The notes below the pieces were generated by a model. It did no database searches and had not been told where the DNA came from. It worked only from the letters and a program-made list of their open reading frames with translations. Shown piece by piece: positions 1-64,000 of a DNA stretch of 64,000 nt. How positions within the stretch are numbered: position 1 is the stretch's first letter; the number at the start of each line of letters is the position of its first letter. The stretch spans positions 1 through 64,000 of the forward strand of contig NZ_JASCIS010000046.1 of NCBI RefSeq assembly GCF_029968015.1, written 5' to 3'. Source of the stretch: Streptomyces luteolus (GTDB lineage: Bacteria > Actinomycetota > Actinomycetes > Streptomycetales > Streptomycetaceae). A program made the position numbers and the translations under genes.

Positions 1-68
1 AGCGGGATGAAATACCGAGGCCCGGGCGTTGGTGATTCCGTCAGTGCAGAGCGGCGGGAGGCCTATAC

Positions 69-3000
69 GTGACCGGGGCAGAGCAGCAGCAGGGGTGGGC
101 TCGGCGGCTCGCGGGCTACGCCTGGCGGTACCCGAAGGACGTGGTACTCGCGCTCGGCGCCTCCCTCGCGGGCATGGCCGTGATGGCGCTCGTCCCGCTG
201 ATCACGAAGGTGGTGATCGACGACGTCATCGACACCCCCAAGCGCTCCCTGGCGGTATGGACCGGGCTCCTCATAGGCGCGGCCGTCGTGGTGTACGTAC
301 TGACGTACATCCGCCGCTATTACGGTGGCCGTCTGGCCCTGGACGTGCAGCACGACCTGCGCACGGACATGTACGACACGATCGCGAAGCTGGACGGGCG
401 GCGGCAGGACGAGCTGTCCACCGGGCAGGTCATCGGCCGCGCCACCAGCGACCTCCAGCTGATCCAGGGCCTGCTCTTCATGCTGCCGATGACCATCGGC
501 AACATCCTGCTGTTCCTGATCTCCCTGGTGATCATGGCCTGGCTGTCGCTGCCGCTGACCCTGGTCGCCCTGGCCGTGGCGCCCGCCCTGTGGTTCATCG
601 CCAAGCGCAGCAAGAGCCGGCTCCACCCGGCCACCTGGTACGCCCAGGCGCAGGCCGCCGCCGTCGCGGGCGTGGTCGACGGCGCGGTGTCCGGGGTCCG
701 GGTCGTGAAGGGCTTCGGGCAGGAGGAGCAGGAGACCGGCAAGCTGCGCGAGGTCGGCCGGAAGCTGTACGCGGGGAGGCTGCGCACGATCCGCCTGAAC
801 TCCCGGTACATCCCGGCGCTGCAGGCCGTGCCCGCGCTCGGCCAGGTCGCGATGCTGGCGCTCGGCGGCTGGCTCGCGGTGCGCGGGCAGATCACGCTCG
901 GCACGTTCGTGGCGTTCTCGACGTATCTGGCGCAGCTGGTCGGCCCGGTCCGGATGCTCGCCATGGTGCTGACCGTGGGCCAGCAGGCGCGCGCGGGTGT
1001 GGAGCGCGTCCTGGAGCTGGTCGACACGGAGCCCGCGCTCCAGGACGGCACGAAGGAGCTCCCGGCGGACGCGCCCGCGACGGTCGAGTTCGACGACGTC
1101 TCGTTCGGGTACGAAAGCGCCTCGGAGGGCGGCTCCAGCGCCTCGGAGGGCGGTTCCTCGACCAAGCCCGTGCTCGACGGCTTCTCGCTCTCCATCCGCC
1201 CCGGCGAGACCGTGGCCGTCGTCGGCGCCTCCGGCAGCGGCAAGTCGACGGTCTCGCTGCTCCTTCCGCGCTTCTACGACGTGACGCACGGCGCGGTCCT
1301 GGTGGGCGGCCACGATGTCCGCGAGCTGACCCTGCATTCGCTGCGCGCCGCGATCGGCCTCGTCCCCGAGGACTCGTTCCTGTTCTCGGACACGGTCCGC
1401 GCCAACATCGCGTACGGCCTGCCGGACGCCACACAGGAGCAGATCGAAACCGCCGCACGCGCGGCGCAGGCCGACGGCTTCATCGCCGATCTGCCCGACG
1501 GGTACGACACGAAGGTCGGCGAGCACGGACTGACCCTCTCCGGCGGTCAGCGCCAGCGCCTCGCCCTGGCCCGCGCCATCCTCACCGACCCGCGCCTGCT
1601 CGTCCTGGACGACGCCACTTCGGCCGTCGACGCGCGCGTGGAGCACGAGATCCACGAGGCCCTGCGGGGCGTGATGGCCGGCCGTACGACGCTGCTGATC
1701 GCGCACCGCCGCTCCACGCTCGGCCTGGCCGACCGGATCGCCGTGCTCGACGACGGCCGCCTCGCCGACATCGGCACGCACGAGGAGCTTCAGGAGCGCT
1801 CCGCCCTCTACCGCCGCCTGCTCACCGACCCGGACGAGCTGGGCGGTGTCTCCCCCGGCCACATCGCGCCCGCCGCGCCCGCCACGGCCGCCGACGACGA
1901 CACCTCCGTACGGGCCGAGCTGGACGCCGAGTTCGACGCCGAGCGCGGGATCACGCCGAAGCTGTGGACCGGGGACCGCGAGCCGAAGGATCCCGCTCTG
2001 GCGGGCACTCCGGCGACGCCCGAGCTGCTCGCGCAGGTGGACGCGCTGCCGCCGGCCACGGACACCCCGCGCGTGGACGAGGCGCGGGCGGTCACTCCGG
2101 AGGAGTCGTACGGACTGCGGCGGCTGCTGCGCGGATTCGGGCGGCCGCTGCTGCTCGCGCTGCTGCTCGTCGCGGTGGACGCCGGTATGGGGCTGCTGCT
2201 TCCGGTGCTGATCCGGCACGGCATCGACGAGGGCGTGGAGCAGGTCGCGCTCGGCGCGGTGTGGGCGGCGGCGGCGCTCGGGCTGCTCACGGTCCTTGTG
2301 CAGTGGACGGCGCAGATCGGCGAGACCCGGATGACGGGCCGGACCGGCGAGCGCGTGCTGTACTCGCTCCGCCTGAAGATCTTCGCGCAGTTGCAGCGGC
2401 TCGGACTCGACTACTACGAGCGGGAGTTGACCGGGCGGATCATGACCCGGATGACCACCGACGTGGACGCGCTGTCCACGTTCCTGCAGACCGGCCTGGT
2501 CACCGCGTTCGTGTCCGTCGTGACGTTCTTCGGCATCATGGTCGCCCTCGTCGTGATCGACCTGCAGCTGGCGCTCGTGGTGTTCGCGACGCTGCCGGTC
2601 CTGATCGTCGGCACATACTTCTTCCGCAAGTCCAGCGTGAAGGCGTACGAACTGGCGCGTGAGCGCATCTCGGTGGTCAACGCCGACCTCCAGGAGTCCG
2701 TCTCCGGACTGCGGATCGTGCAGGCCTTCCGCCGCGAGCGGTCCGGCGCCGCGCGGTTCCGGGAGCGCAGCAACAGCTACCGCGAGGCCCGTATCCGCGG
2801 CCAGTGGCTGATATCCGTGTACTTCCCGTTCGTGCAGCTCCTGTCGTCGGTGGCGGCGGCCGCGGTGCTGATCTTCGGCGCGCACCGGGTCGACGGGGGC
2901 ACGCTGACGACGGGTGCCCTGGTGGCGTATCTGCTCTACATCGACCTGTTCTTCGCGCCGGTGCAGCAGCTGTCCCAGGTCTTCGACGGATACCAGCAGG

Positions 3001-3881
3001 CGACGGTCTCGCTCGGCCGCATCCAGGAGCTGCTGCGCGAGCCGACGTCCACGAAGAACGCCGGCCAGCCGCTGGACGTACCGTCCCTGCGCGGCGAAAT
3101 AGCCTTCGAGGGCGTGCAGTTCGGTTACGGCGCCGAGGCGGCGGAGTCCGACGACACCGCCCTCGCCGACGTCAACCTGCGCATCCCCGCCGGCCAGACC
3201 GTCGCGTTCGTCGGCGAGACCGGCGCGGGCAAGTCCACGCTCGTCAAGCTCGTCGCCCGGTTCTACGACCCGACGGCGGGCCGCGTCACCGTCGACGGCA
3301 CGGACCTGCGCGACCTCGGCCTGGCCTCGTACCGGCACCGGCTCGGGGTGGTACCGCAGGAGGCGTACCTCTTCGAGGGCACCATCCGTGACGCGATCGC
3401 GTACGGGCGTCCGGACGCGAGCGACGCCGAGGTGGAGGCGGCGGCGCGCAGCGTCGGGGCGCACGAGATGATCGCCCGGCTCGACGGCGGCTATCTGCAC
3501 CAGGTGACCGAGCGCGGCCGCAACCTCTCCGCCGGACAGCGGCAGTTGATCGCCCTGGCCCGCGCCGAGCTGGTCGACCCGGACATCCTGCTGCTCGACG
3601 AGGCTACGGCCGCGCTCGATCTGGCCACCGAGTCGCAGGTCAACGCGGCCGCGGACCGGCTCGCCGGGCGCCGCACCACGCTCGTGGTGGCGCACCGCCT
3701 GACGACCGCCGCCCGCGCCGACCGCGTCGTGGTGATGGACCACGGCCGGGTGGCGGAGGACGGCACGCACGACGAACTCCTCGCCCTGGACGGCAAGTAC
3801 GCCCGTCTGTGGCGCACGTTCATCGGGGAGCCGGTGGAGGGGTCGCCGGATGCGCAGGTCGAGGTCAGTACTTCGACTTGA
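69..3881 (+). CDS. Fused tandem ABC exporter (TMD-NBD-TMD-NBD)
   Basis: A 1270-residue full-length ABC exporter on one chain, with two six-helix membrane halves (about 15-320 and 700-990), each followed by an ATPase. NBD1 has Walker A GASGSGKST near residue 386, signature LSGGQ near 490 and Walker B LLVLDDATS, where the usual catalytic Glu is Asp. NBD2 has GETGAGKST near 1049, signature LSAGQ and a canonical ILLLDEAT. This is the asymmetry of heterodimeric exporters with one degenerate site. The GTG start follows GGGAGG at 56-61. A SASEGGS heptapeptide is duplicated in the NBD1 leader (1116-1157). The 3' end overlaps the convergent next gene by 17 nt. The family exports drugs, lipids or peptides; the substrate cannot be told. 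Confidence 0.95.
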   Translation: MTGAEQQQGWARRLAGYAWRYPKDVVLALGASLAGMAVMALVPLITKVVIDDVIDTPKRSLAVWTGLLIGAAVVVYVLTYIRRYYGGRLALDVQHDLRTDMYDTIAKLDGRRQDELSTGQVIGRATSDLQLIQGLLFMLPMTIGNILLFLISLVIMAWLSLPLTLVALAVAPALWFIAKRSKSRLHPATWYAQAQAAAVAGVVDGAVSGVRVVKGFGQEEQETGKLREVGRKLYAGRLRTIRLNSRYIPALQAVPALGQVAMLALGGWLAVRGQITLGTFVAFSTYLAQLVGPVRMLAMVLTVGQQARAGVERVLELVDTEPALQDGTKELPADAPATVEFDDVSFGYESASEGGSSASEGGSSTKPVLDGFSLSIRPGETVAVVGASGSGKSTVSLLLPRFYDVTHGAVLVGGHDVRELTLHSLRAAIGLVPEDSFLFSDTVRANIAYGLPDATQEQIETAARAAQADGFIADLPDGYDTKVGEHGLTLSGGQRQRLALARAILTDPRLLVLDDATSAVDARVEHEIHEALRGVMAGRTTLLIAHRRSTLGLADRIAVLDDGRLADIGTHEELQERSALYRRLLTDPDELGGVSPGHIAPAAPATAADDDTSVRAELDAEFDAERGITPKLWTGDREPKDPALAGTPATPELLAQVDALPPATDTPRVDEARAVTPEESYGLRRLLRGFGRPLLLALLLVAVDAGMGLLLPVLIRHGIDEGVEQVALGAVWAAAALGLLTVLVQWTAQIGETRMTGRTGERVLYSLRLKIFAQLQRLGLDYYERELTGRIMTRMTTDVDALSTFLQTGLVTAFVSVVTFFGIMVALVVIDLQLALVVFATLPVLIVGTYFFRKSSVKAYELARERISVVNADLQESVSGLRIVQAFRRERSGAARFRERSNSYREARIRGQWLISVYFPFVQLLSSVAAAAVLIFGAHRVDGGTLTTGALVAYLLYIDLFFAPVQQLSQVFDGYQQATVSLGRIQELLREPTSTKNAGQPLDVPSLRGEIAFEGVQFGYGAEAAESDDTALADVNLRIPAGQTVAFVGETGAGKSTLVKLVARFYDPTAGRVTVDGTDLRDLGLASYRHRLGVVPQEAYLFEGTIRDAIAYGRPDASDAEVEAAARSVGAHEMIARLDGGYLHQVTERGRNLSAGQRQLIALARAELVDPDILLLDEATAALDLATESQVNAAADRLAGRRTTLVVAHRLTTAARADRVVVMDHGRVAEDGTHDELLALDGKYARLWRTFIGEPVEGSPDAQVEVSTST

Positions 3882-4389
3882 TGTCGGAGATCTTCCGGGT
3901 GGCCAGGTCCGACTGCACCGCGATGTAGGTGTACGTGCGGTCCTGGCCGCTGCCCCAGGTGAGCCGGACCGTGGACCAGGTGTGGCCCATGCCGCTGTCG
4001 CCGGGGGTGACCTTCCAGGCGCTCGGCACGTTCTGCGCCATCAGGACGCCGTCGGCCTCGTTCTGCTGCTCCCACTTGGCGAGCCGGGAGCGCAGCTCGG
4101 ACGTCAGGTAGAACTTGCGGAGTTCGGTGGCCGCGGTGTCGTCCGCGAGGTCGTCGGCGGAGTAGGCGACGTCGACGTACGCGGCATAGAAGTGCGCCAC
4201 GCGCTCGGCGACGTTCCGGGGGCCGCCCGAATGGGACGGGGCGGCGGCCGAGCGTTCTTCAGTCTGTACGGGTACGGGTTCCGTCTGCACCGCGGCCGCC
4301 GCGGGGACCGCTGCGAGTGCGGTGAGGGTCGCGGCGACGAGGAGTAACCGGCCGGTGCGGCCGGACGTACGCGGAGGCTTCTTCGCCAT
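3865..4389 (-). CDS. Small secreted protein, NTF2-like (DUF3828-type) candidate
   Basis: A 174-residue protein with a clear Sec signal peptide: basic n-region, then LLLVAATLTALAAVPAAAA, with cleavage likely near residue 33. The mature part (RVAHFYAAYVDVAYS ... TWSTVRLTWGSGQDRTYTYIAVQ) has an alpha-helix followed by beta strands, reminiscent of NTF2-like DUF3828 domains, but I cannot confirm the family. It is convergent with the ABC exporter and shares 17 nt with it, so antisense transcription of the two 3' ends is likely. It is divergent from the next secreted protein. No catalytic motif is visible. Confidence 0.8.
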   Translation of the reverse strand: MAKKPPRTSGRTGRLLLVAATLTALAAVPAAAAVQTEPVPVQTEERSAAAPSHSGGPRNVAERVAHFYAAYVDVAYSADDLADDTAATELRKFYLTSELRSRLAKWEQQNEADGVLMAQNVPSAWKVTPGDSGMGHTWSTVRLTWGSGQDRTYTYIAVQSDLATRKISDIKSKY

Positions 4390-4537
4390 GGGGTCCGCCT
4401 TTCTCTCTGACTGTTCGACGGCGGGTGCCGCCAGGAGGTTGCCCTGCGGCCCGGTAAAGCTCCGGCCGTTCCTGCAACCGCCCCCTCTAGGGGGAGCGTC
4501 CGTACTTCAGTACGCTGCAGCAATGGGAGGGGCGACT

Positions 4538-5038
4538 GTGCACAGTGGGATACGGGCCTCGGGTACCGGACGCTCCGCACGCGCGCGTGCAGGCGGATTT
4601 CCCGGACGGACCGGACGGCCCGGACGGACCCAGCGGACCTGGCAGACCCGACGGCCCCGGCGGACCCGGCGGACGCTGCTCGGCTGCCTGACGCTTGCCG
4701 CCGCCCTGCTGTTCGCCCTCGTCGGCCCCGCCACCGCCCAGGCCGCCGCTGCGGGCCCCTGCCAGGGCCACAAGATCAAGACGTTCACGTTCTCGACCGG
4801 CCGGGTCACCGTCTTCAAGGGCGCCGGTTTCGTCTGCGCCCTCACGTACGCCGAGAACCCAGGCCGCGCCCGCAAGATGTCCGTCACGCTGCAGGCCCGC
4901 GGGCACCGCGCCGTGACCCGCTCCGGCACGTTCCGGAAGTACGCGGGACCGCTGTCGGTACGGGCCGCCCACCGCTGCGTGAAGGTGACCGGCTCGGTCG
5001 GCGGCGGTTCGCTGAAACCGCGCTGGATCCAGTGCTGA
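4538..5038 (+). CDS. Secreted Cys-containing small protein with Arg-rich leader
   Basis: Encodes about 166 residues. I chose GTG 4538 because GGGAGG (4525-4530) lies 7 nt upstream; an in-frame ATG at 4523 lacks a ribosome site. The first ~50 residues are Gly/Arg/Thr-rich (GRTGRPGRTQRTW ... RRPRRTRRT) and are followed by a strong hydrophobic segment, LLGCLTLAAALLFALVGPATAQA, which looks like a long-n-region signal peptide. The mature domain has four cysteines, two near its start and two near the C-terminus, suggesting two disulfides in an extracellular beta-rich domain. Function unknown. Confidence 0.65.
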   Translation: MHSGIRASGTGRSARARAGGFPGRTGRPGRTQRTWQTRRPRRTRRTLLGCLTLAAALLFALVGPATAQAAAAGPCQGHKIKTFTFSTGRVTVFKGAGFVCALTYAENPGRARKMSVTLQARGHRAVTRSGTFRKYAGPLSVRAAHRCVKVTGSVGGGSLKPRWIQC

Positions 5039-5192
5039 ACTGCCACTGAGCCGCCACTGAGCGGACACGGTACTGCCACTGAACTTCCCCTGAGCTCCCA
5101 CTGACCTTCCCCACGAGCTCCCAATCCCCCCTGGTGTCACAAGAGTTGCTCCGATAGGTTCCGGCGGACATCCGTGACACAGGGGAGGGTGC

Positions 5193-6650
5193 ATGCGCAA
5201 CGCACTCAGATGGCTGCTGTCGCTCGTGGTGCTCATAGGCACCGTGAGCGCGGCCGGCGCGGCCACCGCCGCACAGCCGCAGACAGCGCCGCGGGCCGAC
5301 CAGCCCGCCACGAACGACGCTTCCGCCACCACCGACATCAAGGACCGGCTGCTCGCCATCGACGGCATGCGGCTGATCGAGGAGAAGCCGTACCCGGGCT
5401 ACCGCTTCTTCGTCCTCGGCTACACGCAGCCGGTCGACCACCGCAGGCCCGCCAAGGGCACGTTCGAGCAGCGGCTCACCGTCCTGCACAAGGACACCGC
5501 CCGGCCGACGGTCTTCTACACGTCCGGCTACCACGTCTCCACGACCCCGCGGCGCAGCGAGCCGACGCAGATCGTGGACGGCAACCAGATCTCCCTGGAG
5601 TACCGCTACTTCAGCCCGTCGCGCCCCGACCCCGCCGACTGGTCGAAGCTCGACATCCGGCAGGCCGCCGCCGACCAGCACCGCCTCTTCAAGGCCCTCA
5701 AGCCGATCTACACCAAGAAGTGGCTGGCGACGGGCGGTTCGAAGGGCGGCATGACCGCCACGTACTACGAGCGTTTCCACCCGCGCGACATGGACGGCGT
5801 CGTCGCGTACGTCGCGCCCAACGACGTGGTGAACAAGGAGGACTCGGCGTACGACCGGTTCTTCGAGAACGTCGGGCCGAAGGAGTGCCGCGAGGCGCTG
5901 CAGGCCGTCGAGCGGGAGGCGCTGGTGCGCCGCGAGCCGATGCAGAAGCTGTACGCGGACTACCTGGCCGCGGGTGACTACACCGTGAAGACCGTGGGCA
6001 CCCTCGACAAGGCCTTCGAGGCGACCGTCCTCGACACGGCGTGGGGCTTCTGGCAGTACAGCCTGGAGAAGGACTGCGCCGACGTGCCGGACGCCGCCGC
6101 GGTCAGCGACAAGGAACTCTTCGACTACATCGACACGATCGCCGGCTGGTCCGCCTACACCGACCAGAGCCTGGCCGACTACACGCCGTACTACTACCAG
6201 GCCGGAACCGAGCTGGGCGCGCCCACCATCCAGCAGCCCCACCTCAAGGGCCTGACGCGGTACGGCTACCAGCCGCCGCGCACCTTCGTGCCGCGCGACA
6301 TCCCGATGTCCTTCGACCCGTCGGCGATGCGCGACGTGGACCGCTGGGTGCGGCACAACGCCGAGCGGATGCTCTTCGTCTACGGCCAGAACGACCCGTG
6401 GGGCGCCGAGCCGTTCCGCCCGGGCCGGGGCACCGAGGACTCGTACGTCGTGACCGTGCCCGGCGGCAACCACGGGGCCGACGTGGCCGGTCTCGTCGCC
6501 GACGAGAAGGCGAAGGCGACGGCCGACATCCTGGAGTGGGCCGGTGTCGCCCCGGCGTCCGTCAAGTCCGACCCGGCGAAGGCGAAGCCGCTGGCCGCGC
6601 GGGACGCGAAGCTGGATCGTCGGGATGTACGGGAGGGGTTGCGGCCCTAG
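5193..6650 (+). CDS. Secreted S37-family tripeptidyl aminopeptidase (PS-10 type)
   Basis: A 485-residue secreted serine peptidase. A signal peptide covers about residues 1-27 (MRNALRWLLSLVVLIGTVSAAGAATAA). The nucleophile motif GGSKGG places the catalytic Ser at residue 183, and FVYGQNDPWGAEPF and PGGNHGADV near the C-terminus fit the Asp and His of the triad. These are hallmarks of peptidase family S37, the Streptomyces PS-10 tripeptidyl aminopeptidase, which trims N-terminal tripeptides outside the cell. AGGGGAGG precedes the ATG. Inverted heptamers GTGTCAC/GTGACAC (5134-5140, 5174-5180) lie in the leader. Transcription ends at the strong hairpin 6700-6749. Confidence 0.93.
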   Translation: MRNALRWLLSLVVLIGTVSAAGAATAAQPQTAPRADQPATNDASATTDIKDRLLAIDGMRLIEEKPYPGYRFFVLGYTQPVDHRRPAKGTFEQRLTVLHKDTARPTVFYTSGYHVSTTPRRSEPTQIVDGNQISLEYRYFSPSRPDPADWSKLDIRQAAADQHRLFKALKPIYTKKWLATGGSKGGMTATYYERFHPRDMDGVVAYVAPNDVVNKEDSAYDRFFENVGPKECREALQAVEREALVRREPMQKLYADYLAAGDYTVKTVGTLDKAFEATVLDTAWGFWQYSLEKDCADVPDAAAVSDKELFDYIDTIAGWSAYTDQSLADYTPYYYQAGTELGAPTIQQPHLKGLTRYGYQPPRTFVPRDIPMSFDPSAMRDVDRWVRHNAERMLFVYGQNDPWGAEPFRPGRGTEDSYVVTVPGGNHGADVAGLVADEKAKATADILEWAGVAPASVKSDPAKAKPLAARDAKLDRRDVREGLRP

Positions 6651-6699
6651 TCGAACCCGCGCCGTTCCTGCACCGCACCGCAGATCGCCCTGCGGGCTC

Positions 6700-6749
6700 G
6701 TCCTCAAACGCCGGACGGGCTGATTTCAGCCCGTCCGGCGATTGAGGAC
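6700..6749. terminator. Bidirectional hairpin terminator between convergent genes
   Basis: Inverted repeat with arms about 6700-6723 and 6726-6749; only one mismatch in roughly 24 bp. It lies between the S37 peptidase and the convergent ThDP enzyme. No U-tract follows, as is common in Streptomyces. The stem (GCCGGACGGGCTGA) is closely related to the palindrome at 60915-60968. Confidence 0.8.
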
Positions 6750-6752
6750 CAC

Positions 6753-8423
6753 TCACAGATGCGTCGGCGCGAACATCTTCAGCAGCGCCGGCAGCACGAC
6801 GACCGAAGGCCCGGGCGCCGCGAGGGACTTGGCGAGGTCCTCGGCGAGGGTCTCCACCGAGGTCCGCACCGCGGGCACCCCGAAGGACTCGGCGAGTGCC
6901 ACGAAGTCCGGGCGGGAAAGCTCGGTGGCCGTCGCCTCGCCGAAGGCGTCCGTCATGTACTCGCGCAGGATGCCGTACCCGCCGTCGTCCACGATCAGCC
7001 AGGTGACGTTGAGGTCGTACTGCCGGGCCGTGGCGAGCTCCGCTATGGAGTACATCGCGCCGCCGTCGCCGGAGACCGCGAGCACCGGGCGGGTGGGCTC
7101 GGCGACGGCCGCGCCGAGTGCGGCCGGGAAGCCGTATCCGAGGCCGCCCGCGCCCTGGGCGGAGTGCATCGCTCCGGGCCAGGCGGACCAGGCCCAGTAG
7201 GCGAGGATCGTCATGTCCCAGAACGACGGCGACGCGGCGGGCAGCGCCTCGCGGACCGCGCCGAGGACCTGCCGTTCGAGCGCCAGCTCCTGGCCGTCCA
7301 GGCGCTCCTTGACCTTGGCGAGCAGCTCGGCGACCCGGCCGGCCGCGTCCGCGTCGGGCCGCTCCTCGACCGTGTCGAGCAGGGCCGAGAGGGCGAGGCG
7401 GGCGTCCGCGTGGATGCCGAGCGCCGGGTGGTTGGACTCCAGCTTTCCCGCGTCCGCCTCGATCTGCACGACCCGGCCGCGCGGCGCGAACGTGTGGTAG
7501 TTCGAGGAGAGTTCGCCGAGGCCGGAGCCGACGACGAGCAGGACGTCGGCGTCCTCCAGGAGGTCGGTGGTGTGCCGGTCCTCCATCCAGGACTGCAGCG
7601 ACAGCGGGTGCTCCCAGGGGAAGGCGCCCTTGCCGCCGAAGGTGGTGACCACCGGGGCGTTGATCTTCTCGGCGAGGGCGAGCAGCTTGCCCGCCGCGTC
7701 GGAACGCACCACTCCGCCGCCCGCGATGATCACCGGACGCTCCGCCTTGGAGAGCAGGTCGGCGGCGACCGCGGTCAGTTCGGGCCGGGGCACGAGCTCG
7801 CGGGGCGTGGCGTCCATCGCGGTGACGACGGGCAGCGTCGTCTCGGCGAGCAGGACGTCCTGCGGGATCTCCACCCAGACCGGTCCGTGCGGCGCGGTGA
7901 GCGCGGACTCCCAGGCCGCGGCGATCGCGGAGGGGATCTGCGACTGCGTACGGACGGTGTGGACGGACTTGACCACGTCCCGGAACGAGGCCTGCTGGTC
8001 ACGGAGTTCGTGCAGATAGCCGTGTCTGCCGCCGCCGAGTCCGGCCGCCGGGACCTGGCTGCCGATGGCGAGCACGGGGGCGCTCGCGGTGGCGGCCTCC
8101 TGCAGGGCGGCGAGGGACATCAGTGCGCCGGGTCCGGTGGAGAGCAGCAGCGGGGCGGCCTCGCCGGTGACCCGTCCGTACGCGTCGGCGGCGAAGCCCG
8201 CGTTGTTCTCCACGCGCAGGCCGACATAGCTGAGGTCGGAGCGGCGCAGCGCGTCGAACATGCCGAGGGCGTGCTGCCCGGGCAGGCCGAACACGGTGGC
8301 CGCGCCGAGGCCGCGCAGGGTCTCGACGACCAGGTCTCCCCCGGTCCGCCCGGCGGGCGGGTTGAGGGCGGCCTCGGTCTGGGCGGCGGTGGGCAGCAGT
8401 TCCAGGTCGTGGTCGTGGGTCAC
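6753..8423 (-). CDS. Thiamine-diphosphate-dependent acetolactate synthase-like enzyme
   Basis: A 556-residue ThDP enzyme with the three domains of the acetolactate synthase/benzoylformate decarboxylase fold. The cofactor-activating Glu is in [15 protein letters not shown]. The ThDP/metal motif is GDGGAMYS ... LIVDDGGYG, where the usual NN pair reads DD. GTG 8423 overlaps the upstream ureohydrolase stop (GTGA), so the two are translationally coupled. Biosynthetic acetolactate synthase is unlikely: there is no small subunit and the context is catabolic. A 2-keto-acid decarboxylase or carboligase acting downstream of a guanidino compound is plausible but is inference. Confidence 0.85.
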
Positions 8424-9406
8424 GCGGTGGTCCCTTCCCGGCTCGCGGCGATCTGACGGGACATGATCGTGGTCAGTTCGTACGCCGTGTGGGAGGCGGC
8501 GACGGCGGTGATCTCGGCGTGGTCGTACGCCGGGGCGACCTCCACGACGTCGGCCGAGACCAGGTTGCAGGAGGACAGGCCGCGCAGGATCTCCAGGAGT
8601 TCGCGGGAGGTCATGCCGCCCGCCTCCGGGGTGCCGGTGCCCGGGGCGTGGGCCGGGTCCAGGCAGTCGATGTCGATGGAGATGTACAGCGGGCGGTCGC
8701 CGATGCGCTGGCGGAGCTGGTCCGCGACCTCGTCGGCGCCCCTGCGGTAGACGTCCGCCGAGGTGACGATGCCGAAGCCCATCTTCTCGTCGTCGGTCAG
8801 GTCCTGCTTGCCGTAGAGCGGGCCGCGGGTGCCGACGTGGGAGAGCGCCTCGGTGTCGAGGATGCCCTCCTCGACGGCGCGGCGGAACGGGGTGCCGTGG
8901 GTGTACTCGGCGCCGAAGTACGTGTCCCAGGTGTCGAGGTGGGCGTCGAAGTGGAGCAGCGCGACCGGGCCGTGCTTCTTCGCGACCGAGCGGAGCAGCG
9001 GCAGGGCGATGGTGTGGTCGCCGCCGAGGGTCATCATGCGGGCGCCGGTGCCGAGGAGGTCGTCGGCGGCGGCCTCGATGGTCTCCACCGCTTCGTTGAT
9101 GTTGAAGGGGTTGGCGGCTATGTCACCCGCGTCCGCGACCTGGGCGAGCGCGAACGGCGAGGCGTCCTGCGCCGGGTTGTACGGCCGCAGCAGGCGGGAG
9201 GCCTCACGGATGGCGTTGCCGCCGAAGCGGGCGCCGGGGCGGTACGAGACGCCCGTGTCGAACGGGACGCCGACGACCGCGACGTCCGTCTTCCCGCCGA
9301 CCTCGTCGAGGCGGGGCAGGCGGGCGTACGTCGCGGGGCCGGCGTAGCGCGGGACGCGGGAGGAGTCGACGGGGCCGCGGGGGGTGGGGGTCTCGGCGCT
9401 GCTCAT
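8420..9406 (-). CDS. speB: Ureohydrolase, agmatinase/guanidinobutyrase type
   Basis: A 328-residue member of the arginase/agmatinase superfamily, which hydrolyses a guanidino group to urea with a binuclear Mn centre. All metal ligands are visible: [17 protein letters not shown] and [21 protein letters not shown]. Agmatinase is the default call, but the neighbouring symporter, ThDP enzyme and PucR regulator equally fit guanidinobutyrate or guanidinopropionate use. It probably forms an operon with the symporter upstream (79-nt gap) and is coupled to the ThDP gene by a 4-nt overlap. Confidence 0.9.
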
Positions 9407-9484
9407 GGTCGGTTCTTCCTCCTGCTGTGCTGGGTGCGATTCCTAGTGTTGCGCGGCCCACTGACAATCGGGCCGCGCACGGGG

Positions 9485-10960
9485 TCAGCTGCTGGTCACG
9501 GGGGTCGCCGGGGTCTGGTCCGGCTCCTCGGCGCGGCCCGCGAGGCGCTCGCGCCAGGCGTCGAGGACGGCGGCGTCGGTCGGCGGCGTGGCCAGGGAGA
9601 CGACGACGTACACGGCGAGGGAGGCCAACAGGCCGTAGTAGATGGGCTGGTTGGCGAGGATGCCGTAGTGCCACATCAGGCCGATGACGGAGAGGCCGCC
9701 GGCGACGACGGAGGCGAGCGCTCCGGTCGCGGTGCCGCGGCGCCAGACGAGGCCTCCGAGGATCGGCACGAGCAGTCCGCCGACGAGCAGGTTGTAGGCG
9801 ACGGTCAGGGCCTGCACGACGTCGTTGAGCGCGATGGAGATGACAACGACCACGGCACCCATGATCAGGATGAACAGGCGGTTGCCCTTGACCTCGTCGT
9901 GCGGCCCCTCGTCCTGCCCGGGGCTCTTCACGATGCCGCGCAGCCGCGACCAGATGTCGTTGTTGGCGACGGTGGCGCAGGCGATGAGCGCACCGGACGA
10001 GGTGGACATCACCGCGGCGAGCGCGGCGGCGAGCACCAGGCCCCGCACGCCCATGGGGAGTTCGTCCTTGACGATGGTGGCGAACGCGGCGTCGGCGCTC
10101 TCCAGGTTCGGGTACATGACCTTGGCCGCGGTGCCGATGACGGCGCCGGCGATCGCGTAGACCAGGCAGTACGTGCCGGCCGCGGCGCCGCCCATGCTGG
10201 CGACCTTGTCGCTGCGGGCGGTGAAGACGCGCTGCCAGATGTCCTGCCCGATGAGCATGCCGAACGTATAGATCAGCACGTACGTGAAGATCGTCTCGCC
10301 GCCGATGCCCAGCGGGTCGAAGTACTCGGTCGGCAGCTGGGCCTTCATCTCACTGAAGCCGCCCGCCTTGATCACGGCGATGGGCAGCAGCAGGAGCAGC
10401 ACACCGATCGTCTTGACGACGAACTGCACCATGTCGGTGAGCGTGATCGCCCACATGCCGCCGAGGGTCGAGTAGGCGACGACGATGGTGCCGCCGAGGA
10501 TGATCGCCACGGTGCGGTGGACGTCGAAGAGGACGTCGAAGATGGTGGCGTACGCGATGGTCGAGGTGACGGCGAGCATCAGCGTGTACGCCCACATGAC
10601 GACGCCGGAGATGACGCCCGCGCGGCCCCCGTAGCGCAGGTCGAGCATCTCGGAGACGGTGTAGACCTTCAGACGCGCGATGCGCGCCGAGAAGAAGATC
10701 GACAGGGCCAGGATGCCGAGGCCGATGGTGAACACCATCCAGGCACCGGACAGGCCGTACTGGTAGCCGAGGCCCACGCCGCCGATGGTGGAGGCGCCGC
10801 CGAGGACGATCGCGGCCATCGTCCCGGAGTAGAACCACGGTCCGAGGCGGCGCCCGGCGACCAGGAACTCGCTCTTGGACTTGGCGCGGCGCATGCCCCA
10901 CCAGCCCATGGCGAGCATGCCGGCGAGATAGATGACGATCACTGTGTAGTCGACGGCCAT
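9485..10960 (-). CDS. Sodium/solute symporter (SSS family)
   Basis: A 491-residue membrane transporter with about 13 hydrophobic helices, beginning MAVDYTVIVIYLAGMLAMGW. It shows SSS-family features: GWWGMRRAKSKSEFLVAGRRL, a glycine-rich IVLGGASTIGGVGLGYQYG and STSSGALIACATVANNDIW. I placed the start at ATG 10960, which has AAGGAGGG just upstream; the much longer open frame runs back through the divergent PucR gene and is not coding. As first gene of the operon it likely imports the substrate of the ureohydrolase, perhaps agmatine, a guanidino acid or another amine. Confidence 0.92.
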   Translation of the reverse strand: MAVDYTVIVIYLAGMLAMGWWGMRRAKSKSEFLVAGRRLGPWFYSGTMAAIVLGGASTIGGVGLGYQYGLSGAWMVFTIGLGILALSIFFSARIARLKVYTVSEMLDLRYGGRAGVISGVVMWAYTLMLAVTSTIAYATIFDVLFDVHRTVAIILGGTIVVAYSTLGGMWAITLTDMVQFVVKTIGVLLLLLPIAVIKAGGFSEMKAQLPTEYFDPLGIGGETIFTYVLIYTFGMLIGQDIWQRVFTARSDKVASMGGAAAGTYCLVYAIAGAVIGTAAKVMYPNLESADAAFATIVKDELPMGVRGLVLAAALAAVMSTSSGALIACATVANNDIWSRLRGIVKSPGQDEGPHDEVKGNRLFILIMGAVVVVISIALNDVVQALTVAYNLLVGGLLVPILGGLVWRRGTATGALASVVAGGLSVIGLMWHYGILANQPIYYGLLASLAVYVVVSLATPPTDAAVLDAWRERLAGRAEEPDQTPATPVTSS

Positions 10961-11146
10961 GCGGCCCTCCTTGCGCACCTCGGTGGCGTGTCGTGCAGAT
11001 ACGGGGTGGGGGGTGACCGGCCATGGGGACATCCGCCCGTACCCGTGGCCAGTGGTCGGCACGACTTTAAGGTGGCCTGAAAGCAACCCTGAAGTGTACG
11101 TTTCCTCCACTTCCCGCATCACGAATGGAGGGAACGTCCACCCCTC
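10961..11146. promoter_or_regulatory. Divergent promoter region, symporter operon / PucR regulator
   Basis: A 186-bp intergenic spacer between divergently transcribed genes, so it should hold both promoters and the operator of the PucR-type regulator. I see no strong palindrome. GGAGGG at about 11127 lies some 14 nt before the regulator ATG. Confidence 0.5.
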
Positions 11147-12649
11147 ATGCCCACTTCGCCGCCTCTGCCCTCCTCCACGCCGCCAGGCCCTCCGGTGGCC
11201 CCGGTGGCGCTGTCCGCGCTGCTCGCCCTCGACTCGCTCGGCCTGCGCCAGATCGCCGGCCCCGACGCGCGCGAGGCGGGCACCGTCGTCCACTGGGCGC
11301 ACACCTCCGAACTGGCCGACCCGTCCCCGTACCTGCTGGGCGGCGAACTGCTCCTGACGGCCGGCGTGCACATCGGCGAGGCGGGGGACGGCGACCTGGA
11401 CGCGTATGTGGCGCGGGTCGTGGCGGCGGGCGGCGCGGCGCTCGGCTTCGGTGTGGCCCCGGTCCATGACACGGTGCCGCCCGCCCTGGTGGAGGCCTGC
11501 GACCGGCACGGCCTGCCCCTGGTCGAGGTGCCGCCGCGGACGACGTTCAGCGGGGTGGCACGCGCGGTGTGGCGGCTGATGGCGGAGGCGCGGCACGCCG
11601 AGCTGCGCCGGGTCGCCGAGGCGCAGCAGGGCCTCGCGACCGCGGCGGCGCGGCCGGATCCGGTCCCGGCGGTCCTGCGCCAGCTGGCCACCCGCCTCGG
11701 TGGGGCGGCGCTCCTGTACGGGCCGGACGGCACGGAGCTGCAGTCCGCGGGCCGGACCGGCGATGCGGCCCGTACGGCGCTGCGCGAGCTGACCGCCGTC
11801 GTGCGCCGCGCGACGCCGGGCGCGCCCACCTCGGCCGCCGACACGGCCGGTCCCGTGCACCTGACCGCGTACGCCCTGGGCGGCGGTCGCGGATTCGCGC
11901 TCGGCGTCGCGACCGAGCACCGCGCGGCGGGCGATCACACCATCACCGGGGCCGCGGTGGTGCTGCTCTCGCTGCTCGCCGGTGAGCATCAGAGCGCCTC
12001 GGAGGGTGCCCGTTCGGCGGCGCTCGTCCGGCTGCTGCTCGGTGCCGGTCCGGAGCGGGCCGGGGCACTGCTCGGGAGTGAGGCGTGGCGCGTGGTGCAC
12101 GCGCGCGTGCTGCCGTCCCGCGCCGAGCGGACCCGGCCCTCCCCGTCGGCGCTCGCCGTGTCCCTCGGCACGCCCCTGGTCGACCCCGCCGAGGACGATC
12201 CCGAGACCGACGTCGTACGGCTGCTCGTCCCCGCCGACCACGCCCTGGACCCGCCGCCCGGCTGGACGCTCGGGGTTTCCGCTCCCGCCGACGTGGCGGA
12301 CCTGGGCGCGGCCGACGCACGCGCGGCGCGGGCGCTGCGGCGCGCGGAGGTCACCCGGGCGCCGCTGGTGCTCGACCGGGAGTCGGGGCTCGCCGCGCTC
12401 GTCGCGCCCGCGGAGGCCGAGGCGCACGCGCGCGTGCTGCTCGAACCGGTCGCGGGAAACCCGGCACTGGTGGAGACCCTGCGCACCTGGCTCTCTCTGC
12501 ACGGGAGTTGGGACCGTACGGCCGCGGCACTCGGCGTGCACCGCAACACCGTCCGGCAGCGGATCGCCCGCTGCTCCACGCTGCTTGAAACGGATCTGGA
12601 CGATCCGGATGTGCGCATGGAGTTGTGGTTCGCCCTACGGAACTCCTGA
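11147..12649 (+). CDS. PucR/CdaR-type transcriptional regulator
   Basis: A 500-residue regulator. The N-terminal part (about residues 17-130, ALLALDSLGLRQIAGPDAREAGTVVHWAHTSEL) matches the PucR sensory domain. The C-terminus carries the PucR C-terminal helix-turn-helix (LRTWLSLHGSWDRTAAALGV, followed by HRNTVRQRIARC). Members usually activate purine, amine or amino-acid catabolism in response to a small ligand. Being divergent from the symporter-ureohydrolase-ThDP operon, it probably controls that operon. The start is the ATG leading MPTSPPLPSS; spacing to the ribosome site is long, so a nearby start is possible. Confidence 0.9.
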   Translation: MPTSPPLPSSTPPGPPVAPVALSALLALDSLGLRQIAGPDAREAGTVVHWAHTSELADPSPYLLGGELLLTAGVHIGEAGDGDLDAYVARVVAAGGAALGFGVAPVHDTVPPALVEACDRHGLPLVEVPPRTTFSGVARAVWRLMAEARHAELRRVAEAQQGLATAAARPDPVPAVLRQLATRLGGAALLYGPDGTELQSAGRTGDAARTALRELTAVVRRATPGAPTSAADTAGPVHLTAYALGGGRGFALGVATEHRAAGDHTITGAAVVLLSLLAGEHQSASEGARSAALVRLLLGAGPERAGALLGSEAWRVVHARVLPSRAERTRPSPSALAVSLGTPLVDPAEDDPETDVVRLLVPADHALDPPPGWTLGVSAPADVADLGAADARAARALRRAEVTRAPLVLDRESGLAALVAPAEAEAHARVLLEPVAGNPALVETLRTWLSLHGSWDRTAAALGVHRNTVRQRIARCSTLLETDLDDPDVRMELWFALRNS

Positions 12650-12753
12650 TTCCGCCCCATGGGTCCCTTGGGTGCGGTTTTCCGCGTACGGAGCGGGTCC
12701 AGGGTTCGGGACAGCGGGCCCGGCCGCCCGGCGGCGACGGCACAATGGGGGGC

Positions 12754-13542
12754 ATGCCGATACCCAGCCGTGCCGCACTAGTCGACCACCTTGTCCGCAC
12801 CCGTATCGCCGGTGACGTCGCCACACCCCGCGACAACAACCTCTCCCACTACCGCAAGCTCGCGAACGGCGACCGCCACTACTGGCTGGGCCTGGAGCTC
12901 GGCGACCGCTGGACCGACGAGCAGGACGTGCTCGCGGTGATGGCCGAGCGGTGCGGTGTGGTCGACGACCCCGGGCACCGTACGGGCCAGGACACGATCG
13001 ACCCGGACCTGACGGTCGACGCCCTGGAGCGGATGGCGGCCCGGCTGCGCAAGGCGGCCGCGGGCAAGGAGCGCGTCCTGCTCGCGACCGGCCACCCCGG
13101 CGGCCTGCTCGACGTGCACCGCGCGACGGCGACGGCGCTGCGCGCGGCCGGCTGCGAGATCGTGGTGATCCCCGCCGGGCTCACCGCCGACGAGGGCTAC
13201 GTCTTCCAGTTCGCCGACGTGGCGGTCCTGGAGCGCGGCGCCACCCTGTGGCACACCCACTCCCCCCAGCCCATGAAGGCGATCCTGGACGGCCTGGAGC
13301 GCGAGGGCCGCCCCCAGCCCGACCTGGTCGTCGCGGACCACGGCTGGGCCGGGTACGCCGGTCAGCGCGGCCTGGACTCGGTCGGGTACGCGGACTGCAA
13401 CGACCCGGCGCTGTTCATCGGCGAGGCCGAGGGCACCGTGCAGGTCACGGTCCCGCTCGACGACCACGTCACCGACCCGCGCTTCTACGACCCGATGACG
13501 GCGTACCTGCTGGACTCGGCGGGGCTCACTCCGGAGGCGTGA
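12754..13542 (+). CDS. Putative phosphatase, actinobacterial family
   Basis: About 262 residues, starting at ATG 12754 (in-frame ATG 12745 is an alternative; neither has a good ribosome site). Conserved blocks such as RTRIAGDVATPRDNNLSHYR, LLATGHPGGLLDVHRA and LVVADHGWAGYAGQRG resemble proteins usually annotated simply as phosphatase in Streptomyces. There is no signal peptide, so it is cytosolic. It is monocistronic between the PucR gene and the convergent thioesterase. The substrate is unknown and the family call rests on recollection. Confidence 0.75.
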   Translation: MPIPSRAALVDHLVRTRIAGDVATPRDNNLSHYRKLANGDRHYWLGLELGDRWTDEQDVLAVMAERCGVVDDPGHRTGQDTIDPDLTVDALERMAARLRKAAAGKERVLLATGHPGGLLDVHRATATALRAAGCEIVVIPAGLTADEGYVFQFADVAVLERGATLWHTHSPQPMKAILDGLEREGRPQPDLVVADHGWAGYAGQRGLDSVGYADCNDPALFIGEAEGTVQVTVPLDDHVTDPRFYDPMTAYLLDSAGLTPEA

Positions 13543-13579
13543 CCGCGACATCGGCCACCCCGCGCGCGTGGAGGCCGAT

Positions 13580-13642
13580 TTCGCCGATCGCAATTCGCCG
13601 ATCGCACAGGAAGCGGTTTTCGCTCAGGAAGCGGCTTTCGCT
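13580..13642. repeat. Two short tandem repeats in convergent spacer
   Basis: Between the phosphatase and the thioesterase stop lie TTCGCCGATCGCA twice (13580-13592, 13594-13606; period 14) and an 18-bp unit CAGGAAGCGG(T/C)TTTCGCT twice head to tail (13607-13624, 13625-13642). The last bases touch the thioesterase stop codon. They look like slippage-derived spacer DNA. Confidence 0.8.
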
Positions 13643-14508
13643 CAGGTACCGCGCGGTACCCGCACCACGCCCTCCTGGATGACGGAGATCGCGAGCCGTC
13701 CGTCCTGCGTGTAGATCCCGGCCTGACCGAGGCCGCGCCCGCCGGAGGACGACGGCGACTCCTGGTCGTAGAGCAGCCATTCGTCGGCGCGGAACGGCCG
13801 GTGGAACCACATCGCGTGGTCGAGCGAGGCGCCCACCACGTCACCGACCGCCCAGCCGCCGCGCCCGTGGGCGAGCAGTACCGAGTCGAGCAGCGTCATG
13901 TCGGAGACGTACGTGGCGAGGCAGACGTGCAGCAGGGGGTCGTCCACGAGCTTGCCGTTGGTGCGGAACCACACCTGGGAGCGCGGTGCGCGCGGGGTAC
14001 CGACGCTGCCCCACGGCGGGATGTCCGCATAGCGCAGGTCGACGGCCGCGCGGGCCTCGATCAAGCGCTCGGCGACGTCGGCCGGAAGGTGCCGGGGCAG
14101 CATCTCGGCGGCCGTGGGCAGCGACTCCGGGTCGGGCGCCGCGGGCATGTCCACCTGGTGTTCCAGGCCTTCCTCGTACTCCTGGAAGGACGCGGAGAGG
14201 TGGAAGATCGGCTGTCCGTGCTGAACCGCCACCACGCGTCGCGTGGTGAAGGATCTGCCGTCGCGGATGCGGTCGACCGTGTAGACGATCGGGGCGCCCG
14301 GGTCGCCGGGGCGCAGGAAATAGGCGTGCAGGGAGTGCGCCGCGCGTCCCTCGGGGACCGTGCGGCCGGCGGCGATCAGGGCCTGGGCCGCGACCTGGCC
14401 GCCGAACACCCGGGGCACGATCGCCGAGCGCGACCGGCCACGGAAGATGTCCCGCTCGATCCGCTCCAGGTCGAGCAGATCGAGCAGGGCGTCGAGCTCT
14501 GAGGTCAC
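13642..14508 (-). CDS. tesB: Acyl-CoA thioesterase II
   Basis: A 288-residue double-hotdog acyl-CoA thioesterase that hydrolyses acyl-CoA to free acid and CoA in the cytosol. Family features are RSRSAIVPRVFGGQVAAQAL, SLHAYFLRPGDPGAPIVY, DRIRDGRSFTTRRVVAVQHG and DHAMWFHRPFRADEWLLY near the C-terminus. GTG 14508 overlaps the stop of the upstream acyl-CoA dehydrogenase (GTGA), so the pair is one transcription and translation unit. It may release CoA from the dehydrogenase pathway when intermediates build up. Confidence 0.92.
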   Translation of the reverse strand: MTSELDALLDLLDLERIERDIFRGRSRSAIVPRVFGGQVAAQALIAAGRTVPEGRAAHSLHAYFLRPGDPGAPIVYTVDRIRDGRSFTTRRVVAVQHGQPIFHLSASFQEYEEGLEHQVDMPAAPDPESLPTAAEMLPRHLPADVAERLIEARAAVDLRYADIPPWGSVGTPRAPRSQVWFRTNGKLVDDPLLHVCLATYVSDMTLLDSVLLAHGRGGWAVGDVVGASLDHAMWFHRPFRADEWLLYDQESPSSSGGRGLGQAGIYTQDGRLAISVIQEGVVRVPRGT

Positions 14509-15662
14509 AGACCCATGTCCTTCGCGATGATCATCTTCATGACCTCGTTGGTGCCGCCGTAGATGCGGTTGACGCGGTTGTCGGCGTAGAGGCGGGCGAT
14601 CGGGTACTCGTTCATGAAGCCGTAGCCGCCGTGCAGCTGGAGGCAGCGGTCGATGACGCGGTGCGCGACCTCGGTGCAGAACAGCTTCGCGGAGGCGGCC
14701 TCGGCGGGGGTCAGCTCACCGGCGTCCAGAGCGTCGAGCGCGCGGTCGGCGACGGCCTCGGCGGCGTCCACCTCGGCCTGGCAGGCGGCCAGTTCGAACT
14801 TGGTGTTCTGGAACGAGGCGACGCTCTTGCCGAAGACGGAGCGGTCCTGGACGTACTGCTTGGCGAACCGCACGGCGGCCTTGGCCTGCGCGTACGCGCC
14901 GAAGGCGATGCCCCAGCGCTCGGACGGCAGGTTCTGGCCGAGGTAGTAGAAGCCCTTGTTCTCCTCGCCGAGCAGGTCCTCGACGGGCACCTGCACGTCG
15001 ACGAACGCCAGCTCGGCGGTGTCGGAGGTCTTCAGGCCCAGCTTGTCCAGCTTGCGGCCGACGGAGTAGCCCTCGGACTTGGTGTCGACGGCGAACAGCG
15101 AGATGCCGAAGCGGCGGTCCTCGGCGGTCGGCGCGGAGGTGCGGGCGCAGACGATGACCTTGTCGGCGTGCACACCGCCGGTGATGAAGGTCTTGGCGCC
15201 GTTGAGGACGTAGTGCGTGCCGTCCTCGGTTAGCTTGGCGGTGGTCTTCATGCCCGCGAGGTCGGAGCCGGTGCCCGGCTCGGTCATCGCGAGGGCCCAC
15301 ATCTCCTCGCCGGTGACGAACTTCGGGAGGAAACGCTTCTTCTGCTCGTCGGTGGCGAGCATCTGGATGTACGGCAGGCCCAGCAGGACGTGCACACCGG
15401 AGCCGCCGAAGGAGACGCCGGCGCGGGCGGTCTCCTCGTACATGACGGCCTCGAACTTGTGCGAGTCGATGCCCGCGCCGCCGAACTCCTCGGGCACGCG
15501 GATGCCGAAGACACCCAGCTCACCGAGCTTGTAGTAGAAGTCGCGGGGCGCCTGACCGGCCTCGAACCACTCGTCGTAGACGGGGACGACCTCGGTCTCG
15601 ATGAAGGCGCGCAGGGTCTCCCGGAACGCCTCGTGGTCCTCATTGAAAACGGTACGGCGCAC
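14505..15662 (-). CDS. Acyl-CoA dehydrogenase (FAD)
   Basis: A 385-residue flavin-dependent acyl-CoA dehydrogenase that introduces a 2,3-double bond and passes electrons to ETF. Motifs: MTEPGTGSDLAGMKTTA, GAKTFITGG, LHGGYGFMNEYPIARLYADN and RIYGGTNEVMK. At the last motif the canonical catalytic Glu position is Gly, as in long-chain and isovaleryl-CoA dehydrogenases, where the base sits on another helix. GTG 15662 follows AGGAGG by about 6 nt; the longer frame to 15728 is unlikely. A TetR-like motif (15746-15761) lies upstream. Confidence 0.93.
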   Translation of the reverse strand: MRRTVFNEDHEAFRETLRAFIETEVVPVYDEWFEAGQAPRDFYYKLGELGVFGIRVPEEFGGAGIDSHKFEAVMYEETARAGVSFGGSGVHVLLGLPYIQMLATDEQKKRFLPKFVTGEEMWALAMTEPGTGSDLAGMKTTAKLTEDGTHYVLNGAKTFITGGVHADKVIVCARTSAPTAEDRRFGISLFAVDTKSEGYSVGRKLDKLGLKTSDTAELAFVDVQVPVEDLLGEENKGFYYLGQNLPSERWGIAFGAYAQAKAAVRFAKQYVQDRSVFGKSVASFQNTKFELAACQAEVDAAEAVADRALDALDAGELTPAEAASAKLFCTEVAHRVIDRCLQLHGGYGFMNEYPIARLYADNRVNRIYGGTNEVMKMIIAKDMGL

Positions 15663-15745
15663 GGTCGGCCTCCTGGTCGTCTGGCTCGGGTCGCTGTGGG
15701 CGGCGCGTCGGCACACCGGTTTCGGCACACCGCACAGCGCGCTGG

Positions 15746-15761
15746 CTAAGCGCTTGCTCAG
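15746..15761. promoter_or_regulatory. Possible TetR-family operator
   Basis: CTAAGCGCTTGCTCAG contains the palindrome AAGCGCTT and sits about 85 bp upstream of the dehydrogenase-thioesterase start. Similar AAGCGCTTGCT elements precede acyl-CoA genes in actinobacteria, as I recall. Weak evidence. Confidence 0.35.
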
Positions 15762-15857
15762 ACTGAAGTTACCCGGCAGTCGCCAAGGCTGTCCAGAGCG
15801 GACGATCTGCGGATCGGCTCACATTCGCCCGCGCTCGGACCGCGCGGCTCCCTCGAC

Positions 15858-16469
15858 TCAGGCCGCGCCGTTCGAAGCGGCCGCCGCGAAGGCGCCGCGG
15901 GCCAGGCGGTGCAGCAGCGTCGCCATCACGGTACGGCCGGGCAGCGCGCCGGGGCGGCTGAGGTGCGGCGTTGAGTTGAGCAGGCCGAAGACCGCGTGCA
16001 CCGTCGCCCGCGCCTCCGACTCGACCATGGCGGGATAGACCTCACGCACGACCTCGACCCACAACTCCACGTACTGCCGCTGCAGTTGGCGGACCAGCTT
16101 GCGGTCGCTGTCGCGCAGCCGGTCCAGCTCGCGGTCGTGCAGGGTGATCAGCGGGCGGTCGTCGAGCGCGAAGTCGATGTGCCCCTCGATCAGCGAGTCG
16201 AGCAGCACCTCGGCCGCGTCGCCACCGCTGCGCGCCTCGGCCGCGCGCCGCTTGCCGCCCGTCAGGAGGCGGCCGCTGATGCCGACGAGAAGTTCGGCGA
16301 GCATCGCGTCCTTGCCCGCGAAGTGGCGGTAGAGACCGGGGCCGCTGATGCCCACGGCGGCCCCTATCTCATCGACGCCGACGCCGTGGAATCCACGCTC
16401 GGCGAAGAGGCGGGCGGCCTCCTTGAGGATCTGCTCGCGGCGCGTCAGGGCCGCGCTGGTGGTGCTCAT
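15858..16469 (-). CDS. TetR-family repressor, probable regulator of acyl-CoA operon
   Basis: 203 residues. The N-terminal helix-turn-helix is typical TetR (REQILKEAARLFAERGFHGV, then GPGLYRHFAGKDAML at about residues 9-60). A ligand-binding helical domain follows. It is divergent from the carboxylase-acdH operon, and the 150-bp spacer holds two matching 16-bp palindromes, so repression of that operon and itself, relieved by an acyl-CoA, is the natural reading. The convergently ending ACAD-thioesterase pair on its other side may be a second target. Confidence 0.9.
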   Translation of the reverse strand: MSTTSAALTRREQILKEAARLFAERGFHGVGVDEIGAAVGISGPGLYRHFAGKDAMLAELLVGISGRLLTGGKRRAAEARSGGDAAEVLLDSLIEGHIDFALDDRPLITLHDRELDRLRDSDRKLVRQLQRQYVELWVEVVREVYPAMVESEARATVHAVFGLLNSTPHLSRPGALPGRTVMATLLHRLARGAFAAAASNGAA

Positions 16470-16490
16470 GAATTCATTCTAGACAGGGCG

Positions 16491-16534
16491 GTTAGCGGTC
16501 GTTAACCTGGAGGAGCGAGTTAACGGTCATTAAC
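16491..16534. promoter_or_regulatory. Two TetR operator candidates
   Basis: GTTAGCGGTCGTTAAC (16491-16506) and GTTAACGGTCATTAAC (16519-16534) share the form GTTA(R)CGGTC(R)TTAAC with inverted GTTA/TAAC ends, 28 bp apart (near three helix turns). They lie between the TetR gene and the acyl-CoA operon, the expected place for shared control. Confidence 0.75.
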
Positions 16535-16619
16535 GTCGTGCGAGGCCGTCGCGCGGCGCAACAGGCAGTCGTCACCAGCAGTCGTAATCGGCAGTCGTAC
16601 GAGCAAGGGAGCTCAGGCG

Positions 16620-18251
16620 ATGCAGCAGGCACCGGTCCTTCACAGTGGGGCGGATCCCGCCTCGGAGGCCTGGCGGGCCAACGAGTCGGCGCACCACGCA
16701 CTCGTCGAGGAGTTGCGCGGAAAGCTCGCGCGGGCCGAGGCGGGTGGCGGCGAGAAGGCCCGCGCCCGGCATGTGGCGCGCGGCAAGCTGCTGCCCCGGG
16801 AGCGTGTGGACGCCCTGCTCGACCCCGGCTCCCCCTTCCTTGAGCTGGCCCCGCTCGCGGCGGAGGGGATGTACGGCGGGGACGCACCGGCCGCCGGAGT
16901 CATCGCCGGGATCGGCCGGGTCTCGGGCCGCGAGTGCGTGATCGTGGCCAACGACGCCACGGTCAAGGGCGGCACCTACTACCCGATGACGGTCAAGAAG
17001 CACCTCCGCGCCCAGGCCGTGGCCCTGGAGAACCGCCTCCCCTGCATCTACCTGGTGGACTCGGGCGGCGCCTTCCTGCCCATGCAGGACGAGGTCTTCC
17101 CGGACCGCGAGCACTTCGGGCGGATCTTCTACAACCAGGCGCAGATGTCGGGCCAGGGCATCCCGCAGATCGCCGCCGTGCTCGGCTCCTGCACGGCGGG
17201 CGGGGCCTATGTCCCGGCGATGAGCGACGAAGCGGTGATCGTGCGGGGCCAGGGCACGATCTTCCTGGGCGGCCCGCCGCTGGTGAAGGCGGCCACGGGT
17301 GAGGTGGTCACCGCCGAGGAGCTGGGCGGCGGCGAGGTGCACTCACGAGTCTCCGGCGTGACGGACCACCTCGCGGAGGACGACGCCCACGCGCTGCGCA
17401 TCGTGCGCAACATCACGGCGACGCTCCCCGCGCGCCGCCCCCTCCCCTGGACCGTGACTCCGGCCGAGGAGCCCAAGGTCGATCCGTACGGCCTGTACGG
17501 CGCGGTGCCGGTGGACTCGCGCACGCCGTACGACGTCCGTGAGGTCATCGCGCGCGTGGTGGACGGCTCCCGCTTCCAGGAGTTCAAGGCGGAGTACGGC
17601 ACGACGCTGGTCACCGGCTTCGCCCGGATCCACGGCCACCCGGTCGGCATCGTCGCCAACAACGGCATCCTGTTCTCCGAATCCGCCCAGAAGGGCGCGC
17701 ACTTCATCGAGCTGTGCGACCAGCGCGGCATCCCGCTGCTGTTCCTGCAGAACATCTCGGGCTTCATGGTCGGCAGGGACTACGAGGCGGGCGGCATCGC
17801 CAAGCACGGCGCCAAGATGGTCACGGCGGTGGCCACCACGCGCGTACCCAAGCTGACGGTCGTCATCGGCGGTTCGTACGGCGCGGGCAACTACTCGATG
17901 TGCGGTCGCGCCTATTCACCGCGCTTCCTGTGGATGTGGCCGAGCGCCAAGATCTCCGTGATGGGCGGCGAGCAGGCGGCCTCGGTGCTCGCGACCGTCA
18001 AGCGCGACCAGATGGAGGCGCGCGGCGAGACCTGGCCGGCCGAGGACGAGGAGTCCTTCAAGGACCCCATCCGCGCGCAGTACGAGTCCCAGGGCAACGC
18101 CTATTACGCGACGGCCCGGCTCTGGGACGACGGCGTGATCGATCCGTTGGAGACCCGCCAGGTGCTGGGGCTCGCCCTGACCGCCTGCGCCAACGCCCCC
18201 CTGCCCGAGAAGGACGACGCGGCGCCCGGCTTCGGCGTCTTCCGGATGTGA
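16620..18251 (+). CDS. Acyl-CoA carboxylase carboxyltransferase (methylcrotonyl-CoA type)
   Basis: 543 residues, carboxyltransferase (beta) subunit of a biotin-dependent acyl-CoA carboxylase. It moves the carboxyl group from biotin to the acyl-CoA. Typical motifs: [57 protein letters not shown] and the C-terminal GFGVFRM. The internal block [20 protein letters not shown] is characteristic of 3-methylcrotonyl-CoA carboxylases. AGGGAG lies 9 nt before the ATG. First gene of a four-gene operon whose partners support leucine breakdown. Confidence 0.92.
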
Positions 18252-18256
18252 GGACC

Positions 18257-20434
18257 ATGACTTCCACGCCCCTTTCGACGTCCACGCCCCTGACGACGTC
18301 CACAGCTTCGACCGCCGATTCCCCTGCTCCCGCCGGGGCCACGCGCTCCGGATCCGCGGCCGCGGCGCCGATGTTCGACACCGTCCTGGTCGCCAACCGA
18401 GGCGAGATCGCGGTCCGCGTCATCCGCACGCTGCGCGAGCTCGGAGTGCGCTCGGTGGCCGTGTTCAGCGACGCGGACGCCGACGCCCGGCATGTGCGCG
18501 AGGCCGACACGGCCGTGCGCATCGGACCGCCGCCCGCGGCCGAGAGCTATCTGTCCGTGGAGCGGCTCCTCGAAGCGGCCGCCCGGACCGGCGCCCAGGC
18601 GGTGCACCCCGGCTACGGCTTCCTCGCGGAGAACGCCGGGTTCGCGCGAGCCTGCACCGAGGCCGGCCTGACCTTCATCGGGCCGCCAGCCGACGCCATC
18701 TCCCTGATGGGCGACAAGATCCGCGCCAAGGAGACCGTGCGGGCCGCCGGTGTCCCCGTGGTCCCCGGCTCCTCGGGTTCCGGCCTGAGCGACGACGAAC
18801 TGGCCGAGGCGGCACGGGAGATCGGCATGCCGGTGCTCCTCAAGCCCTCGGCGGGCGGCGGCGGCAAGGGCATGCGGCTGACGCGGCTCGAATCGGCGCT
18901 CCTGGAGGAGATCGCCGCCGCCCGGCGCGAGGCGCGGGCCTCCTTCGGGGACGACACGCTGCTGGTGGAGCGCTGGGTCGACCGGCCCCGGCACATCGAG
19001 ATCCAGGTCCTCGCGGACGGCCATGGGAACGTGATCCACCTAGGCGAGCGCGAGTGCTCCCTGCAGCGCCGCCACCAGAAGATCATCGAAGAGGCGCCGT
19101 CGGTCCTCCTTGACGAGGCCACACGCGCGGCGATGGGCGAGGCGGCGGTCCAGGCGGCCCGCTCCTGCGGCTATGTCGGCGCGGGCACCGTGGAGTTCAT
19201 CGTGCCGGGCGACGACCCCTCGGCGTACTACTTCATGGAGATGAACACCCGTCTCCAGGTGGAGCACCCGGTCACCGAGCTGATCACCGGGATCGACCTG
19301 GTGGAGTGGCAGCTGCGCGTCGCCGCCGGGGAGCAACTGCCCTACGGCCAGGAGGACATCAGACTCTCCGGGCACGCAGTGGAGGCGCGGGTCTGCGCCG
19401 AGGACCCCGCCCGCGGATTCCTCCCCTCGGGCGGCACCGTCCTCGCGCTGCACGAACCGCAGGGCGACGGAGTGCGGACGGACTCCGGGCTCACCGAAGG
19501 CACGGAGATCGGCAGCCTCTACGACCCGATGCTCTCCAAGGTGATCGCGCACGGCCCGGACCGGGCGACCGCGCTGCGCAGGCTGCGGGCCGCCCTCGCC
19601 CGCACGGTCACGCTCGGCGTGCCGACCAACGCGGGCTTCCTGCGCCGCCTGCTCGCCCACGCGGACGTGGTGGCCGGGGAGTTGGACACGGGCCTGGTCG
19701 AGCGGGTGGCGGACGAGCTGGTGGACCCTTCGGTCCCGGACGAGGTGTACGAGGCGGCGGCCGCGGTGCGCCGGGACGTCTTGGCGCCGGAGGCCGGCGG
19801 CTGGGTCGACCCGTTCTCGGTGCCGTCGGGCTGGCGCCTCGGCGGCAGGCCCGCTCCGCTCGACTTCGACCTCCGGGTGCCGGGGCTCGAACCCGTCACC
19901 CGCGCGGTGAGCGACGAGAGCGCCCGCGTCACGGAGGACCGCGTGACGGTCACCCTCGACGGCGTCACGCACACCTTCCACCGCGCGGGCGACTGGCTGG
20001 GCCGGGACGGCGACGCCTGGCAGGTGCAGTCGTACGACCGGGTCGCGGCCTCGCTGACCGGTGGGGCGCATGCAGGGGTGGACGCGATGACGGCGCCGAT
20101 GCCCGGCACGGTCACGGTGGTGAAGGTGGCCGTCGGCGATCAAGTGGCGGCGGGGCAGAGCCTGTTGGTGGTCGAGGCGATGAAGATGGAGCACGTCATC
20201 TCCGCGCCGCACGCGGGCACGGTCACCGAACTCGACGTCACGCCCGGGACGACGGTCGCCATGGACCAGATCCTCGCAGTGGTCGCGCCCGACGAGGACC
20301 CGGCCGAGTCGGCGCCGGGCACCGAGTCCGCGCCGGGCACCGGGAGCGCGACGGACGCCAACACCGCGACGGCCCCCGGGACCGCGCCGGGCGCCGAGGC
20401 GGCCGCCCCGAAGGACGAGGAGGCGGCGCGATGA
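18257..20434 (+). CDS. Acyl-CoA carboxylase biotin carboxylase/BCCP subunit
   Basis: 725 residues. Biotin carboxylase domain from about residue 39 ([20 protein letters not shown]), ATP-grasp Gly-rich loop ([11 protein letters not shown]), [14 protein letters not shown], and a C-terminal biotinyl domain with [10 protein letters not shown] near residue 640. It carboxylates its own biotin for the preceding subunit. The first ~38 residues are a low-complexity Thr/Ser/Pro leader and the C-terminal ~50 are an Ala/Thr/Pro/Glu tail; both lie outside the family core. ATG 18257 is 5 nt after the upstream stop. ATG 18371 would start at the core but has no ribosome site. Confidence 0.92.
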
Positions 20435-21531
20435 GCGCGGGCATCGACGGCGACACCGGCACAGGCACAGGCACAGGCGCAGGCACAGGCACCAGCACGG
20501 GAAAGGGCCCCGTAGCCCTCCCCATGACCGTCCCCGCCGCAGGGCTCCCCGCGCGTGTGCGGATCCATGAGGTGGGTGCGCGGGACGGGCTGCAGAACGA
20601 GAAGGCGACGGTGCCGACCGACGTCAAGGCGGAGTTCGTGCACCGGCTTGCGGCGGCCGGCCTGGACACGGTCGAGGCGACCAGCTTCGTCCACCCCAAG
20701 TGGGTGCCCCAACTCGCCGATGCCGAGCAGCTCTTCCCGCGGCTCGGAGACATCGAGGGCGTACACCTTCCGGTGCTCGTGCCGAACGAACGCGGGCTCG
20801 ACCGGGCCCTGGACCTGGGCGCGCGCCGTATCGCGGTCTTCGGTTCCGCCACCGAGTCCTTCGCGCGGCGCAACCTCAACCGCTCGGTGGCGGAGTCCCT
20901 GGCGATGTTCGAGCCGGTCGTGGCGCGGGCGAAGGGCGCCGGGGTGCATGTGCGCGGTTACCTGTCGATGTGCTTCGGCGACCCCTGGGAAGGGCCGGTC
21001 CCGGTCGATCAAGTGGTGGGCACGGCAAAGGCGTTGATGGACCTCGGCTGTGACGAGCTGAGCCTCGGCGACACCATCGGCGTGGCCACACCGGGCCATG
21101 TCCGCGCCCTGCTGACCGGGCTCAACGACCAGGGCGTCGGCACCGAGGCGATCGGCGTGCACTTCCACGACACGTACGGCCAGGCCCTCTCCAACACCCT
21201 GGCCGCCCTGCAGCACGGCGTGACCACCGTGGACGCCTCGGCGGGCGGGCTTGGCGGCTGCCCGTACGCGAAGAGCGCCACGGGCAACCTCGCCACCGAG
21301 GACCTGGTGTGGATGCTGCGCGGCCTCGGCATCGAGACCGGGGTCGACCTCACCGCGCTCACCGCCACCAGCACCTGGCTCGCCGGGCACCTGGGCCGAC
21401 CCAGCCCGTCCCGCACCGTCCGGGCCCTCGCGGGGACCGAAGCGGAACCACCGGAGACACCCCTCCGCACCGCCGGACGGCAGACGCAGAACCCCGAGGC
21501 CCACAAGGCCGTACAGAAAACCGAGGAGTGA
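20431..21531 (+). CDS. Hydroxymethylglutaryl-CoA lyase
   Basis: 366 residues. Cleaves HMG-CoA to acetyl-CoA and acetoacetate, the last step of leucine catabolism. Motifs of the HMGL/DRE-TIM family: [54 protein letters not shown], and the GGLGGCPYA loop with the active-site Cys. The ATG overlaps the carboxylase stop (ATGA) and follows GGAGG. Residues ~10-22 are an alternating Gly-Thr run encoded by a GGCACA hexanucleotide repeat (20458-20493), absent from the family core. Confidence 0.93.
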
Positions 21532-21536
21532 CCACG

Positions 21537-22697
21537 ATGTCTCTGGACCACCGGCTCTCCGCCGAGCACGAGGAACTGCGGCGCACCGTCGAGGAGTTCG
21601 CGCACGACGTGGTCGCCCCCAAGATCGGGGACTTCTACGAGCGGCACGAGTTCCCGTACGAGATCGTCCGCGAGATGGGGCGGATGGGCCTGTTCGGGCT
21701 GCCGTTCCCCGAGGAGTACGGCGGCATGGGCGGGGACTATCTCGCCCTCGGCATCGCCCTGGAGGAGCTGGCGCGGGTCGACTCCTCGGTGGCGATCACC
21801 CTGGAGGCCGGGGTGTCGCTCGGTGCGATGCCGGTGTACTCCTTCGGCACCGAGGAGCAGAAGCGTGAGTGGCTGCCGCGGATGTGCTCCGGCGAGATCC
21901 TGGGCGCGTTCGGCCTGACGGAGCCGGAGTGCGGTTCGGACGCGGGCGGCACGCGCACGACGGCGGTGCGGGAAGGCGACCAATGGGTGATCAACGGCAC
22001 GAAGTGCTTCATCACCAACTCCGGTACGGACATCACCGGCCTGGTGACGGTGACCGCCGTGACCGGCAGAACCGAGGACGGCAGACCGCTGATCTCGTCG
22101 ATCATCGTGCCGTCGGGGACGCCCGGCTTCACGGTCGCGGAGCCCTACTCGAAGGTGGGCTGGAACGCCTCGGACACCCGGGAGTTGTCCTTCGCCGACG
22201 TGCGGGTGCCGGTGGAGAACCTGCTCGGTGAGGAGGGCCGTGGGTACGCGCAGTTCCTGCGGATCCTGGACGAGGGCCGGATCGCGATCTCGGCGCTCGC
22301 GACGGGTCTGGCGCAGGGCTGTGTCGACGAGTCACTGCGGTATGCGAAGGAGCGGCGGGCCTTCGGGCGGCCGATCGGGGACAACCAGGCGATCCAGTTC
22401 AAGCTGGCGGACATGGAGATGAAGGCGCACACGTCCCGCCTGGCCTGGCGGGACGCGGCCTCGCGCCTGGTGAGCGGGGAGCCGTTCAAGAAGGAGGCGG
22501 CGCTGGCGAAGCTGTACTCGTCGACGGTGGCGGTGGACAACGCGCGCGAGGCCACGCAGATCCATGGGGGGTACGGGTTCATGAATGAGTTCCCCGTGGC
22601 TCGGATGTGGCGGGACTCCAAGATTCTGGAGATCGGGGAGGGGACCAGTGAGGTTCAGCGGATGCTGATCGCCAGGGAGATGGGGCTCATGGGGTGA
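21537..22697 (+). CDS. acdH: Acyl-CoA dehydrogenase AcdH-type
   Basis: 386-residue acyl-CoA dehydrogenase, beginning MSLDHRLSAEHEELRRTVEE. Motifs: FGLTEPECGSDAGGTRTTA, WVINGTKCFITNSGTDI, ATQIHGGYGFMNEFPVARMW and ILEIGEGTSEVQR. In the last motif the catalytic Glu is at the canonical short-chain position, unlike isovaleryl-CoA dehydrogenases, which have AGT there. Its place at the end of the carboxylase-lyase operon matches Streptomyces acdH, which is known to act on branched-chain acyl-CoAs. GAGGAG precedes the ATG; 5 nt separate it from the lyase. Confidence 0.9.
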   Translation: MSLDHRLSAEHEELRRTVEEFAHDVVAPKIGDFYERHEFPYEIVREMGRMGLFGLPFPEEYGGMGGDYLALGIALEELARVDSSVAITLEAGVSLGAMPVYSFGTEEQKREWLPRMCSGEILGAFGLTEPECGSDAGGTRTTAVREGDQWVINGTKCFITNSGTDITGLVTVTAVTGRTEDGRPLISSIIVPSGTPGFTVAEPYSKVGWNASDTRELSFADVRVPVENLLGEEGRGYAQFLRILDEGRIAISALATGLAQGCVDESLRYAKERRAFGRPIGDNQAIQFKLADMEMKAHTSRLAWRDAASRLVSGEPFKKEAALAKLYSSTVAVDNAREATQIHGGYGFMNEFPVARMWRDSKILEIGEGTSEVQRMLIAREMGLMG

Positions 22698-22770
22698 GCC
22701 CCAGCCCCCGCCGGGCTGCGCCCCCGTCGTGATTCGTCTGCCGCGCCGTCGTGGGTGCGCGCACAAGATT

Positions 22771-22847
22771 GCGCAGTTCCCCGCGCCCCTAGAAACCTGC
22801 GCAGTTCCCCGCGCCCCTGGAAAACATGCGCAGTTCCCCGCGCCCCT
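22771..22847. repeat. Three direct copies of a 20-bp GC-rich intergenic repeat
   Basis: GCGCAGTTCCCCGCGCCCCT occurs at 22771-22790, 22799-22818 and 22828-22847 (period 28-29) in the acdH-desE spacer. Single copies recur at 24929-24948 and, inverted within a hairpin, at 41644-41665. The rest of this 270-bp spacer holds the iron box and desE leader. Confidence 0.9.
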
Positions 22848-22900
22848 CAAAGCAGATCCGGGAAGCAGATCCGGGGCTGGACCCGTATGCCGAGTGGAGC

Positions 22901-22919
22901 TTAGGTTAGGTTAACCTAA
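22901..22919. promoter_or_regulatory. Iron box (DmdR/IdeR site) upstream of desE
   Basis: TTAGGTTAGGTTAACCTAA fits the actinobacterial DtxR-family iron-box consensus (17 of 19 against TTAGGTTAGGCTCACCTAA, as I recall it) and contains a perfect 16-bp palindrome (22905-22920). It is 49 bp before the desE start. Iron-loaded DmdR would repress desE-desF. Confidence 0.92.
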
Positions 22920-22967
22920 CGCGAGATCGCGCCAGGTTGCCGTTTCGTCCACGAAAGCAGACACGAC

Positions 22968-24023
22968 ATGTCCCAGTCCCGAGCCGCCCTCCTCTCCCGC
23001 CGCGGCCTCCTCGCCGCCGGTGGGGCAGTCTCCCTCGGCGCTCTGCTCACCGCCTGCGGCGACAAAGAGGCGAAGGGCGGCTCGGATTCGGGCAGCGGAA
23101 AGAAGGGCCCCTGGTCCTTCAAGGACGACCGCGGCAAGACCGTCAAGACGGACGCGGTGCCGAAGAACATCGTGGCGTTCACCGGCACCGCGGCCGCGCT
23201 GTACGACTACGGCATCAAGGTCAAGGGTGTCTTCGGCCCGACGAAGGGCAAGGGCGGCAAGCCCGACGTCCAGGCCGGCGACATGGACATCAGCAAGCTG
23301 GAGATCCTCGGCAACGCGTGGGGCCAGTTCAACGTCGAGAAGTACGCGGCGCTCGCGCCCGAGGTGCTGATCACGGACATGTGGCTGAAGGACGCGCTCT
23401 GGTACGTGCCGGACGAGTCCAAGGACAAGATCCTGAAGCTCGCCCCGAGCGTCGCGCTGTGGGCCGCCGAGACCACCATGCCCAAGGCGCTGCAGCGCCG
23501 CGCCGACCTCGCCGAGTCGCTCGGCGCGGACCTGAAGGCGAAGAAGGTCACCGACGCGAAGGCCCGGTTCGAGAAGGCCGCCGAGCGGCTGCGCCAGGCC
23601 GCCAAGGCCAAGCCGGAGATCAAGGTCCTGATCGGCTCGGGCAGTGCCGACCTCTTCTACGTCACGCTGGCCGAGACCGCCGCCGACACCCGCTACTTCG
23701 AAGAGCTGGGCGTGAAGTTCGTCAAGCCGAAGGTGAACGCACAGGGCTTCTTCGAGGAGCTGAGCTGGGAGAACGTCGACAAGTACGAAGCGGACGTCAT
23801 CATGATGGACAACCGCACCTCGGCCCTCCAGCCCGCCGACCTCGACAAGTCCAAGCCGACCTGGAAGAAGCTCCCCGCCGTGCAGGCCGGCCAGGTCATC
23901 CCCCGCGTCACCGAGCCCATCTACTCGTACGACAAGTGCGCCCCGATCCTCGACGACCTCGCGAAGGCCATCGAGGACGCCAGGAAGGTCGCCAAGAAGG
24001 ACGCCAAGAAGGTCGCCGAGTGA
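22968..24023 (+). CDS. desE: Siderophore-binding lipoprotein DesE
   Basis: 351 residues. Twin-Arg-like start and a lipobox LLTAC put the lipidated Cys near residue 25, so it is membrane-anchored outside the cell. The remainder is a class-III periplasmic-binding-protein fold (DRGKTVKTDAVPKNIVAFTG ... ELSWENVDKYEADVIMMDN ... PIYSYDKCAPILDDL). DesE binds ferric hydroxamates for uptake by an FecCD-type ABC system. A Lys-rich C-terminus (KVAKKDAKKVAE) follows. It is coupled to the next gene by GTGA overlap and is controlled by the iron box at 22901. Confidence 0.92.
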   Translation: MSQSRAALLSRRGLLAAGGAVSLGALLTACGDKEAKGGSDSGSGKKGPWSFKDDRGKTVKTDAVPKNIVAFTGTAAALYDYGIKVKGVFGPTKGKGGKPDVQAGDMDISKLEILGNAWGQFNVEKYAALAPEVLITDMWLKDALWYVPDESKDKILKLAPSVALWAAETTMPKALQRRADLAESLGADLKAKKVTDAKARFEKAAERLRQAAKAKPEIKVLIGSGSADLFYVTLAETAADTRYFEELGVKFVKPKVNAQGFFEELSWENVDKYEADVIMMDNRTSALQPADLDKSKPTWKKLPAVQAGQVIPRVTEPIYSYDKCAPILDDLAKAIEDARKVAKKDAKKVAE

Positions 24024-24877
24024 CCGGGTCCCAGGCCCCGTTCCGGCTGTTCCGGCTTGAGGTCGAGCGGGTGGTACGGCTCTCGCCGTCGCTCGTGCGG
24101 GTCACCTTCACCGGCCCCGAGCTCGGCGAGTTCAGATCCGGCGGGCTCGACCAGAGCCTGTCGCTGTTCCTGCCGCGGCCGGGCCAGCAGGACCCGGTAC
24201 TCCCTCCGACCGAGGGGACCGACCCGGCGGGCTGGTACGCGGCGTACCGGGCGATGGCGGACGACACGCGCGCGGTGATGCGCTCGTACACCGCACGCGA
24301 GCAACGCCGAAGTCCCGCCGAGGAGTTGGACATCGACTTCGCGGTGCATCCGGACGGCGGTCCGGCGTGTGCCTGGGCGGAGCGGGCCGAGCCGGGCGAC
24401 CGGGTCGCGGTGCTCGGCCCTTCCGGGCCGGACAACAACGGCATACGGTTCCGGCTCCCCGAAGGCGCCGAGTGGGTGCTGATCTGGGCCGACGAGACGG
24501 CGCTTCCCGCCGCCGCGTCGATCCTGGAGAGTCTTCCGGCCGGCACCAGGGCGAAGGTCTGGCTCGAAGTGCCGTGCGCGGGCGATCAGTTGGAGCTGAA
24601 GAGCGAGGCGGACGTCGACCTCACATGGCTTGTGCGGGAGGTCACGGAGGCGTCCGGGGCGCACCGTACGGAGCGGACCGTCGAGGCTGTTCGGGCCGCC
24701 GCCCTGCCCGAGGCGCAGCCGTACGCCTGGATCGCCGGGGAGGCCGGCACCGTCAAGGCGTTGCGTCGCCATCTAGTCCGTGAGCGGGAGTTCGATCGCA
24801 GGGCGGTCACGTTCACGGGGTATTGGCGGCTGGGTGCGAGTGAGGATTCCCTCCGGGCGGAAGCGGAGATCGGCTAG
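24020..24877 (+). CDS. desF: Siderophore-interacting FAD protein (ferric-siderophore reductase)
   Basis: 285 residues of the SIP (ViuB-type) family, a flavin/NAD(P)H ferric-siderophore reductase that releases iron in the cytosol. Visible: LVRVTFTGPEL near the start, MRSYTAREQRR (FAD-binding RxYTxR), WAERAEPGDRVAVLGPSG, WVLIWADETALPAAASIL, and the C-terminal TFTGYWRLGASEDSL. GTG 24020 overlaps the desE stop. The pair desE-desF recurs next to desferrioxamine genes. Transcription likely ends at the hairpin 24991-25024. Confidence 0.92.
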   Translation: MTGSQAPFRLFRLEVERVVRLSPSLVRVTFTGPELGEFRSGGLDQSLSLFLPRPGQQDPVLPPTEGTDPAGWYAAYRAMADDTRAVMRSYTAREQRRSPAEELDIDFAVHPDGGPACAWAERAEPGDRVAVLGPSGPDNNGIRFRLPEGAEWVLIWADETALPAAASILESLPAGTRAKVWLEVPCAGDQLELKSEADVDLTWLVREVTEASGAHRTERTVEAVRAAALPEAQPYAWIAGEAGTVKALRRHLVREREFDRRAVTFTGYWRLGASEDSLRAEAEIG

Positions 24878-24928
24878 GCATCTGCCCCCAACTGCCGTTG
24901 CCCGGCCGCGAGTTCGTCGTGGCTGGTC

Positions 24929-24948
24929 GCGCAGTTCCCCGCGCCCCT
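24929..24948. repeat. Dispersed GC-rich repeat, single copy
   Basis: GCGCAGTTCCCCGCGCCCCT preceded by GTCGTGGCTGGTC; the same flanking context reappears inverted at 41644-41680 and, truncated, at 56748-56765. Confidence 0.85.
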
Positions 24949-24990
24949 GACGGGGCACCCCCCACCCAACAGCCCCAAAAAAAGAAACCC

Positions 24991-25024
24991 GATGCCCCCG
25001 TACGACGGTCCGTGCGGGGGCATC
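24991..25024. terminator. Hairpin terminator after desF
   Basis: GATGCCCCCGTACG (24991-25004) pairs with CGTGCGGGGGCATC (25011-25024) around a 6-nt loop: 14 bp with one G-U. It separates desEF from the desA promoter. An A-run (24977-24984) precedes it. Confidence 0.8.
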
Positions 25025-25109
25025 GTCATGCCTCGGCGTGCCCCCGAGCGCCCCTGGCGCGCCCCCGGATGAGCGAGTGAACCTATGGGCCTGCCGTGGA
25101 GAAGGAACT

Positions 25110-25128
25110 TAAGGTTAGGCTAACCTAA
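25110..25128. promoter_or_regulatory. Iron box upstream of desA
   Basis: TAAGGTTAGGCTAACCTAA contains the perfect inverted repeat AGGTTAG-G-CTAACCT and matches 17 of 19 iron-box positions. It lies about 70 bp before the desA start and should impose DmdR iron repression on the whole biosynthetic operon. Confidence 0.93.
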
Positions 25129-25198
25129 GCCCACTGCCTCGGAGCCGTGCCCGCTGATGTGGGCAGGGCCCAACGTCCCCTTTTGGGAGGACCGTTAC

Positions 25199-26656
25199 AT
25201 GAGTCTCCTCGCGCCCAGGTCTCATCTGCTCAACGGCCTGAACGCGGAGGCCTACCGCCGCTGCATCGCCGAAGGCGCCGACCGCGTCGCCACCCGACTC
25301 GCGTCCGTCCAGGGACCGTTCACGGGAATCACCCCCGAGCGGCTCGCCCCCACCATCGACGCCGTGGACCTGGACCGTCCCCTGCACGACCCGTCCGCCG
25401 CTCTGGACGAGCTCGAAGAGACCTATCTGCGCGACGCCGTCTACTTCCACCACCCCCGCTACCTCGCCCACCTCAACTGCCCCGTCGTCATCCCCGCGGT
25501 GCTCGGCGAGGCCGTGCTCAGCGCCGTCAACTCCTCGCTCGACACCTGGGACCAGTCCGCGGGCGCCACACTGATCGAGCGCCGCCTGATCGACTGGACC
25601 GCCCAGCGCATCGGGCTCGGTCCGGCCGCCGACGGGGTGTTCACCAGCGGCGGTACGCAGTCCAACCTGGAGGCGCTGCTGCTCGCCCGGGAGGAGTGCA
25701 AGACCGAAGACCCGCTGAAACTGCGGGTCTTCGCCTCCGAGTGCAGCCACTTCAGCGTGCAGAAGTCGGTCAAGCTGCTCGGCCTGCCCGCCGACGCCGT
25801 CGTGGCCGTGCCCTGTGACCGCAACAAGCGGATGCGGACCGTCGCCCTCGCCCACGAGCTGGAGAAGTGCGCGCGCGACGGGTTCACGCCGATGGCGATC
25901 GTGGCCACCGCCGGTACGACCGACTTCGGCTCCATCGACCCGCTGCCCGAGATCGCCGAGCTGGCCGCCCAGTACGACACCTGGCTGCATGTGGACGCCG
26001 CGTACGGCTGCGGGCTGCTCGTGTCGCTGAAGAACCGGCATCTGCTCGACGGGATCGAGCGGGCCGACTCCGTGACCGTCGACTACCACAAATCGTTCTT
26101 CCAGCCTGTGAGTTCATCCGCGGTGCTGGTCCGGGACGGGGAGACGCTGCGGCACGCCACGTACCACGCGGAATATCTCAATCCGCGCCGGACCGTCGCC
26201 GAGCGGATACCGAACCAGGTGGACAAGTCGCTGCAGACCACACGCAGGTTCGACGCGCTGAAGCTGTGGATGACGCTGCGGGTACTCGGCGCCGACGGGA
26301 TCGGTGAGCTCTTCGACGAGGTCTGCGAGCTGGCCGCGGACGGCTGGCGGCTGCTCGCCCTCGACCCGCGCTACGACGTGGTCGTGGAGCCGCAACTGTC
26401 CACCCTGGTCTTCCGCTACATCCCGCAGAGCATCACCGACCCGGCCGAGATCGACCGCGCCAACCTCCATGCCCGCAAAGCCCTCTTCGCCTCCGGGGAC
26501 GCGATCGTCGCCGGGACCAAGGCGGGCGGGCGGCACTACCTGAAGTTCACCCTGCTCAACCCCGAGACCACCACCGCCGACATCGCCGCAGTCCTCGATC
26601 TGATCGCGGGCCACGCCGAGCAGTACCTGGGAGACTCCCTTGTCCGAGCCTCGTGA
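25199..26656 (+). CDS. desA: Lysine decarboxylase DesA
   Basis: 485 residues. PLP-dependent group II decarboxylase that makes cadaverine from lysine, the first step of desferrioxamine biosynthesis. The sequence is strongly DesA-like ([39 protein letters not shown]). The PLP Lys is in [18 protein letters not shown], with [20 protein letters not shown] upstream. I start it at ATG 25199, 8 nt after GGGAGG; an in-frame ATG at 25157 has no ribosome site. It overlaps desB by 17 nt. Confidence 0.95.
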
Positions 26657-27977
26657 GACGCCCCGCGAGACGCCCCACGGAACGACTCGTGAGAACCGCG
26701 AGCCGTACGACCTGATCGGTATCGGCCTCGGGCCCTTCAACCTGGGCCTGGCCTGCCTGACCGAGCCGCTCGACGAGCTCGACGCGCTGTTCCTCGACTC
26801 CAAGCCGGACTTCGACTGGCACTCCGGGATGTTCCTGGAGGGCGCGCATCTGCAGACGCCGTTCATGTCGGACCTGGTCACACTCGCGGACCCGACCTCG
26901 CCGTACTCCTTCCTCAAGTACCTGAAGGAATCGGGGCGGTTGTACTCGTTCTACATCCGCGAGAACTTCTATCCGCTGCGCACCGAGTACAACGACTACT
27001 GCCGCTGGGCCGCCGCCCAGCTGACCTCCGTGCGCTTCGGCACGACGGTCACCGAGGTGTCGTACGAGGACGAGGACGCGCTGTACGCCGTACGGACCTC
27101 GGCGGGAGACACGTACCGCACCCGGCAGCTCGTGCTCGGCACCGGGACGCCGCCGCACATCCCGCAGGCCTGCGAGGGGCTCGGCGGCGACTTCATCCAC
27201 AACTCCCGCTATGTGCACGCCAAGCGGGAGCTGGTGAAGAAGGAGTCGATCACGCTGGTCGGCAGCGGGCAGAGCGCCGCCGAGATCTACCTCGACCTGC
27301 TCAGCTCCATCGACGAGTACGGCTACCGGCTCAACTGGGTCACCCGCTCCCCGCGCTTCTTCCCGCTGGAGTACACCAAGCTCACCCTTGAGATGACCTC
27401 CCCGGAGTACATCGACTACTTCCGCGCGCTGCCCGAGGAGACCCGCTACCGCCTGGAGCGCGGCCAGAAGGGCCTGTTCAAGGGCATCGACGGGGACCTG
27501 GTCGACACGATCTTCGACCTGCTCTACGAGAAGAACGTCAAGGGCCCGGTGCCGACCCGTCTGATGACCAACACCGCGCTCGAATCCGCGCGGTACGAGG
27601 AGGACGGCCGGTATCTGCTCGGCCTGCGCCAGGAGGAGCAGGGCGAGGAGTTCCAGCTGCGCACCGAGGGCCTGATCCTCGCGACCGGCTACCGCTACCA
27701 GGTCCCGGAGTTCCTCGACCCGATACGGGAGCGGCTGCGCTTCGACGGCCAGGGCCGCTTCGACGTGGCCAGGAACTACAGCATCGACACCACCGGGCGC
27801 GGCGTGTTCCTGCAGAACGCCGGTGTGCACACGCACTCCATCACCAGCCCCGACCTGGGCATGGGCGCCTACCGCAACTCGTACATCATCGCCGAGCTCC
27901 TGGGCCGGGAGGCCTACCCCGTCGAGAAGGCCATCGCCTTCCAGGAGTTCGCGGCACCGAAGGGCACCGTCTCATGA
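26640..27977 (+). CDS. desB: Cadaverine N-monooxygenase DesB
   Basis: 445 residues. FAD/NADPH-dependent N-hydroxylating monooxygenase giving N-hydroxycadaverine. Motifs: [15 protein letters not shown] (FAD), [35 protein letters not shown] (NADPH) and [13 protein letters not shown]. The start is TTG 26640 behind GGGAG, inside the end of desA. The next gene overlaps it by 4 nt. Normally desC and desD follow; here they do not. Confidence 0.94.
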
Positions 27978-29419
27978 GCCTCGACACCCCACCCGAGGTC
28001 ACCCCTCACGAGGTAACCCGTCACGAGGTCACCCCACCCGAGGTCACCCCTCACGAGGTAACCGACCCCACCGCCGCCTCGCCCGAGCTGCTCGACCAGC
28101 TGCTCGCGCGCCAGGAGCGGCGGGAGTCCGCCGCCCGCACCTACGCCCGTACGCTTCCGGTCGCGCCGGTCCGCGCCCTGGGCGCGCAGGTCGTGGGCGC
28201 CGACGGGCGTACGTACCTCGACTGCCTGTCCGGCGCGGGCACGCTCGCGCTCGGGCACAACCACCCCGAGGTGGTGGCGGCGATCCGGGCCGACCTGGAC
28301 TCCGGCGTTCCGCTGCACGCGCTCGACATGATCACGCCGCAGAAGGACGCCTTCTCCGAGGAGCTGCTCACGCGGCTGCCCGGCTCGCTGCGCGGCGAGG
28401 CCCGGCTGCACTTCTGCGGTCCGGCGGGCACCGACGCCGTGGAGGCCGCGATCAAGCTGGCGCAGGCGGCGACCGGCCGGCGCGGGGTCGTGGCGTTCAG
28501 CGGCGCTTACCACGGCATGACGGTCGGCGCCTCGGCCGTGTCCGGACCCGCGCGGATGCGGTCCACGGTGGGCGCGGACGCGCTGCCGGTGACGCGGATC
28601 CCGTTCCCGTACGCGTACCGCTGCCCGTTCGGCGTCGGCGCACCGCAGTCCGGGGAGCTGTCGGCGCGGCTCCTGGAGAACTTCCTGACCGACCCGAGCA
28701 GCGGGGCGGGCGAGCCCGCCGCGGTGATCCTGGAGGTGGTCCAAGGCGAGGGCGGCGTGATCGAGGGCCCCGACTCGTGGCTGCGGGAGGTCCGCCGGAT
28801 CACCGAGGAGCGCGGCATCGTCCTGATCGTCGACGAGGTGCAGACCGGAGTGGGCCGCACCGGGCACTTCTGGGCCTGCGAGCGGGCCGGGGTCACCCCG
28901 GACGTGCTCGTCGCGTCGAAGGCGGTCGGCGGCGGTCTGCCGCTCGCGGTCCTCGCCTACCGGCCGGAGCTCGACCAGTGGCTGCCCGGCGACCACACCG
29001 GCACGTTCCGGGGCAACACCCTCGCCATGACGGCCGGCCGCGTCACCCTGCGTACGGTCGCCGAGGAGCAGCTGCCCGAGCGGGCCGCGAAGCTCGGGGA
29101 ACGGCTCCGGCTCTCCTTGCGTCAACTGGCCGATGACAACGCGCGGTTGGGTGACGTACGAGGGCGTGGGCTGATGAACGGCGTGGAGCTGGTCGACCCG
29201 GACGCCGCGCCGGACCGGATCGGCTCCCGGCCCGCGGACCCGGTCTTCGCCCGGCGTCTGCGCGCGGCCTGCCTGCGGCAGGGCCTGATGCTTGAGCTGG
29301 GCGGCCGCTCGGACAGCGTGCTGAGGCTGCTTCCGCCGCTGGTCGTGACGGACACCGAGCTCGACTCGGTCCTGGAGCGCATCGCCGCGGCGCTGCGGGA
29401 CGCGGAGCGTGCCGCGTGA
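27974..29419 (+). CDS. Diaminobutyrate-2-oxoglutarate aminotransferase
   Basis: 481 residues, class III PLP aminotransferase. It probably converts aspartate semialdehyde plus glutamate to 2,4-diaminobutyrate, like RhbA of rhizobactin biosynthesis. Motifs: [66 protein letters not shown] and the PLP Lys in [15 protein letters not shown]. The leader (residues 6-31) is five copies of a pentapeptide ending EVT, encoded by a 32-bp direct repeat (27987-28018, 28032-28063). ATG overlaps the desB stop. EctB-like ectoine synthesis is excluded by the absence of ectA and ectC. Confidence 0.88.
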
Positions 29420-30990
29420 ACGAGCACACCATCGAAGCGCAGAGTCCCGTGAACCCCGCGAGCGTCGCCGGTTCCACCGAAGGACCGGCCGCGCTGCGGG
29501 AGTTGACCGAGGTCGTGCTGACCGCGCTCGCCGACGGCGCGGTCGAGCGCGGCGGACCGCTCCCGGCGGGCGGCCCGGACGCGGTCGCCGCGGACGTACG
29601 GGAGCACTGCTCGCCCGTGCTGCCGCTTGACGGCACCGGGGCCGAGGCCGCGCTGCGGGAGCTCGTGCAGGCGGTGACGCGGGGCGCCGCCGACCCGTCC
29701 GACCCGCACTGCGTGGCGCATCTGCACTGCCCGCCGCTCGCGGTGGCGGCGGCGGCCGACCTCGCGGCGTCGGCGCTCAACCCGTCGATGGACTCCTGGG
29801 ACCAGGCCCCGGCGGCGGGCGTGATCGAGGCCGAGGTGACCAAGTCCCTCGCGGAGCTGGTCTATCCGGGCGCCGACGAGACCCCGGACGCGCTGGTCAC
29901 CAGCGGGGGCACCGAGTCCAACCTGGTGGCGCTGCTGCTCGCCCGGGAGCGCGCGCGGGCCGCCGGGGAGCGCACCGTGCAGGTGGTGTGCGGGGCGAAC
30001 GCGCACCACTCCGTGCAGCGCGCCGCCTGGATGCTCGGCCTGCCGACCCCGGCGGTCGTGGACTGCCCGGCCGGGCGGATGGACCCGCGTTCCCTGGACC
30101 GGGTGCTCGGCGCGTACGCCGGGATGCCGGTGCTCGTGGTCGCCACCGCGGGCACCACGGACGAGGGCCTGATCGACCCGCTGCCCGAGCTGGCCGACGT
30201 CACGGCCGCGCACGGCGCCGAGCTGCACGTGGACGCCGCGTACGGCGGTCCGCTGCTGTTCAGCGACGCGCTCGCGCCCCGGCTCAGCGGGATCGAGCGG
30301 GCCGTGTCGGTCACGTTCGACCTGCACAAGCTGGGCTGGCAGCCGGTCGCGGCGGGCATCCTGGCGGTACGGGACGCGGCCCAGGTCGACCATCTCTCCT
30401 TCCAGGCCGACTACTTGAACGCGGACGACGACACCGAGGCGGGCCTGCCGGACTGGCTCGGCCGGTCCATCCGCACCTCGCGCCGCCCGGACGCCCTGAA
30501 GATCGCGGTGACGCTGCGCGCGCTCGGCCGCAGGGGCCTGGGCGAGCTGGTCGAGCACTGCGTGCGGACCGCGCAGGACTTCGCCGCCGCCGTCGCCGCC
30601 CACCCGGAGCTGCGGGTGCGGGCGGGCGAGCCGGGCATCAGCACGGTCCTGTTCCGCCCGCGCGCGGCCGACGCGCTGCCCGCAGCTGAGGGGGACGCCC
30701 TGGTCGCCGCGGTCCGCAGGCGGCTGCTCGACGACGGCCGCGGCGTGGTCGGACGGGCGGTCGCCGAGGACCCCGAAACCGACTGCGGAGAGCGGAAGTT
30801 GTGGCTCAAGGCCACGCTCCTGCACCCGCGCACCGGCGCCGCCGACCTCGCGGCCCTGCTCAAGCTGGTCGCCCACTGCGCGGCCGAGGAGAGCACCGGC
30901 CCGTCCCCGAACGCCCCCTACGTCCCCGCACCGGCATCCCCCACCGAAGACCTCCGTACGAGGACCCGCAGCCAAGGAGTCCCCCAGTGA
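29416..30990 (+). CDS. PLP decarboxylase, predicted L-2,4-diaminobutyrate decarboxylase
   Basis: 524 residues, second group II PLP decarboxylase of the locus. PLP Lys in [41 protein letters not shown] and [13 protein letters not shown] also visible. It is clearly diverged from the adjacent desA. Coupled by GTGA overlap to a diaminobutyrate aminotransferase, it is best read as the RhbB-type enzyme giving 1,3-diaminopropane. The C-terminal ~25 residues are Pro/Thr-rich. Substrate is inferred from gene order only. Confidence 0.87.
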   Translation: MNEHTIEAQSPVNPASVAGSTEGPAALRELTEVVLTALADGAVERGGPLPAGGPDAVAADVREHCSPVLPLDGTGAEAALRELVQAVTRGAADPSDPHCVAHLHCPPLAVAAAADLAASALNPSMDSWDQAPAAGVIEAEVTKSLAELVYPGADETPDALVTSGGTESNLVALLLARERARAAGERTVQVVCGANAHHSVQRAAWMLGLPTPAVVDCPAGRMDPRSLDRVLGAYAGMPVLVVATAGTTDEGLIDPLPELADVTAAHGAELHVDAAYGGPLLFSDALAPRLSGIERAVSVTFDLHKLGWQPVAAGILAVRDAAQVDHLSFQADYLNADDDTEAGLPDWLGRSIRTSRRPDALKIAVTLRALGRRGLGELVEHCVRTAQDFAAAVAAHPELRVRAGEPGISTVLFRPRAADALPAAEGDALVAAVRRRLLDDGRGVVGRAVAEDPETDCGERKLWLKATLLHPRTGAADLAALLKLVAHCAAEESTGPSPNAPYVPAPASPTEDLRTRTRSQGVPQ

Positions 30991-32399
30991 GCACCACCCC
31001 CAGCCCGGACATTTACGAAGAGACCTTCGACCTGCTCGGCGTGGGCATCGGCCCCTTCAACCTGTCGCTCGCCGCGCTCGCCGACGGCGTGCCGGGCCTG
31101 CGCACCGCCTTCCTCGAACAGCGCACGGCCTTCCACTGGCACCCGGGCCTGCTGATCGAGGGCGCCACGCTCCAAGTGCCGTTCCTCGCCGACCTGGTGA
31201 GCCTGGTGGAGCCGATCAGCCCGTGGTCGTTCCTGAACTACATCAAGACCAAGGAGCGGCTCTTCCCGTTCTACTTCGCGGAGAAGTTCCACATCCAGCG
31301 CGCCGAGTACGACGCGTACTGCCGCTGGGTCAGCGGGCAGTTGGCCTCGTGCCGGTTCGGGCACCAGGTGGACACCGTGCGCTGGGACGCGGGGCGCGGC
31401 GCGTTCGAGGTGGGCTTCACGCGGCTCGACGAGGACGGCGGCGCGGAGGGCGTGGGCCGGTACTTCGCCCGGCACCTGGCGCTCGGTGTGGGGACGGCGC
31501 CGCGCGTGCCGCAGGCCCTGCGCGCCCTTGCCGACGATCCGTCCGTACCGGTCTGGCACTCGGCCGAGTACCTGGCGCGGCGCCCGGAGTTGCTGGCCGC
31601 CGAGCACATCACGGTGGTCGGCTCGGGCCAGTCGGGCGCGGAGGTCTTCCTCGACCTCCTTCGCCACCGCCCGCAGGGCAACGAGGGGCTGACGTGGCTC
31701 GCTCGTACGGAGGCGTTCGCGCCCATGGAGTACAGCAAGCTGGGCCTGGAGCAGTTCACGCCCGACTACACGCGCTACTTCCACGGACTGACCGAGCCCG
31801 TACGGGACGAACTCCTGCCCCGCCAGTGGCAGTTGCACAAGGGCGTCAGCGGGGACACGCTCGGCGAGATCCACGACGAGCTGTATCTGCGCACCCTCGA
31901 CGGCGGCTGGCCGGACGCCGCGCTCACCCCCGGGGTGGCCGTGGAGTCGGCGGAGCGCAGCGGGGGCAGGCTCCGGCTCGGCCTCAGCCACGCCCAACAG
32001 CGGTCCGAGGCGCACCTGGTGACGGACGCCGTGGTGGCCGCGACGGGGTACGCGGAGCGGCCCGTGGACGGGCTGATCGAGCCGCTGCTCCCGCATCTGT
32101 CGCGGGACGGCTCGGGCCGCCCGGACATCGACGCGCGGCACCGGCTCGTGCTCGACGAGGAGGTGGGCGGTTCGGTGTTCGTGCAGAACGCGGAGCGGCA
32201 CACGCACGGCGTGGGTGCGCCCGATCTGGGGCTCGCCGCCTGGCGTTCCGCTGTGATCCTCAACTCCCTCACGGGCGATCCGGTTTACCCGCTGCCGGAG
32301 CGGACGGCGTTCACGACGTTCGGTCTGGCGCCCTCCGGTGCGCGTCCCGAGCGGCAAGCGGCGCAGGAGAACGGACATCAGGGCTTGCGCACCAGGTAA
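30987..32399 (+). CDS. Second diamine N-monooxygenase (RhbE-like)
   Basis: 470 residues, FAD/NADPH N-hydroxylase paralogous to DesB: LLGVGIGPFNLSLAALADGV, FLEQRTAFHWHPGLLIEGAT, VVGSGQSGAEVFLDLL, AATGYAERPVDGL. The GTG (VSTTPSPDIYEE) overlaps the decarboxylase stop and follows AAGGAG. It probably hydroxylates 1,3-diaminopropane. Its TAA stop lies inside the iron box at 32392-32410, so the transcript may be topped up by an internal promoter just downstream. Confidence 0.9.
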   Translation: MSTTPSPDIYEETFDLLGVGIGPFNLSLAALADGVPGLRTAFLEQRTAFHWHPGLLIEGATLQVPFLADLVSLVEPISPWSFLNYIKTKERLFPFYFAEKFHIQRAEYDAYCRWVSGQLASCRFGHQVDTVRWDAGRGAFEVGFTRLDEDGGAEGVGRYFARHLALGVGTAPRVPQALRALADDPSVPVWHSAEYLARRPELLAAEHITVVGSGQSGAEVFLDLLRHRPQGNEGLTWLARTEAFAPMEYSKLGLEQFTPDYTRYFHGLTEPVRDELLPRQWQLHKGVSGDTLGEIHDELYLRTLDGGWPDAALTPGVAVESAERSGGRLRLGLSHAQQRSEAHLVTDAVVAATGYAERPVDGLIEPLLPHLSRDGSGRPDIDARHRLVLDEEVGGSVFVQNAERHTHGVGAPDLGLAAWRSAVILNSLTGDPVYPLPERTAFTTFGLAPSGARPERQAAQENGHQGLRTR

Positions 32400-32410
32400 G
32401 CCTTACCTAA
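32392..32410. promoter_or_regulatory. Internal iron box overlapping a stop codon
   Basis: CCAGGTAAGCCTTACCTAA has perfect arms AGGTAAG-C-CTTACCT (32394-32408) and 14 of 19 consensus positions. It covers the TAA stop (32397-32399) of the monooxygenase, 75 bp before the IucA-type gene. It implies a second iron-controlled promoter for the synthetase-export-uptake half of the locus. Confidence 0.8.
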
Positions 32411-32484
32411 GTTATTCATCGGGCCGTCCGATCCGCACCGTACGCGCGGCCGTCGGAACGGTCGCAAACAGAAAGAGAACTTCC

Positions 32485-34215
32485 ATGAGCAGCTCGCCAG
32501 CGGCCACCCCGGTCACCGCCGCCGACGCCGCCGCCACCGAGAGCCTCCTGCGCTGCTGGATCCGCGAGACCGCGGTCCCCCGCCCCGCGGGCGACCTCCT
32601 GACGGTCCCGCTGCCCGCGAGCGGCGTCACCGTCGAGGCCCCCGTCCTGTACTGGTCCCCCGTCGGCTGGCACCGCTTCGGCCCCGCCCGCGTCCAGGGC
32701 ACCGGCACCCCGCTCGCCGCGCCGGCGCTCGCCGCGCTCATCGCGGTCGAGACAGCCGCCGCCGACCCGGCTCAGGTGGCCGACCTGACGGCGCGGGTCG
32801 CCGACTCCACGCGCCGTACCGCCGAGTTCGTCCGGCAGCGCGCCGAGGCACCCGAGGACCCCGAGGGCACGACCGCGTTCATCGCCGCCGAGCAGGCCCT
32901 GATCACCGGTCACCCGCTGCACCCGACGCCGAAGTCCCGCGAGGGTCTCACGGACGCCGAACTCCTCGCGTACTCACCGGAGTTGCGCGGCTCGTTCGCG
33001 CTGCACTGGTTCGCCGCCGACCCGTCGGTGATCAGCGCCGACTCGACGCTCGCGGGCCGCACCGCGCAGGGCCTGATGACCGAGCTGGCCGAGGATTCGG
33101 TACGCGCCCCCGAAGGCACCGTCCTCGTACCGGCCCACCCGTGGCAGGCCAAGGACATCGTGACCCGCCCCGGCGTGCGCGCCCTGCTCGACGCCGGGCT
33201 CCTGCACGACCTGGGCCAGGCGGGCCCGGAGTGGTCGCCGACCTCCTCGGTGCGCACCGTGTACCGCGCCGACGCCCCCGTGATGCTGAAGTTCTCCCTC
33301 GGCCTGCGCATCACCAACTCCCGCCGCGAGAACATGCGCGTGGAGCTGGAGCGCGGCGCCGCCATCGACCGGCTGCTCGCGGCCGGACTCGGGGACGCGC
33401 TGCGCGCCGAGCACCCCGGCTTCGACATCGTGCGGGACCCGGCGTGGATCGCCGTGGACGCCGCCGACGGCTCCCCGACGGGCCTGGACGTCGTGGTCCG
33501 CGACAACCCGTTCCCCGCCGACCCCGAGGCCGTACAGGCGGTGTGCGCGGCTGGACTCGTGGCACCCCGTCCGGACCTCGGCCCGGACGCGCCCTCGCAG
33601 CTCGCGACCGTGGTGCGCGGCCTCGCGGAGCGCACCGGCCGCAGCGTCACCGACGTCGCGGACGACTGGTTCGCCCGCTACCTCGACACCGTCGTCACCC
33701 CGGTCCTGTGGCTGTACGCCACATACGGCCTGGGCCTGGAGGCGCACCAGCAGAACACCCTGGTCGTCCTGGACGAGGAGGGCTGGCCCGTAGGCGGCCG
33801 CTACCGCGACAACCAGGGCTACTACTTCTCCCCCACCCGCTCGACGGCCCTCTACGGCTGGGTCGACGCCATCGGCCGGGACCTCGGCACGTACGTGGAC
33901 GACGAGGTCATCGACGAGCGGCTCGCCTACTACGTCGGCATCAACAACATGCTCGGCATGGTCGGCGCCCTCGGCTCGCAGGGCCTCGCGGACGAGGACG
34001 CGCTGCTCCGCCGCGCCGCCGACGCCCTCGGCAAGCTGGCCGCCGAGCACGGCGACCGGCTGCGCCTCGCCACCACGCTGCGCACCGCCGAGACCCTGCG
34101 CTGCAAGGCCAACCTGCTCACCCGGGTGCAGGGCATGGACGAGCTGACCGGCCCGCTCGAAGCCCAGTCGGTGTACGTGGACCTCGCCAACCCCCTTGCA
34201 GGAGCGGCCCGATGA
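32485..34215 (+). CDS. NIS siderophore synthetase, IucA/RhbC type
   Basis: 576 residues of the IucA/IucC family, which adenylates a carboxylate (usually citrate) and condenses it with a hydroxamate amine. Family features: TGHPLHPTPKSREGL, VLVPAHPWQAKDIV, LKFSLGLRITNSRRENMRVE, LEAHQQNTLVVLDEEGWPVG. The LRITNSRRENMR block and FALHWFAADPSV resemble IucA/RhbC, the enzymes that attach the first arm to citrate. The ATG follows a purine run. ATGA overlap with the acetyltransferase. Confidence 0.9.
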   Translation: MSSSPAATPVTAADAAATESLLRCWIRETAVPRPAGDLLTVPLPASGVTVEAPVLYWSPVGWHRFGPARVQGTGTPLAAPALAALIAVETAAADPAQVADLTARVADSTRRTAEFVRQRAEAPEDPEGTTAFIAAEQALITGHPLHPTPKSREGLTDAELLAYSPELRGSFALHWFAADPSVISADSTLAGRTAQGLMTELAEDSVRAPEGTVLVPAHPWQAKDIVTRPGVRALLDAGLLHDLGQAGPEWSPTSSVRTVYRADAPVMLKFSLGLRITNSRRENMRVELERGAAIDRLLAAGLGDALRAEHPGFDIVRDPAWIAVDAADGSPTGLDVVVRDNPFPADPEAVQAVCAAGLVAPRPDLGPDAPSQLATVVRGLAERTGRSVTDVADDWFARYLDTVVTPVLWLYATYGLGLEAHQQNTLVVLDEEGWPVGGRYRDNQGYYFSPTRSTALYGWVDAIGRDLGTYVDDEVIDERLAYYVGINNMLGMVGALGSQGLADEDALLRRAADALGKLAAEHGDRLRLATTLRTAETLRCKANLLTRVQGMDELTGPLEAQSVYVDLANPLAGAAR

Positions 34216-34766
34216 CGACGGCGTCCACGATGACCGCGATGAAGGCCGACCTCGACGAGGGCGTGTTCACGCTGCGCGCCGTCGACCCGGTCGGCGACCT
34301 GGCCGACGTGCACGGCTGGATGAACGACCCGGAGGTCGCCCGCTTCTGGGAGATGCCGCTGCCCGAGCAGCAGATCGAGGCCTACCTGCGCGAACAGCGC
34401 GCCAGCGCCCACTCGACCCCGTACCTGGGCTGTATCGACGGTACGCCGATGAGCTACTGGGAGCTGTACCGCGCCGACCTCGACCCGCTCGCCGCGCACT
34501 ACGCGGCCAAGCCCCGCGACGCGGGCGTCCACCTCCTCCTCGGCCCCTCGGACTTCCGCGGCCGCGGCCTCGGGGCACGGCTCCTGCGCGCGGTCTCGGA
34601 CTGGCAGCTGGCGGTCCAGCCGTACGCGGAACGCGTCGTCGCCGAGCCCGACGTACGCAACGTCCGCTCGGTGCGAGCCTTCGAGCGTGCCGGGTTCCGC
34701 AAGGTCCGCGAGCTGGACCTGCCGGACAAGCGTGCCGCGTTCATGGTCCGCGAGCGCAGCGCGTGA
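34212..34766 (+). CDS. Siderophore N-acyltransferase (GNAT, AlcB/IucB/DesC-like)
   Basis: 184 residues. HGWMNDPEVARFWEMPLPEQ and GTPMSYWELYRADLDPLAAHY are diagnostic of acyltransferases that acylate N-hydroxy-diamines; GPSDFRGRGLGARLLRAV is the CoA-binding loop. In this setting it most likely acetylates N-hydroxycadaverine and/or N-hydroxy-diaminopropane, as RhbD does. DesC is the close alternative and would use acetyl-, succinyl- or other acyl-CoA. It is the only such enzyme in the locus, so it may have to serve both diamines. Confidence 0.9.
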   Translation: MTTASTMTAMKADLDEGVFTLRAVDPVGDLADVHGWMNDPEVARFWEMPLPEQQIEAYLREQRASAHSTPYLGCIDGTPMSYWELYRADLDPLAAHYAAKPRDAGVHLLLGPSDFRGRGLGARLLRAVSDWQLAVQPYAERVVAEPDVRNVRSVRAFERAGFRKVRELDLPDKRAAFMVRERSA

Positions 34767-36007
34767 ACCGGGGGGTACTGCTGTGCGCGGCCGGCCTGCA
34801 CATGGCCACGCAGTCGGCGCTCGCGCCGTTCTATCCGAAGCTGTTCCGGGAGGCCTTCGGCGTGCGTGAATTCGGCGCGACCGGCGGCTTCCTGATGGTG
34901 TGCCAGCTGGCGGCGATCGTCTCCCTGCCCCTGTGGGGCCGGGCGACCCGCCGCTACCCGCTGGCCCGTCTGGTGACGGCCGGCCAGAGCGCGGCAGTGC
35001 TCCTCGCGGCCTCCCTGGCCCTGGCCCCGAACTTCCCGACGTTCACGGTCCTCTCGGTCCTGCTGATCGCGGCGAAGTCGGTGGTGCTTCTGGCCTACCC
35101 CTCCATCGCCCGCAGCCACGCGAAGGGCCTGTTCCCAGGGGTACTCCAGTACGTGGCGGTCCTGCACGGCGCGTCCATCGCGGCGACGCTCCTGGGCACG
35201 GTGGTGGTCACGGTCCCGAACCCGAGACTGGCGCTCCCGCTCCTTGCAGTGGCGGAGCTGGCGCTCCTGCTCCTTCTGTCTGCTGTGGGCAGGCGTTCCG
35301 CAGGGCGGAACGGGTGGGCACAGCCCCCAGCGCCGGGTACGCAATCGGACAAGCTCAAGTTGGCCTACCTGGCAGCCTTCGTACTCGCCTACGCAGTAGC
35401 GGTCTACGCCGTACGCCCGTACTTCACCGAGTACGCCACGGACGGCGGCACGAGCACACAGACCGCCGCACTCCTCTTCGTACTCCCGCACGCAGCGGTA
35501 CTCGCCGTGCTGCCCGCAGCCAAGCTCCTACGGGCAAAGCTGGGCAGCGCCCTGCTCCCCACCGCCCTGGCCCTCGGCGCAGCCAGCCTCGCCTGGCAGG
35601 CGGCGACCACGGACCCGGTGAGCCTGGGCGCCGCACGTGTCGTGTTCGGTGTGGCCCTGGGCCTCAGTCAGGTCGCCCTGGACCACAGAACCCTCAGCAC
35701 CGCCGGCGGCAGCCAGTCGTACAGCCTCATCGCCACAGCCCAGACCGCAGGCCTCCTCCTGGCCCCCCTCGTCGCCACCCTCACCGCGAAAGCGGACCTC
35801 ACCGGCCCTCTTCTCGCAGGCGCAGCCCTCCTCACACTCCTCGCCCTGCTCACCCCGACCGAAAGGCACCACCCGCATGAGCACGCACCCCGTCCCCGAA
35901 CTCCACGACGTGTCGCCGGAGTCCTGGCGCGAGGCGAATCGTCGGCTGCTCGCCAAGACCCTGTCGGAGTTCGCGTTCGAGGAACTGATCAAGCCCGAAG
36001 CGCTTGA
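34763..36007 (+). CDS. MFS transporter, probable siderophore exporter
   Basis: About 414 residues with roughly 11-12 membrane helices. It starts at GTG 34763 (VNRGVLLCAAGLHMATQSAL) in a 4-nt overlap with the acyltransferase. A major-facilitator protein inside a siderophore operon usually exports the product. The last helix ends near residue 370 (LLTLLALLTP). The open frame then runs on as a basic, Arg/His-rich tail and overlaps the following synthetase by 131 bp. Every other junction in the operon overlaps by 17 bp or less or leaves a short gap, so a frameshift or indel near 35750-35870 is possible; in another frame a stop falls at 35880. Confidence 0.82.
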   Translation: MNRGVLLCAAGLHMATQSALAPFYPKLFREAFGVREFGATGGFLMVCQLAAIVSLPLWGRATRRYPLARLVTAGQSAAVLLAASLALAPNFPTFTVLSVLLIAAKSVVLLAYPSIARSHAKGLFPGVLQYVAVLHGASIAATLLGTVVVTVPNPRLALPLLAVAELALLLLLSAVGRRSAGRNGWAQPPAPGTQSDKLKLAYLAAFVLAYAVAVYAVRPYFTEYATDGGTSTQTAALLFVLPHAAVLAVLPAAKLLRAKLGSALLPTALALGAASLAWQAATTDPVSLGAARVVFGVALGLSQVALDHRTLSTAGGSQSYSLIATAQTAGLLLAPLVATLTAKADLTGPLLAGAALLTLLALLTPTERHHPHEHAPRPRTPRRVAGVLARGESSAARQDPVGVRVRGTDQARSA

Positions 36008-37682
36008 GAACGGCCGCTACCGGGTCGACCTGGACAGCGGGGTGTCGTACGTCTTCGCGGCGACGCAGGGCGCCCTCGGCGGATGGCAAGCCGACAAGGA
36101 CTCCGTGACGCGCGGCGCCGCCGGTCTGCTCGGCAACGAGATATCCACCCCGGCCTGGGACGCGCAGCAGTTCCTGGTCGACTGCGCGGACACCATCGGC
36201 ACGGACGCGCCGACCCTCGGCATGTACCTCACCGAGCTGTCCGCGACCCTCGCCGTGGACGCCGCCCGGATCGAGCACGGCGGTGCGAGCGCGGCCGAGC
36301 TGGCCAAGCTTGGCCACGCCGAGCTGGAGTGCCACATGACCGGCCACCCCACGCTCGCCGCGAACAAGGGCCGCATCGGCTTCTCCGCGTCCGACGTGCG
36401 CGCGTACGCCCCCGAGTCGCAGCAGCTCGTCCAGCTGCAGTGGATCGCCGTGCACCGCGGCCTCGCCGAGTTCCGTGGCACCTCGGAGCTCAGCGAACAG
36501 GGCGTCACCGCCCACGAGTTGAGCCCGGCGGAGATCCAGAGCTTCCGTGCCGTGATCGAGGCGCGCGGCTGCGACCCGGACGCGTACGTCTGGATGCCCG
36601 TGCACCCCTGGCAGTGGGACCACGCCGTGCAGGTGCTCTTCGCGGGCGAGGTCGCGCAGGACCGGATCATTCCGCTCGGCGCGTCCAAGGACGGCTACCT
36701 GCCGCAGCAGTCGGTGCGCACCATGACGAACATGGCGGCGCGCGAGCGGTACGACGTGAAGCTCCCGCTGAAGATCGTCAACACCCTGATCTGGCGCGGC
36801 ATCCCGCCGCACTGCACGCAGGGCGCCCCCGTCACCACCCAGTGGCTGACCGGTCTGCTCGACAAGGACCCGGTGCTCCGCGACGACCTGCGGACCGTGT
36901 TCCTCGGCGAGATCGCCTCGGTGACCGTGCGCCACCCGTACCTGGACCGCGTACCGGACATGCCGTACCAGCACCTGGAGGCGCTCGGCTGCATCTGGCG
37001 CGACTCGGTGTCCGGACGTAAGGACGAGAACGAGCGGGTCCGCACCTTCGCCTCGCTCCTTCACGTCGACGAGCACGGCACGGCCTTCGCCGCCCAACTC
37101 GCCCGCTCCTCCGGCCTGTCGGCCGAGGACTGGCTGCGCAGGCTCTTCGAGACGGTCCTGCACCCGGTGCTGCACGTGATGTACACGTACGGCATCACGT
37201 TCAACCCGCACGGCCAGAACACCCTGATCGGGTACGACGAGAACGACGTCCCGCGGCGCCTGTTCCTCAAGGACTTCGTGGACGACGTGTCCGTCACGCA
37301 CACCCCGGTCCCCGAGCGCGGCCCCGAGCCCGACGGCTACGACCATGTGCTGCCGCGCAAGAACCCGGTCGTCATCCGCCAGCACGTCGTCGACCAGCTG
37401 CTCCTCGGCCACTTCCGCTACCTCGCCCCGCTGGCGGCCGAGCAGCTGGGCGTTCCGGACGCCAAGTTCTGGCAGCTCGTGCGGGACGCGGTGGTCACGT
37501 ACCACAAGCAGTTCCCCGAGAAGGCGGACCGGTTCGCGGAGTTCGACATGCTGGCCGACGACTTCCCGCGCTACCCGTTCAACACGGACCGCCTCGTCGT
37601 CACCAAGTACGTCGACCGCGCCCTGCGCCACGCCCTGCGCCCCAACGGCACCGTCCCCAACCCCCTTGCGGAGCAAGCCTGA
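35877..37682 (+). CDS. NIS siderophore synthetase, IucC/RhbF type
   Basis: 601 residues of the IucA/IucC family. ECHMTGHPTLAANKGRIGFS, YVWMPVHPWQWDHAVQVLF, YLPQQSVRTMTNMAARERYD, VKLPLKIVNTLIWRGIPPHC and GITFNPHGQNTLIGYDEN are visible. It lacks the SVLNMGFMRGLS and MEATPAINDW signature I recall from DesD-type trimerising synthetases, so I read it as the IucC/RhbF-like enzyme that adds the second arm to citrate. GAAAGG lies about 10 nt before the ATG. The stop overlaps the next ATG by 1 nt (TGATG). Confidence 0.9.
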   Translation: MSTHPVPELHDVSPESWREANRRLLAKTLSEFAFEELIKPEALENGRYRVDLDSGVSYVFAATQGALGGWQADKDSVTRGAAGLLGNEISTPAWDAQQFLVDCADTIGTDAPTLGMYLTELSATLAVDAARIEHGGASAAELAKLGHAELECHMTGHPTLAANKGRIGFSASDVRAYAPESQQLVQLQWIAVHRGLAEFRGTSELSEQGVTAHELSPAEIQSFRAVIEARGCDPDAYVWMPVHPWQWDHAVQVLFAGEVAQDRIIPLGASKDGYLPQQSVRTMTNMAARERYDVKLPLKIVNTLIWRGIPPHCTQGAPVTTQWLTGLLDKDPVLRDDLRTVFLGEIASVTVRHPYLDRVPDMPYQHLEALGCIWRDSVSGRKDENERVRTFASLLHVDEHGTAFAAQLARSSGLSAEDWLRRLFETVLHPVLHVMYTYGITFNPHGQNTLIGYDENDVPRRLFLKDFVDDVSVTHTPVPERGPEPDGYDHVLPRKNPVVIRQHVVDQLLLGHFRYLAPLAAEQLGVPDAKFWQLVRDAVVTYHKQFPEKADRFAEFDMLADDFPRYPFNTDRLVVTKYVDRALRHALRPNGTVPNPLAEQA

Positions 37683-38491
37683 TGAGTGTCGAGATCAGCG
37701 CGAAGGGCCTCACCCTCGGGCACGGGGGTGAGCCCGTCGCCCGGGACATCGACCTGGAGCTGACGCCGGGCGAGGTGACCGCCCTGGTCGGGCCCAACGG
37801 CTCCGGCAAGTCCACGCTGCTGCGCGCCCTGGCCCGGCTGCACGCCCCGCAGTCCGGCGCGATCGTCCTGGACGGCCGCGACCTGGACGCGTACAAGCCG
37901 CGCGAACTGGCCCGCAAGCTCAGCTTCCTGACCCAGTCGCCGCTGATCCCGGCGGGCGTCACCGTGCAGGAGCTGGTCGCGTACGGCCGCCACCCGCACC
38001 AGGGCGTCCTGGCCCGCTCGACCAGCGAGGAGGACCGGGAGGCGATCAGCTGGGCGCTTGACGCGACCAGGCTGCACCCGCTCGCCGAGCGCCCCCTGGA
38101 CCAGCTCTCCGGCGGCGAGCGGCAGCGCGCCTGGATCGCGATGGCGCTCGCCCAGCGCACCGGCCTCCTCCTCCTGGACGAGCCGACCACGTTCCTCGAC
38201 ATCCGCTATCAGATCGAAGTCCTGCGGCTGGTACGGAAGTTGGCGGACGAGCACGGCATCACCGTGGCCGTCGTGCTGCACGAGCTGAACCAGGCCGCCG
38301 CGTACGCCGACTCCATGGCGGTGCTCGCGGGCGGCCGGATCGTGGCCCGGGGCGAGCCCGCCGAGGCGCTCACCGTCGACACGATCCGTACGGCCTTCGG
38401 CATCGAGACGACCGTCTCCCTCGACCCCCACACAGGTGTCCCCACCTGTCTGCCGACGTGGCGCGAGCCCGCGCCCGCGGCTGCCTCCTGA
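37682..38491 (+). CDS. ABC ATPase, ferric-siderophore uptake (FecE/FhuC type)
   Basis: 269 residues. Walker A GPNGSGKST near residue 39, signature LSGGERQRAWIAMAL, Walker B LLLLDEPTTFLD, switch His in VVLHELNQAA. The block AYGRHPHQG is typical of iron-siderophore importers. It would power the fused permease encoded two genes downstream. Its start overlaps the synthetase stop, so uptake is made together with biosynthesis. Confidence 0.94.
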   Translation: MSVEISAKGLTLGHGGEPVARDIDLELTPGEVTALVGPNGSGKSTLLRALARLHAPQSGAIVLDGRDLDAYKPRELARKLSFLTQSPLIPAGVTVQELVAYGRHPHQGVLARSTSEEDREAISWALDATRLHPLAERPLDQLSGGERQRAWIAMALAQRTGLLLLDEPTTFLDIRYQIEVLRLVRKLADEHGITVAVVLHELNQAAAYADSMAVLAGGRIVARGEPAEALTVDTIRTAFGIETTVSLDPHTGVPTCLPTWREPAPAAAS

Positions 38492-38525
38492 TCCGCTCAC
38501 CCACTCCCGTTTAGGAACCGCATCC

Positions 38526-39527
38526 ATGCGTAGCACCATGCGTAGAACCGTCACCGCCCTGGTGGCCGCGTCCGCCCTCGCCCTCACCGCCTCCGCCTGC
38601 GGCTCCGCCGCGGAGCAGGCCGGGGGCGGCGGCAGCGACAAGAAGGACTCGTCCGGCTCCGGCAAGGGCTCGATCACCGTCAAGGACATCAAGGGCGAGC
38701 AGAAGCTCGACGGCCCGGCGAAGAAGGTCGTCGCCCTGGAGTGGACGTACGCGGAGGACCTCCTCGCGCTCGGTGTGCAGCCCGCCGGTGTCGCCGACAT
38801 CAAGCAGTACAACCAGTGGGTGACCGCAGGGCCGCGCTTCGAGAAGTCCACCAAGGACGTCGGCACCCGTCAGGCGCCCAGCCTGGAGTCCATCAAGGCG
38901 CTGAAGCCGGACCTGATCGTCACGTCGAAGATCCGCTCCGAGGCGAACTACAAGCAGCTCAACGAGATCGCGCCGACGCTGATGTTCGACCCGTACGCCA
39001 CGGACAGCGAGTTCGAGGAGATGCGGACGACGCTGAAGACCCTCGGCACCGCCACAGGCAAGGAGGACGCGGCGGACAAGGCGCTGAAGGAGCTGGACGG
39101 CAAGATCGCCGCGGCCAAGAAGAAGCTGGCCGACGGCGGCAAGGCCGGCGAGAAGGTCACCGTCGCCCGCGGCTACACCACCGACGGCGCCGCCACCGTG
39201 GAGATCCTCACCGACTCGACCATCCCGGGCGCGCTGCTGCCGAAGCTCGGCCTGAAGAACGGCTGGACCGGCAAGTCCGACGCGTACGGCATGAGCAAGG
39301 TGGACGTCGAGGGCTTCAAGCCGGTCGAGAAGTCCTCGCTCGCCTATGTCGCCGCGAAGAACGACGACGTGTTCGCCAAGTCCCTGCCGAAGAACGCCCT
39401 GTGGAAGAACCTGGACTTCGTGAAGAAGGACCGGGTGCACGCCCTGGACCCCGGCACCTGGTTCTTCGGCGGCCCGTACTCGACGGCCCAGGCGGCCGAC
39501 GAGATCGCCGCGGCACTCACCGACTGA
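38526..39527 (+). CDS. Iron-siderophore binding lipoprotein (FecB/FhuD type)
   Basis: 333 residues. The lipobox LTASAC gives a lipidated Cys near residue 26, followed by a Gly/Ser/Lys linker. The body matches class III binding proteins: VALEWTYAEDLLALGVQPAG, SLESIKALKPDLIVTSK, TWFFGGPYSTAQAADEIAAAL. It is unlike DesE in sequence, so the locus encodes two distinct ferric-siderophore receptors. AGGA lies 9 nt before the ATG. Confidence 0.93.
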   Translation: MRSTMRRTVTALVAASALALTASACGSAAEQAGGGGSDKKDSSGSGKGSITVKDIKGEQKLDGPAKKVVALEWTYAEDLLALGVQPAGVADIKQYNQWVTAGPRFEKSTKDVGTRQAPSLESIKALKPDLIVTSKIRSEANYKQLNEIAPTLMFDPYATDSEFEEMRTTLKTLGTATGKEDAADKALKELDGKIAAAKKKLADGGKAGEKVTVARGYTTDGAATVEILTDSTIPGALLPKLGLKNGWTGKSDAYGMSKVDVEGFKPVEKSSLAYVAAKNDDVFAKSLPKNALWKNLDFVKKDRVHALDPGTWFFGGPYSTAQAADEIAAALTD

Positions 39528-39540
39528 CCGAACAGGTTCC

Positions 39541-41616
39541 ATGACCTCCACCACCTCCACAGCTCCCGAGAAGCCCGTGGACGTCTCCGCCCCGGTCCGG
39601 ACAGCGCGCTCGCTGTCCGGGCCGGTCGCGGTCGTTCTGGGCGGTGTGCTCGCCCTGCTCCTGGTGACGGCGCTCCACCTCGGCCACGGCCGCAGCGACA
39701 CCGGCCTCTTCGACCTCGTCGGGCTGCTCTTCGGCTCCGACGACGCGGACGCGCGGTCCGTGCTGCTCGGCGGCCGCCTGCCGCGCACACTCGCGGGCCT
39801 GGCGGCCGGTGCCGCCTTCGCCCTGTCGGGTGCGCTGCTCCAGTCCTCCGTACGCAATCCGCTGGCCGCGCCCGACACCCTCGGCGTGACGGCGGGCGCC
39901 TATCTCGCGGTGGCCGTGGCCGCGATCACCGGCCTGTCCCTCGGTGATCTGCCGCGCGGCGGCGTCGCGTTCATCGGCGGGCTGCTCGCGGCCGCGCTTG
40001 TGCACACGGTGGCGGGCGGCTCGCGCGGCCGGCCCGCGCACCTGGTCCTGGCGGGCGTCTCCGTCACCCTCGCCCTGTCGTCGGTGACGGCCGTACTCGT
40101 CATGCTCTTCCAGGAGGAGACGGGCGCGATCTTCTTCTGGGGCCACGGCTCCCTCGCGGTCGCCGACAGCGACCGCTCCCTGGCCGTACTCCCCCTGCTC
40201 GGCGCCGGACTGCTCGCAGGCCTGCTGCTCGCCCGCTCCCTCGACATCCTCGGCACCGGCGACGAGACGGCCCGCGCCCTCGGCGTGCACGTGGGCCGCA
40301 CGCGGCTGCTCACCGTGCTGCTCTCCGTCCTCATGGCGGCGATCGCGGTCTCGGTGACCGGCCCGATCGGCTTCATCGGCCTGGCCGCCCCGCACCTGGT
40401 GCGGTTCGCGGGCGTCCGCAAGCACGCGGTGCTGCTGCCCGCGGCGATGCTGTGGGGCGCGACCCTGCTGCTCGCCGCCGACCTGCTCGCCCGCGTCACG
40501 TCCCCGACGGGCAACGAGGTCCCGGCCGGCGTCGTGACGGCCCTCTTCGGCGCCCCGGTCTTCCTGTGGCTGGCGCGCCGCCTGCCCGCCGAACCGGCCG
40601 CCCCCGGAACGGTCCTGGCCCCCGGCCGCCGCCGCCTCTCCTTCCCGGCGGTCCTCGCGGTAGGCAGCCTGGCGCTCTGTGTCCTCCTCTACGCGGGACT
40701 CGTCCTCGGCGACATCTCGGTGCCCTGGTCGCAGATCCCGCAGATCCTCACCGGCGGCGGGGACGCGCTCCTCGGACCGGTCGTCCTGGAGTACCGCCTG
40801 CCCCGCCTGCTCGTGGCCGCCCTCGCGGGCGCGCTGCTCGCCGTCGCGGGCGGCATCGTCCAGACGGTCTCCCGCAACCCGCTCGCCGACCTGACGGTGA
40901 TGGGCGTCAGCGGCGGCGCGGGCTTCGGCGCGGCCCTGATCCTGGTGGCCCTGCCCGCGGTGCCGTACGCGATGCTCCCGGTCGCCGCGCTGATCGGCGG
41001 TACGGCGGCGTTCGCGCTGACGTACTCGCTGTCCCGCCAGAAGGGTTCGGTGGCCCCGGAACGCCTGGTCCTCGTCGGCATCGGCTGCTTCGCGCTGACG
41101 ACGGCGGCCACCAACTACCTGGTGGCGGGCGCCCGTTTCCAGGTCGCGCAGGCCCTGACGTGGCTGTCGGGCTCGACGTACGCGCGGGACACGACGGACC
41201 TGTCGCTCCTCGCGGTGGTGGCGGTGGTGGGCATCCCGCTCCTCCTGCTCTCCTTCCGCCGCATGGACCTCCTGGCCCTCGGCGAGGACACCCCGCGCAC
41301 CCTCGGCGTCCCCCTGGAACGCACCCGCCTCGCGGTCCTCACACTGGCGGTGGCGCTCGCGGCGTGCGCGGTGGCGGTGGTCGGCACGGTCGCCTTCGTC
41401 GGCCTGGTCGCCCCGCACGCGGCCCGCATCCTCACGGGCTCCCGCACCCACCGCCTCCTCCCCACGGCAGCGGTACTCGGCGCGACCCTGATGGTGGCGG
41501 CCGACGTGGTGGGCCGAGTGGCGATGGCCCCGGCGGAAATCCCGTCGGGACTGCTGGCGGCCCTGATCGGAACGCCTTACTTCGTATGGCAGTTGAGGAG
41601 AGGACGCCGTTCGTAA
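39541..41616 (+). CDS. Fused FecCD-type siderophore permease (FhuB-like)
   Basis: 691 residues made of two FecCD units in tandem (about 20-350 and 365-690), each with about 10 helices, as in FhuB. Each unit has the repeated RLPRTLAGLAAGAAFALSGA / RLPRLLVAALAGALLAVAGG and NPLA(A/D) motifs plus GFIGLAAPHLVRF / AFVGLVAPHAARI, the coupling helix contacting the ATPase. With the preceding ATPase and lipoprotein it makes a complete ferric-siderophore importer. Thirteen nt separate it from the lipoprotein. The operon ends at hairpin 41625-41663. Confidence 0.94.
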   Translation: MTSTTSTAPEKPVDVSAPVRTARSLSGPVAVVLGGVLALLLVTALHLGHGRSDTGLFDLVGLLFGSDDADARSVLLGGRLPRTLAGLAAGAAFALSGALLQSSVRNPLAAPDTLGVTAGAYLAVAVAAITGLSLGDLPRGGVAFIGGLLAAALVHTVAGGSRGRPAHLVLAGVSVTLALSSVTAVLVMLFQEETGAIFFWGHGSLAVADSDRSLAVLPLLGAGLLAGLLLARSLDILGTGDETARALGVHVGRTRLLTVLLSVLMAAIAVSVTGPIGFIGLAAPHLVRFAGVRKHAVLLPAAMLWGATLLLAADLLARVTSPTGNEVPAGVVTALFGAPVFLWLARRLPAEPAAPGTVLAPGRRRLSFPAVLAVGSLALCVLLYAGLVLGDISVPWSQIPQILTGGGDALLGPVVLEYRLPRLLVAALAGALLAVAGGIVQTVSRNPLADLTVMGVSGGAGFGAALILVALPAVPYAMLPVAALIGGTAAFALTYSLSRQKGSVAPERLVLVGIGCFALTTAATNYLVAGARFQVAQALTWLSGSTYARDTTDLSLLAVVAVVGIPLLLLSFRRMDLLALGEDTPRTLGVPLERTRLAVLTLAVALAACAVAVVGTVAFVGLVAPHAARILTGSRTHRLLPTAAVLGATLMVAADVVGRVAMAPAEIPSGLLAALIGTPYFVWQLRRGRRS

Positions 41617-41624
41617 CTGCTTGG

Positions 41625-41663
41625 GCAGTTCCCCGTGCCCCCGATAGGGGCGCGGGGAACTGC
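41625..41663. terminator. Hairpin terminator at end of siderophore operon
   Basis: Arms 41625-41641 and 41647-41663 pair over 17 bp (one G-U) around loop CGATA. It serves the siderophore operon and the convergent hexosaminidase. Its sequence is the dispersed GCAGTTCCCCGCGCCCC repeat arranged as an inverted pair. Confidence 0.85.
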
Positions 41664-41702
41664 GCAACCAGCCACGACGAACCCGCAGCCGACAAACTCA
41701 GC

Positions 41703-43319
41703 TCAGGCCGCAGGCCACGGCACCTTCGGCGACCGGTAATAGTTCATCCCCAACGCGTCCCACCGGGGCCCCTGCTCCGCAAGCCGCACCTTGTAGGTGT
41801 CCCAGTCGTGCGTGGACGCAGGCGACCACCCCAGCTCGGCAATCCCCGGCAGCCGGGGAAACGCCATGTACTCGATGTGCGCGCTCTCGGACACGTTCTC
41901 GCTCCACAGCGGCGCCTCGACGCCCAGGATCGACTCCTCCGGCGCCCCGGCGAGATACGTGCCGGGATCCCAGTCGTACGACCGGTCCACCTCGACGTAT
42001 CCCGCCCACGAAAGCCCGTACGGCGTCTGCGGGTTGTACTTCATGTCGATGTACGCCCGGTCCGCGGGCGAAAGCACCAGCCGCGTACCGCTCTTCGCCG
42101 CGTTCACGACCTGGTCCCGCTCGGCCTGCCCGGTCTTGTCGTACCCCCAGTACTGCGCGACGGCCCCGGGAGCGGGCTTCGCCCCGGTCAGCTGATGCCA
42201 GCCGATCACGGTCTTCCCGTACTTGGCGACGACCGGCTGGACCCGCTCCATGAACGTCACGTAGTCCTCGTGACTGGTCGAGTGCGCCTCGTCCCCGCCG
42301 ATGTGGAGGTACCGCCCGGGCGTCAGCGCGGCGATCTCGCGCACCACATCGTCGACGAAGTCGTACGTGACCTCCTTCGGCACGCACAGCGAGCTGAAGC
42401 CGACCTCGGTGCCGGTGTAGAGCGGCGGCGCGACCCCGTCGCAGTTCAGCTCGGCGTACGAGGAGAGCGCGGCGTTGGTGTGGCCCGGCATGTCGATCTC
42501 CGGGATCACCTCCAGGAACCGGTCGCTCGCGTAGGCGACGATCTCCTTGTACTCCTCCTTGGTGTAGAAGCCGCCGGGCCCGCCGCCGACCTGCGTGGAG
42601 CCGCCGTGCTTGGTGAGGTTCGGCCAGGAGTCGATGGCGATGCGCCAGCCCTGGTCGTCGCTGAGGTGCAGATGCAGCTTGTTGATCTTGTACATCGCCA
42701 TCTGGTCGATGTACCGCTTCACCTGCTCGACGGTGAAGAAGTGCCGGGACACGTCCAGCATCGCGCCCCGGTACTCGAAGCGCGGGGTGTCCTCGACGGT
42801 GCCGCCCGCGACCCGCCACGGACCGGTCTGCTTCGTGCGCTTCTCGACCTTCGGTGGCAGCTGCTGGCGCAGGGTCTGCACGCCGCGGAAGAGCCCGGCG
42901 TCCTTGTGCGCGGTGATGGTCACGGAGCGCGGACCGGACCGCAGCCGGTACCCCTCGCTCCCCAACTCCCTGGCCTTGCCCGAGAGTCGGAGCCGGATGC
43001 CGTCCCGCCCCTCGTCGTCGGTGACCGGAAGCCGGTGCCCGGTGGCGGGCCGCAGCAGCGCGGCCAGCTGCTCACCGACCCGCCTCGCCGCCCGCGAGTC
43101 GTCCTCGACCCGGATCCGGGTCCGCGCGTCGATCTCGTACGGGGCCCCGCCCGCCTGGACCTTCGCGGGCGCGGGCACGACCTGGCCGAGCGGGACGGGG
43201 GCGGCGGGCCGCGCCGCGCTCTGCGGGGCCGCGGCGAGGCAGGAGAACCCCGCGGCGGCGACAAGAAGGAGGGCGCCCAACAGGCGCGGAGTTGTTCTGT
43301 GCGGTCTCACGTGCGTCAC
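41703..43319 (-). CDS. Secreted beta-N-acetylhexosaminidase (GH20)
   Basis: 538 residues. Signal peptide about residues 1-35 (TPRLLGALLLVAAAGFSCLA). GH20 domain 2 leads into the catalytic barrel: RGAMLDVSRHFFTVEQVKRY, LHLHLSDDQGWRIAIDSWP, IPEIDMPGHTNAAL, and the Asp-Glu pair in YLHIGGDEAH. It releases GlcNAc from chitobiose and chitin oligomers outside the cell. I chose GTG 43319 because AAGGGA lies 6 nt before it. A DasR-like site at 43397 lies upstream, fitting GlcNAc-responsive control. Confidence 0.94.
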   Translation of the reverse strand: MTHVRPHRTTPRLLGALLLVAAAGFSCLAAAPQSAARPAAPVPLGQVVPAPAKVQAGGAPYEIDARTRIRVEDDSRAARRVGEQLAALLRPATGHRLPVTDDEGRDGIRLRLSGKARELGSEGYRLRSGPRSVTITAHKDAGLFRGVQTLRQQLPPKVEKRTKQTGPWRVAGGTVEDTPRFEYRGAMLDVSRHFFTVEQVKRYIDQMAMYKINKLHLHLSDDQGWRIAIDSWPNLTKHGGSTQVGGGPGGFYTKEEYKEIVAYASDRFLEVIPEIDMPGHTNAALSSYAELNCDGVAPPLYTGTEVGFSSLCVPKEVTYDFVDDVVREIAALTPGRYLHIGGDEAHSTSHEDYVTFMERVQPVVAKYGKTVIGWHQLTGAKPAPGAVAQYWGYDKTGQAERDQVVNAAKSGTRLVLSPADRAYIDMKYNPQTPYGLSWAGYVEVDRSYDWDPGTYLAGAPEESILGVEAPLWSENVSESAHIEYMAFPRLPGIAELGWSPASTHDWDTYKVRLAEQGPRWDALGMNYYRSPKVPWPAA

Positions 43320-43396
43320 AAGCGGTCCCTTCGACGGGGCTGCGCAACTGTGGGCAAGAACGGTCCCCATGGGTACCGTGCGACCCAACGGCGGTC

Positions 43397-43412
43397 AAGG
43401 TGTAGACCACTT
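43397..43412. promoter_or_regulatory. DasR-responsive element (dre) candidate
   Basis: Reading toward the hexosaminidase the site is AAGTGGTCTACACCTT; aligned by its AGTGGTCTA core it matches about 12 of 16 positions of the DasR consensus (ACTGGTCTAGACCAGT). It lies 78 bp upstream of the hexosaminidase and 29 bp before the divergent DUF4429 gene. Confidence 0.75.
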
Positions 43413-43440
43413 GAGGCCGACCTGATGCCAGAATCGGGCC

Positions 43441-44298
43441 ATGGCGGAAATCATCCAGCGGGACGGCACCTGGACCTTCGACGGCGACACCCTGCGCATC
43501 GTCCCGGGCCACGACAAGAGCGTCAGCCTGCTCCGCAAGACCCTGGGCGAACTGGAGGTTCCCGTACGGGCGTTGGCGGGGATCTCGTTCGAGCAGGGCA
43601 AGAAGGCGGGCCGCCTCCGGCTCCGGCTGCGGGACGGCGCGGATCCGCTGCTCCAGGTGGCGGGCGGCAAGTTCGCGGACACGGCGGACCCGTACCGCCT
43701 GACGGTGGAGCCGGACCGGTACGGCGTCGCCGAGTACCTGGTGGACGAGGTCCGCACCTCCCTCACCCTGGAGCAGGTGCCGGCCTCGGGCTGTACGGAG
43801 TACCTGCTGCCCGGCCCGTTCGTACCGCTGTCGGTCACGGCGGGCGACGGGACGGCGAGCTTCGACGGGGAGACGGTCCGCCTGGAGTGGAAGTGGAACA
43901 CCGAGGAGGCCAAGTCGGCCGCGGGCGCCCGCACGCTCGCACTCGGCGACATCACGGCGGTCGACTGGCAGCCGTCGGCGGGCCTTGAGAACGGCTACCT
44001 CCGCTTCTCCGTGAAGAACGCGGCGACGAAGGCCCCGCCCAAGTACGACCCGAACGCCGTCGAGCTGTTCGGCTTCAAGAAGGACCCGCTGATGTCCCTG
44101 GTCGCGGCCGCGGTCCAGGCCCGCCTCCCACACCCGGCGGCACTCCCCGGGACCCCCTCCCTCCCCCCGGCCGACTCCACCGACGACCACGACCTCCTCC
44201 TCCGCCGCCTCCGCGAACTGGGCGATCTACACAAGTCAGGCGTACTGACGGAGGAAGAGTTCACGGCGGCGAAGCAGGCGGTGCTGCGGCGGATGTGA
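43441..44298 (+). CDS. DUF4429 protein with C-terminal SHOCT motif
   Basis: 285 residues, cytosolic. Two similar beta-rich halves (IIQRDGTWTFDGDTLRIVPG at the start and VTAGDGTASFDGETVRLEWK near residue 140) indicate tandem DUF4429 domains. The C-terminus LRELGDLHKSGVLTEEEFTA is a SHOCT-type oligomerisation motif. Function unknown. Divergent from the hexosaminidase, so it may be touched by the same DasR site. Confidence 0.85.
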   Translation: MAEIIQRDGTWTFDGDTLRIVPGHDKSVSLLRKTLGELEVPVRALAGISFEQGKKAGRLRLRLRDGADPLLQVAGGKFADTADPYRLTVEPDRYGVAEYLVDEVRTSLTLEQVPASGCTEYLLPGPFVPLSVTAGDGTASFDGETVRLEWKWNTEEAKSAAGARTLALGDITAVDWQPSAGLENGYLRFSVKNAATKAPPKYDPNAVELFGFKKDPLMSLVAAAVQARLPHPAALPGTPSLPPADSTDDHDLLLRRLRELGDLHKSGVLTEEEFTAAKQAVLRRM

Positions 44299-44344
44299 TG
44301 CGCGATGCCGCGGCGCATGCGATGCGCCGTCGTTTCCAGCCCAC

Positions 44345-44444
44345 ACCCGCAATATCCAGCCCCTCCGGCGCTTGAGGAGCGGGGGTCCGGGGGCTGGCCC
44401 CCGAAACGGCGCCGCAGGCTTTCGGGAAGGGGCGGGGAGGGGAA
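44345..44444. repeat. Dispersed GC-rich intergenic repeat (family 2)
   Basis: A block of CAGCCCCTCCGGCG, TTGAGGAGCGGGGGTCCGGG and CTTTCGGGAAGGGGCGGGG (the last from 44419). The same modules in the same order recur at 56833-56922, and partly at 60945-61008. It fills most of the 215-bp spacer before the small ORF. Confidence 0.8.
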
Positions 44445-44513
44445 AAGACACGCGGGTGCCCGAAAGCGGGCAGGATTCTTGCGTACCGAACCTCGATCCC
44501 CCAGGATCAACGG

Positions 44514-44771
44514 GTGCACGACGACCTCATCGACCACCTGACCCGCAGCACCCCGCTCCAGCGGGGCGAAGCACTGCGCGTGGTCCAGGACGTGCTCGCC
44601 TACTTCGACGAGACGACCGAGGAATTCGTCCGTCGCCGCCACCGCGAACTCCAGGGTCAGGGCCTGGTGAACGCGGCGATCTTCGAGCAGATCTCCACAG
44701 ATCTGCGCTACCGCGCGGTCGCGCCGCCCGAGCTCTCGCTGAGGCAGCTGCGCCGCATCGTCTACGGCTAG
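44514..44771 (+). CDS. Small conserved cytosolic protein upstream of glmS
   Basis: 85 residues starting at GTG (VHDDLIDHLTRSTPLQRGEA), with AGGA 7 nt upstream. The composition is alpha-helical and charged (YFDETTEEFVRRRHRELQGQ). No known domain recognised. It ends 15 nt before glmS, so the two are probably co-transcribed; a role linked to amino-sugar synthesis is only suggested by position. Confidence 0.75.
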   Translation: MHDDLIDHLTRSTPLQRGEALRVVQDVLAYFDETTEEFVRRRHRELQGQGLVNAAIFEQISTDLRYRAVAPPELSLRQLRRIVYG

Positions 44772-44786
44772 GGGAAACACACCCAA

Positions 44787-46604
<1,818 letters not shown>

Positions 46605-46617
46605 GAGCCCGCGACGT

Positions 46618-46661
46618 GAACGACCCCCTGTGTGCGCCACCTTGCACACAGGGGGTCGTTC
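46618..46661 (+). terminator. Strong intrinsic-like terminator after glmS
   Basis: An 18-bp perfect stem (46618-46635 with 46644-46661) with an 8-nt loop, followed by TTTC. The spacer beyond, to 46855, shows nothing else I can support. Confidence 0.92.
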
Positions 46662-46855
46662 TTTCGGGTGGCCGGGGTCGCCCATTACCCCGGCCCTGGA
46701 CGCTGCCTCAGCCGGCGGCCGTCACCCTCCGGCCCGGCAGCACGCTCCGTGACATACGTACCCTTCACAAAGGCACAAAGCACCTCTACGCGCGGGTAGT
46801 TTCAGCGGGTACGTAACGAACTCGCCGCCGGAAGACGGGTATTGGGGGACTCGCG

Positions 46856-47377
46856 TTACGGAATGACGATCACGGGGCGCTGCGCCCGGCGTGCGAGCCG
46901 GCCCGCGACCGAGCCGAAGATGCGGCCCACGAGGCCGTGCGTGGAGCCGACGACGATCGCGTCCGCCTCGTACTCCCGGCCGACCTCTTCGAGTTCGTGG
47001 CAGATGTCCCCGCCGCGCTCGACCAGGATCCACGGCACCTCGGAGAGGTACTCCGCGCAGGCCAGTTCGAGGCCGAGCACCTCGGTGCGGTGGTCCGGGA
47101 CGTCGACGAAGACCGGGGGTTCGCAGCCCGCCCACACCGTGGTGGGCAGCCGGTTGGCGACGTGCACGATGATCAGGCCCGAGCCGGAGCGGCTGGCCAT
47201 GCCGATGGCGTACGCGAGGGCGCGTTCACTGGACGTGGAGCCGTCGAAGCCGACGACTACGCCGTGCTTGAAGGCGGGATCGCAGGAATGGCGCGGTTGG
47301 GGCTCCGCCCGCGGCGTCGAAGGATCGGCGACCTGCCGCTTGCGGTCTGCGGGTTCGGGGAATTCGTGACCGGCCAT
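46856..47377 (-). CDS. Universal stress protein (UspA family)
   Basis: 173 residues from ATG 47377 (MAGHEFPEPADRKRQ). A longer in-frame start is possible, as neither has a clear ribosome site. The UspA fold is shown by GVVVGFDGSTSSERALAYAI at the first strand and the ATP-binding signature IVVGSTHGLVGRIFGSVAGR near the C-terminus. Members bind ATP and act in stress survival or dormancy. Convergent with glmS, divergent from the next small membrane protein. Confidence 0.88.
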   Translation of the reverse strand: MAGHEFPEPADRKRQVADPSTPRAEPQPRHSCDPAFKHGVVVGFDGSTSSERALAYAIGMASRSGSGLIIVHVANRLPTTVWAGCEPPVFVDVPDHRTEVLGLELACAEYLSEVPWILVERGGDICHELEEVGREYEADAIVVGSTHGLVGRIFGSVAGRLARRAQRPVIVIP

Positions 47378-47743
47378 CGGTGTCTCGGCTGAAGGAAGTC
47401 CTCGGTGAGAGGGGCGACTTTTCATCGGGTTCATCGAGCAGGAGCGGCACACGGCCTGAAGCCGTGGCCGGGAAACATCTTCCCAACCCCATACCCCCAA
47501 GGGTACGGCGACACTCCTCTCCTGCCCAGGTCCCGAGGCGGCGTCCGCCGCGTTCCCCGGGAGCATGCACGAGCCCGCCCGGTATCGCAACGGTCGCTGC
47601 CCCGTACAGGCTTCTGCCCCCAAGCCGTTACCCGCACGTCGGCGAGATATGCCACGTCCTCACCACGGGCGGTGACCACCCCAGTGACCTGGCCGCTTCG
47701 CCGCGCGTTGAAGGCGTGAACCCGAGCCCCAGGGAGCAACCCC
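47378..47743. promoter_or_regulatory. 366-bp divergent spacer
   Basis: No gene supported. It should contain the promoters of the stress protein and of the small membrane protein. One inverted repeat stands out: TACCC-CCAA-GGGTA at 47492-47505, resembling copper-sensor CsoR sites. Confidence 0.45.
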
Positions 47744-48049
47744 GTGCCAAGGCCGCACCCCGCGTCCACCCCCGATCCTCCTGCCCGCACCTCCTCGGGG
47801 GACGTCGTCGCCTGGGCCGCGTTCAGCTGCGTACTCGTCCCGGTGGTGCTTGTCGTGTACGGGACGTCGATCGGCGGGGCCGTCTGGGCGGCGCTCGGGC
47901 TCGTGGCGGTCACCGGGGTCTGCCGGATACTGCTCCGTAGGTCCGAGCGGAGCGCCGCCAGTTTGCTCGCGGAACAGAACGGGACGCCGGACGAGGCCGA
48001 GAGGCCGGGCGGAGCCCACGCCCGGCAGGGCGATCGGCGGGCGGCCTGA
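47744..48049 (+). CDS. Small two-helix membrane protein
   Basis: 101 residues from GTG 47744, with AGGGAG 8 nt upstream. Two hydrophobic helices (VVAWAAFSCVLVPVVLVVYG and IGGAVWAALGLVAVTGVCRI) lie back to back, followed by a basic, Arg-rich cytoplasmic tail. This is the shape of small Streptomyces membrane proteins of unknown function. It precedes adpA by 419 bp and is probably not co-transcribed with it. Confidence 0.75.
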   Translation: MPRPHPASTPDPPARTSSGDVVAWAAFSCVLVPVVLVVYGTSIGGAVWAALGLVAVTGVCRILLRRSERSAASLLAEQNGTPDEAERPGGAHARQGDRRAA

Positions 48050-48468
48050 ACCGCTCGCACCGTGGACGTGAATGAGCCGGGCCCTTTCGCTTCTTTTCAG
48101 CCAAACTGGCGGCGGCGTGTCCCCCGTGGTCCACCCCTCCCCCAACACCCGTTTCAGCAGCGCCACATGCCCTCCGGAAGGCCTCTTGCCCCTACGGGGA
48201 CCGGCCACCGGCCCACTGCACCCTTCCGCGGAACGCGCTTGAGTGCCACGCTTCGTGATCGAAAGCTTCACGCCACCTTGCATTGTCGACATTGAGCCTG
48301 GTGCTGAACTGGTCACGAGGACGCTACGAGACACAGTAGATTCGATCATGACCGTCTGGGCGGGGGACTCGTGCAGGACCGAGGGGCTGTGAAGTCTAGA
48401 AGCAGTGTGCAAGAGCGACAGGCCCGGCAAGTGAGGGGCGCCGCGACCACCGAGGGGGGCTTAGCACC
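48050..48468. promoter_or_regulatory. Long adpA upstream region
   Basis: 419 bp without a supported gene. Long leaders upstream of adpA are typical and hold several regulator sites in studied species. I see a small inverted repeat CGTGA/TCACG (48254-48272) and local AT-richer patches near 48275-48350, which may be promoter DNA. GAGGGGGG (48452-48459) is the adpA ribosome site. Confidence 0.5.
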
Positions 48469-49677
48469 GTGACCCACGACTCCGCAGCCGCACCGGAGGG
48501 CGCAGTGCGCAAGCTCTCCGGGCGCCGGCGCAGAGAAATCGTCGCCGTGCTGCTGTTCAGCGGCGGACCCATCTTCGAGAGCTCCATACCGCTCTCCGTC
48601 TTCGGCATCGACCGCCAGGACGCCGGAGTGCCGCGGTACCGACTTCTCGTGTGCGCGGGCGAGGACGGCCCGCTGCGCACCACGGGGGGACTCGAACTCA
48701 CCGCGCCCCACGGCCTGGAGGCCATCGCGCGGGCGGGCACGGTCGTCGTGCCGGCCTGGCGCTCGATCACCTCACCACCGCCGGAGGAAGCCCTCGACGC
48801 GCTGCGCCGGGCGCACGAAGAAGGCGCGCGCATCGTCGGGTTGTGCACCGGAGCGTTCGTCCTCGCGGCCGCCGGCCTGCTCGACGGCCGCCCCGCCACC
48901 ACCCACTGGATGTACGCACCGACGCTCGCCAAGCGCTACCCGTCCGTCCACGTCGACCCGCGCGAACTCTTCGTGGACGACGGGGACGTCCTCACCTCGG
49001 CGGGCACGGCCGCGGGCATCGACCTGTGCCTGCACATCGTGCGCACCGACCACGGCACGGAGGCCGCCGGGGCACTCGCCCGCAGGCTCGTCGTGCCACC
49101 CCGGCGCACCGGCGGCCAGGAGCGCTACCTCGACAGGTCTTTACCGGAGGAGATCGGCGCCGACCCGCTCGCCGAGGTCGTCGCCTGGGCCCTGGAGCAC
49201 CTCCACGAGCAGTTCGACGTGGAGACGCTCGCGGCGCGCGCGTACATGAGCCGGCGGACCTTCGACCGCAGGTTCCGCTCGCTCACCGGAAGCGCCCCCC
49301 TGCAGTGGCTGATCACCCAGCGGGTACTGCAGGCCCAACGGCTCCTGGAGACCTCCGACTACTCCGTCGACGAGGTCGCCGGACGCTGCGGGTTCCGCTC
49401 GCCGGTGGCGCTGCGCGGCCACTTCCGCCGCCAGCTCGGCTCCTCGCCCGCCGCCTACCGGGCCGCGTACCGCGCCCGCAGGCCGCAGAACGAGAAGCCG
49501 GCCGACGTGGTGGAGGGCCCAGGACCGCTGCCCTCGCAGTCCCGGCGCGCGGCCGCGGCCGGCTCGTTCGGGCTGCCGGGCGCCACGGCCGCGGCCGACA
49601 CCGGCAGACACGCCTCCGATCTGTATGCCGCCGCTCGCGCGACGCTCCCCGGTCAGCGGGAACGCCCCGTAGGGTGA
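48469..49677 (+). CDS. adpA: AdpA, central developmental regulator
   Basis: 402 residues. The N-terminal DJ-1/PfpI-like domain ([33 protein letters not shown]) mediates dimerisation. A C-terminal AraC/XylS domain follows ([20 protein letters not shown] and [20 protein letters not shown]). The sequence is near identical to AdpA of other Streptomyces as I recall. A TTA leucine codon at 49141-49143 lies in the interdomain linker ([11 protein letters not shown]), so translation depends on the bldA tRNA, and AdpA in turn controls morphology and secondary metabolism. GTG start. Confidence 0.97.
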
Positions 49678-49682
49678 GACGC

Positions 49683-50294
49683 ATGAACGATCGCATGGTG
49701 TGGATCGACTGCGAGATGACCGGGCTCTCGCTGACGGACGACGCACTTATCGAGGTGGCCGCGCTGGTCACCGACTCGGAGCTCAACGTGCTCGGCGAAG
49801 GCGTGGACATCGTGATCCGCCCGCCGGACGCGGCCCTCGGGACGATGCCCGAGGTGGTGCGCACCATGCACACCGCCTCGGGCCTCCTCGACGAGCTGGC
49901 GTCCGGCACCACCCTCGCCGACGCCGAGGAGCAGGTGCTCGCGTACGTACGTGAGCACGTCAAGGAGCCCGGCAAGGCGCCGCTCTGCGGGAACTCGGTC
50001 GGCACCGACCGCGGCTTCCTGCTGCGGGACATGCCGACCCTGGAGGACTACCTGCACTACCGCATCGTGGACGTCTCCTCCATCAAGGAGCTGTCCCGGC
50101 GCTGGTACCCGCGGGCGTACTTCAACAGCCCGGAGAAGAACGGCAACCACCGGGCCCTCTCCGACATCCGCGAGTCCATCGCGGAGCTGCGGTACTACCG
50201 CGAGGCGGTCTTCGTCCCGCAGCCCGGCCCGGACTCGGACACGGCCAAGGCCATCGCGGCGAAGTACGTGCTGCCCGCCGAGCCCGCCGAGTAG
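49683..50294 (+). CDS. orn: Oligoribonuclease
   Basis: 203 residues. 3'-5' exonuclease that degrades 2-5-nt RNAs, including pGpG. The DEDDh active site is complete: [25 protein letters not shown], and [11 protein letters not shown]. It sits 5 nt after the adpA stop, behind AGGGTGAG, so it can be translated from the adpA transcript, an arrangement known for adpA-ornA. It ends about 130 nt before tRNA-His. Confidence 0.96.
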
Positions 50295-50428
50295 CGGTTC
50301 CGCTCGCCCGGAAGCCGGTGATCGGGGTGCCTGCGGGCCCCGATCCCGGCCCCCGGAAAAGGCGGGCGCGAGCACCCCTTCGGACCCTGTACACTTTTTC
50401 TCGGCCGGTCGGAAAAACGACCGGTCAT

Positions 50429-50502
50429 GGTGGGTGTAGCTCAGTTGGTAGAGCACCTGGTTGTGGTCCAGGTGGCCGCGGGTTCAAGTCCCGTCACTCA
50501 CC
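50429..50502 (+). tRNA. tRNA-His (GTG anticodon)
   Basis: The cloverleaf folds well. Acceptor GTGGGTG (50430-50436) pairs with CACTCAC (50495-50501), with the His-specific extra G-1 at 50429 opposite C73. The anticodon arm CCTGG-TTGTGGT-CCAGG has GTG at 50463-50465, and the T loop is GTTCAAG. CCA is not encoded. Confidence 0.97.
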
Positions 50503-50511
50503 CTCAAGGAT

Positions 50512-50539
50512 CAAGGTCCGGCCGAAAGGCCGGACCTTG
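50512..50539 (+). terminator. Hairpin terminator after tRNA-His
   Basis: CAAGGTCCGGCC (50512-50523) pairs perfectly with GGCCGGACCTTG (50528-50539) around a GAAA tetraloop, 10 nt after the tRNA. Confidence 0.9.
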
Positions 50540-50587
50540 ATGCGTTTCCGGCCCTCACGCGCGACGAGGGCGACGAGGGCCCAGGGC

Positions 50588-51649
50588 TCACGACGAGTCC
50601 CGCACGACCAGTTCCGTGGCCAGCACCAGCTGGCGCCGCTCCCCCGTCGCCGAGGCCGGGCGGTCAGCCGAGCGGTGGGCGATCTCGTCCAGGAGCAGCC
50701 GCGTCATCTCCCGGCCCATCTCCGCGATCGGCTGCCGCACGCTCGTCAGGGTCGGCTCCATATGGCGGGCGATCACCGAGTCGTCGTACCCGACGAGGGC
50801 CACGTCCTGAGGTATTCGGCGGCCCGCCTCCCGCAGCACCAGCCGGGCTCCGCCCGCCATCACGTCGGAGCCCGCGAAGACCGCGTCCAGGTCCGGGCGG
50901 CGGGCGAGCAGCTCGGCCATCGCGCGGCGGCCGCCCTCCTCCGTGAAGTCGCCCGCCGCGACCAACTCCGGGTCGGCCGCGCGGCCCGCCGCCTCCAGGG
51001 CCGCGAGGCAGCCCTCGTGGCGGCGGCGCGCTCCGTACACGTCGAGCGGCCCGGTGATTAGGGCGATCGTGCGGCGGCCGCGCTCGACGAGGTGCTCCAC
51101 GGCCGCCCGGCCGCCGCCGAAGTTGTCCGAGTCCACCGACGGCAGCCGCTCGTCGGCGCTGCGTCGGCCGCTGATCACCGCCGGGACGCCCAGCTGGTCC
51201 ACCAGGTCGGGCAGCGGATCGCCCGCGTGCACCGAGACGAGGAGCACGCCGTCCACGCGCTGCGCGCCGAGGTACTGGGCGAGGCGCCTGCGCTCCTTGT
51301 GGCCGCCCGCGAACGTGAGCAGCAGCTGCACCTCGGTCTCGGCGAGGGCCTGGCCGACGCCCTGGATGATCTCGGAGAAGTACGGCTCGGCGAAGAAGCG
51401 CCGCTCCGGCTCGGGTACGACCAGGGCGATGGCGTCGGTACGGTCGGCGGCCAGGGCGCGGGCCGCCGTGTTCGGTACGTATCCCAGCTCCGCCACGGCC
51501 GCCTCGACCAGGGCCCTGGTCCGGTCGCTCACCCGGGGCGAGCCGTTGATCACGCGGGACACCGTGCCGCGGCCCACCCCCGCGCGCTCCGCCACCTGCT
51601 CCAGGGTGGGCCGCCGCCCGCCCCTGCCACGCGGCTCTCGCACCGCCAT
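50588..51649 (-). CDS. cebR: LacI-family repressor CebR
   Basis: 353 residues. An N-terminal LacI helix-turn-helix (TLEQVAERAGVGRGTVSRVI, then NGSPRVSD) precedes a periplasmic-binding-like effector domain. Divergent from a cellobiose transporter and with TGGGAGCGCTCCCA boxes in front of its targets, it is CebR, which represses cellulose-utilisation genes until cellobiose or cellotriose binds. The ATG at 51649 follows GGGAGG; the open frame upstream of it is not used. Confidence 0.93.
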   Translation of the reverse strand: MAVREPRGRGGRRPTLEQVAERAGVGRGTVSRVINGSPRVSDRTRALVEAAVAELGYVPNTAARALAADRTDAIALVVPEPERRFFAEPYFSEIIQGVGQALAETEVQLLLTFAGGHKERRRLAQYLGAQRVDGVLLVSVHAGDPLPDLVDQLGVPAVISGRRSADERLPSVDSDNFGGGRAAVEHLVERGRRTIALITGPLDVYGARRRHEGCLAALEAAGRAADPELVAAGDFTEEGGRRAMAELLARRPDLDAVFAGSDVMAGGARLVLREAGRRIPQDVALVGYDDSVIARHMEPTLTSVRQPIAEMGREMTRLLLDEIAHRSADRPASATGERRQLVLATELVVRDSS

Positions 51650-51790
51650 GCCTGCCTCCCCACCGAAACCGACCGCCCGGGAACCCGCACCGGGATGACC
51701 GGAACCTAACAGCCGGGTAACCGAACGAACTCCCGACGTCGGTCGCCTTGACACCCCCCTGGGGAGCCGCAACGCTTCAACACATCACGG

Positions 51791-51804
51791 TGGGAGCGCT
51801 CCCA
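51791..51804. promoter_or_regulatory. CebR box upstream of cebE
   Basis: TGGGAGCGCTCCCA, a perfect 14-bp palindrome identical to the known Streptomyces CebR operator. It lies 117 bp before cebE and 141 bp from cebR, so it may also give autoregulation. Confidence 0.95.
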
Positions 51805-51920
51805 CCGTACCGGACGCATACACAACCCGCACGTTCCCCGCCCGAGCCGGCGCTCCAACGACCTTGCTGCTGACAGAAGTTGGACGTTTCCCGGCACCTC
51901 TGGGCACATTGGAGGACGCA

Positions 51921-53243
51921 ATGCGCACCACGACCCGTACGCGGGCGGTGGCCCTGGCTGCCGTCGTCACCCTCGGCGTCTCGCTGCTCGGCGGCTGCGC
52001 CGAGGACCCCGGTGAATCCGGTGCCTCGTCCGGCGGTGGCGACGGCGCCGGGAAGACCACGCTGACCGTCGGGGTCTTCGGGGTGTTCGGCCTGAAGGAG
52101 GCCGGGCTCTACGACGAGTACATGGAGCAGAACCCGGACGTCGTCATCAAGCAGACCTCCATCGAGCGCAACGAGAACTACTACCCGCAGCTGCTCACCC
52201 ACCTCGGCTCAGGCAGCGGGCTCGCCGACATCCAGGCCGTCGAGGTCAACAACATCGCGGAGATCGTCGCGACCCAGTCCGACAAGCTCGTCGACCTCGG
52301 CAAGGCGCCCGGCGTCTCGAAGGACGCGTATCTGGACTGGAAGTGGCAGCAGGGGACGACGAAGGACGGCGCCACCGTCGGGCTCGGCACCGACATCGGG
52401 CCGCAGGGGATCTGCTACCGCAAGGACCTGTTCGAGAAGGCCGGGCTGCCCACCGACCGCGAGGCCGTCGGCAAGCTGTGGGCGGGCGACTGGGAGAAGT
52501 ACCTGGAGGTCGGCAAGGAGTTCAAGAAGAAGGCGCCCGAGGGCAAGGCGTTCGTCGACTCCGCCGCCGGCGTGATGGCCGCCGTCACGGGCAGCTACGA
52601 GGAACGCTTCTACGACAAGTCCGGCGAGGTCGTCTACAAGTCCAACCCGCGCGTCAAAGAGGCCTGGGACCTCGCCGCCGAGTTCGCCACCGAGGGCCTG
52701 ACCGCCAAACTCCAGCAGTTCCAGCCGACTTGGGACCAGGGGTACGCGAACGGCACCTTCGCCACCGTGTCCTGCCCCGCCTGGATGCTCGGCTACATCA
52801 AGTCCAAGGCGGGCGAGAAGGGCGCCGACCAGTGGGACGTCGCGCAGGCGCCGAAGCCCGGCAACTGGGGCGGGTCGTTCCTCACCGTGCCGAAGGCCGG
52901 GAAGAACACCGAGGAGGCGGCCGAGCTCGCCGCCTGGCTGACCGCGCCCGAGCAGCAGGCCAAGCTCTTCGACCAGCAGGGCAGCTTCCCGAGCGCCTCG
53001 GCCGCGTACGACCTGCCGGTGGTGGCCGGCTCGAAGAGCGCGTACTTCGACGACGCCCCCATCGGCAAGATCTTCGCCAAGGCCGCCGAGGGCGCGCCCG
53101 TGCAGATCCTCGGCCCGAAGGACCTGATCATCGCCCAGAACCTGGCGGACGTCGGCATGCTCCAGGTCGACCAGAAGGGCACCTCGCCCGAGGACGGCTG
53201 GAAGGCCGCCGTGAAGGCGATCGACAACGCGCTGGACCAGTGA
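51921..53243 (+). CDS. cebE: Cellobiose/cellotriose-binding lipoprotein CebE
   Basis: 440 residues. The lipobox LLGGC places the lipid anchor near residue 26. The body is a cluster B extracellular sugar-binding protein (GVFGVFGLKEAGLYDEYMEQ, LTHLGSGSGLADIQAVEVNN, and a C-terminal AVKAIDNALDQ). It captures cello-oligosaccharides for the two permeases that follow. ATG 51921 has GGAGG upstream. First gene of cebEFG. Confidence 0.94.
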   Translation: MRTTTRTRAVALAAVVTLGVSLLGGCAEDPGESGASSGGGDGAGKTTLTVGVFGVFGLKEAGLYDEYMEQNPDVVIKQTSIERNENYYPQLLTHLGSGSGLADIQAVEVNNIAEIVATQSDKLVDLGKAPGVSKDAYLDWKWQQGTTKDGATVGLGTDIGPQGICYRKDLFEKAGLPTDREAVGKLWAGDWEKYLEVGKEFKKKAPEGKAFVDSAAGVMAAVTGSYEERFYDKSGEVVYKSNPRVKEAWDLAAEFATEGLTAKLQQFQPTWDQGYANGTFATVSCPAWMLGYIKSKAGEKGADQWDVAQAPKPGNWGGSFLTVPKAGKNTEEAAELAAWLTAPEQQAKLFDQQGSFPSASAAYDLPVVAGSKSAYFDDAPIGKIFAKAAEGAPVQILGPKDLIIAQNLADVGMLQVDQKGTSPEDGWKAAVKAIDNALDQ

Positions 53244-53246
53244 CCG

Positions 53247-54281
53247 ATGGCCAGTGAATCCCAGGCAGCCGCGCCCGCCCGGGGGGAGGAGGGCGCGGCC
53301 CCGGCCGATGCCGTACCGGTCGCGTACCAAGCCGGGCACGCCGCCGAGTCGGAGGCACGCGAGCGGCGCAGCCGGCGCTACCGGCGGGACGTGCGGTGGA
53401 GTCCGTACGCGTTCATCGCGCCGTTCTTCGTCTTCTTCGCCGCGTTCGGGCTCTTCCCGCTGCTCTACACCGGCTGGGCCTCGCTGCACCGGGTGGAGCT
53501 GACCGCGCCGACGGACATGGAGTGGGTGGGGCTGCGGAACTTCTCGCGGCTGCTCGACGACGACTTCTTCTGGAACGCGCTGCTCAATACGGTCACCATC
53601 GGCCTGCTCTCCACGGTTCCGCAGCTGCTCATGGCGCTCGGCATCGCGCATCTCCTCAACTACCGGCTGCGCGGCTCGATGTTCTTCCGGGTCGCGGCAC
53701 TCACCCCGTACGCGACGTCGGTGGCCGCCGCGACGCTGGTGTTCGTGCTGCTCTTCGGGCGCGACTACGGAATGATCAACTGGGCGCTCGGCCTGGTCGG
53801 CTTCGACGGCGTCGACTGGCAGAACGGGGACTGGACGTCCAAGCTCGCGGTCTCCACGATCGTCATCTGGCGCTGGACGGGCTACAACGCGCTGATCTAC
53901 CTGGCCGCGATGCAGTCCATCCCGGCCGATCTGTACGAGTCGGCGGCGCTCGACGGCGCCTCGCGCTGGCAGCAGTTCCTGCATGTCACCCTGCCCTCGC
54001 TGCGGCCGACGATCCTCTTCACCTGCGTGGTGTCGACGATCGGCGCGATCCAGCTCTTCGGTGAGCCTCTGCTGTTCAACGGCAGCGCGGGCGCAAGCGG
54101 CGGCCCGAGCCATCAGTTCCAGACCCTCGGCCTCTATCTGTACGAGCAGGGCTGGGTGAATCTGCACCTCGGCCGGGCCTCGGCCATCGCCTGGACGATG
54201 TTCCTGATCCTGCTGCTCATCGGCGCGGTCAACTGGCTGATCGTCCACCGGCTGCGCAAGAACGAGAGGGGCGCCGCATGA
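53247..54281 (+). CDS. cebF: Cellobiose ABC permease CebF
   Basis: 344 residues. An N-terminal cytosolic stretch rich in Ala, Glu and Arg is followed by six helices of the MalF type. The EAA loop is ESAALDGASRWQQFLHVTLP. Pairs with CebG. ATG is 3 nt after the cebE stop. Confidence 0.94.
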   Translation: MASESQAAAPARGEEGAAPADAVPVAYQAGHAAESEARERRSRRYRRDVRWSPYAFIAPFFVFFAAFGLFPLLYTGWASLHRVELTAPTDMEWVGLRNFSRLLDDDFFWNALLNTVTIGLLSTVPQLLMALGIAHLLNYRLRGSMFFRVAALTPYATSVAAATLVFVLLFGRDYGMINWALGLVGFDGVDWQNGDWTSKLAVSTIVIWRWTGYNALIYLAAMQSIPADLYESAALDGASRWQQFLHVTLPSLRPTILFTCVVSTIGAIQLFGEPLLFNGSAGASGGPSHQFQTLGLYLYEQGWVNLHLGRASAIAWTMFLILLLIGAVNWLIVHRLRKNERGAA

Positions 54282-55165
54282 GTGCCGTCGTGAAGTCCCT
54301 TGCCGACAGGGGCCGTTCGGCGGGGCGGGGGCCACGGGCCGGACGGCAGCTGCACGGCGGGCGGTGGACGTACGCGGTCCTGATCGTGTTCACCGCGGTC
54401 TCGCTCTTCCCGCTGGTGTGGACGGCGATCGCCGCGTCGCGCAACAACACGCGCCTTGCGCAGACGCCGCCGCCGTTCTGGTTCGGGAGCAATCTCTTCA
54501 AGAACCTGGAGATCGCCTGGACCGACGCCAACATGGGCACGGCCCTGCTGAACACCACGGTGGTGGCCGGTTCGATCGCCGCCGGCACGGTGCTGTTCTC
54601 CACGCTCGCCGGCTTCGCCTTCGCCAAGCTGCGCTTCCGCTTCAAGAACCTTCTGATGCTTCTGGTGATCGGCACGATGATGGTGCCGCCCCAACTCGGC
54701 GTCGTACCACTCTACATGCTGATCGCCGAGCTGCGGTGGACGGACCATCTGCAGGCCGTGATCCTGCCGACGCTGGTCAGCGCTTTCGGGGTGTTCTTCA
54801 TGCGGCAGTACCTGCTGCAGGCGCTGCCGAGCGAGCTGATCGAGGCGGCGCGGGTGGACGGGGCGAACAGTCTGCGGGTGGTCTGGCACATCGTGTTTCC
54901 GGCTGCGCGGCCCGCGATGGCCGTGCTCGCGATGCTCACCTTCGTCCAGGCGTGGAACGACTTCTTCTGGCCGATCATCGCCCTGACACAGAACGGCAGT
55001 CCGACCGTGCAGGTCGCCCTGACCGGGCTCGGCCGCGGCTACATCCCCGACCAGTCGGTGATCATGGCGGGCGCCCTGCTCGGCACGCTGCCGCTGCTCG
55101 TCGCCTTCGTGATCTTCGGCAAGCAGATCGTCGGGGGGATCATGCAGGGCGCGGTCAAGGGCTGA
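54278..55165 (+). CDS. cebG: Cellobiose ABC permease CebG
   Basis: 295 residues, MalG-type permease with six helices and EAA loop [24 protein letters not shown] overlap with cebF. No ATPase gene is present; in Streptomyces the shared ATPase MsiK, encoded elsewhere, energises this transporter. Confidence 0.94.
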
Positions 55166-55207
55166 CGCCTCCTTCCCTCTCCTTCCCTTCAGTGTCCGTA
55201 CGACGTT

Positions 55208-55221
55208 TGGGAGCGCTCCCG
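55208..55221. promoter_or_regulatory. CebR box at bglC start
   Basis: TGGGAGCGCTCCCG matches 13 of 14 CebR-box positions and abuts the bglC GTG codon, so a bound repressor would block either initiation of a bglC transcript or read-through from cebG. Confidence 0.88.
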
Positions 55222-56699
55222 TGACCTCAGTAGCAGTCTCTGCCTCTGCCTCCACCTCAGCTTCCGCCTCCGCCTCCGCCGTGGCGACCCGGTTTCCGCC
55301 CGGCTTTCTGTGGGGCGCCGCGACCGCCGCGTACCAGATCGAGGGGGCCGTCCAGGAGGGCGGCCGGACGCCGTCGATCTGGGACACCTTCAGCCGTACG
55401 CCGGGAAAGGTGCTCGGCGGCGACACCGGGGACGTGGCCTGCGACCACTTCCACCGCTGGCGCGAGGACGTCCGGCTGATGGCCGAACTCGGCCTGGGCG
55501 CCTACCGGTTCTCGGTGTCCTGGCCGCGCGTGCAGCCCACCGGCCGAGGCCCCGCCGTGCAGCGCGGCCTCGACTTCTACCGCGAGCTCGTCGACGAGCT
55601 GCTCGCCCACGGCATCCAGCCGATGGCCACCCTCTACCACTGGGACCTGCCGCAGGACCTGGAGACGTCCTTCCCCAGCGGCTCGGCCGCGGGCGGCGGC
55701 TGGCCGGAGCGGGACACGGCGTACCGCTTCGCCGAGTACGCGGGGATCGTGGCCGAGGCGCTCGGCGACCGGGTCGAGCGGTGGACGACGCTCAACGAGC
55801 CGTGGTGCAGCGCGTTTCTGGGGTACGGCTCCGGGGTGCACGCGCCGGGGCGCACCGACCCGGTCGCCGCGCTGCGGGCGGCGCACCACCTGAACCTCGC
55901 GCACGGGCTCGGCGCGCAGGCGCTGCGCGCGGCGCTGCCCGCGCGGGCGCAGGTCGGGATCTGCCTCAACCCGAGCGCGGTGCGCGCGCGGACGGACGCG
56001 CCGGAGGACCTGGACGCGCGCCGGCGCATCGACGCGCTCGCCAACCGGGTGTTCACGGGGCCGCTCCTGAAGGGCGCGTACCCCTCCGATCTGCTCGCGG
56101 ACACCGCGGGCCTGACGGACTGGTCCTTCGTACGGCCCAGGGACCTCGCGGCCATCAGGCAGCCGCTCGACTTCCTCGGCATCAACTACTACACGCCCGC
56201 CGTGGTCTCCGCCGCCACCGATCCGGCCGCCCCGCGCCACGACGGGCACAACGCCGGCGAGCACTCGCCCTGGCCGGGCGCGGACGGGGTGGCCTTCCAC
56301 CGCGTGCCGGGTGAACTCACCGCCATGGACTGGGCGGTGGACCCGAGCGGCCTGGTCGACCTGCTCACCCGGTACACCGCGGAGGCCCCCGGGGTCCCGC
56401 TGTACGTCACCGAGAACGGCGCGGCGTACGAGGACTCCGTGGACGCCGAGGGCCGCGTCCACGATCCCGACCGCATCCGCTATCTGCACGCCCACCTGGC
56501 GGCGGTGCACGAGGCCCTTCGGGCGGGCGCGGACGTGCGCGGCTATTTCCTGTGGTCGCTGCTCGACAATTTCGAGTGGGCGTACGGCTACAGCAAGCGG
56601 TTCGGGGCGGTGTACGTGGACTACGGGACGCAGGAGCGGACGGTGAAGTCGAGTGGGCGGTGGTATGCGGGGGTGGCGGCCACCGGAAAGCTTCCATAA
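55221..56699 (+). CDS. bglC: Beta-glucosidase (GH1) BglC
   Basis: 492 residues, cytosolic GH1 enzyme that splits imported cellobiose to glucose. Acid/base Glu in WTTLNEPWC and nucleophile Glu in [33 protein letters not shown] at the N-terminal signature and [18 protein letters not shown] at the end. A short Ser/Ala run ([16 protein letters not shown]) precedes the domain. The GTG start lies at the CebR box edge; no signal peptide. Confidence 0.94.
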
Positions 56700-56747
56700 C
56701 CGGGGCTCCGCCCCGGACCCCGTTCTCGGCTGTCTTTCGGCTGTCGC

Positions 56748-56922
56748 GCCGTCGTGGCTGGTCGCGCCCCGCGGCGTAGCCGCTAATGTCACAGCCCCGC
56801 GCCCCTTAAAAACCCGCCCCTCCGGGGCAAAATCAGCCCCTCCGGCGTTTGAGGAGCGGGGGTCCGGGGGCGGAGCCCCTGAAGCTGTCCGCAGGACTTT
56901 CGGGAAGGGGCGGGGTGGGGAA
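56748..56922. repeat. Mixed dispersed intergenic repeats
   Basis: Contains a truncated family-1 module (GTCGTGGCTGGTCGCGCCCC from 56748), then a family-2 block (CAGCCCCTCCGGCG, TTGAGGAGCGGGGGTCCGGG, CTTTCGGGAAGGGGCGGGG ending 56922). A run of about 10 G lies near 56945-56955. No gene is supported between bglC and the GH18 gene. Confidence 0.8.
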
Positions 56923-56984
56923 CAAAGAGACGCGCGCCCCGGCCGGGGGGGGGGGAAGACCGGCCGGGGCGCGCCCGTGGGGGG

Positions 56985-58013
56985 CTACTTGTACGCGCCG
57001 AGTGTCTCCGTGAAGTCCAGCGGCTGCTGGTCGATGGAGGAGCAGGTCGGGGAGACCTCCGTCGAGCCGCCCTCGCAGGCCTTGTCACGGGTCGCGGACC
57101 ACATCGACAGCCACCCGAGCTTCTTCTCCCGCGCGAACTCGACGAGCTGCTCCGCGTCGTCCTGCTTGAAGATCTCCGTCGTGACGTCGTTGACGCCGAT
57201 CATCGGGGTGACGGCGACCGCCTGCCAGGCCTCCGCGTCCGAGAGCCCGAGCGCGGACTTGATCTGCCCCTGGGTCGCGGTGGCGGCCTGGATCGCGTAC
57301 TCGCCCATGTCGCCGCTGTAGGCGGGCCCGTAGTCCATCGCCATGATGTTGACGGCGTCCACCCGCACGCCGTTCTTCTTCGCGTCCTCGACCAGCGCGA
57401 CGCCCGCCTCGGTCAGGCCCTCGGGCATCACGGGCAGCGTGAAGGAGACGTCCAGGTCGGGGTGTTCCTTCTGCAGCGCGGCGATCGCCTGGGCGCGGCG
57501 GGTGTTGGCCTCGGTGTCGGGCAGGGCCGCGCCCTCGATGTCGAAGTCGACCTTCTTCAGGTCATACGCCTCGACGACCTTGCCGTACGCCGCCGCCAGC
57601 TCCTCGGCGGAGGAGCAGTTGAGGGCCAGCTCGGAGCCGGCCGCGCCGCCGAAGGAGACCCGGACGTCGCCGCCCTTCGCGCGCAGGTCGGCTATCTGGG
57701 CGGCGACCGGGTCGTCGCCGAGGGCCGTCTTGCCGCCCCACAGCGGCTCGCAGCCGCCGCCGGAGGTGACGAAGGCCAGGTTGAACTCCTTCACGCCGGT
57801 CTTCTCGGCGGTGCCGACCAGGTCGTACGCGGGGGCGAGCGAGGTGTCGACGAAGGGCGCGAAGCGGGCGGTCTCGGCGTCCGCGCCCTGCTCGCCCTTT
57901 CCGGCCATCGCGGTCCCGCCGAGCGCGAACGCGGCGCCCCCGGCGACCGCCGCCGCGCAGAGCGCGCCGATCGCCTTGGTCCTGCCGCTGATCCTGCGCC
58001 GATGCGTGCTCAT
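56985..58013 (-). CDS. Secreted GH18 chitinase-like protein
   Basis: 342 residues. Signal peptide about 1-35 (GALCAAAVAGGAAFALGGTA). A single GH18 barrel, with the catalytic motif intact in LKKVDFDIEGAALPD (Asp-Asp-Glu). GGDVRVSFGGAAGSELALNC and VNIMAMDYGPAYSGDMGEYA are also typical. Four cysteines are present and no separate chitin-binding domain is seen. It may act on chitin or related GlcNAc polymers. ATG 58013 is chosen because the signal peptide starts there. It lies downstream of a two-component operon on the same strand (140-bp gap). Confidence 0.9.
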   Translation of the reverse strand: MSTHRRRISGRTKAIGALCAAAVAGGAAFALGGTAMAGKGEQGADAETARFAPFVDTSLAPAYDLVGTAEKTGVKEFNLAFVTSGGGCEPLWGGKTALGDDPVAAQIADLRAKGGDVRVSFGGAAGSELALNCSSAEELAAAYGKVVEAYDLKKVDFDIEGAALPDTEANTRRAQAIAALQKEHPDLDVSFTLPVMPEGLTEAGVALVEDAKKNGVRVDAVNIMAMDYGPAYSGDMGEYAIQAATATQGQIKSALGLSDAEAWQAVAVTPMIGVNDVTTEIFKQDDAEQLVEFAREKKLGWLSMWSATRDKACEGGSTEVSPTCSSIDQQPLDFTETLGAYK

Positions 58014-58153
58014 GAACGTGCCTGCCTCTGCTGTACGGGAGTGGGGGTGCGGCAGCACGCTAGCGATCCGGAATCCGACAATCGGCATGATCCGGGCGGG
58101 GGTTGAGGTTCTTAGGGTGCGCTTAAGGAGGCCATCGGGGGCGGTTAAAGGTG

Positions 58154-59545
58154 CTACGGCCTGGCGGCGGAGGCCCTCCTGCGGCGTACCGTCCCCCGGT
58201 GCCTGCGGCGGCCCGCGGCCGGGCGGCGGCCGTCGAGCTGTATCCAGATGCGGACCTCCGTACCGCCGAGCACGGAGCTGCCGATGCGGACGTCGCCGCC
58301 GGTCGCCTCGGCCATCTGCCGGACGATGTCGAGCCCGAGGCCGGTCGAGCCGACGGTGTCGCCCTTGCCGCTGCCGCGGGCGAGCGCGGCCTCCGGGTCG
58401 AGGATGCCGGGGCCCGCGTCGGAGACGAGCACGATCACCGCGTCCTCGGCGCTGTGCACGTCGACCGCGAAGCCGGTGCCCTCGGGCGTGTGCCGGAAGA
58501 CGTTGCCGAGCAGCGCGTCCAGGGAGGCGGTCAGGTCGGGGCGGGCCACCGGGACGTGCACGGGTGTGTCCACCCCGGCGACCCGCACCTTGCGCGACTC
58601 GTCCTCGGCGAGCGCCGACCAGAACGCCATCCGCTCCCGGATCACCTCGGCCGCGTCGCAGCCCGCGCCGGGACCGCCGGCCACGGGGGCGGGCTTGGCC
58701 TCGCGCGCGGTGCGGATGATCGCGTCGACCTCGGACTCCAGCTGCTCGACGGCGGCCCGGGTCTGGTCGGCGGCCGGGCCCTCGCCGAGGGAGGCCGCGT
58801 TGAGCCGGAGCACGGTCAGCGGGGTGCGCAGGCGGTGCGACAGGTCGGCGGCCAACTCCCGTTCGTTGGCGAGGAGTTGGACGACCTGATCGGCCATGGA
58901 GTTGAAGGCGACGGCGGCCTGCTTCAGCTCGGTCGGCCCGTCTTCGGGCACACGCGCGGTGAGCTTGCCCTCGCCGAGGTCGTGCGCGGCGCCCGCGAGC
59001 CGTTCGGCGGGCTGGATGAGTCGTACGCCGAGCCGGTCCGCGACCGCCACGGAGCCGATGACGAGCGCGACGCCGACGCCCGCGAGCACCAGCCAGGCCG
59101 TGGCGACGCCGTTGCTCAACTCGCCCTCGGGCACGAAGACCTCGACGATCGCGATCTCGCCGGAGCCGAGCGCGGTGGGCTGGAGCAGGGCCTTGCCGTC
59201 GGGGGCGTCCGCGATGGAGGGGCTGGCGATCTCCCGGGTGCGGTCCAGGTCGGCCTGGGCGGCGCGGCGCCTGCCGATCTCAAGGGCCGGGTCGTCGCCG
59301 ACGGCCGGGATGTGCACGGCCATCTTCCCGGCGGCGCCCGCCTGGGTGGAGGCGACGGCGCGGGTGAGCTGGTCTCGGTCGGTGGTGATGGAGAGGGTGG
59401 GGCCGATGGCGGCGGCCTGGCGCTCGGCGTTGGAGTAGGCGCGGTCGGCGGCCATCTCCCTGATCACCAGGCCGAGCGGCACCGCGAAGGCGACGACGAC
59501 CATCGTGGTGACGGCCAGGCACACCTTGACCAGAGCCCATCTCAC
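58154..59545 (-). CDS. Two-component sensor histidine kinase
   Basis: 463 residues. One helix near residues 7-27 and another near 170-192 flank an extracellular sensor domain. Then HAMP, the H-box LSHRLRTPLTVLRL, N-box LLGNVFRHTPEG, and G-boxes VSDAGPGIL and GSTGLGLDIV. It autophosphorylates on His and signals to the adjacent regulator. GTG 59545 overlaps the regulator stop (GTGA). The Arg/Ala-rich C-terminal tail is outside the domain. Confidence 0.94.
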   Translation of the reverse strand: MRWALVKVCLAVTTMVVVAFAVPLGLVIREMAADRAYSNAERQAAAIGPTLSITTDRDQLTRAVASTQAGAAGKMAVHIPAVGDDPALEIGRRRAAQADLDRTREIASPSIADAPDGKALLQPTALGSGEIAIVEVFVPEGELSNGVATAWLVLAGVGVALVIGSVAVADRLGVRLIQPAERLAGAAHDLGEGKLTARVPEDGPTELKQAAVAFNSMADQVVQLLANERELAADLSHRLRTPLTVLRLNAASLGEGPAADQTRAAVEQLESEVDAIIRTAREAKPAPVAGGPGAGCDAAEVIRERMAFWSALAEDESRKVRVAGVDTPVHVPVARPDLTASLDALLGNVFRHTPEGTGFAVDVHSAEDAVIVLVSDAGPGILDPEAALARGSGKGDTVGSTGLGLDIVRQMAEATGGDVRIGSSVLGGTEVRIWIQLDGRRPAAGRRRHRGTVRRRRASAARP

Positions 59546-60255
59546 TGCGGGGGCTCCAGCCCGGCCTGTGGGGGCTCCAGCTTGACGCCGACGCCGCGGA
59601 GCGTGTGCAGATACCGCGGCCGCGCCGCCGTCTCCCCCAACTTCCGCCGCAGCCAGGACAGATGGACATCGATCGTCTGGTCGTCGCCGTACGACTGCTG
59701 CCAGACCTCGGCGAGGAGTTCCTTGCGGGGTACGACGACGCCGGGGCGGCCCGCGAGGAACGTCAGCAGGTCGAACTCGCGCCGGGTGAGGTCGAGCGGG
59801 GCCCCGTCGAGTTCGGCCTGGCGGCGCAGCGGGTCGATGGCGAGCCCGCCGACCCGGATGACGCGGGACAGCGGGGCTTCGGCGGCGCCCCCGGCACCGG
59901 AGCGGCGAAGCACGGCCGCCATCCGGGCGGAGAGGTGCTCGACGGAGAACGGCTTGGTGAGGTAGTCGTCGGCGCCGTCGTTGAGGAGCCGGACGATCTC
60001 GGTCTCGTCGTCCCTCGCCGTGGCGATGATCACGGGTACGTCGGTGATGCCGCGGAGCATCTTCAGCGCCTCGGAGCCGTCCAGATCGGGCAGACCGAGG
60101 TCGAGGATCACCACGTCAAAGCGGAAATGGGCGACCTCGCGCAGCGCCTCCAGGGCCGTGCCGACGCTCCGTACGGTGTGGGAGGCATCGGTCAGGTGCC
60201 GGATGAGGGCGGAGCGCACGAACTGGTCGTCCTCGACGACGAGCACACTTGCCAT
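59542..60255 (-). CDS. OmpR-type response regulator
   Basis: 237 residues. Receiver with phospho-Asp in VVILDLGLPDLDG, acidic pair VVEDDQ and Lys in YLTKPF. C-terminal winged helix (LTRREFDLLTFLAGRPGVVV, DQTIDVHLSWLRRKLGE). ATG 60255 starts directly at the receiver (MASVLVVEDD); an upstream in-frame GTG at 60264 is possible. First gene of the pair with the kinase; it may also drive the GH18 gene downstream. Confidence 0.94.
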   Translation of the reverse strand: MASVLVVEDDQFVRSALIRHLTDASHTVRSVGTALEALREVAHFRFDVVILDLGLPDLDGSEALKMLRGITDVPVIIATARDDETEIVRLLNDGADDYLTKPFSVEHLSARMAAVLRRSGAGGAAEAPLSRVIRVGGLAIDPLRRQAELDGAPLDLTRREFDLLTFLAGRPGVVVPRKELLAEVWQQSYGDDQTIDVHLSWLRRKLGETAARPRYLHTLRGVGVKLEPPQAGLEPPQ

Positions 60256-60344
60256 GGGCGGCACCGTACGCCATACGGGGGACGGCGGTCACGGGCCGAA
60301 GGCCCCGGGACAGGGCCCTGGTCCATGGGGCAGTATGGCCCGCG

Positions 60345-60887
60345 ATGCGGCAACGAGGACTCGTACACGGCCTGGCGTGGACGCTCGCCACTGGGGCGGC
60401 GGTCACGCTGTCCTGGTGGGGTGTGCACACGGTGATGTCGGGCACGGCGTACGACCGGCCGCGGGCCCTGCCCCTCACGGGCGCCTCTCAGGACGCACCG
60501 CAGGAGGCCCACCCGCAGGCCTCGTCCACGCACCGCCCGCGCGAGACGCCGAAGCCGGGCGGCTCCGAGAAGGCTTCGGCTCCGCCGGAGCGGTCCACGA
60601 AGCCGAGGGCACCGTCACCGACCAAGCCCTCGCCGAGCAAGAAGCCCGGCACGGGCTCCCCCTCGGGCAACGTGAAGTCCTACACGGTCGCGGGCGGCCG
60701 GGTCGCCTTCGAGATGGGCTCGAAGTCGGCCGAACTGGTCTCGGCGACACCCGACTCGGGCTGGCAGATGCAGGTCTGGAAGCAGCCGGAGTGGATCCGC
60801 GTCACGTTCACCCAGGGCGGCCGCGAGGTCTCGGTCTTCTGCACGTGGCACGATCATGCGCCGAGCGTCGAGGTGGACGAGCGCTGA
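60345..60887 (+). CDS. Secreted or membrane-anchored small protein
   Basis: 180 residues. Starts MRQRGLVHGLAWTLATGAAV, giving one helix or signal (about 8-30). A Pro/Ser/Lys-rich extracellular linker (about 55-110) leads to a C-terminal beta-type domain (VKSYTVAGGRVAFEMGSKSA, GWQMQVWKQPEWIRVTFTQG). Resembles cell-wall-spanning small Streptomyces proteins. Divergent from the response regulator, a possible target. Function unknown. Confidence 0.78.
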   Translation: MRQRGLVHGLAWTLATGAAVTLSWWGVHTVMSGTAYDRPRALPLTGASQDAPQEAHPQASSTHRPRETPKPGGSEKASAPPERSTKPRAPSPTKPSPSKKPGTGSPSGNVKSYTVAGGRVAFEMGSKSAELVSATPDSGWQMQVWKQPEWIRVTFTQGGREVSVFCTWHDHAPSVEVDER

Positions 60888-61012
60888 ATTTTCCCCTCCC
60901 CGCCCCTTCCCGAACCTCCTCAATCGCCGGAGGGGCTCAATTTTGAGCCCCTCCGGCGATTGAGGAGGCCTGTCCGGCAGGACTTTCGGGAAGGGGCGGG
61001 GAGGGGAACAAG
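60888..61012. repeat. Large palindromic intergenic element, likely bidirectional terminator
   Basis: A central 26-bp perfect stem (60915-60940 with 60943-60968, 2-nt loop) is flanked by inverted copies of the family-2 module TTCGGGAAGGGGCGGGG (60891-60914 inverted, 60983-61008 direct), making a symmetrical ~120-bp element between convergent genes. Confidence 0.85.
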
Positions 61013-61034
61013 CAACGCGCCCGCACCCAACCCG

Positions 61035-61886
61035 TTACCGGAACACCCCCGGCGGCGGAGCCGGGGACGCCGACGCCGTCGCGTCCGTGACGGGCACCGC
61101 CCCACCCGTGAAGTCCACCAGCGCCGCCCCCGACTCCACCCGCCCCGGATGCGGATCCCCCGCGATCCGCCGGGTCAGCTCGGCAACGGGCAGCACCAGG
61201 TCCGAGGCCAGCAGCACCGCATTGCCGAACCGCTTCCCCCGCAGCACAGCCGGATCCGCGGCGAGCGCCAGCTCGGGGAAGAGCCCGGCCGCGGTGGCGA
61301 TCTGCCGGCGCAGATGCGCGAGCGGCGGCCCGTCGGCGAGGTTCGCCGCGTAGTGCCCGCCGGGCGCGAGGACACGGCGTACGTCCGTGAGGAACTCGGC
61401 GCTCGTCAGGTGCGCCGGTGTGCGGGCGGCGCTGAAGACGTCGGCGATGACCAGGTCGGCCCAGCCGTCGGGGATCCTGGCGAGCCCGTCGCGCGCGTCG
61501 ACGGACCGCACCCGCACCCGCGCCTGCGGGTCCAACGGCAGCTCGCGGCGGACGAGTTGGACGAGCGCGGCGTCCCGCTCGACCACCTGCTGGGTGGAGC
61601 GGGGCCGGGTCGCCGCGACGTACCGGGCGAGCGTGAAGGCACCACCGCCGAGGTGCACGGCACGCACGGGCCGGCCGGCGGGGGCGATCAGATCCACGAT
61701 GTGGCCGAGCCGACGCTGGTACGCGAAGTCGAGGTGGGCGGGGTCGTCGAGGTCGACGTGGGACTGCGGTGCGCCGTCGACCAGCAGCGTCCACGCGCGC
61801 GTGCGGTCCGGGTCCGGGATGAGCTCGGCCAGTCCGCCGTCCACCTCTTCGACGACGGCTTCCGCGTCGCGCTTCCTTCTGGCCAT
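61035..61886 (-). CDS. Spermidine synthase-like methyltransferase-fold protein
   Basis: 283 residues. A Rossmann SAM/dcSAM-binding fold: VRAVHLGGGAFTLARYVAAT, VVERDAALVQLVRREL, VRVRSVDARDGLARIPDGWA, DLVIADVFSAARTPAHLTS. It resembles the spermidine synthase family, but the GGGDG loop of true aminopropyltransferases reads GGGAF, so polyamine synthesis is doubtful. Many Streptomyces have such orphan proteins annotated as spermidine synthase. The Pro-rich C-terminal tail is not part of the fold. Confidence 0.82.
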   Translation of the reverse strand: MARRKRDAEAVVEEVDGGLAELIPDPDRTRAWTLLVDGAPQSHVDLDDPAHLDFAYQRRLGHIVDLIAPAGRPVRAVHLGGGAFTLARYVAATRPRSTQQVVERDAALVQLVRRELPLDPQARVRVRSVDARDGLARIPDGWADLVIADVFSAARTPAHLTSAEFLTDVRRVLAPGGHYAANLADGPPLAHLRRQIATAAGLFPELALAADPAVLRGKRFGNAVLLASDLVLPVAELTRRIAGDPHPGRVESGAALVDFTGGAVPVTDATASASPAPPPGVFR

Positions 61887-61951
61887 CCGTCCATTATCGA
61901 CGCCCGTACGGATTCCGGCTCGGCGCCCCGTGCCCGTACAGCCGCAGGGCC

Positions 61952-62326
61952 TCAACGGCAGCTGTCGGCCGCCTCGATGAGCCGTGCCGCCTCGCCGAGT
62001 GCGGCCCGCAGCATCGTCGGATCGGTGACGGGTCCGGTGTCGGCGGGCGGGAGGAGCCAGCCCGCCCCGGCGACCGGCGGCGCGGGGTCGGCGCACCCGA
62101 AGGTCTGCGTACAGGCGCTGCCCGGCAGGTCCCAGGCGGCGGCGGTGCCGGGCGGGACCAGGAAGCCGAGGGTGTCGCAGCTGTTGTCGTGCAGGACCGG
62201 GCCGACGGCGGGCGCGGGGCCCCGGCGCAGAATGTCCACGGCCTCCAGGCCCTGGCGTGCGGGGACGGTCACCAGGTCGCACAGGTCGCACTCCGAACCG
62301 AGCGGCGGACCGTACACCTCCAGCAA
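61952..62326 (-). CDS. Small Cys-containing conserved protein
   Basis: About 124 residues from TTG 62326, chosen because GAGGAGGGG lies 5-6 nt upstream; the frame is open to 62383. The sequence (LEVYGPPLGSECDLCDLVTV) has a CxxC near the N-terminus and further Cys at DNSCD, ACTQTFGCADP and DSCR, enough for metal binding or disulfides. No signal peptide. Function unknown; it lies upstream of the spermidine synthase-like gene on the same strand (65-bp gap). Confidence 0.7.
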   Translation of the reverse strand: MLEVYGPPLGSECDLCDLVTVPARQGLEAVDILRRGPAPAVGPVLHDNSCDTLGFLVPPGTAAAWDLPGSACTQTFGCADPAPPVAGAGWLLPPADTGPVTDPTMLRAALGEAARLIEAADSCR

Positions 62327-62600
62327 GGAAACCCCTCCTCGTCCGCGAAGGCTGCGGTACAGCCCCTTCTCCGCATGGTTCAACGCGGTCCGCTGTCAAC
62401 GGCTACGGCACAACACCGCCTCAACGGATGGCAGTTCATGGCAGATCCGGCGTGAGATTTCCGGTTTGTAGCTAAACAGTGCGTACCGGTCCTGTCACAG
62501 CCGGTACTTTCGTGCCCCGTCGGAGCCGGACCGTTTCGCCCCCTACAGGGGGCGGTGACGGCACACGCTCCGGCACGAACCGCACGAGAGGGTTTGGCCA

Positions 62601-64000
62601 ATGGCGTCGTCACCGATGACATCGTCAGCGGGGTCTCCCCGGCCGAATCTCGCCTTCCGGCGGCTGCGCGGGCAGCTGTCGCCTGGCGAGTTCGCGGCCG
62701 CGGTGCGCCGGGCCGGCCTGGAGATCGGTGAGCGGGTCGCCTGCGACGCGCGCTACATCGGCCGGGTCGAGGCAGGCGAGATCCGCTGCCCCAACTACGC
62801 GTACGAGCGGGTGTTCCTGCACCTGTTCCCGGGCCGGACGCTGGCCGACCTGGGGTTCGCGCCGCGCGAGTCGGTACGGGGACGGGCCGCGCGGGCCAGG
62901 ACCGGCCCGAGCGCCGGACACGGTGCGGGACCGTTTCCGCACAACCATGCGGGACCGTTTCCGCACGACCAAGCGGGACCGTTTCCGCACAACCACGCGG
63001 GACCGTTTCCGCACGACCACGCGGGACCGTTTCCGCACGACCAGCTGAACGCAGAGCATCCGAGCACCGAGGAGAGCGACGTGCTGCGTCGCGCATTCAT
63101 GACCGGGAGCACGGCCACCGTGGCCGCCGCCTCCCTGGGGCTCACGGGCCCCCTCACGCCCGAGGCCGCCGCGGCACCCCGCCGGGTCGGCGAGACCGAG
63201 GCCGACGCGGTCGAGGAGGCCGTACGCCGCATCAGGCTGCTCGACGACCGGCACGGCGCCGACGGCCTGTACCGCAGGGCGTCACTGCCGCTGCGCAACG
63301 CGTTCGCCCTGCTCGACGCGGGCACCGCGCGCCGGGCCACATCGGACCGGCTGCACGCGGGAGCGGGTGAACTGGCCATCTCCGTCGGCTGGTTGGCGCA
63401 CGACTCGGGCCGTTTCGACGACGCGCGCTCGCACTACGCGGAGGCGCTCGCGACGGCCCGGATGGCGGGCGACGCGTCCCTGGAGGCGCACGCCTTCTGC
63501 AACATGTCGTTCCTCGCGCGGGACGCGGGCCGGCCGCGCGAGGCGGTACGGGCGGCGCAGGCGGCGCAGCGTTCGGCGCGGGACCGGGGTTCGATGCGGC
63601 TGCTCTCGCTGCTCGCGCTGCGCGAGGCGGGAGCGTACGCGCTGCTCGGTGACCGTTCCGGGTGCGAGCAGGCGCTCGCCCGCGCGCAGGCCCTGTTCAG
63701 CCGGGGCGGCACGGACGCGGACCCGGAGTGGATGAGCTTCTACAACGAGGCCGAGCTGGAGGGCCTGGAGGCGCAGTGCTGGTCGGCGCTCGGCCAGTGG
63801 GGGCGTGCCGCCCGGCACGCCCAGCGCGCGGCCCATGTCGCCACCACGCAGACCCCGCACTTCACGCGGAACATCGCGCTCTACACCGCCGAGGCGGCCG
63901 ACGACCTGGCGCGCGCGGGGCGCCCGGACGAGGCGGCGGCGGCGGGCGGCCGCGTCCTCGACCTTCTGGACGAGGTCCAGTCCTCCCGCATCCAGTCGAT
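62601..64000 (+). CDS. TPR-type transcriptional regulator, 3' end cut by window
   Basis: At least 466 residues, open to the right edge. An N-terminal helix-turn-helix-like region (LAFRRLRGQLSPGEFAAAVR, ARYIGRVEAGEIRCPNYAYE) is followed by five AGPFPH(N/D)(H/Q) octapeptides (62925-63044). Next comes a segment LRRAFMTGSTATVAAASLGL that looks like an internal Tat-type hydrophobic stretch, then helical TPR-like repeats (SGRFDDARSHYAEALATARM, AGRPREAVRAAQAAQRSARD). The layout recalls Streptomyces NsdA-like regulators of development and antibiotic production. The start is the ATG after a short leader; its ribosome site is weak. Confidence 0.85.
   Translation, partial: MASSPMTSSAGSPRPNLAFRRLRGQLSPGEFAAAVRRAGLEIGERVACDARYIGRVEAGEIRCPNYAYERVFLHLFPGRTLADLGFAPRESVRGRAARARTGPSAGHGAGPFPHNHAGPFPHDQAGPFPHNHAGPFPHDHAGPFPHDQLNAEHPSTEESDVLRRAFMTGSTATVAAASLGLTGPLTPEAAAAPRRVGETEADAVEEAVRRIRLLDDRHGADGLYRRASLPLRNAFALLDAGTARRATSDRLHAGAGELAISVGWLAHDSGRFDDARSHYAEALATARMAGDASLEAHAFCNMSFLARDAGRPREAVRAAQAAQRSARDRGSMRLLSLLALREAGAYALLGDRSGCEQALARAQALFSRGGTDADPEWMSFYNEAELEGLEAQCWSALGQWGRAARHAQRAAHVATTQTPHFTRNIALYTAEAADDLARAGRPDEAAAAGGRVLDLLDEVQSSRIQS
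62925..63044 (+). repeat. Five in-frame 24-bp tandem repeats
   Basis: Units of 24 bp start at 62925, 62949, 62973, 62997 and 63021, each encoding Ala-Gly-Pro-Phe-Pro-His plus two variable residues (N/D then H/Q). Variation is confined to three codon positions, indicating recent expansion. Confidence 0.95.

Follow-up and report, generated by a model that had tools for sequence, protein, structure and literature searches.

A codon-level constraint and a candidate internal translation start beside a fast-evolving linker in an NsdA-family regulator of Streptomyces luteolus

Introduction

Of the TPR regulators of Streptomyces, NsdA is described in PMC5567329 as affecting antibiotic production and sporulation, and NsdB in PMC6637917 as a regulator of antibiotic production; PMC4021200 and PMC2936110 name SCO4114 as an AdpA target. 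The titles and abstract openings of the open-licence papers retrieved mention no internal start in the NsdA family.

The window, by which we mean the whole stretch of 64,000 nucleotides of S. luteolus DNA analysed here, ends within a regulator gene of this kind, the frame of which runs beyond the window to a stop codon on the 64,194-bp contig. The protein, scanned against family models without its last 32 residues, scores 328.7 bits against a cut-off of 75 for the NsdA family TPR-like regulatory proteins (NF053720), and falls so far under the equivalog cut-offs for NsdA (NF050130, 89.9 bits versus 830) and NsdB (NF050135, 73.7 bits versus 700) that it is assigned to another paralogue group. 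NsdA-family matches number 9 to 13 in each of 11 genomes of the same genus. The name SCO4114 is not used for the regulator because the published AdpA site was found upstream of none of 80 named orthologues (within 550 bp, at most one mismatch), and a PDB sequence search with the regulator returned one chance-level match and nothing more.

Results

Organization of the gene

The gene and its principal parts, together with a conserved block upstream, are as follows.

62435..62477, + strand: conserved upstream block TTCATGGCAGAT ... TTTGTAGCTAAAC (orthologue and own-genome pattern search)
62601..64000, + strand: ORF of the NsdA-family HTH-TPR regulator (NF053720, E-value 8.3e-98, 328.7 bits)
62631..62879, + strand: N-terminal five-helix domain, HTH-like, residues 11-93 (AlphaFold; weak XRE/lambda-repressor-type matches)
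62883..63068, + strand: hypervariable linker, predicted disordered, residues 95-156 (orthologue comparison, AlphaFold)
63192..63998, + strand: TPR superhelix, residues 198-466 (AlphaFold, fold searches)

AlphaFold predicts the N-terminal helical domain (about residues 11-93) with confidence and, mostly so, a helical repeat domain from residue 198 on, and gives residues 94-193 a pLDDT below 50 but for a few scattered ones. The predicted repeat domain matches the TPR superhelices of LGN, KLC, Rap and NprR in fold searches. Residues 11-93 have no Pfam match; the best Foldseek hit is a weak one to an XRE regulator (E-value 0.91), and many rows of a VIA fold search are repressor-type HTHs, again weakly matched (best Z 6.9). 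The sequence-only reading had placed a repeat between a DNA-binding HTH and a Tat-like stretch with the TPR part behind it; that layout broadly stands, and we call DNA binding by the predicted N-terminal domain likely, and no firmer than that, because the fold matches are weak.

The upstream block lies about 125-165 bp 5′ of the regulator start codon. With up to one mismatch, TTCATGGCAGAT is present in 135 of 140 orthologues and TTTGTAGCTAAAC in 116 of 140, the spacing being 30 nt in 110 of the 113 that have both; the pair was found once in its own genome, and from its conservation it could possibly be an operator or promoter of the regulator gene. A scan of six neighbouring ORFs, some of whose frames may be wrong, gave one sub-threshold match to spermidine synthase (19.4 of 22.9 bits) and no other.

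The tandem array and the linker

The linker contains a tandem array that is the top-scoring of 42 Tandem Repeats Finder (TRF) rows for the window.

62925..63044, + strand: five 24-bp copies coding AGPFPHxx (sequence, TRF, genome 15-mer search)

TRF places the array at 62925-63043 and reports a period of 24, 5.0 copies, 94% matches and a score of 210, the top score among 20 dinucleotide shuffles of the window being 71, so that the five near-identical units described from the letters are genuine. In frame they read AGPFPHNH, AGPFPHDQ, AGPFPHNH, AGPFPHDH and AGPFPHDQ (residues 109-148), with histidine, as had been claimed, always at unit position 6 (5/5) and often at position 8 (3/5). Nucleotides 1-18 are the same in all five copies, even at synonymous sites. 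The alternating pattern AAC-GAC-AAC-GAC-GAC across the units suggests growth by a 48-bp step. A 15-mer of the unit, allowed no mismatch, has five occurrences in the whole 8.46-Mb assembly, all within this array, and on this ground a dispersed element was rejected. Two more tandem arrays lie in the window outside the regulator gene, at 27985-28087 (15/45-bp units, score 134) and at 22770-22847 (29-bp units, score 135).

Linker length varies between 14 and 141 aa among 155 distinct orthologues, with a median of 46; the S. luteolus linker has 62 aa, 10 of them histidine. The earlier suggestion that the DNA had recently expanded agrees with the nearest relatives retrieved, Streptomyces sp. B-S-A6 (94% identical) and S. 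boluensis (86%), whose linkers of 34 and 30 aa have one histidine each and no repeat, the age of the array being bounded by the relatives compared. Comparison of repeat number, which the sequence-only reading had proposed as a check, showed the other orthologues to be without the repeat, and GPFPH is absent from the other 154 linkers. Many of these are short or proline-rich, and those of many other Streptomyces carry HDP, DPH or DPY runs. An exact peptide repeat of at least three copies is present in 8 of the 155; independent tandem tripeptides include HDLx4, PHDx4, HEPx3 and PHHx3 (loci L134, L017, L010 and L101), and expansion in this linker has thus happened repeatedly.

A histidine-rich, metal-binding switch between the two domains, which would make the array itself the functional novelty, could be argued from the 10 histidines among 62 linker residues and from the general enrichment of the linkers in this residue (median 5.8% versus 2.4% outside), nine others being richer in it than this one, although in unrelated runs such as PHD, HEP and PHH. 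However, the unit is found in this genome alone among the 155 orthologues, and the nearest relatives have one histidine in the linker. A conserved metal-binding role is unsupported since GPFPH is in no other orthologous linker; we reject it as a conserved feature, metal binding in S. luteolus alone being conceivable, and consider the switch very improbable. From these comparisons, the array arose recently by tandem expansion within a linker that evolves fast and is predicted to be disordered; it is ordinary as biology and, apart from joining the two domains, has no conserved role.

A stretch of frozen codons 3′ of the linker

The strongest conservation signal lies 3′ of the array, where, by the codon comparisons given here, the DNA is frozen beyond its protein meaning. 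Codons 157-164 (63069-63092), directly 3′ of the linker, read GAGGAG-AGC-GAC-GTG-CTG-CGT-CGC, and nearly every orthologue regains the motif EESDVxRRxF at this point, with EESDV itself in 138 of 155 and close variants in 16. On a FastTree phylogeny of the 155 orthologues, built with the linker and the frozen stretch left out, the seven conserved columns of codons 157-164 have undergone 8 synonymous changes where the rate in same-residue columns predicts 136.3 (ratio 0.06); the best codon window elsewhere has 0.45 of the expected changes. The set of 155 omits a partial locus (L060), two low scorers (L065 and L066), exact duplicates and loci numbered 185 and above.

The constraint falls on individual codons. 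Serine 159 is AGC in 150 of 150 orthologues and valine 161 is GTG in 153 of 153, with no change on the tree, whereas the other valine columns have at least 13 changes and the mean over all 11 valine columns is 28.0. Arginine 163 is CGT in 147 of 154, CGT making up about 7% of the arginine codons in these genes (counted without L064-L067), and arginine 164 is CGC in 150 of 154. GAG at positions 157 and 158 is by itself unremarkable, since other glutamate columns also never change. The sole orthologue with a residue other than valine at position 161 has CTG, so that what is tolerated at this position appears to be a start codon, not a given residue. A pattern allowing all synonyms matched 237 of 295 genomes of the genus, with GTG in all among the matches listed; it excludes variants such as RRVF, which also carry GTG, and left 58 of the 295 unmatched. 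One relative of the same genus (L064) lacks the motif, being gapped at the element.

Several explanations of the frozen codons were rejected. An antisense gene would need Ala165 as GCA for its ATG, but the codon is GCG in 32 of 138, and the opposite-strand frame (62380-63096) crosses the hypervariable linker; a long overlapping frame does not agree with strong constraint over about ten codons only. Rfam gave one sub-threshold match (22.7 of 50 bits), on the opposite strand.

A candidate internal start

Two elements of the stretch are arranged as in a translation start.

63069..63074, + strand: Shine-Dalgarno-like GAGGAG (Glu157-Glu158; conservation, pairing)
63081..63083, + strand: proposed internal start codon GTG (Val161; 153/153, and 22/22 in the second form)

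GAGGAG lies 6 nt before the GTG. Against the anti-Shine-Dalgarno sequence, mean pairing is −8.87 at the site versus −4.40 for other in-frame NTG codons, 7.8% of which pair as strongly as the site does. Pairing survives residue changes: single examples of KESDV, EVSDV, ENDDV and EEDDV retain −8.3 to −12.2 kcal/mol, and both the charge-reversing change of glutamate to lysine (AAGGAG, 9 of 155) and that of glutamate to valine (GAGGTGAG, 2 of 155) keep the pairing to 16S rRNA. Against an internal start, the site has the strongest in-frame NTG Shine-Dalgarno in only 22 of 153 orthologues, although it ranks among the top three in 134. The GTG is strictly kept beyond the need of the protein, and the Shine-Dalgarno match is good, not unique.

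A second form of the element, in other genera, provides a further comparison. It is one codon longer, mostly GAGGAG-AAC-GAC-GAC-GTG, with GAGGAG 9 nt before the GTG; the inverted repeat described below is gone and the following arginine codons vary as elsewhere. In the 22 of 44 loci selected by the pattern xDDV/xDEV, with the third base of the valine codon left free, the valine codon is GTG throughout (22/22) and never changes, versus 1 to 7 changes in other valine columns. Most of the remaining loci of the 44 have the form seen in Streptomyces, inverted repeat included, and since several other genera share that form, the test from other genera is narrower.

Paralogues bear on the same point. 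In a control group (L245-L255) that also has the SDVxRR motif, six of the 11 valine codons are GTC and five GTG, and because these paralogues use both codons freely, the protein does not force GTG. Of 105 paralogous loci, one scored too low and 26 lack the RR motif, which leaves 78, a few of whose accepted RR pairs are probably false; in 33 of the 78, not all of them independent, a start codon (ATG, GTG or TTG) stands at −2 of RR, an excess of about eightfold given a background of 5% per codon. Against an internal start, 31 of the 78 lack a start codon anywhere from −4 to −2, and paralogue L239 has its valine as GTC. We note that an ATG stands 2-4 codons before RR or HR, between HTH and TPR, in L225, L228, L236-L237, L275, L278-L279, L285, L289-L290, L292-L293, L298, L302, L308-L309, L312, L318, L322-L323, L325, L327-L328 and L330-L332. 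In some paralogues the start codon before RR may, from its position, be an old fusion scar of a Tat-like start.

From the codon and pairing comparisons, we lean towards reading GAGGAG-AGCGAC-GTG as a conserved, working internal translation start.

Inverted repeat and possible hairpin

The constraint on AGC, CGT and CGC fits an inverted repeat, since a start codon does not need those codons.

63076..63092, + strand: inverted repeat GCGACG-TGCTG-CGTCGC, possible hairpin over the GTG (conservation, genome search, folding)

The frozen stretch could accordingly be an intragenic operator, GCGACG-N5-CGTCGC, recognized by some regulator or by the protein's own HTH, with GTG kept merely as part of it. 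The constrained bases of the Streptomyces form match both arms almost exactly, the middle codon being free, and several other genera share this form. The TG of the GTG, however, lies outside the symmetric arms, and the second form keeps GTG without the palindrome. The exact sequence GCGACGTGNNNCGTCGC occurs only once in the genome, and near-matches (up to two mismatches) number 318 versus 430 for a reversed control; a dispersed operator is therefore unlikely, there being no excess over the control, and we hold an operator at this place to be unlikely too.

In the RNA, about seven base pairs could form a hairpin spanning the GTG, as GCGACGU/GCGUCGC in the Streptomyces form; in the second form, most sequences could make one at the same place from other bases (GACGUGC/GCACGUU). 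That two different sets of bases allow a hairpin, at the border of the HTH and TPR parts, would suit an mRNA element acting on translating ribosomes, in which a Shine-Dalgarno-like pause and the hairpin aid folding, targeting or mRNA processing without any initiation. Folding energy is, however, only moderately under that of synonymous shuffles, with mean z −1.31 for the Streptomyces form and −0.99 for the second form versus −0.09 for controls; the lowest 5% of folding energy takes in 7% and 0% of the distinct sequences of the two forms, versus 6% of controls, and a 41-nt window at the site folds no more strongly than the rest of the gene. The second-form loci used here were picked by a pattern that contains GTG, and this set therefore serves for folding only. 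Pausing would, moreover, not require a GTG, and we regard such an element as quite improbable. A hairpin over a start codon normally hinders initiation, which counts against the internal start. For the internal start that we favour, the hairpin is, from its predicted pairing, a possible gate.

The Tat-like segment

Translation from the GTG would begin with the following segment.

63081..63176, + strand: Tat-signal-like segment VLRRAFMTGSTATVAAASLGLTGPLTPEAAAA (TIGR01409, 15.3-16.0 bits, cut-off 16.7; predicted disordered)

The Tat motif is S/T-R-R-x-F-L-K. The Tat-like stretch reported 3′ of the repeat is present as RRxFM followed by an alanine-rich stretch, with the Tat models under their cut-offs: TIGR01409 gives the protein 16.0 bits versus 16.7, and among 26 orthologues four have a match at E≤0.1; PF10518 (Pfam TAT_signal) gives the isolated segment 13.2 bits versus 22.7 and is absent across the 26-member orthologue list. 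AlphaFold predicts the segment to be disordered and not packed on the TPR domain. Since the Tat models fall under their cut-offs, export is only a lead, and the motif lends weak support to a short form exported via Tat. A search of the open-licence literature for a Tat signal combined with TPR or with XRE/helix-turn-helix in Streptomyces found none.

Discussion

If translation does initiate at GTG 63081, one frame would give a second protein that lacks the HTH, starts MLRRAFM... and has its TPRs preceded by a Tat-signal-like N terminus. The full-length form would bind DNA, and the short one could titrate a partner or ligand of the TPR domain or compete for it; alternatively, it could act at or beyond the membrane. 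The short hairpin may gate the start, being opened, for example, by ribosomes arriving from the HTH part. The most extended version of this scheme, in which a single regulator frame throughout the Streptomycetaceae would encode a cytosolic HTH-TPR protein and a hairpin-gated Tat-signal TPR protein at or outside the membrane, thereby linking an extracytoplasmic sensor to its DNA-binding sibling, is a doubtful proposition on what the genomes offer.

Should the conserved internal start yield a second isoform that lacks the HTH and is perhaps exported, any gene deletion or tagged construct would reflect both proteins together; replacing GTG by its synonym GTC would tell them apart. The signal at codon level illustrates, too, that a concealed start can be detected next to a noisy linker.

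Of the described systems, NsdA and NsdB are in the same NF053720 subfamily as the regulator and share its layout of an HTH-like domain and TPRs. The RRNPP-type HTH-TPR peptide receptors and Rap have a TPR superhelix that is alike in predicted fold (Z 16.5-16.6 for NprR, about 18 for Rap), although the TPR folds of unrelated proteins score alike. The segment resembles Tat signal peptides in its RRxFM, its hydrophobic Ala/Gly-rich stretch and its AxA-like end, but differs in scoring under the model cut-offs and in being internal to the protein of annotated length. SpaO and HrcQ, described in the literature as having an internal in-frame start and two isoforms, have in common with the proposed arrangement one frame with two starts and a short form without the N-terminal part; in those two cases the authors themselves report the internal start or the short form, whereas for the S. 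luteolus regulator we infer it from codon conservation.
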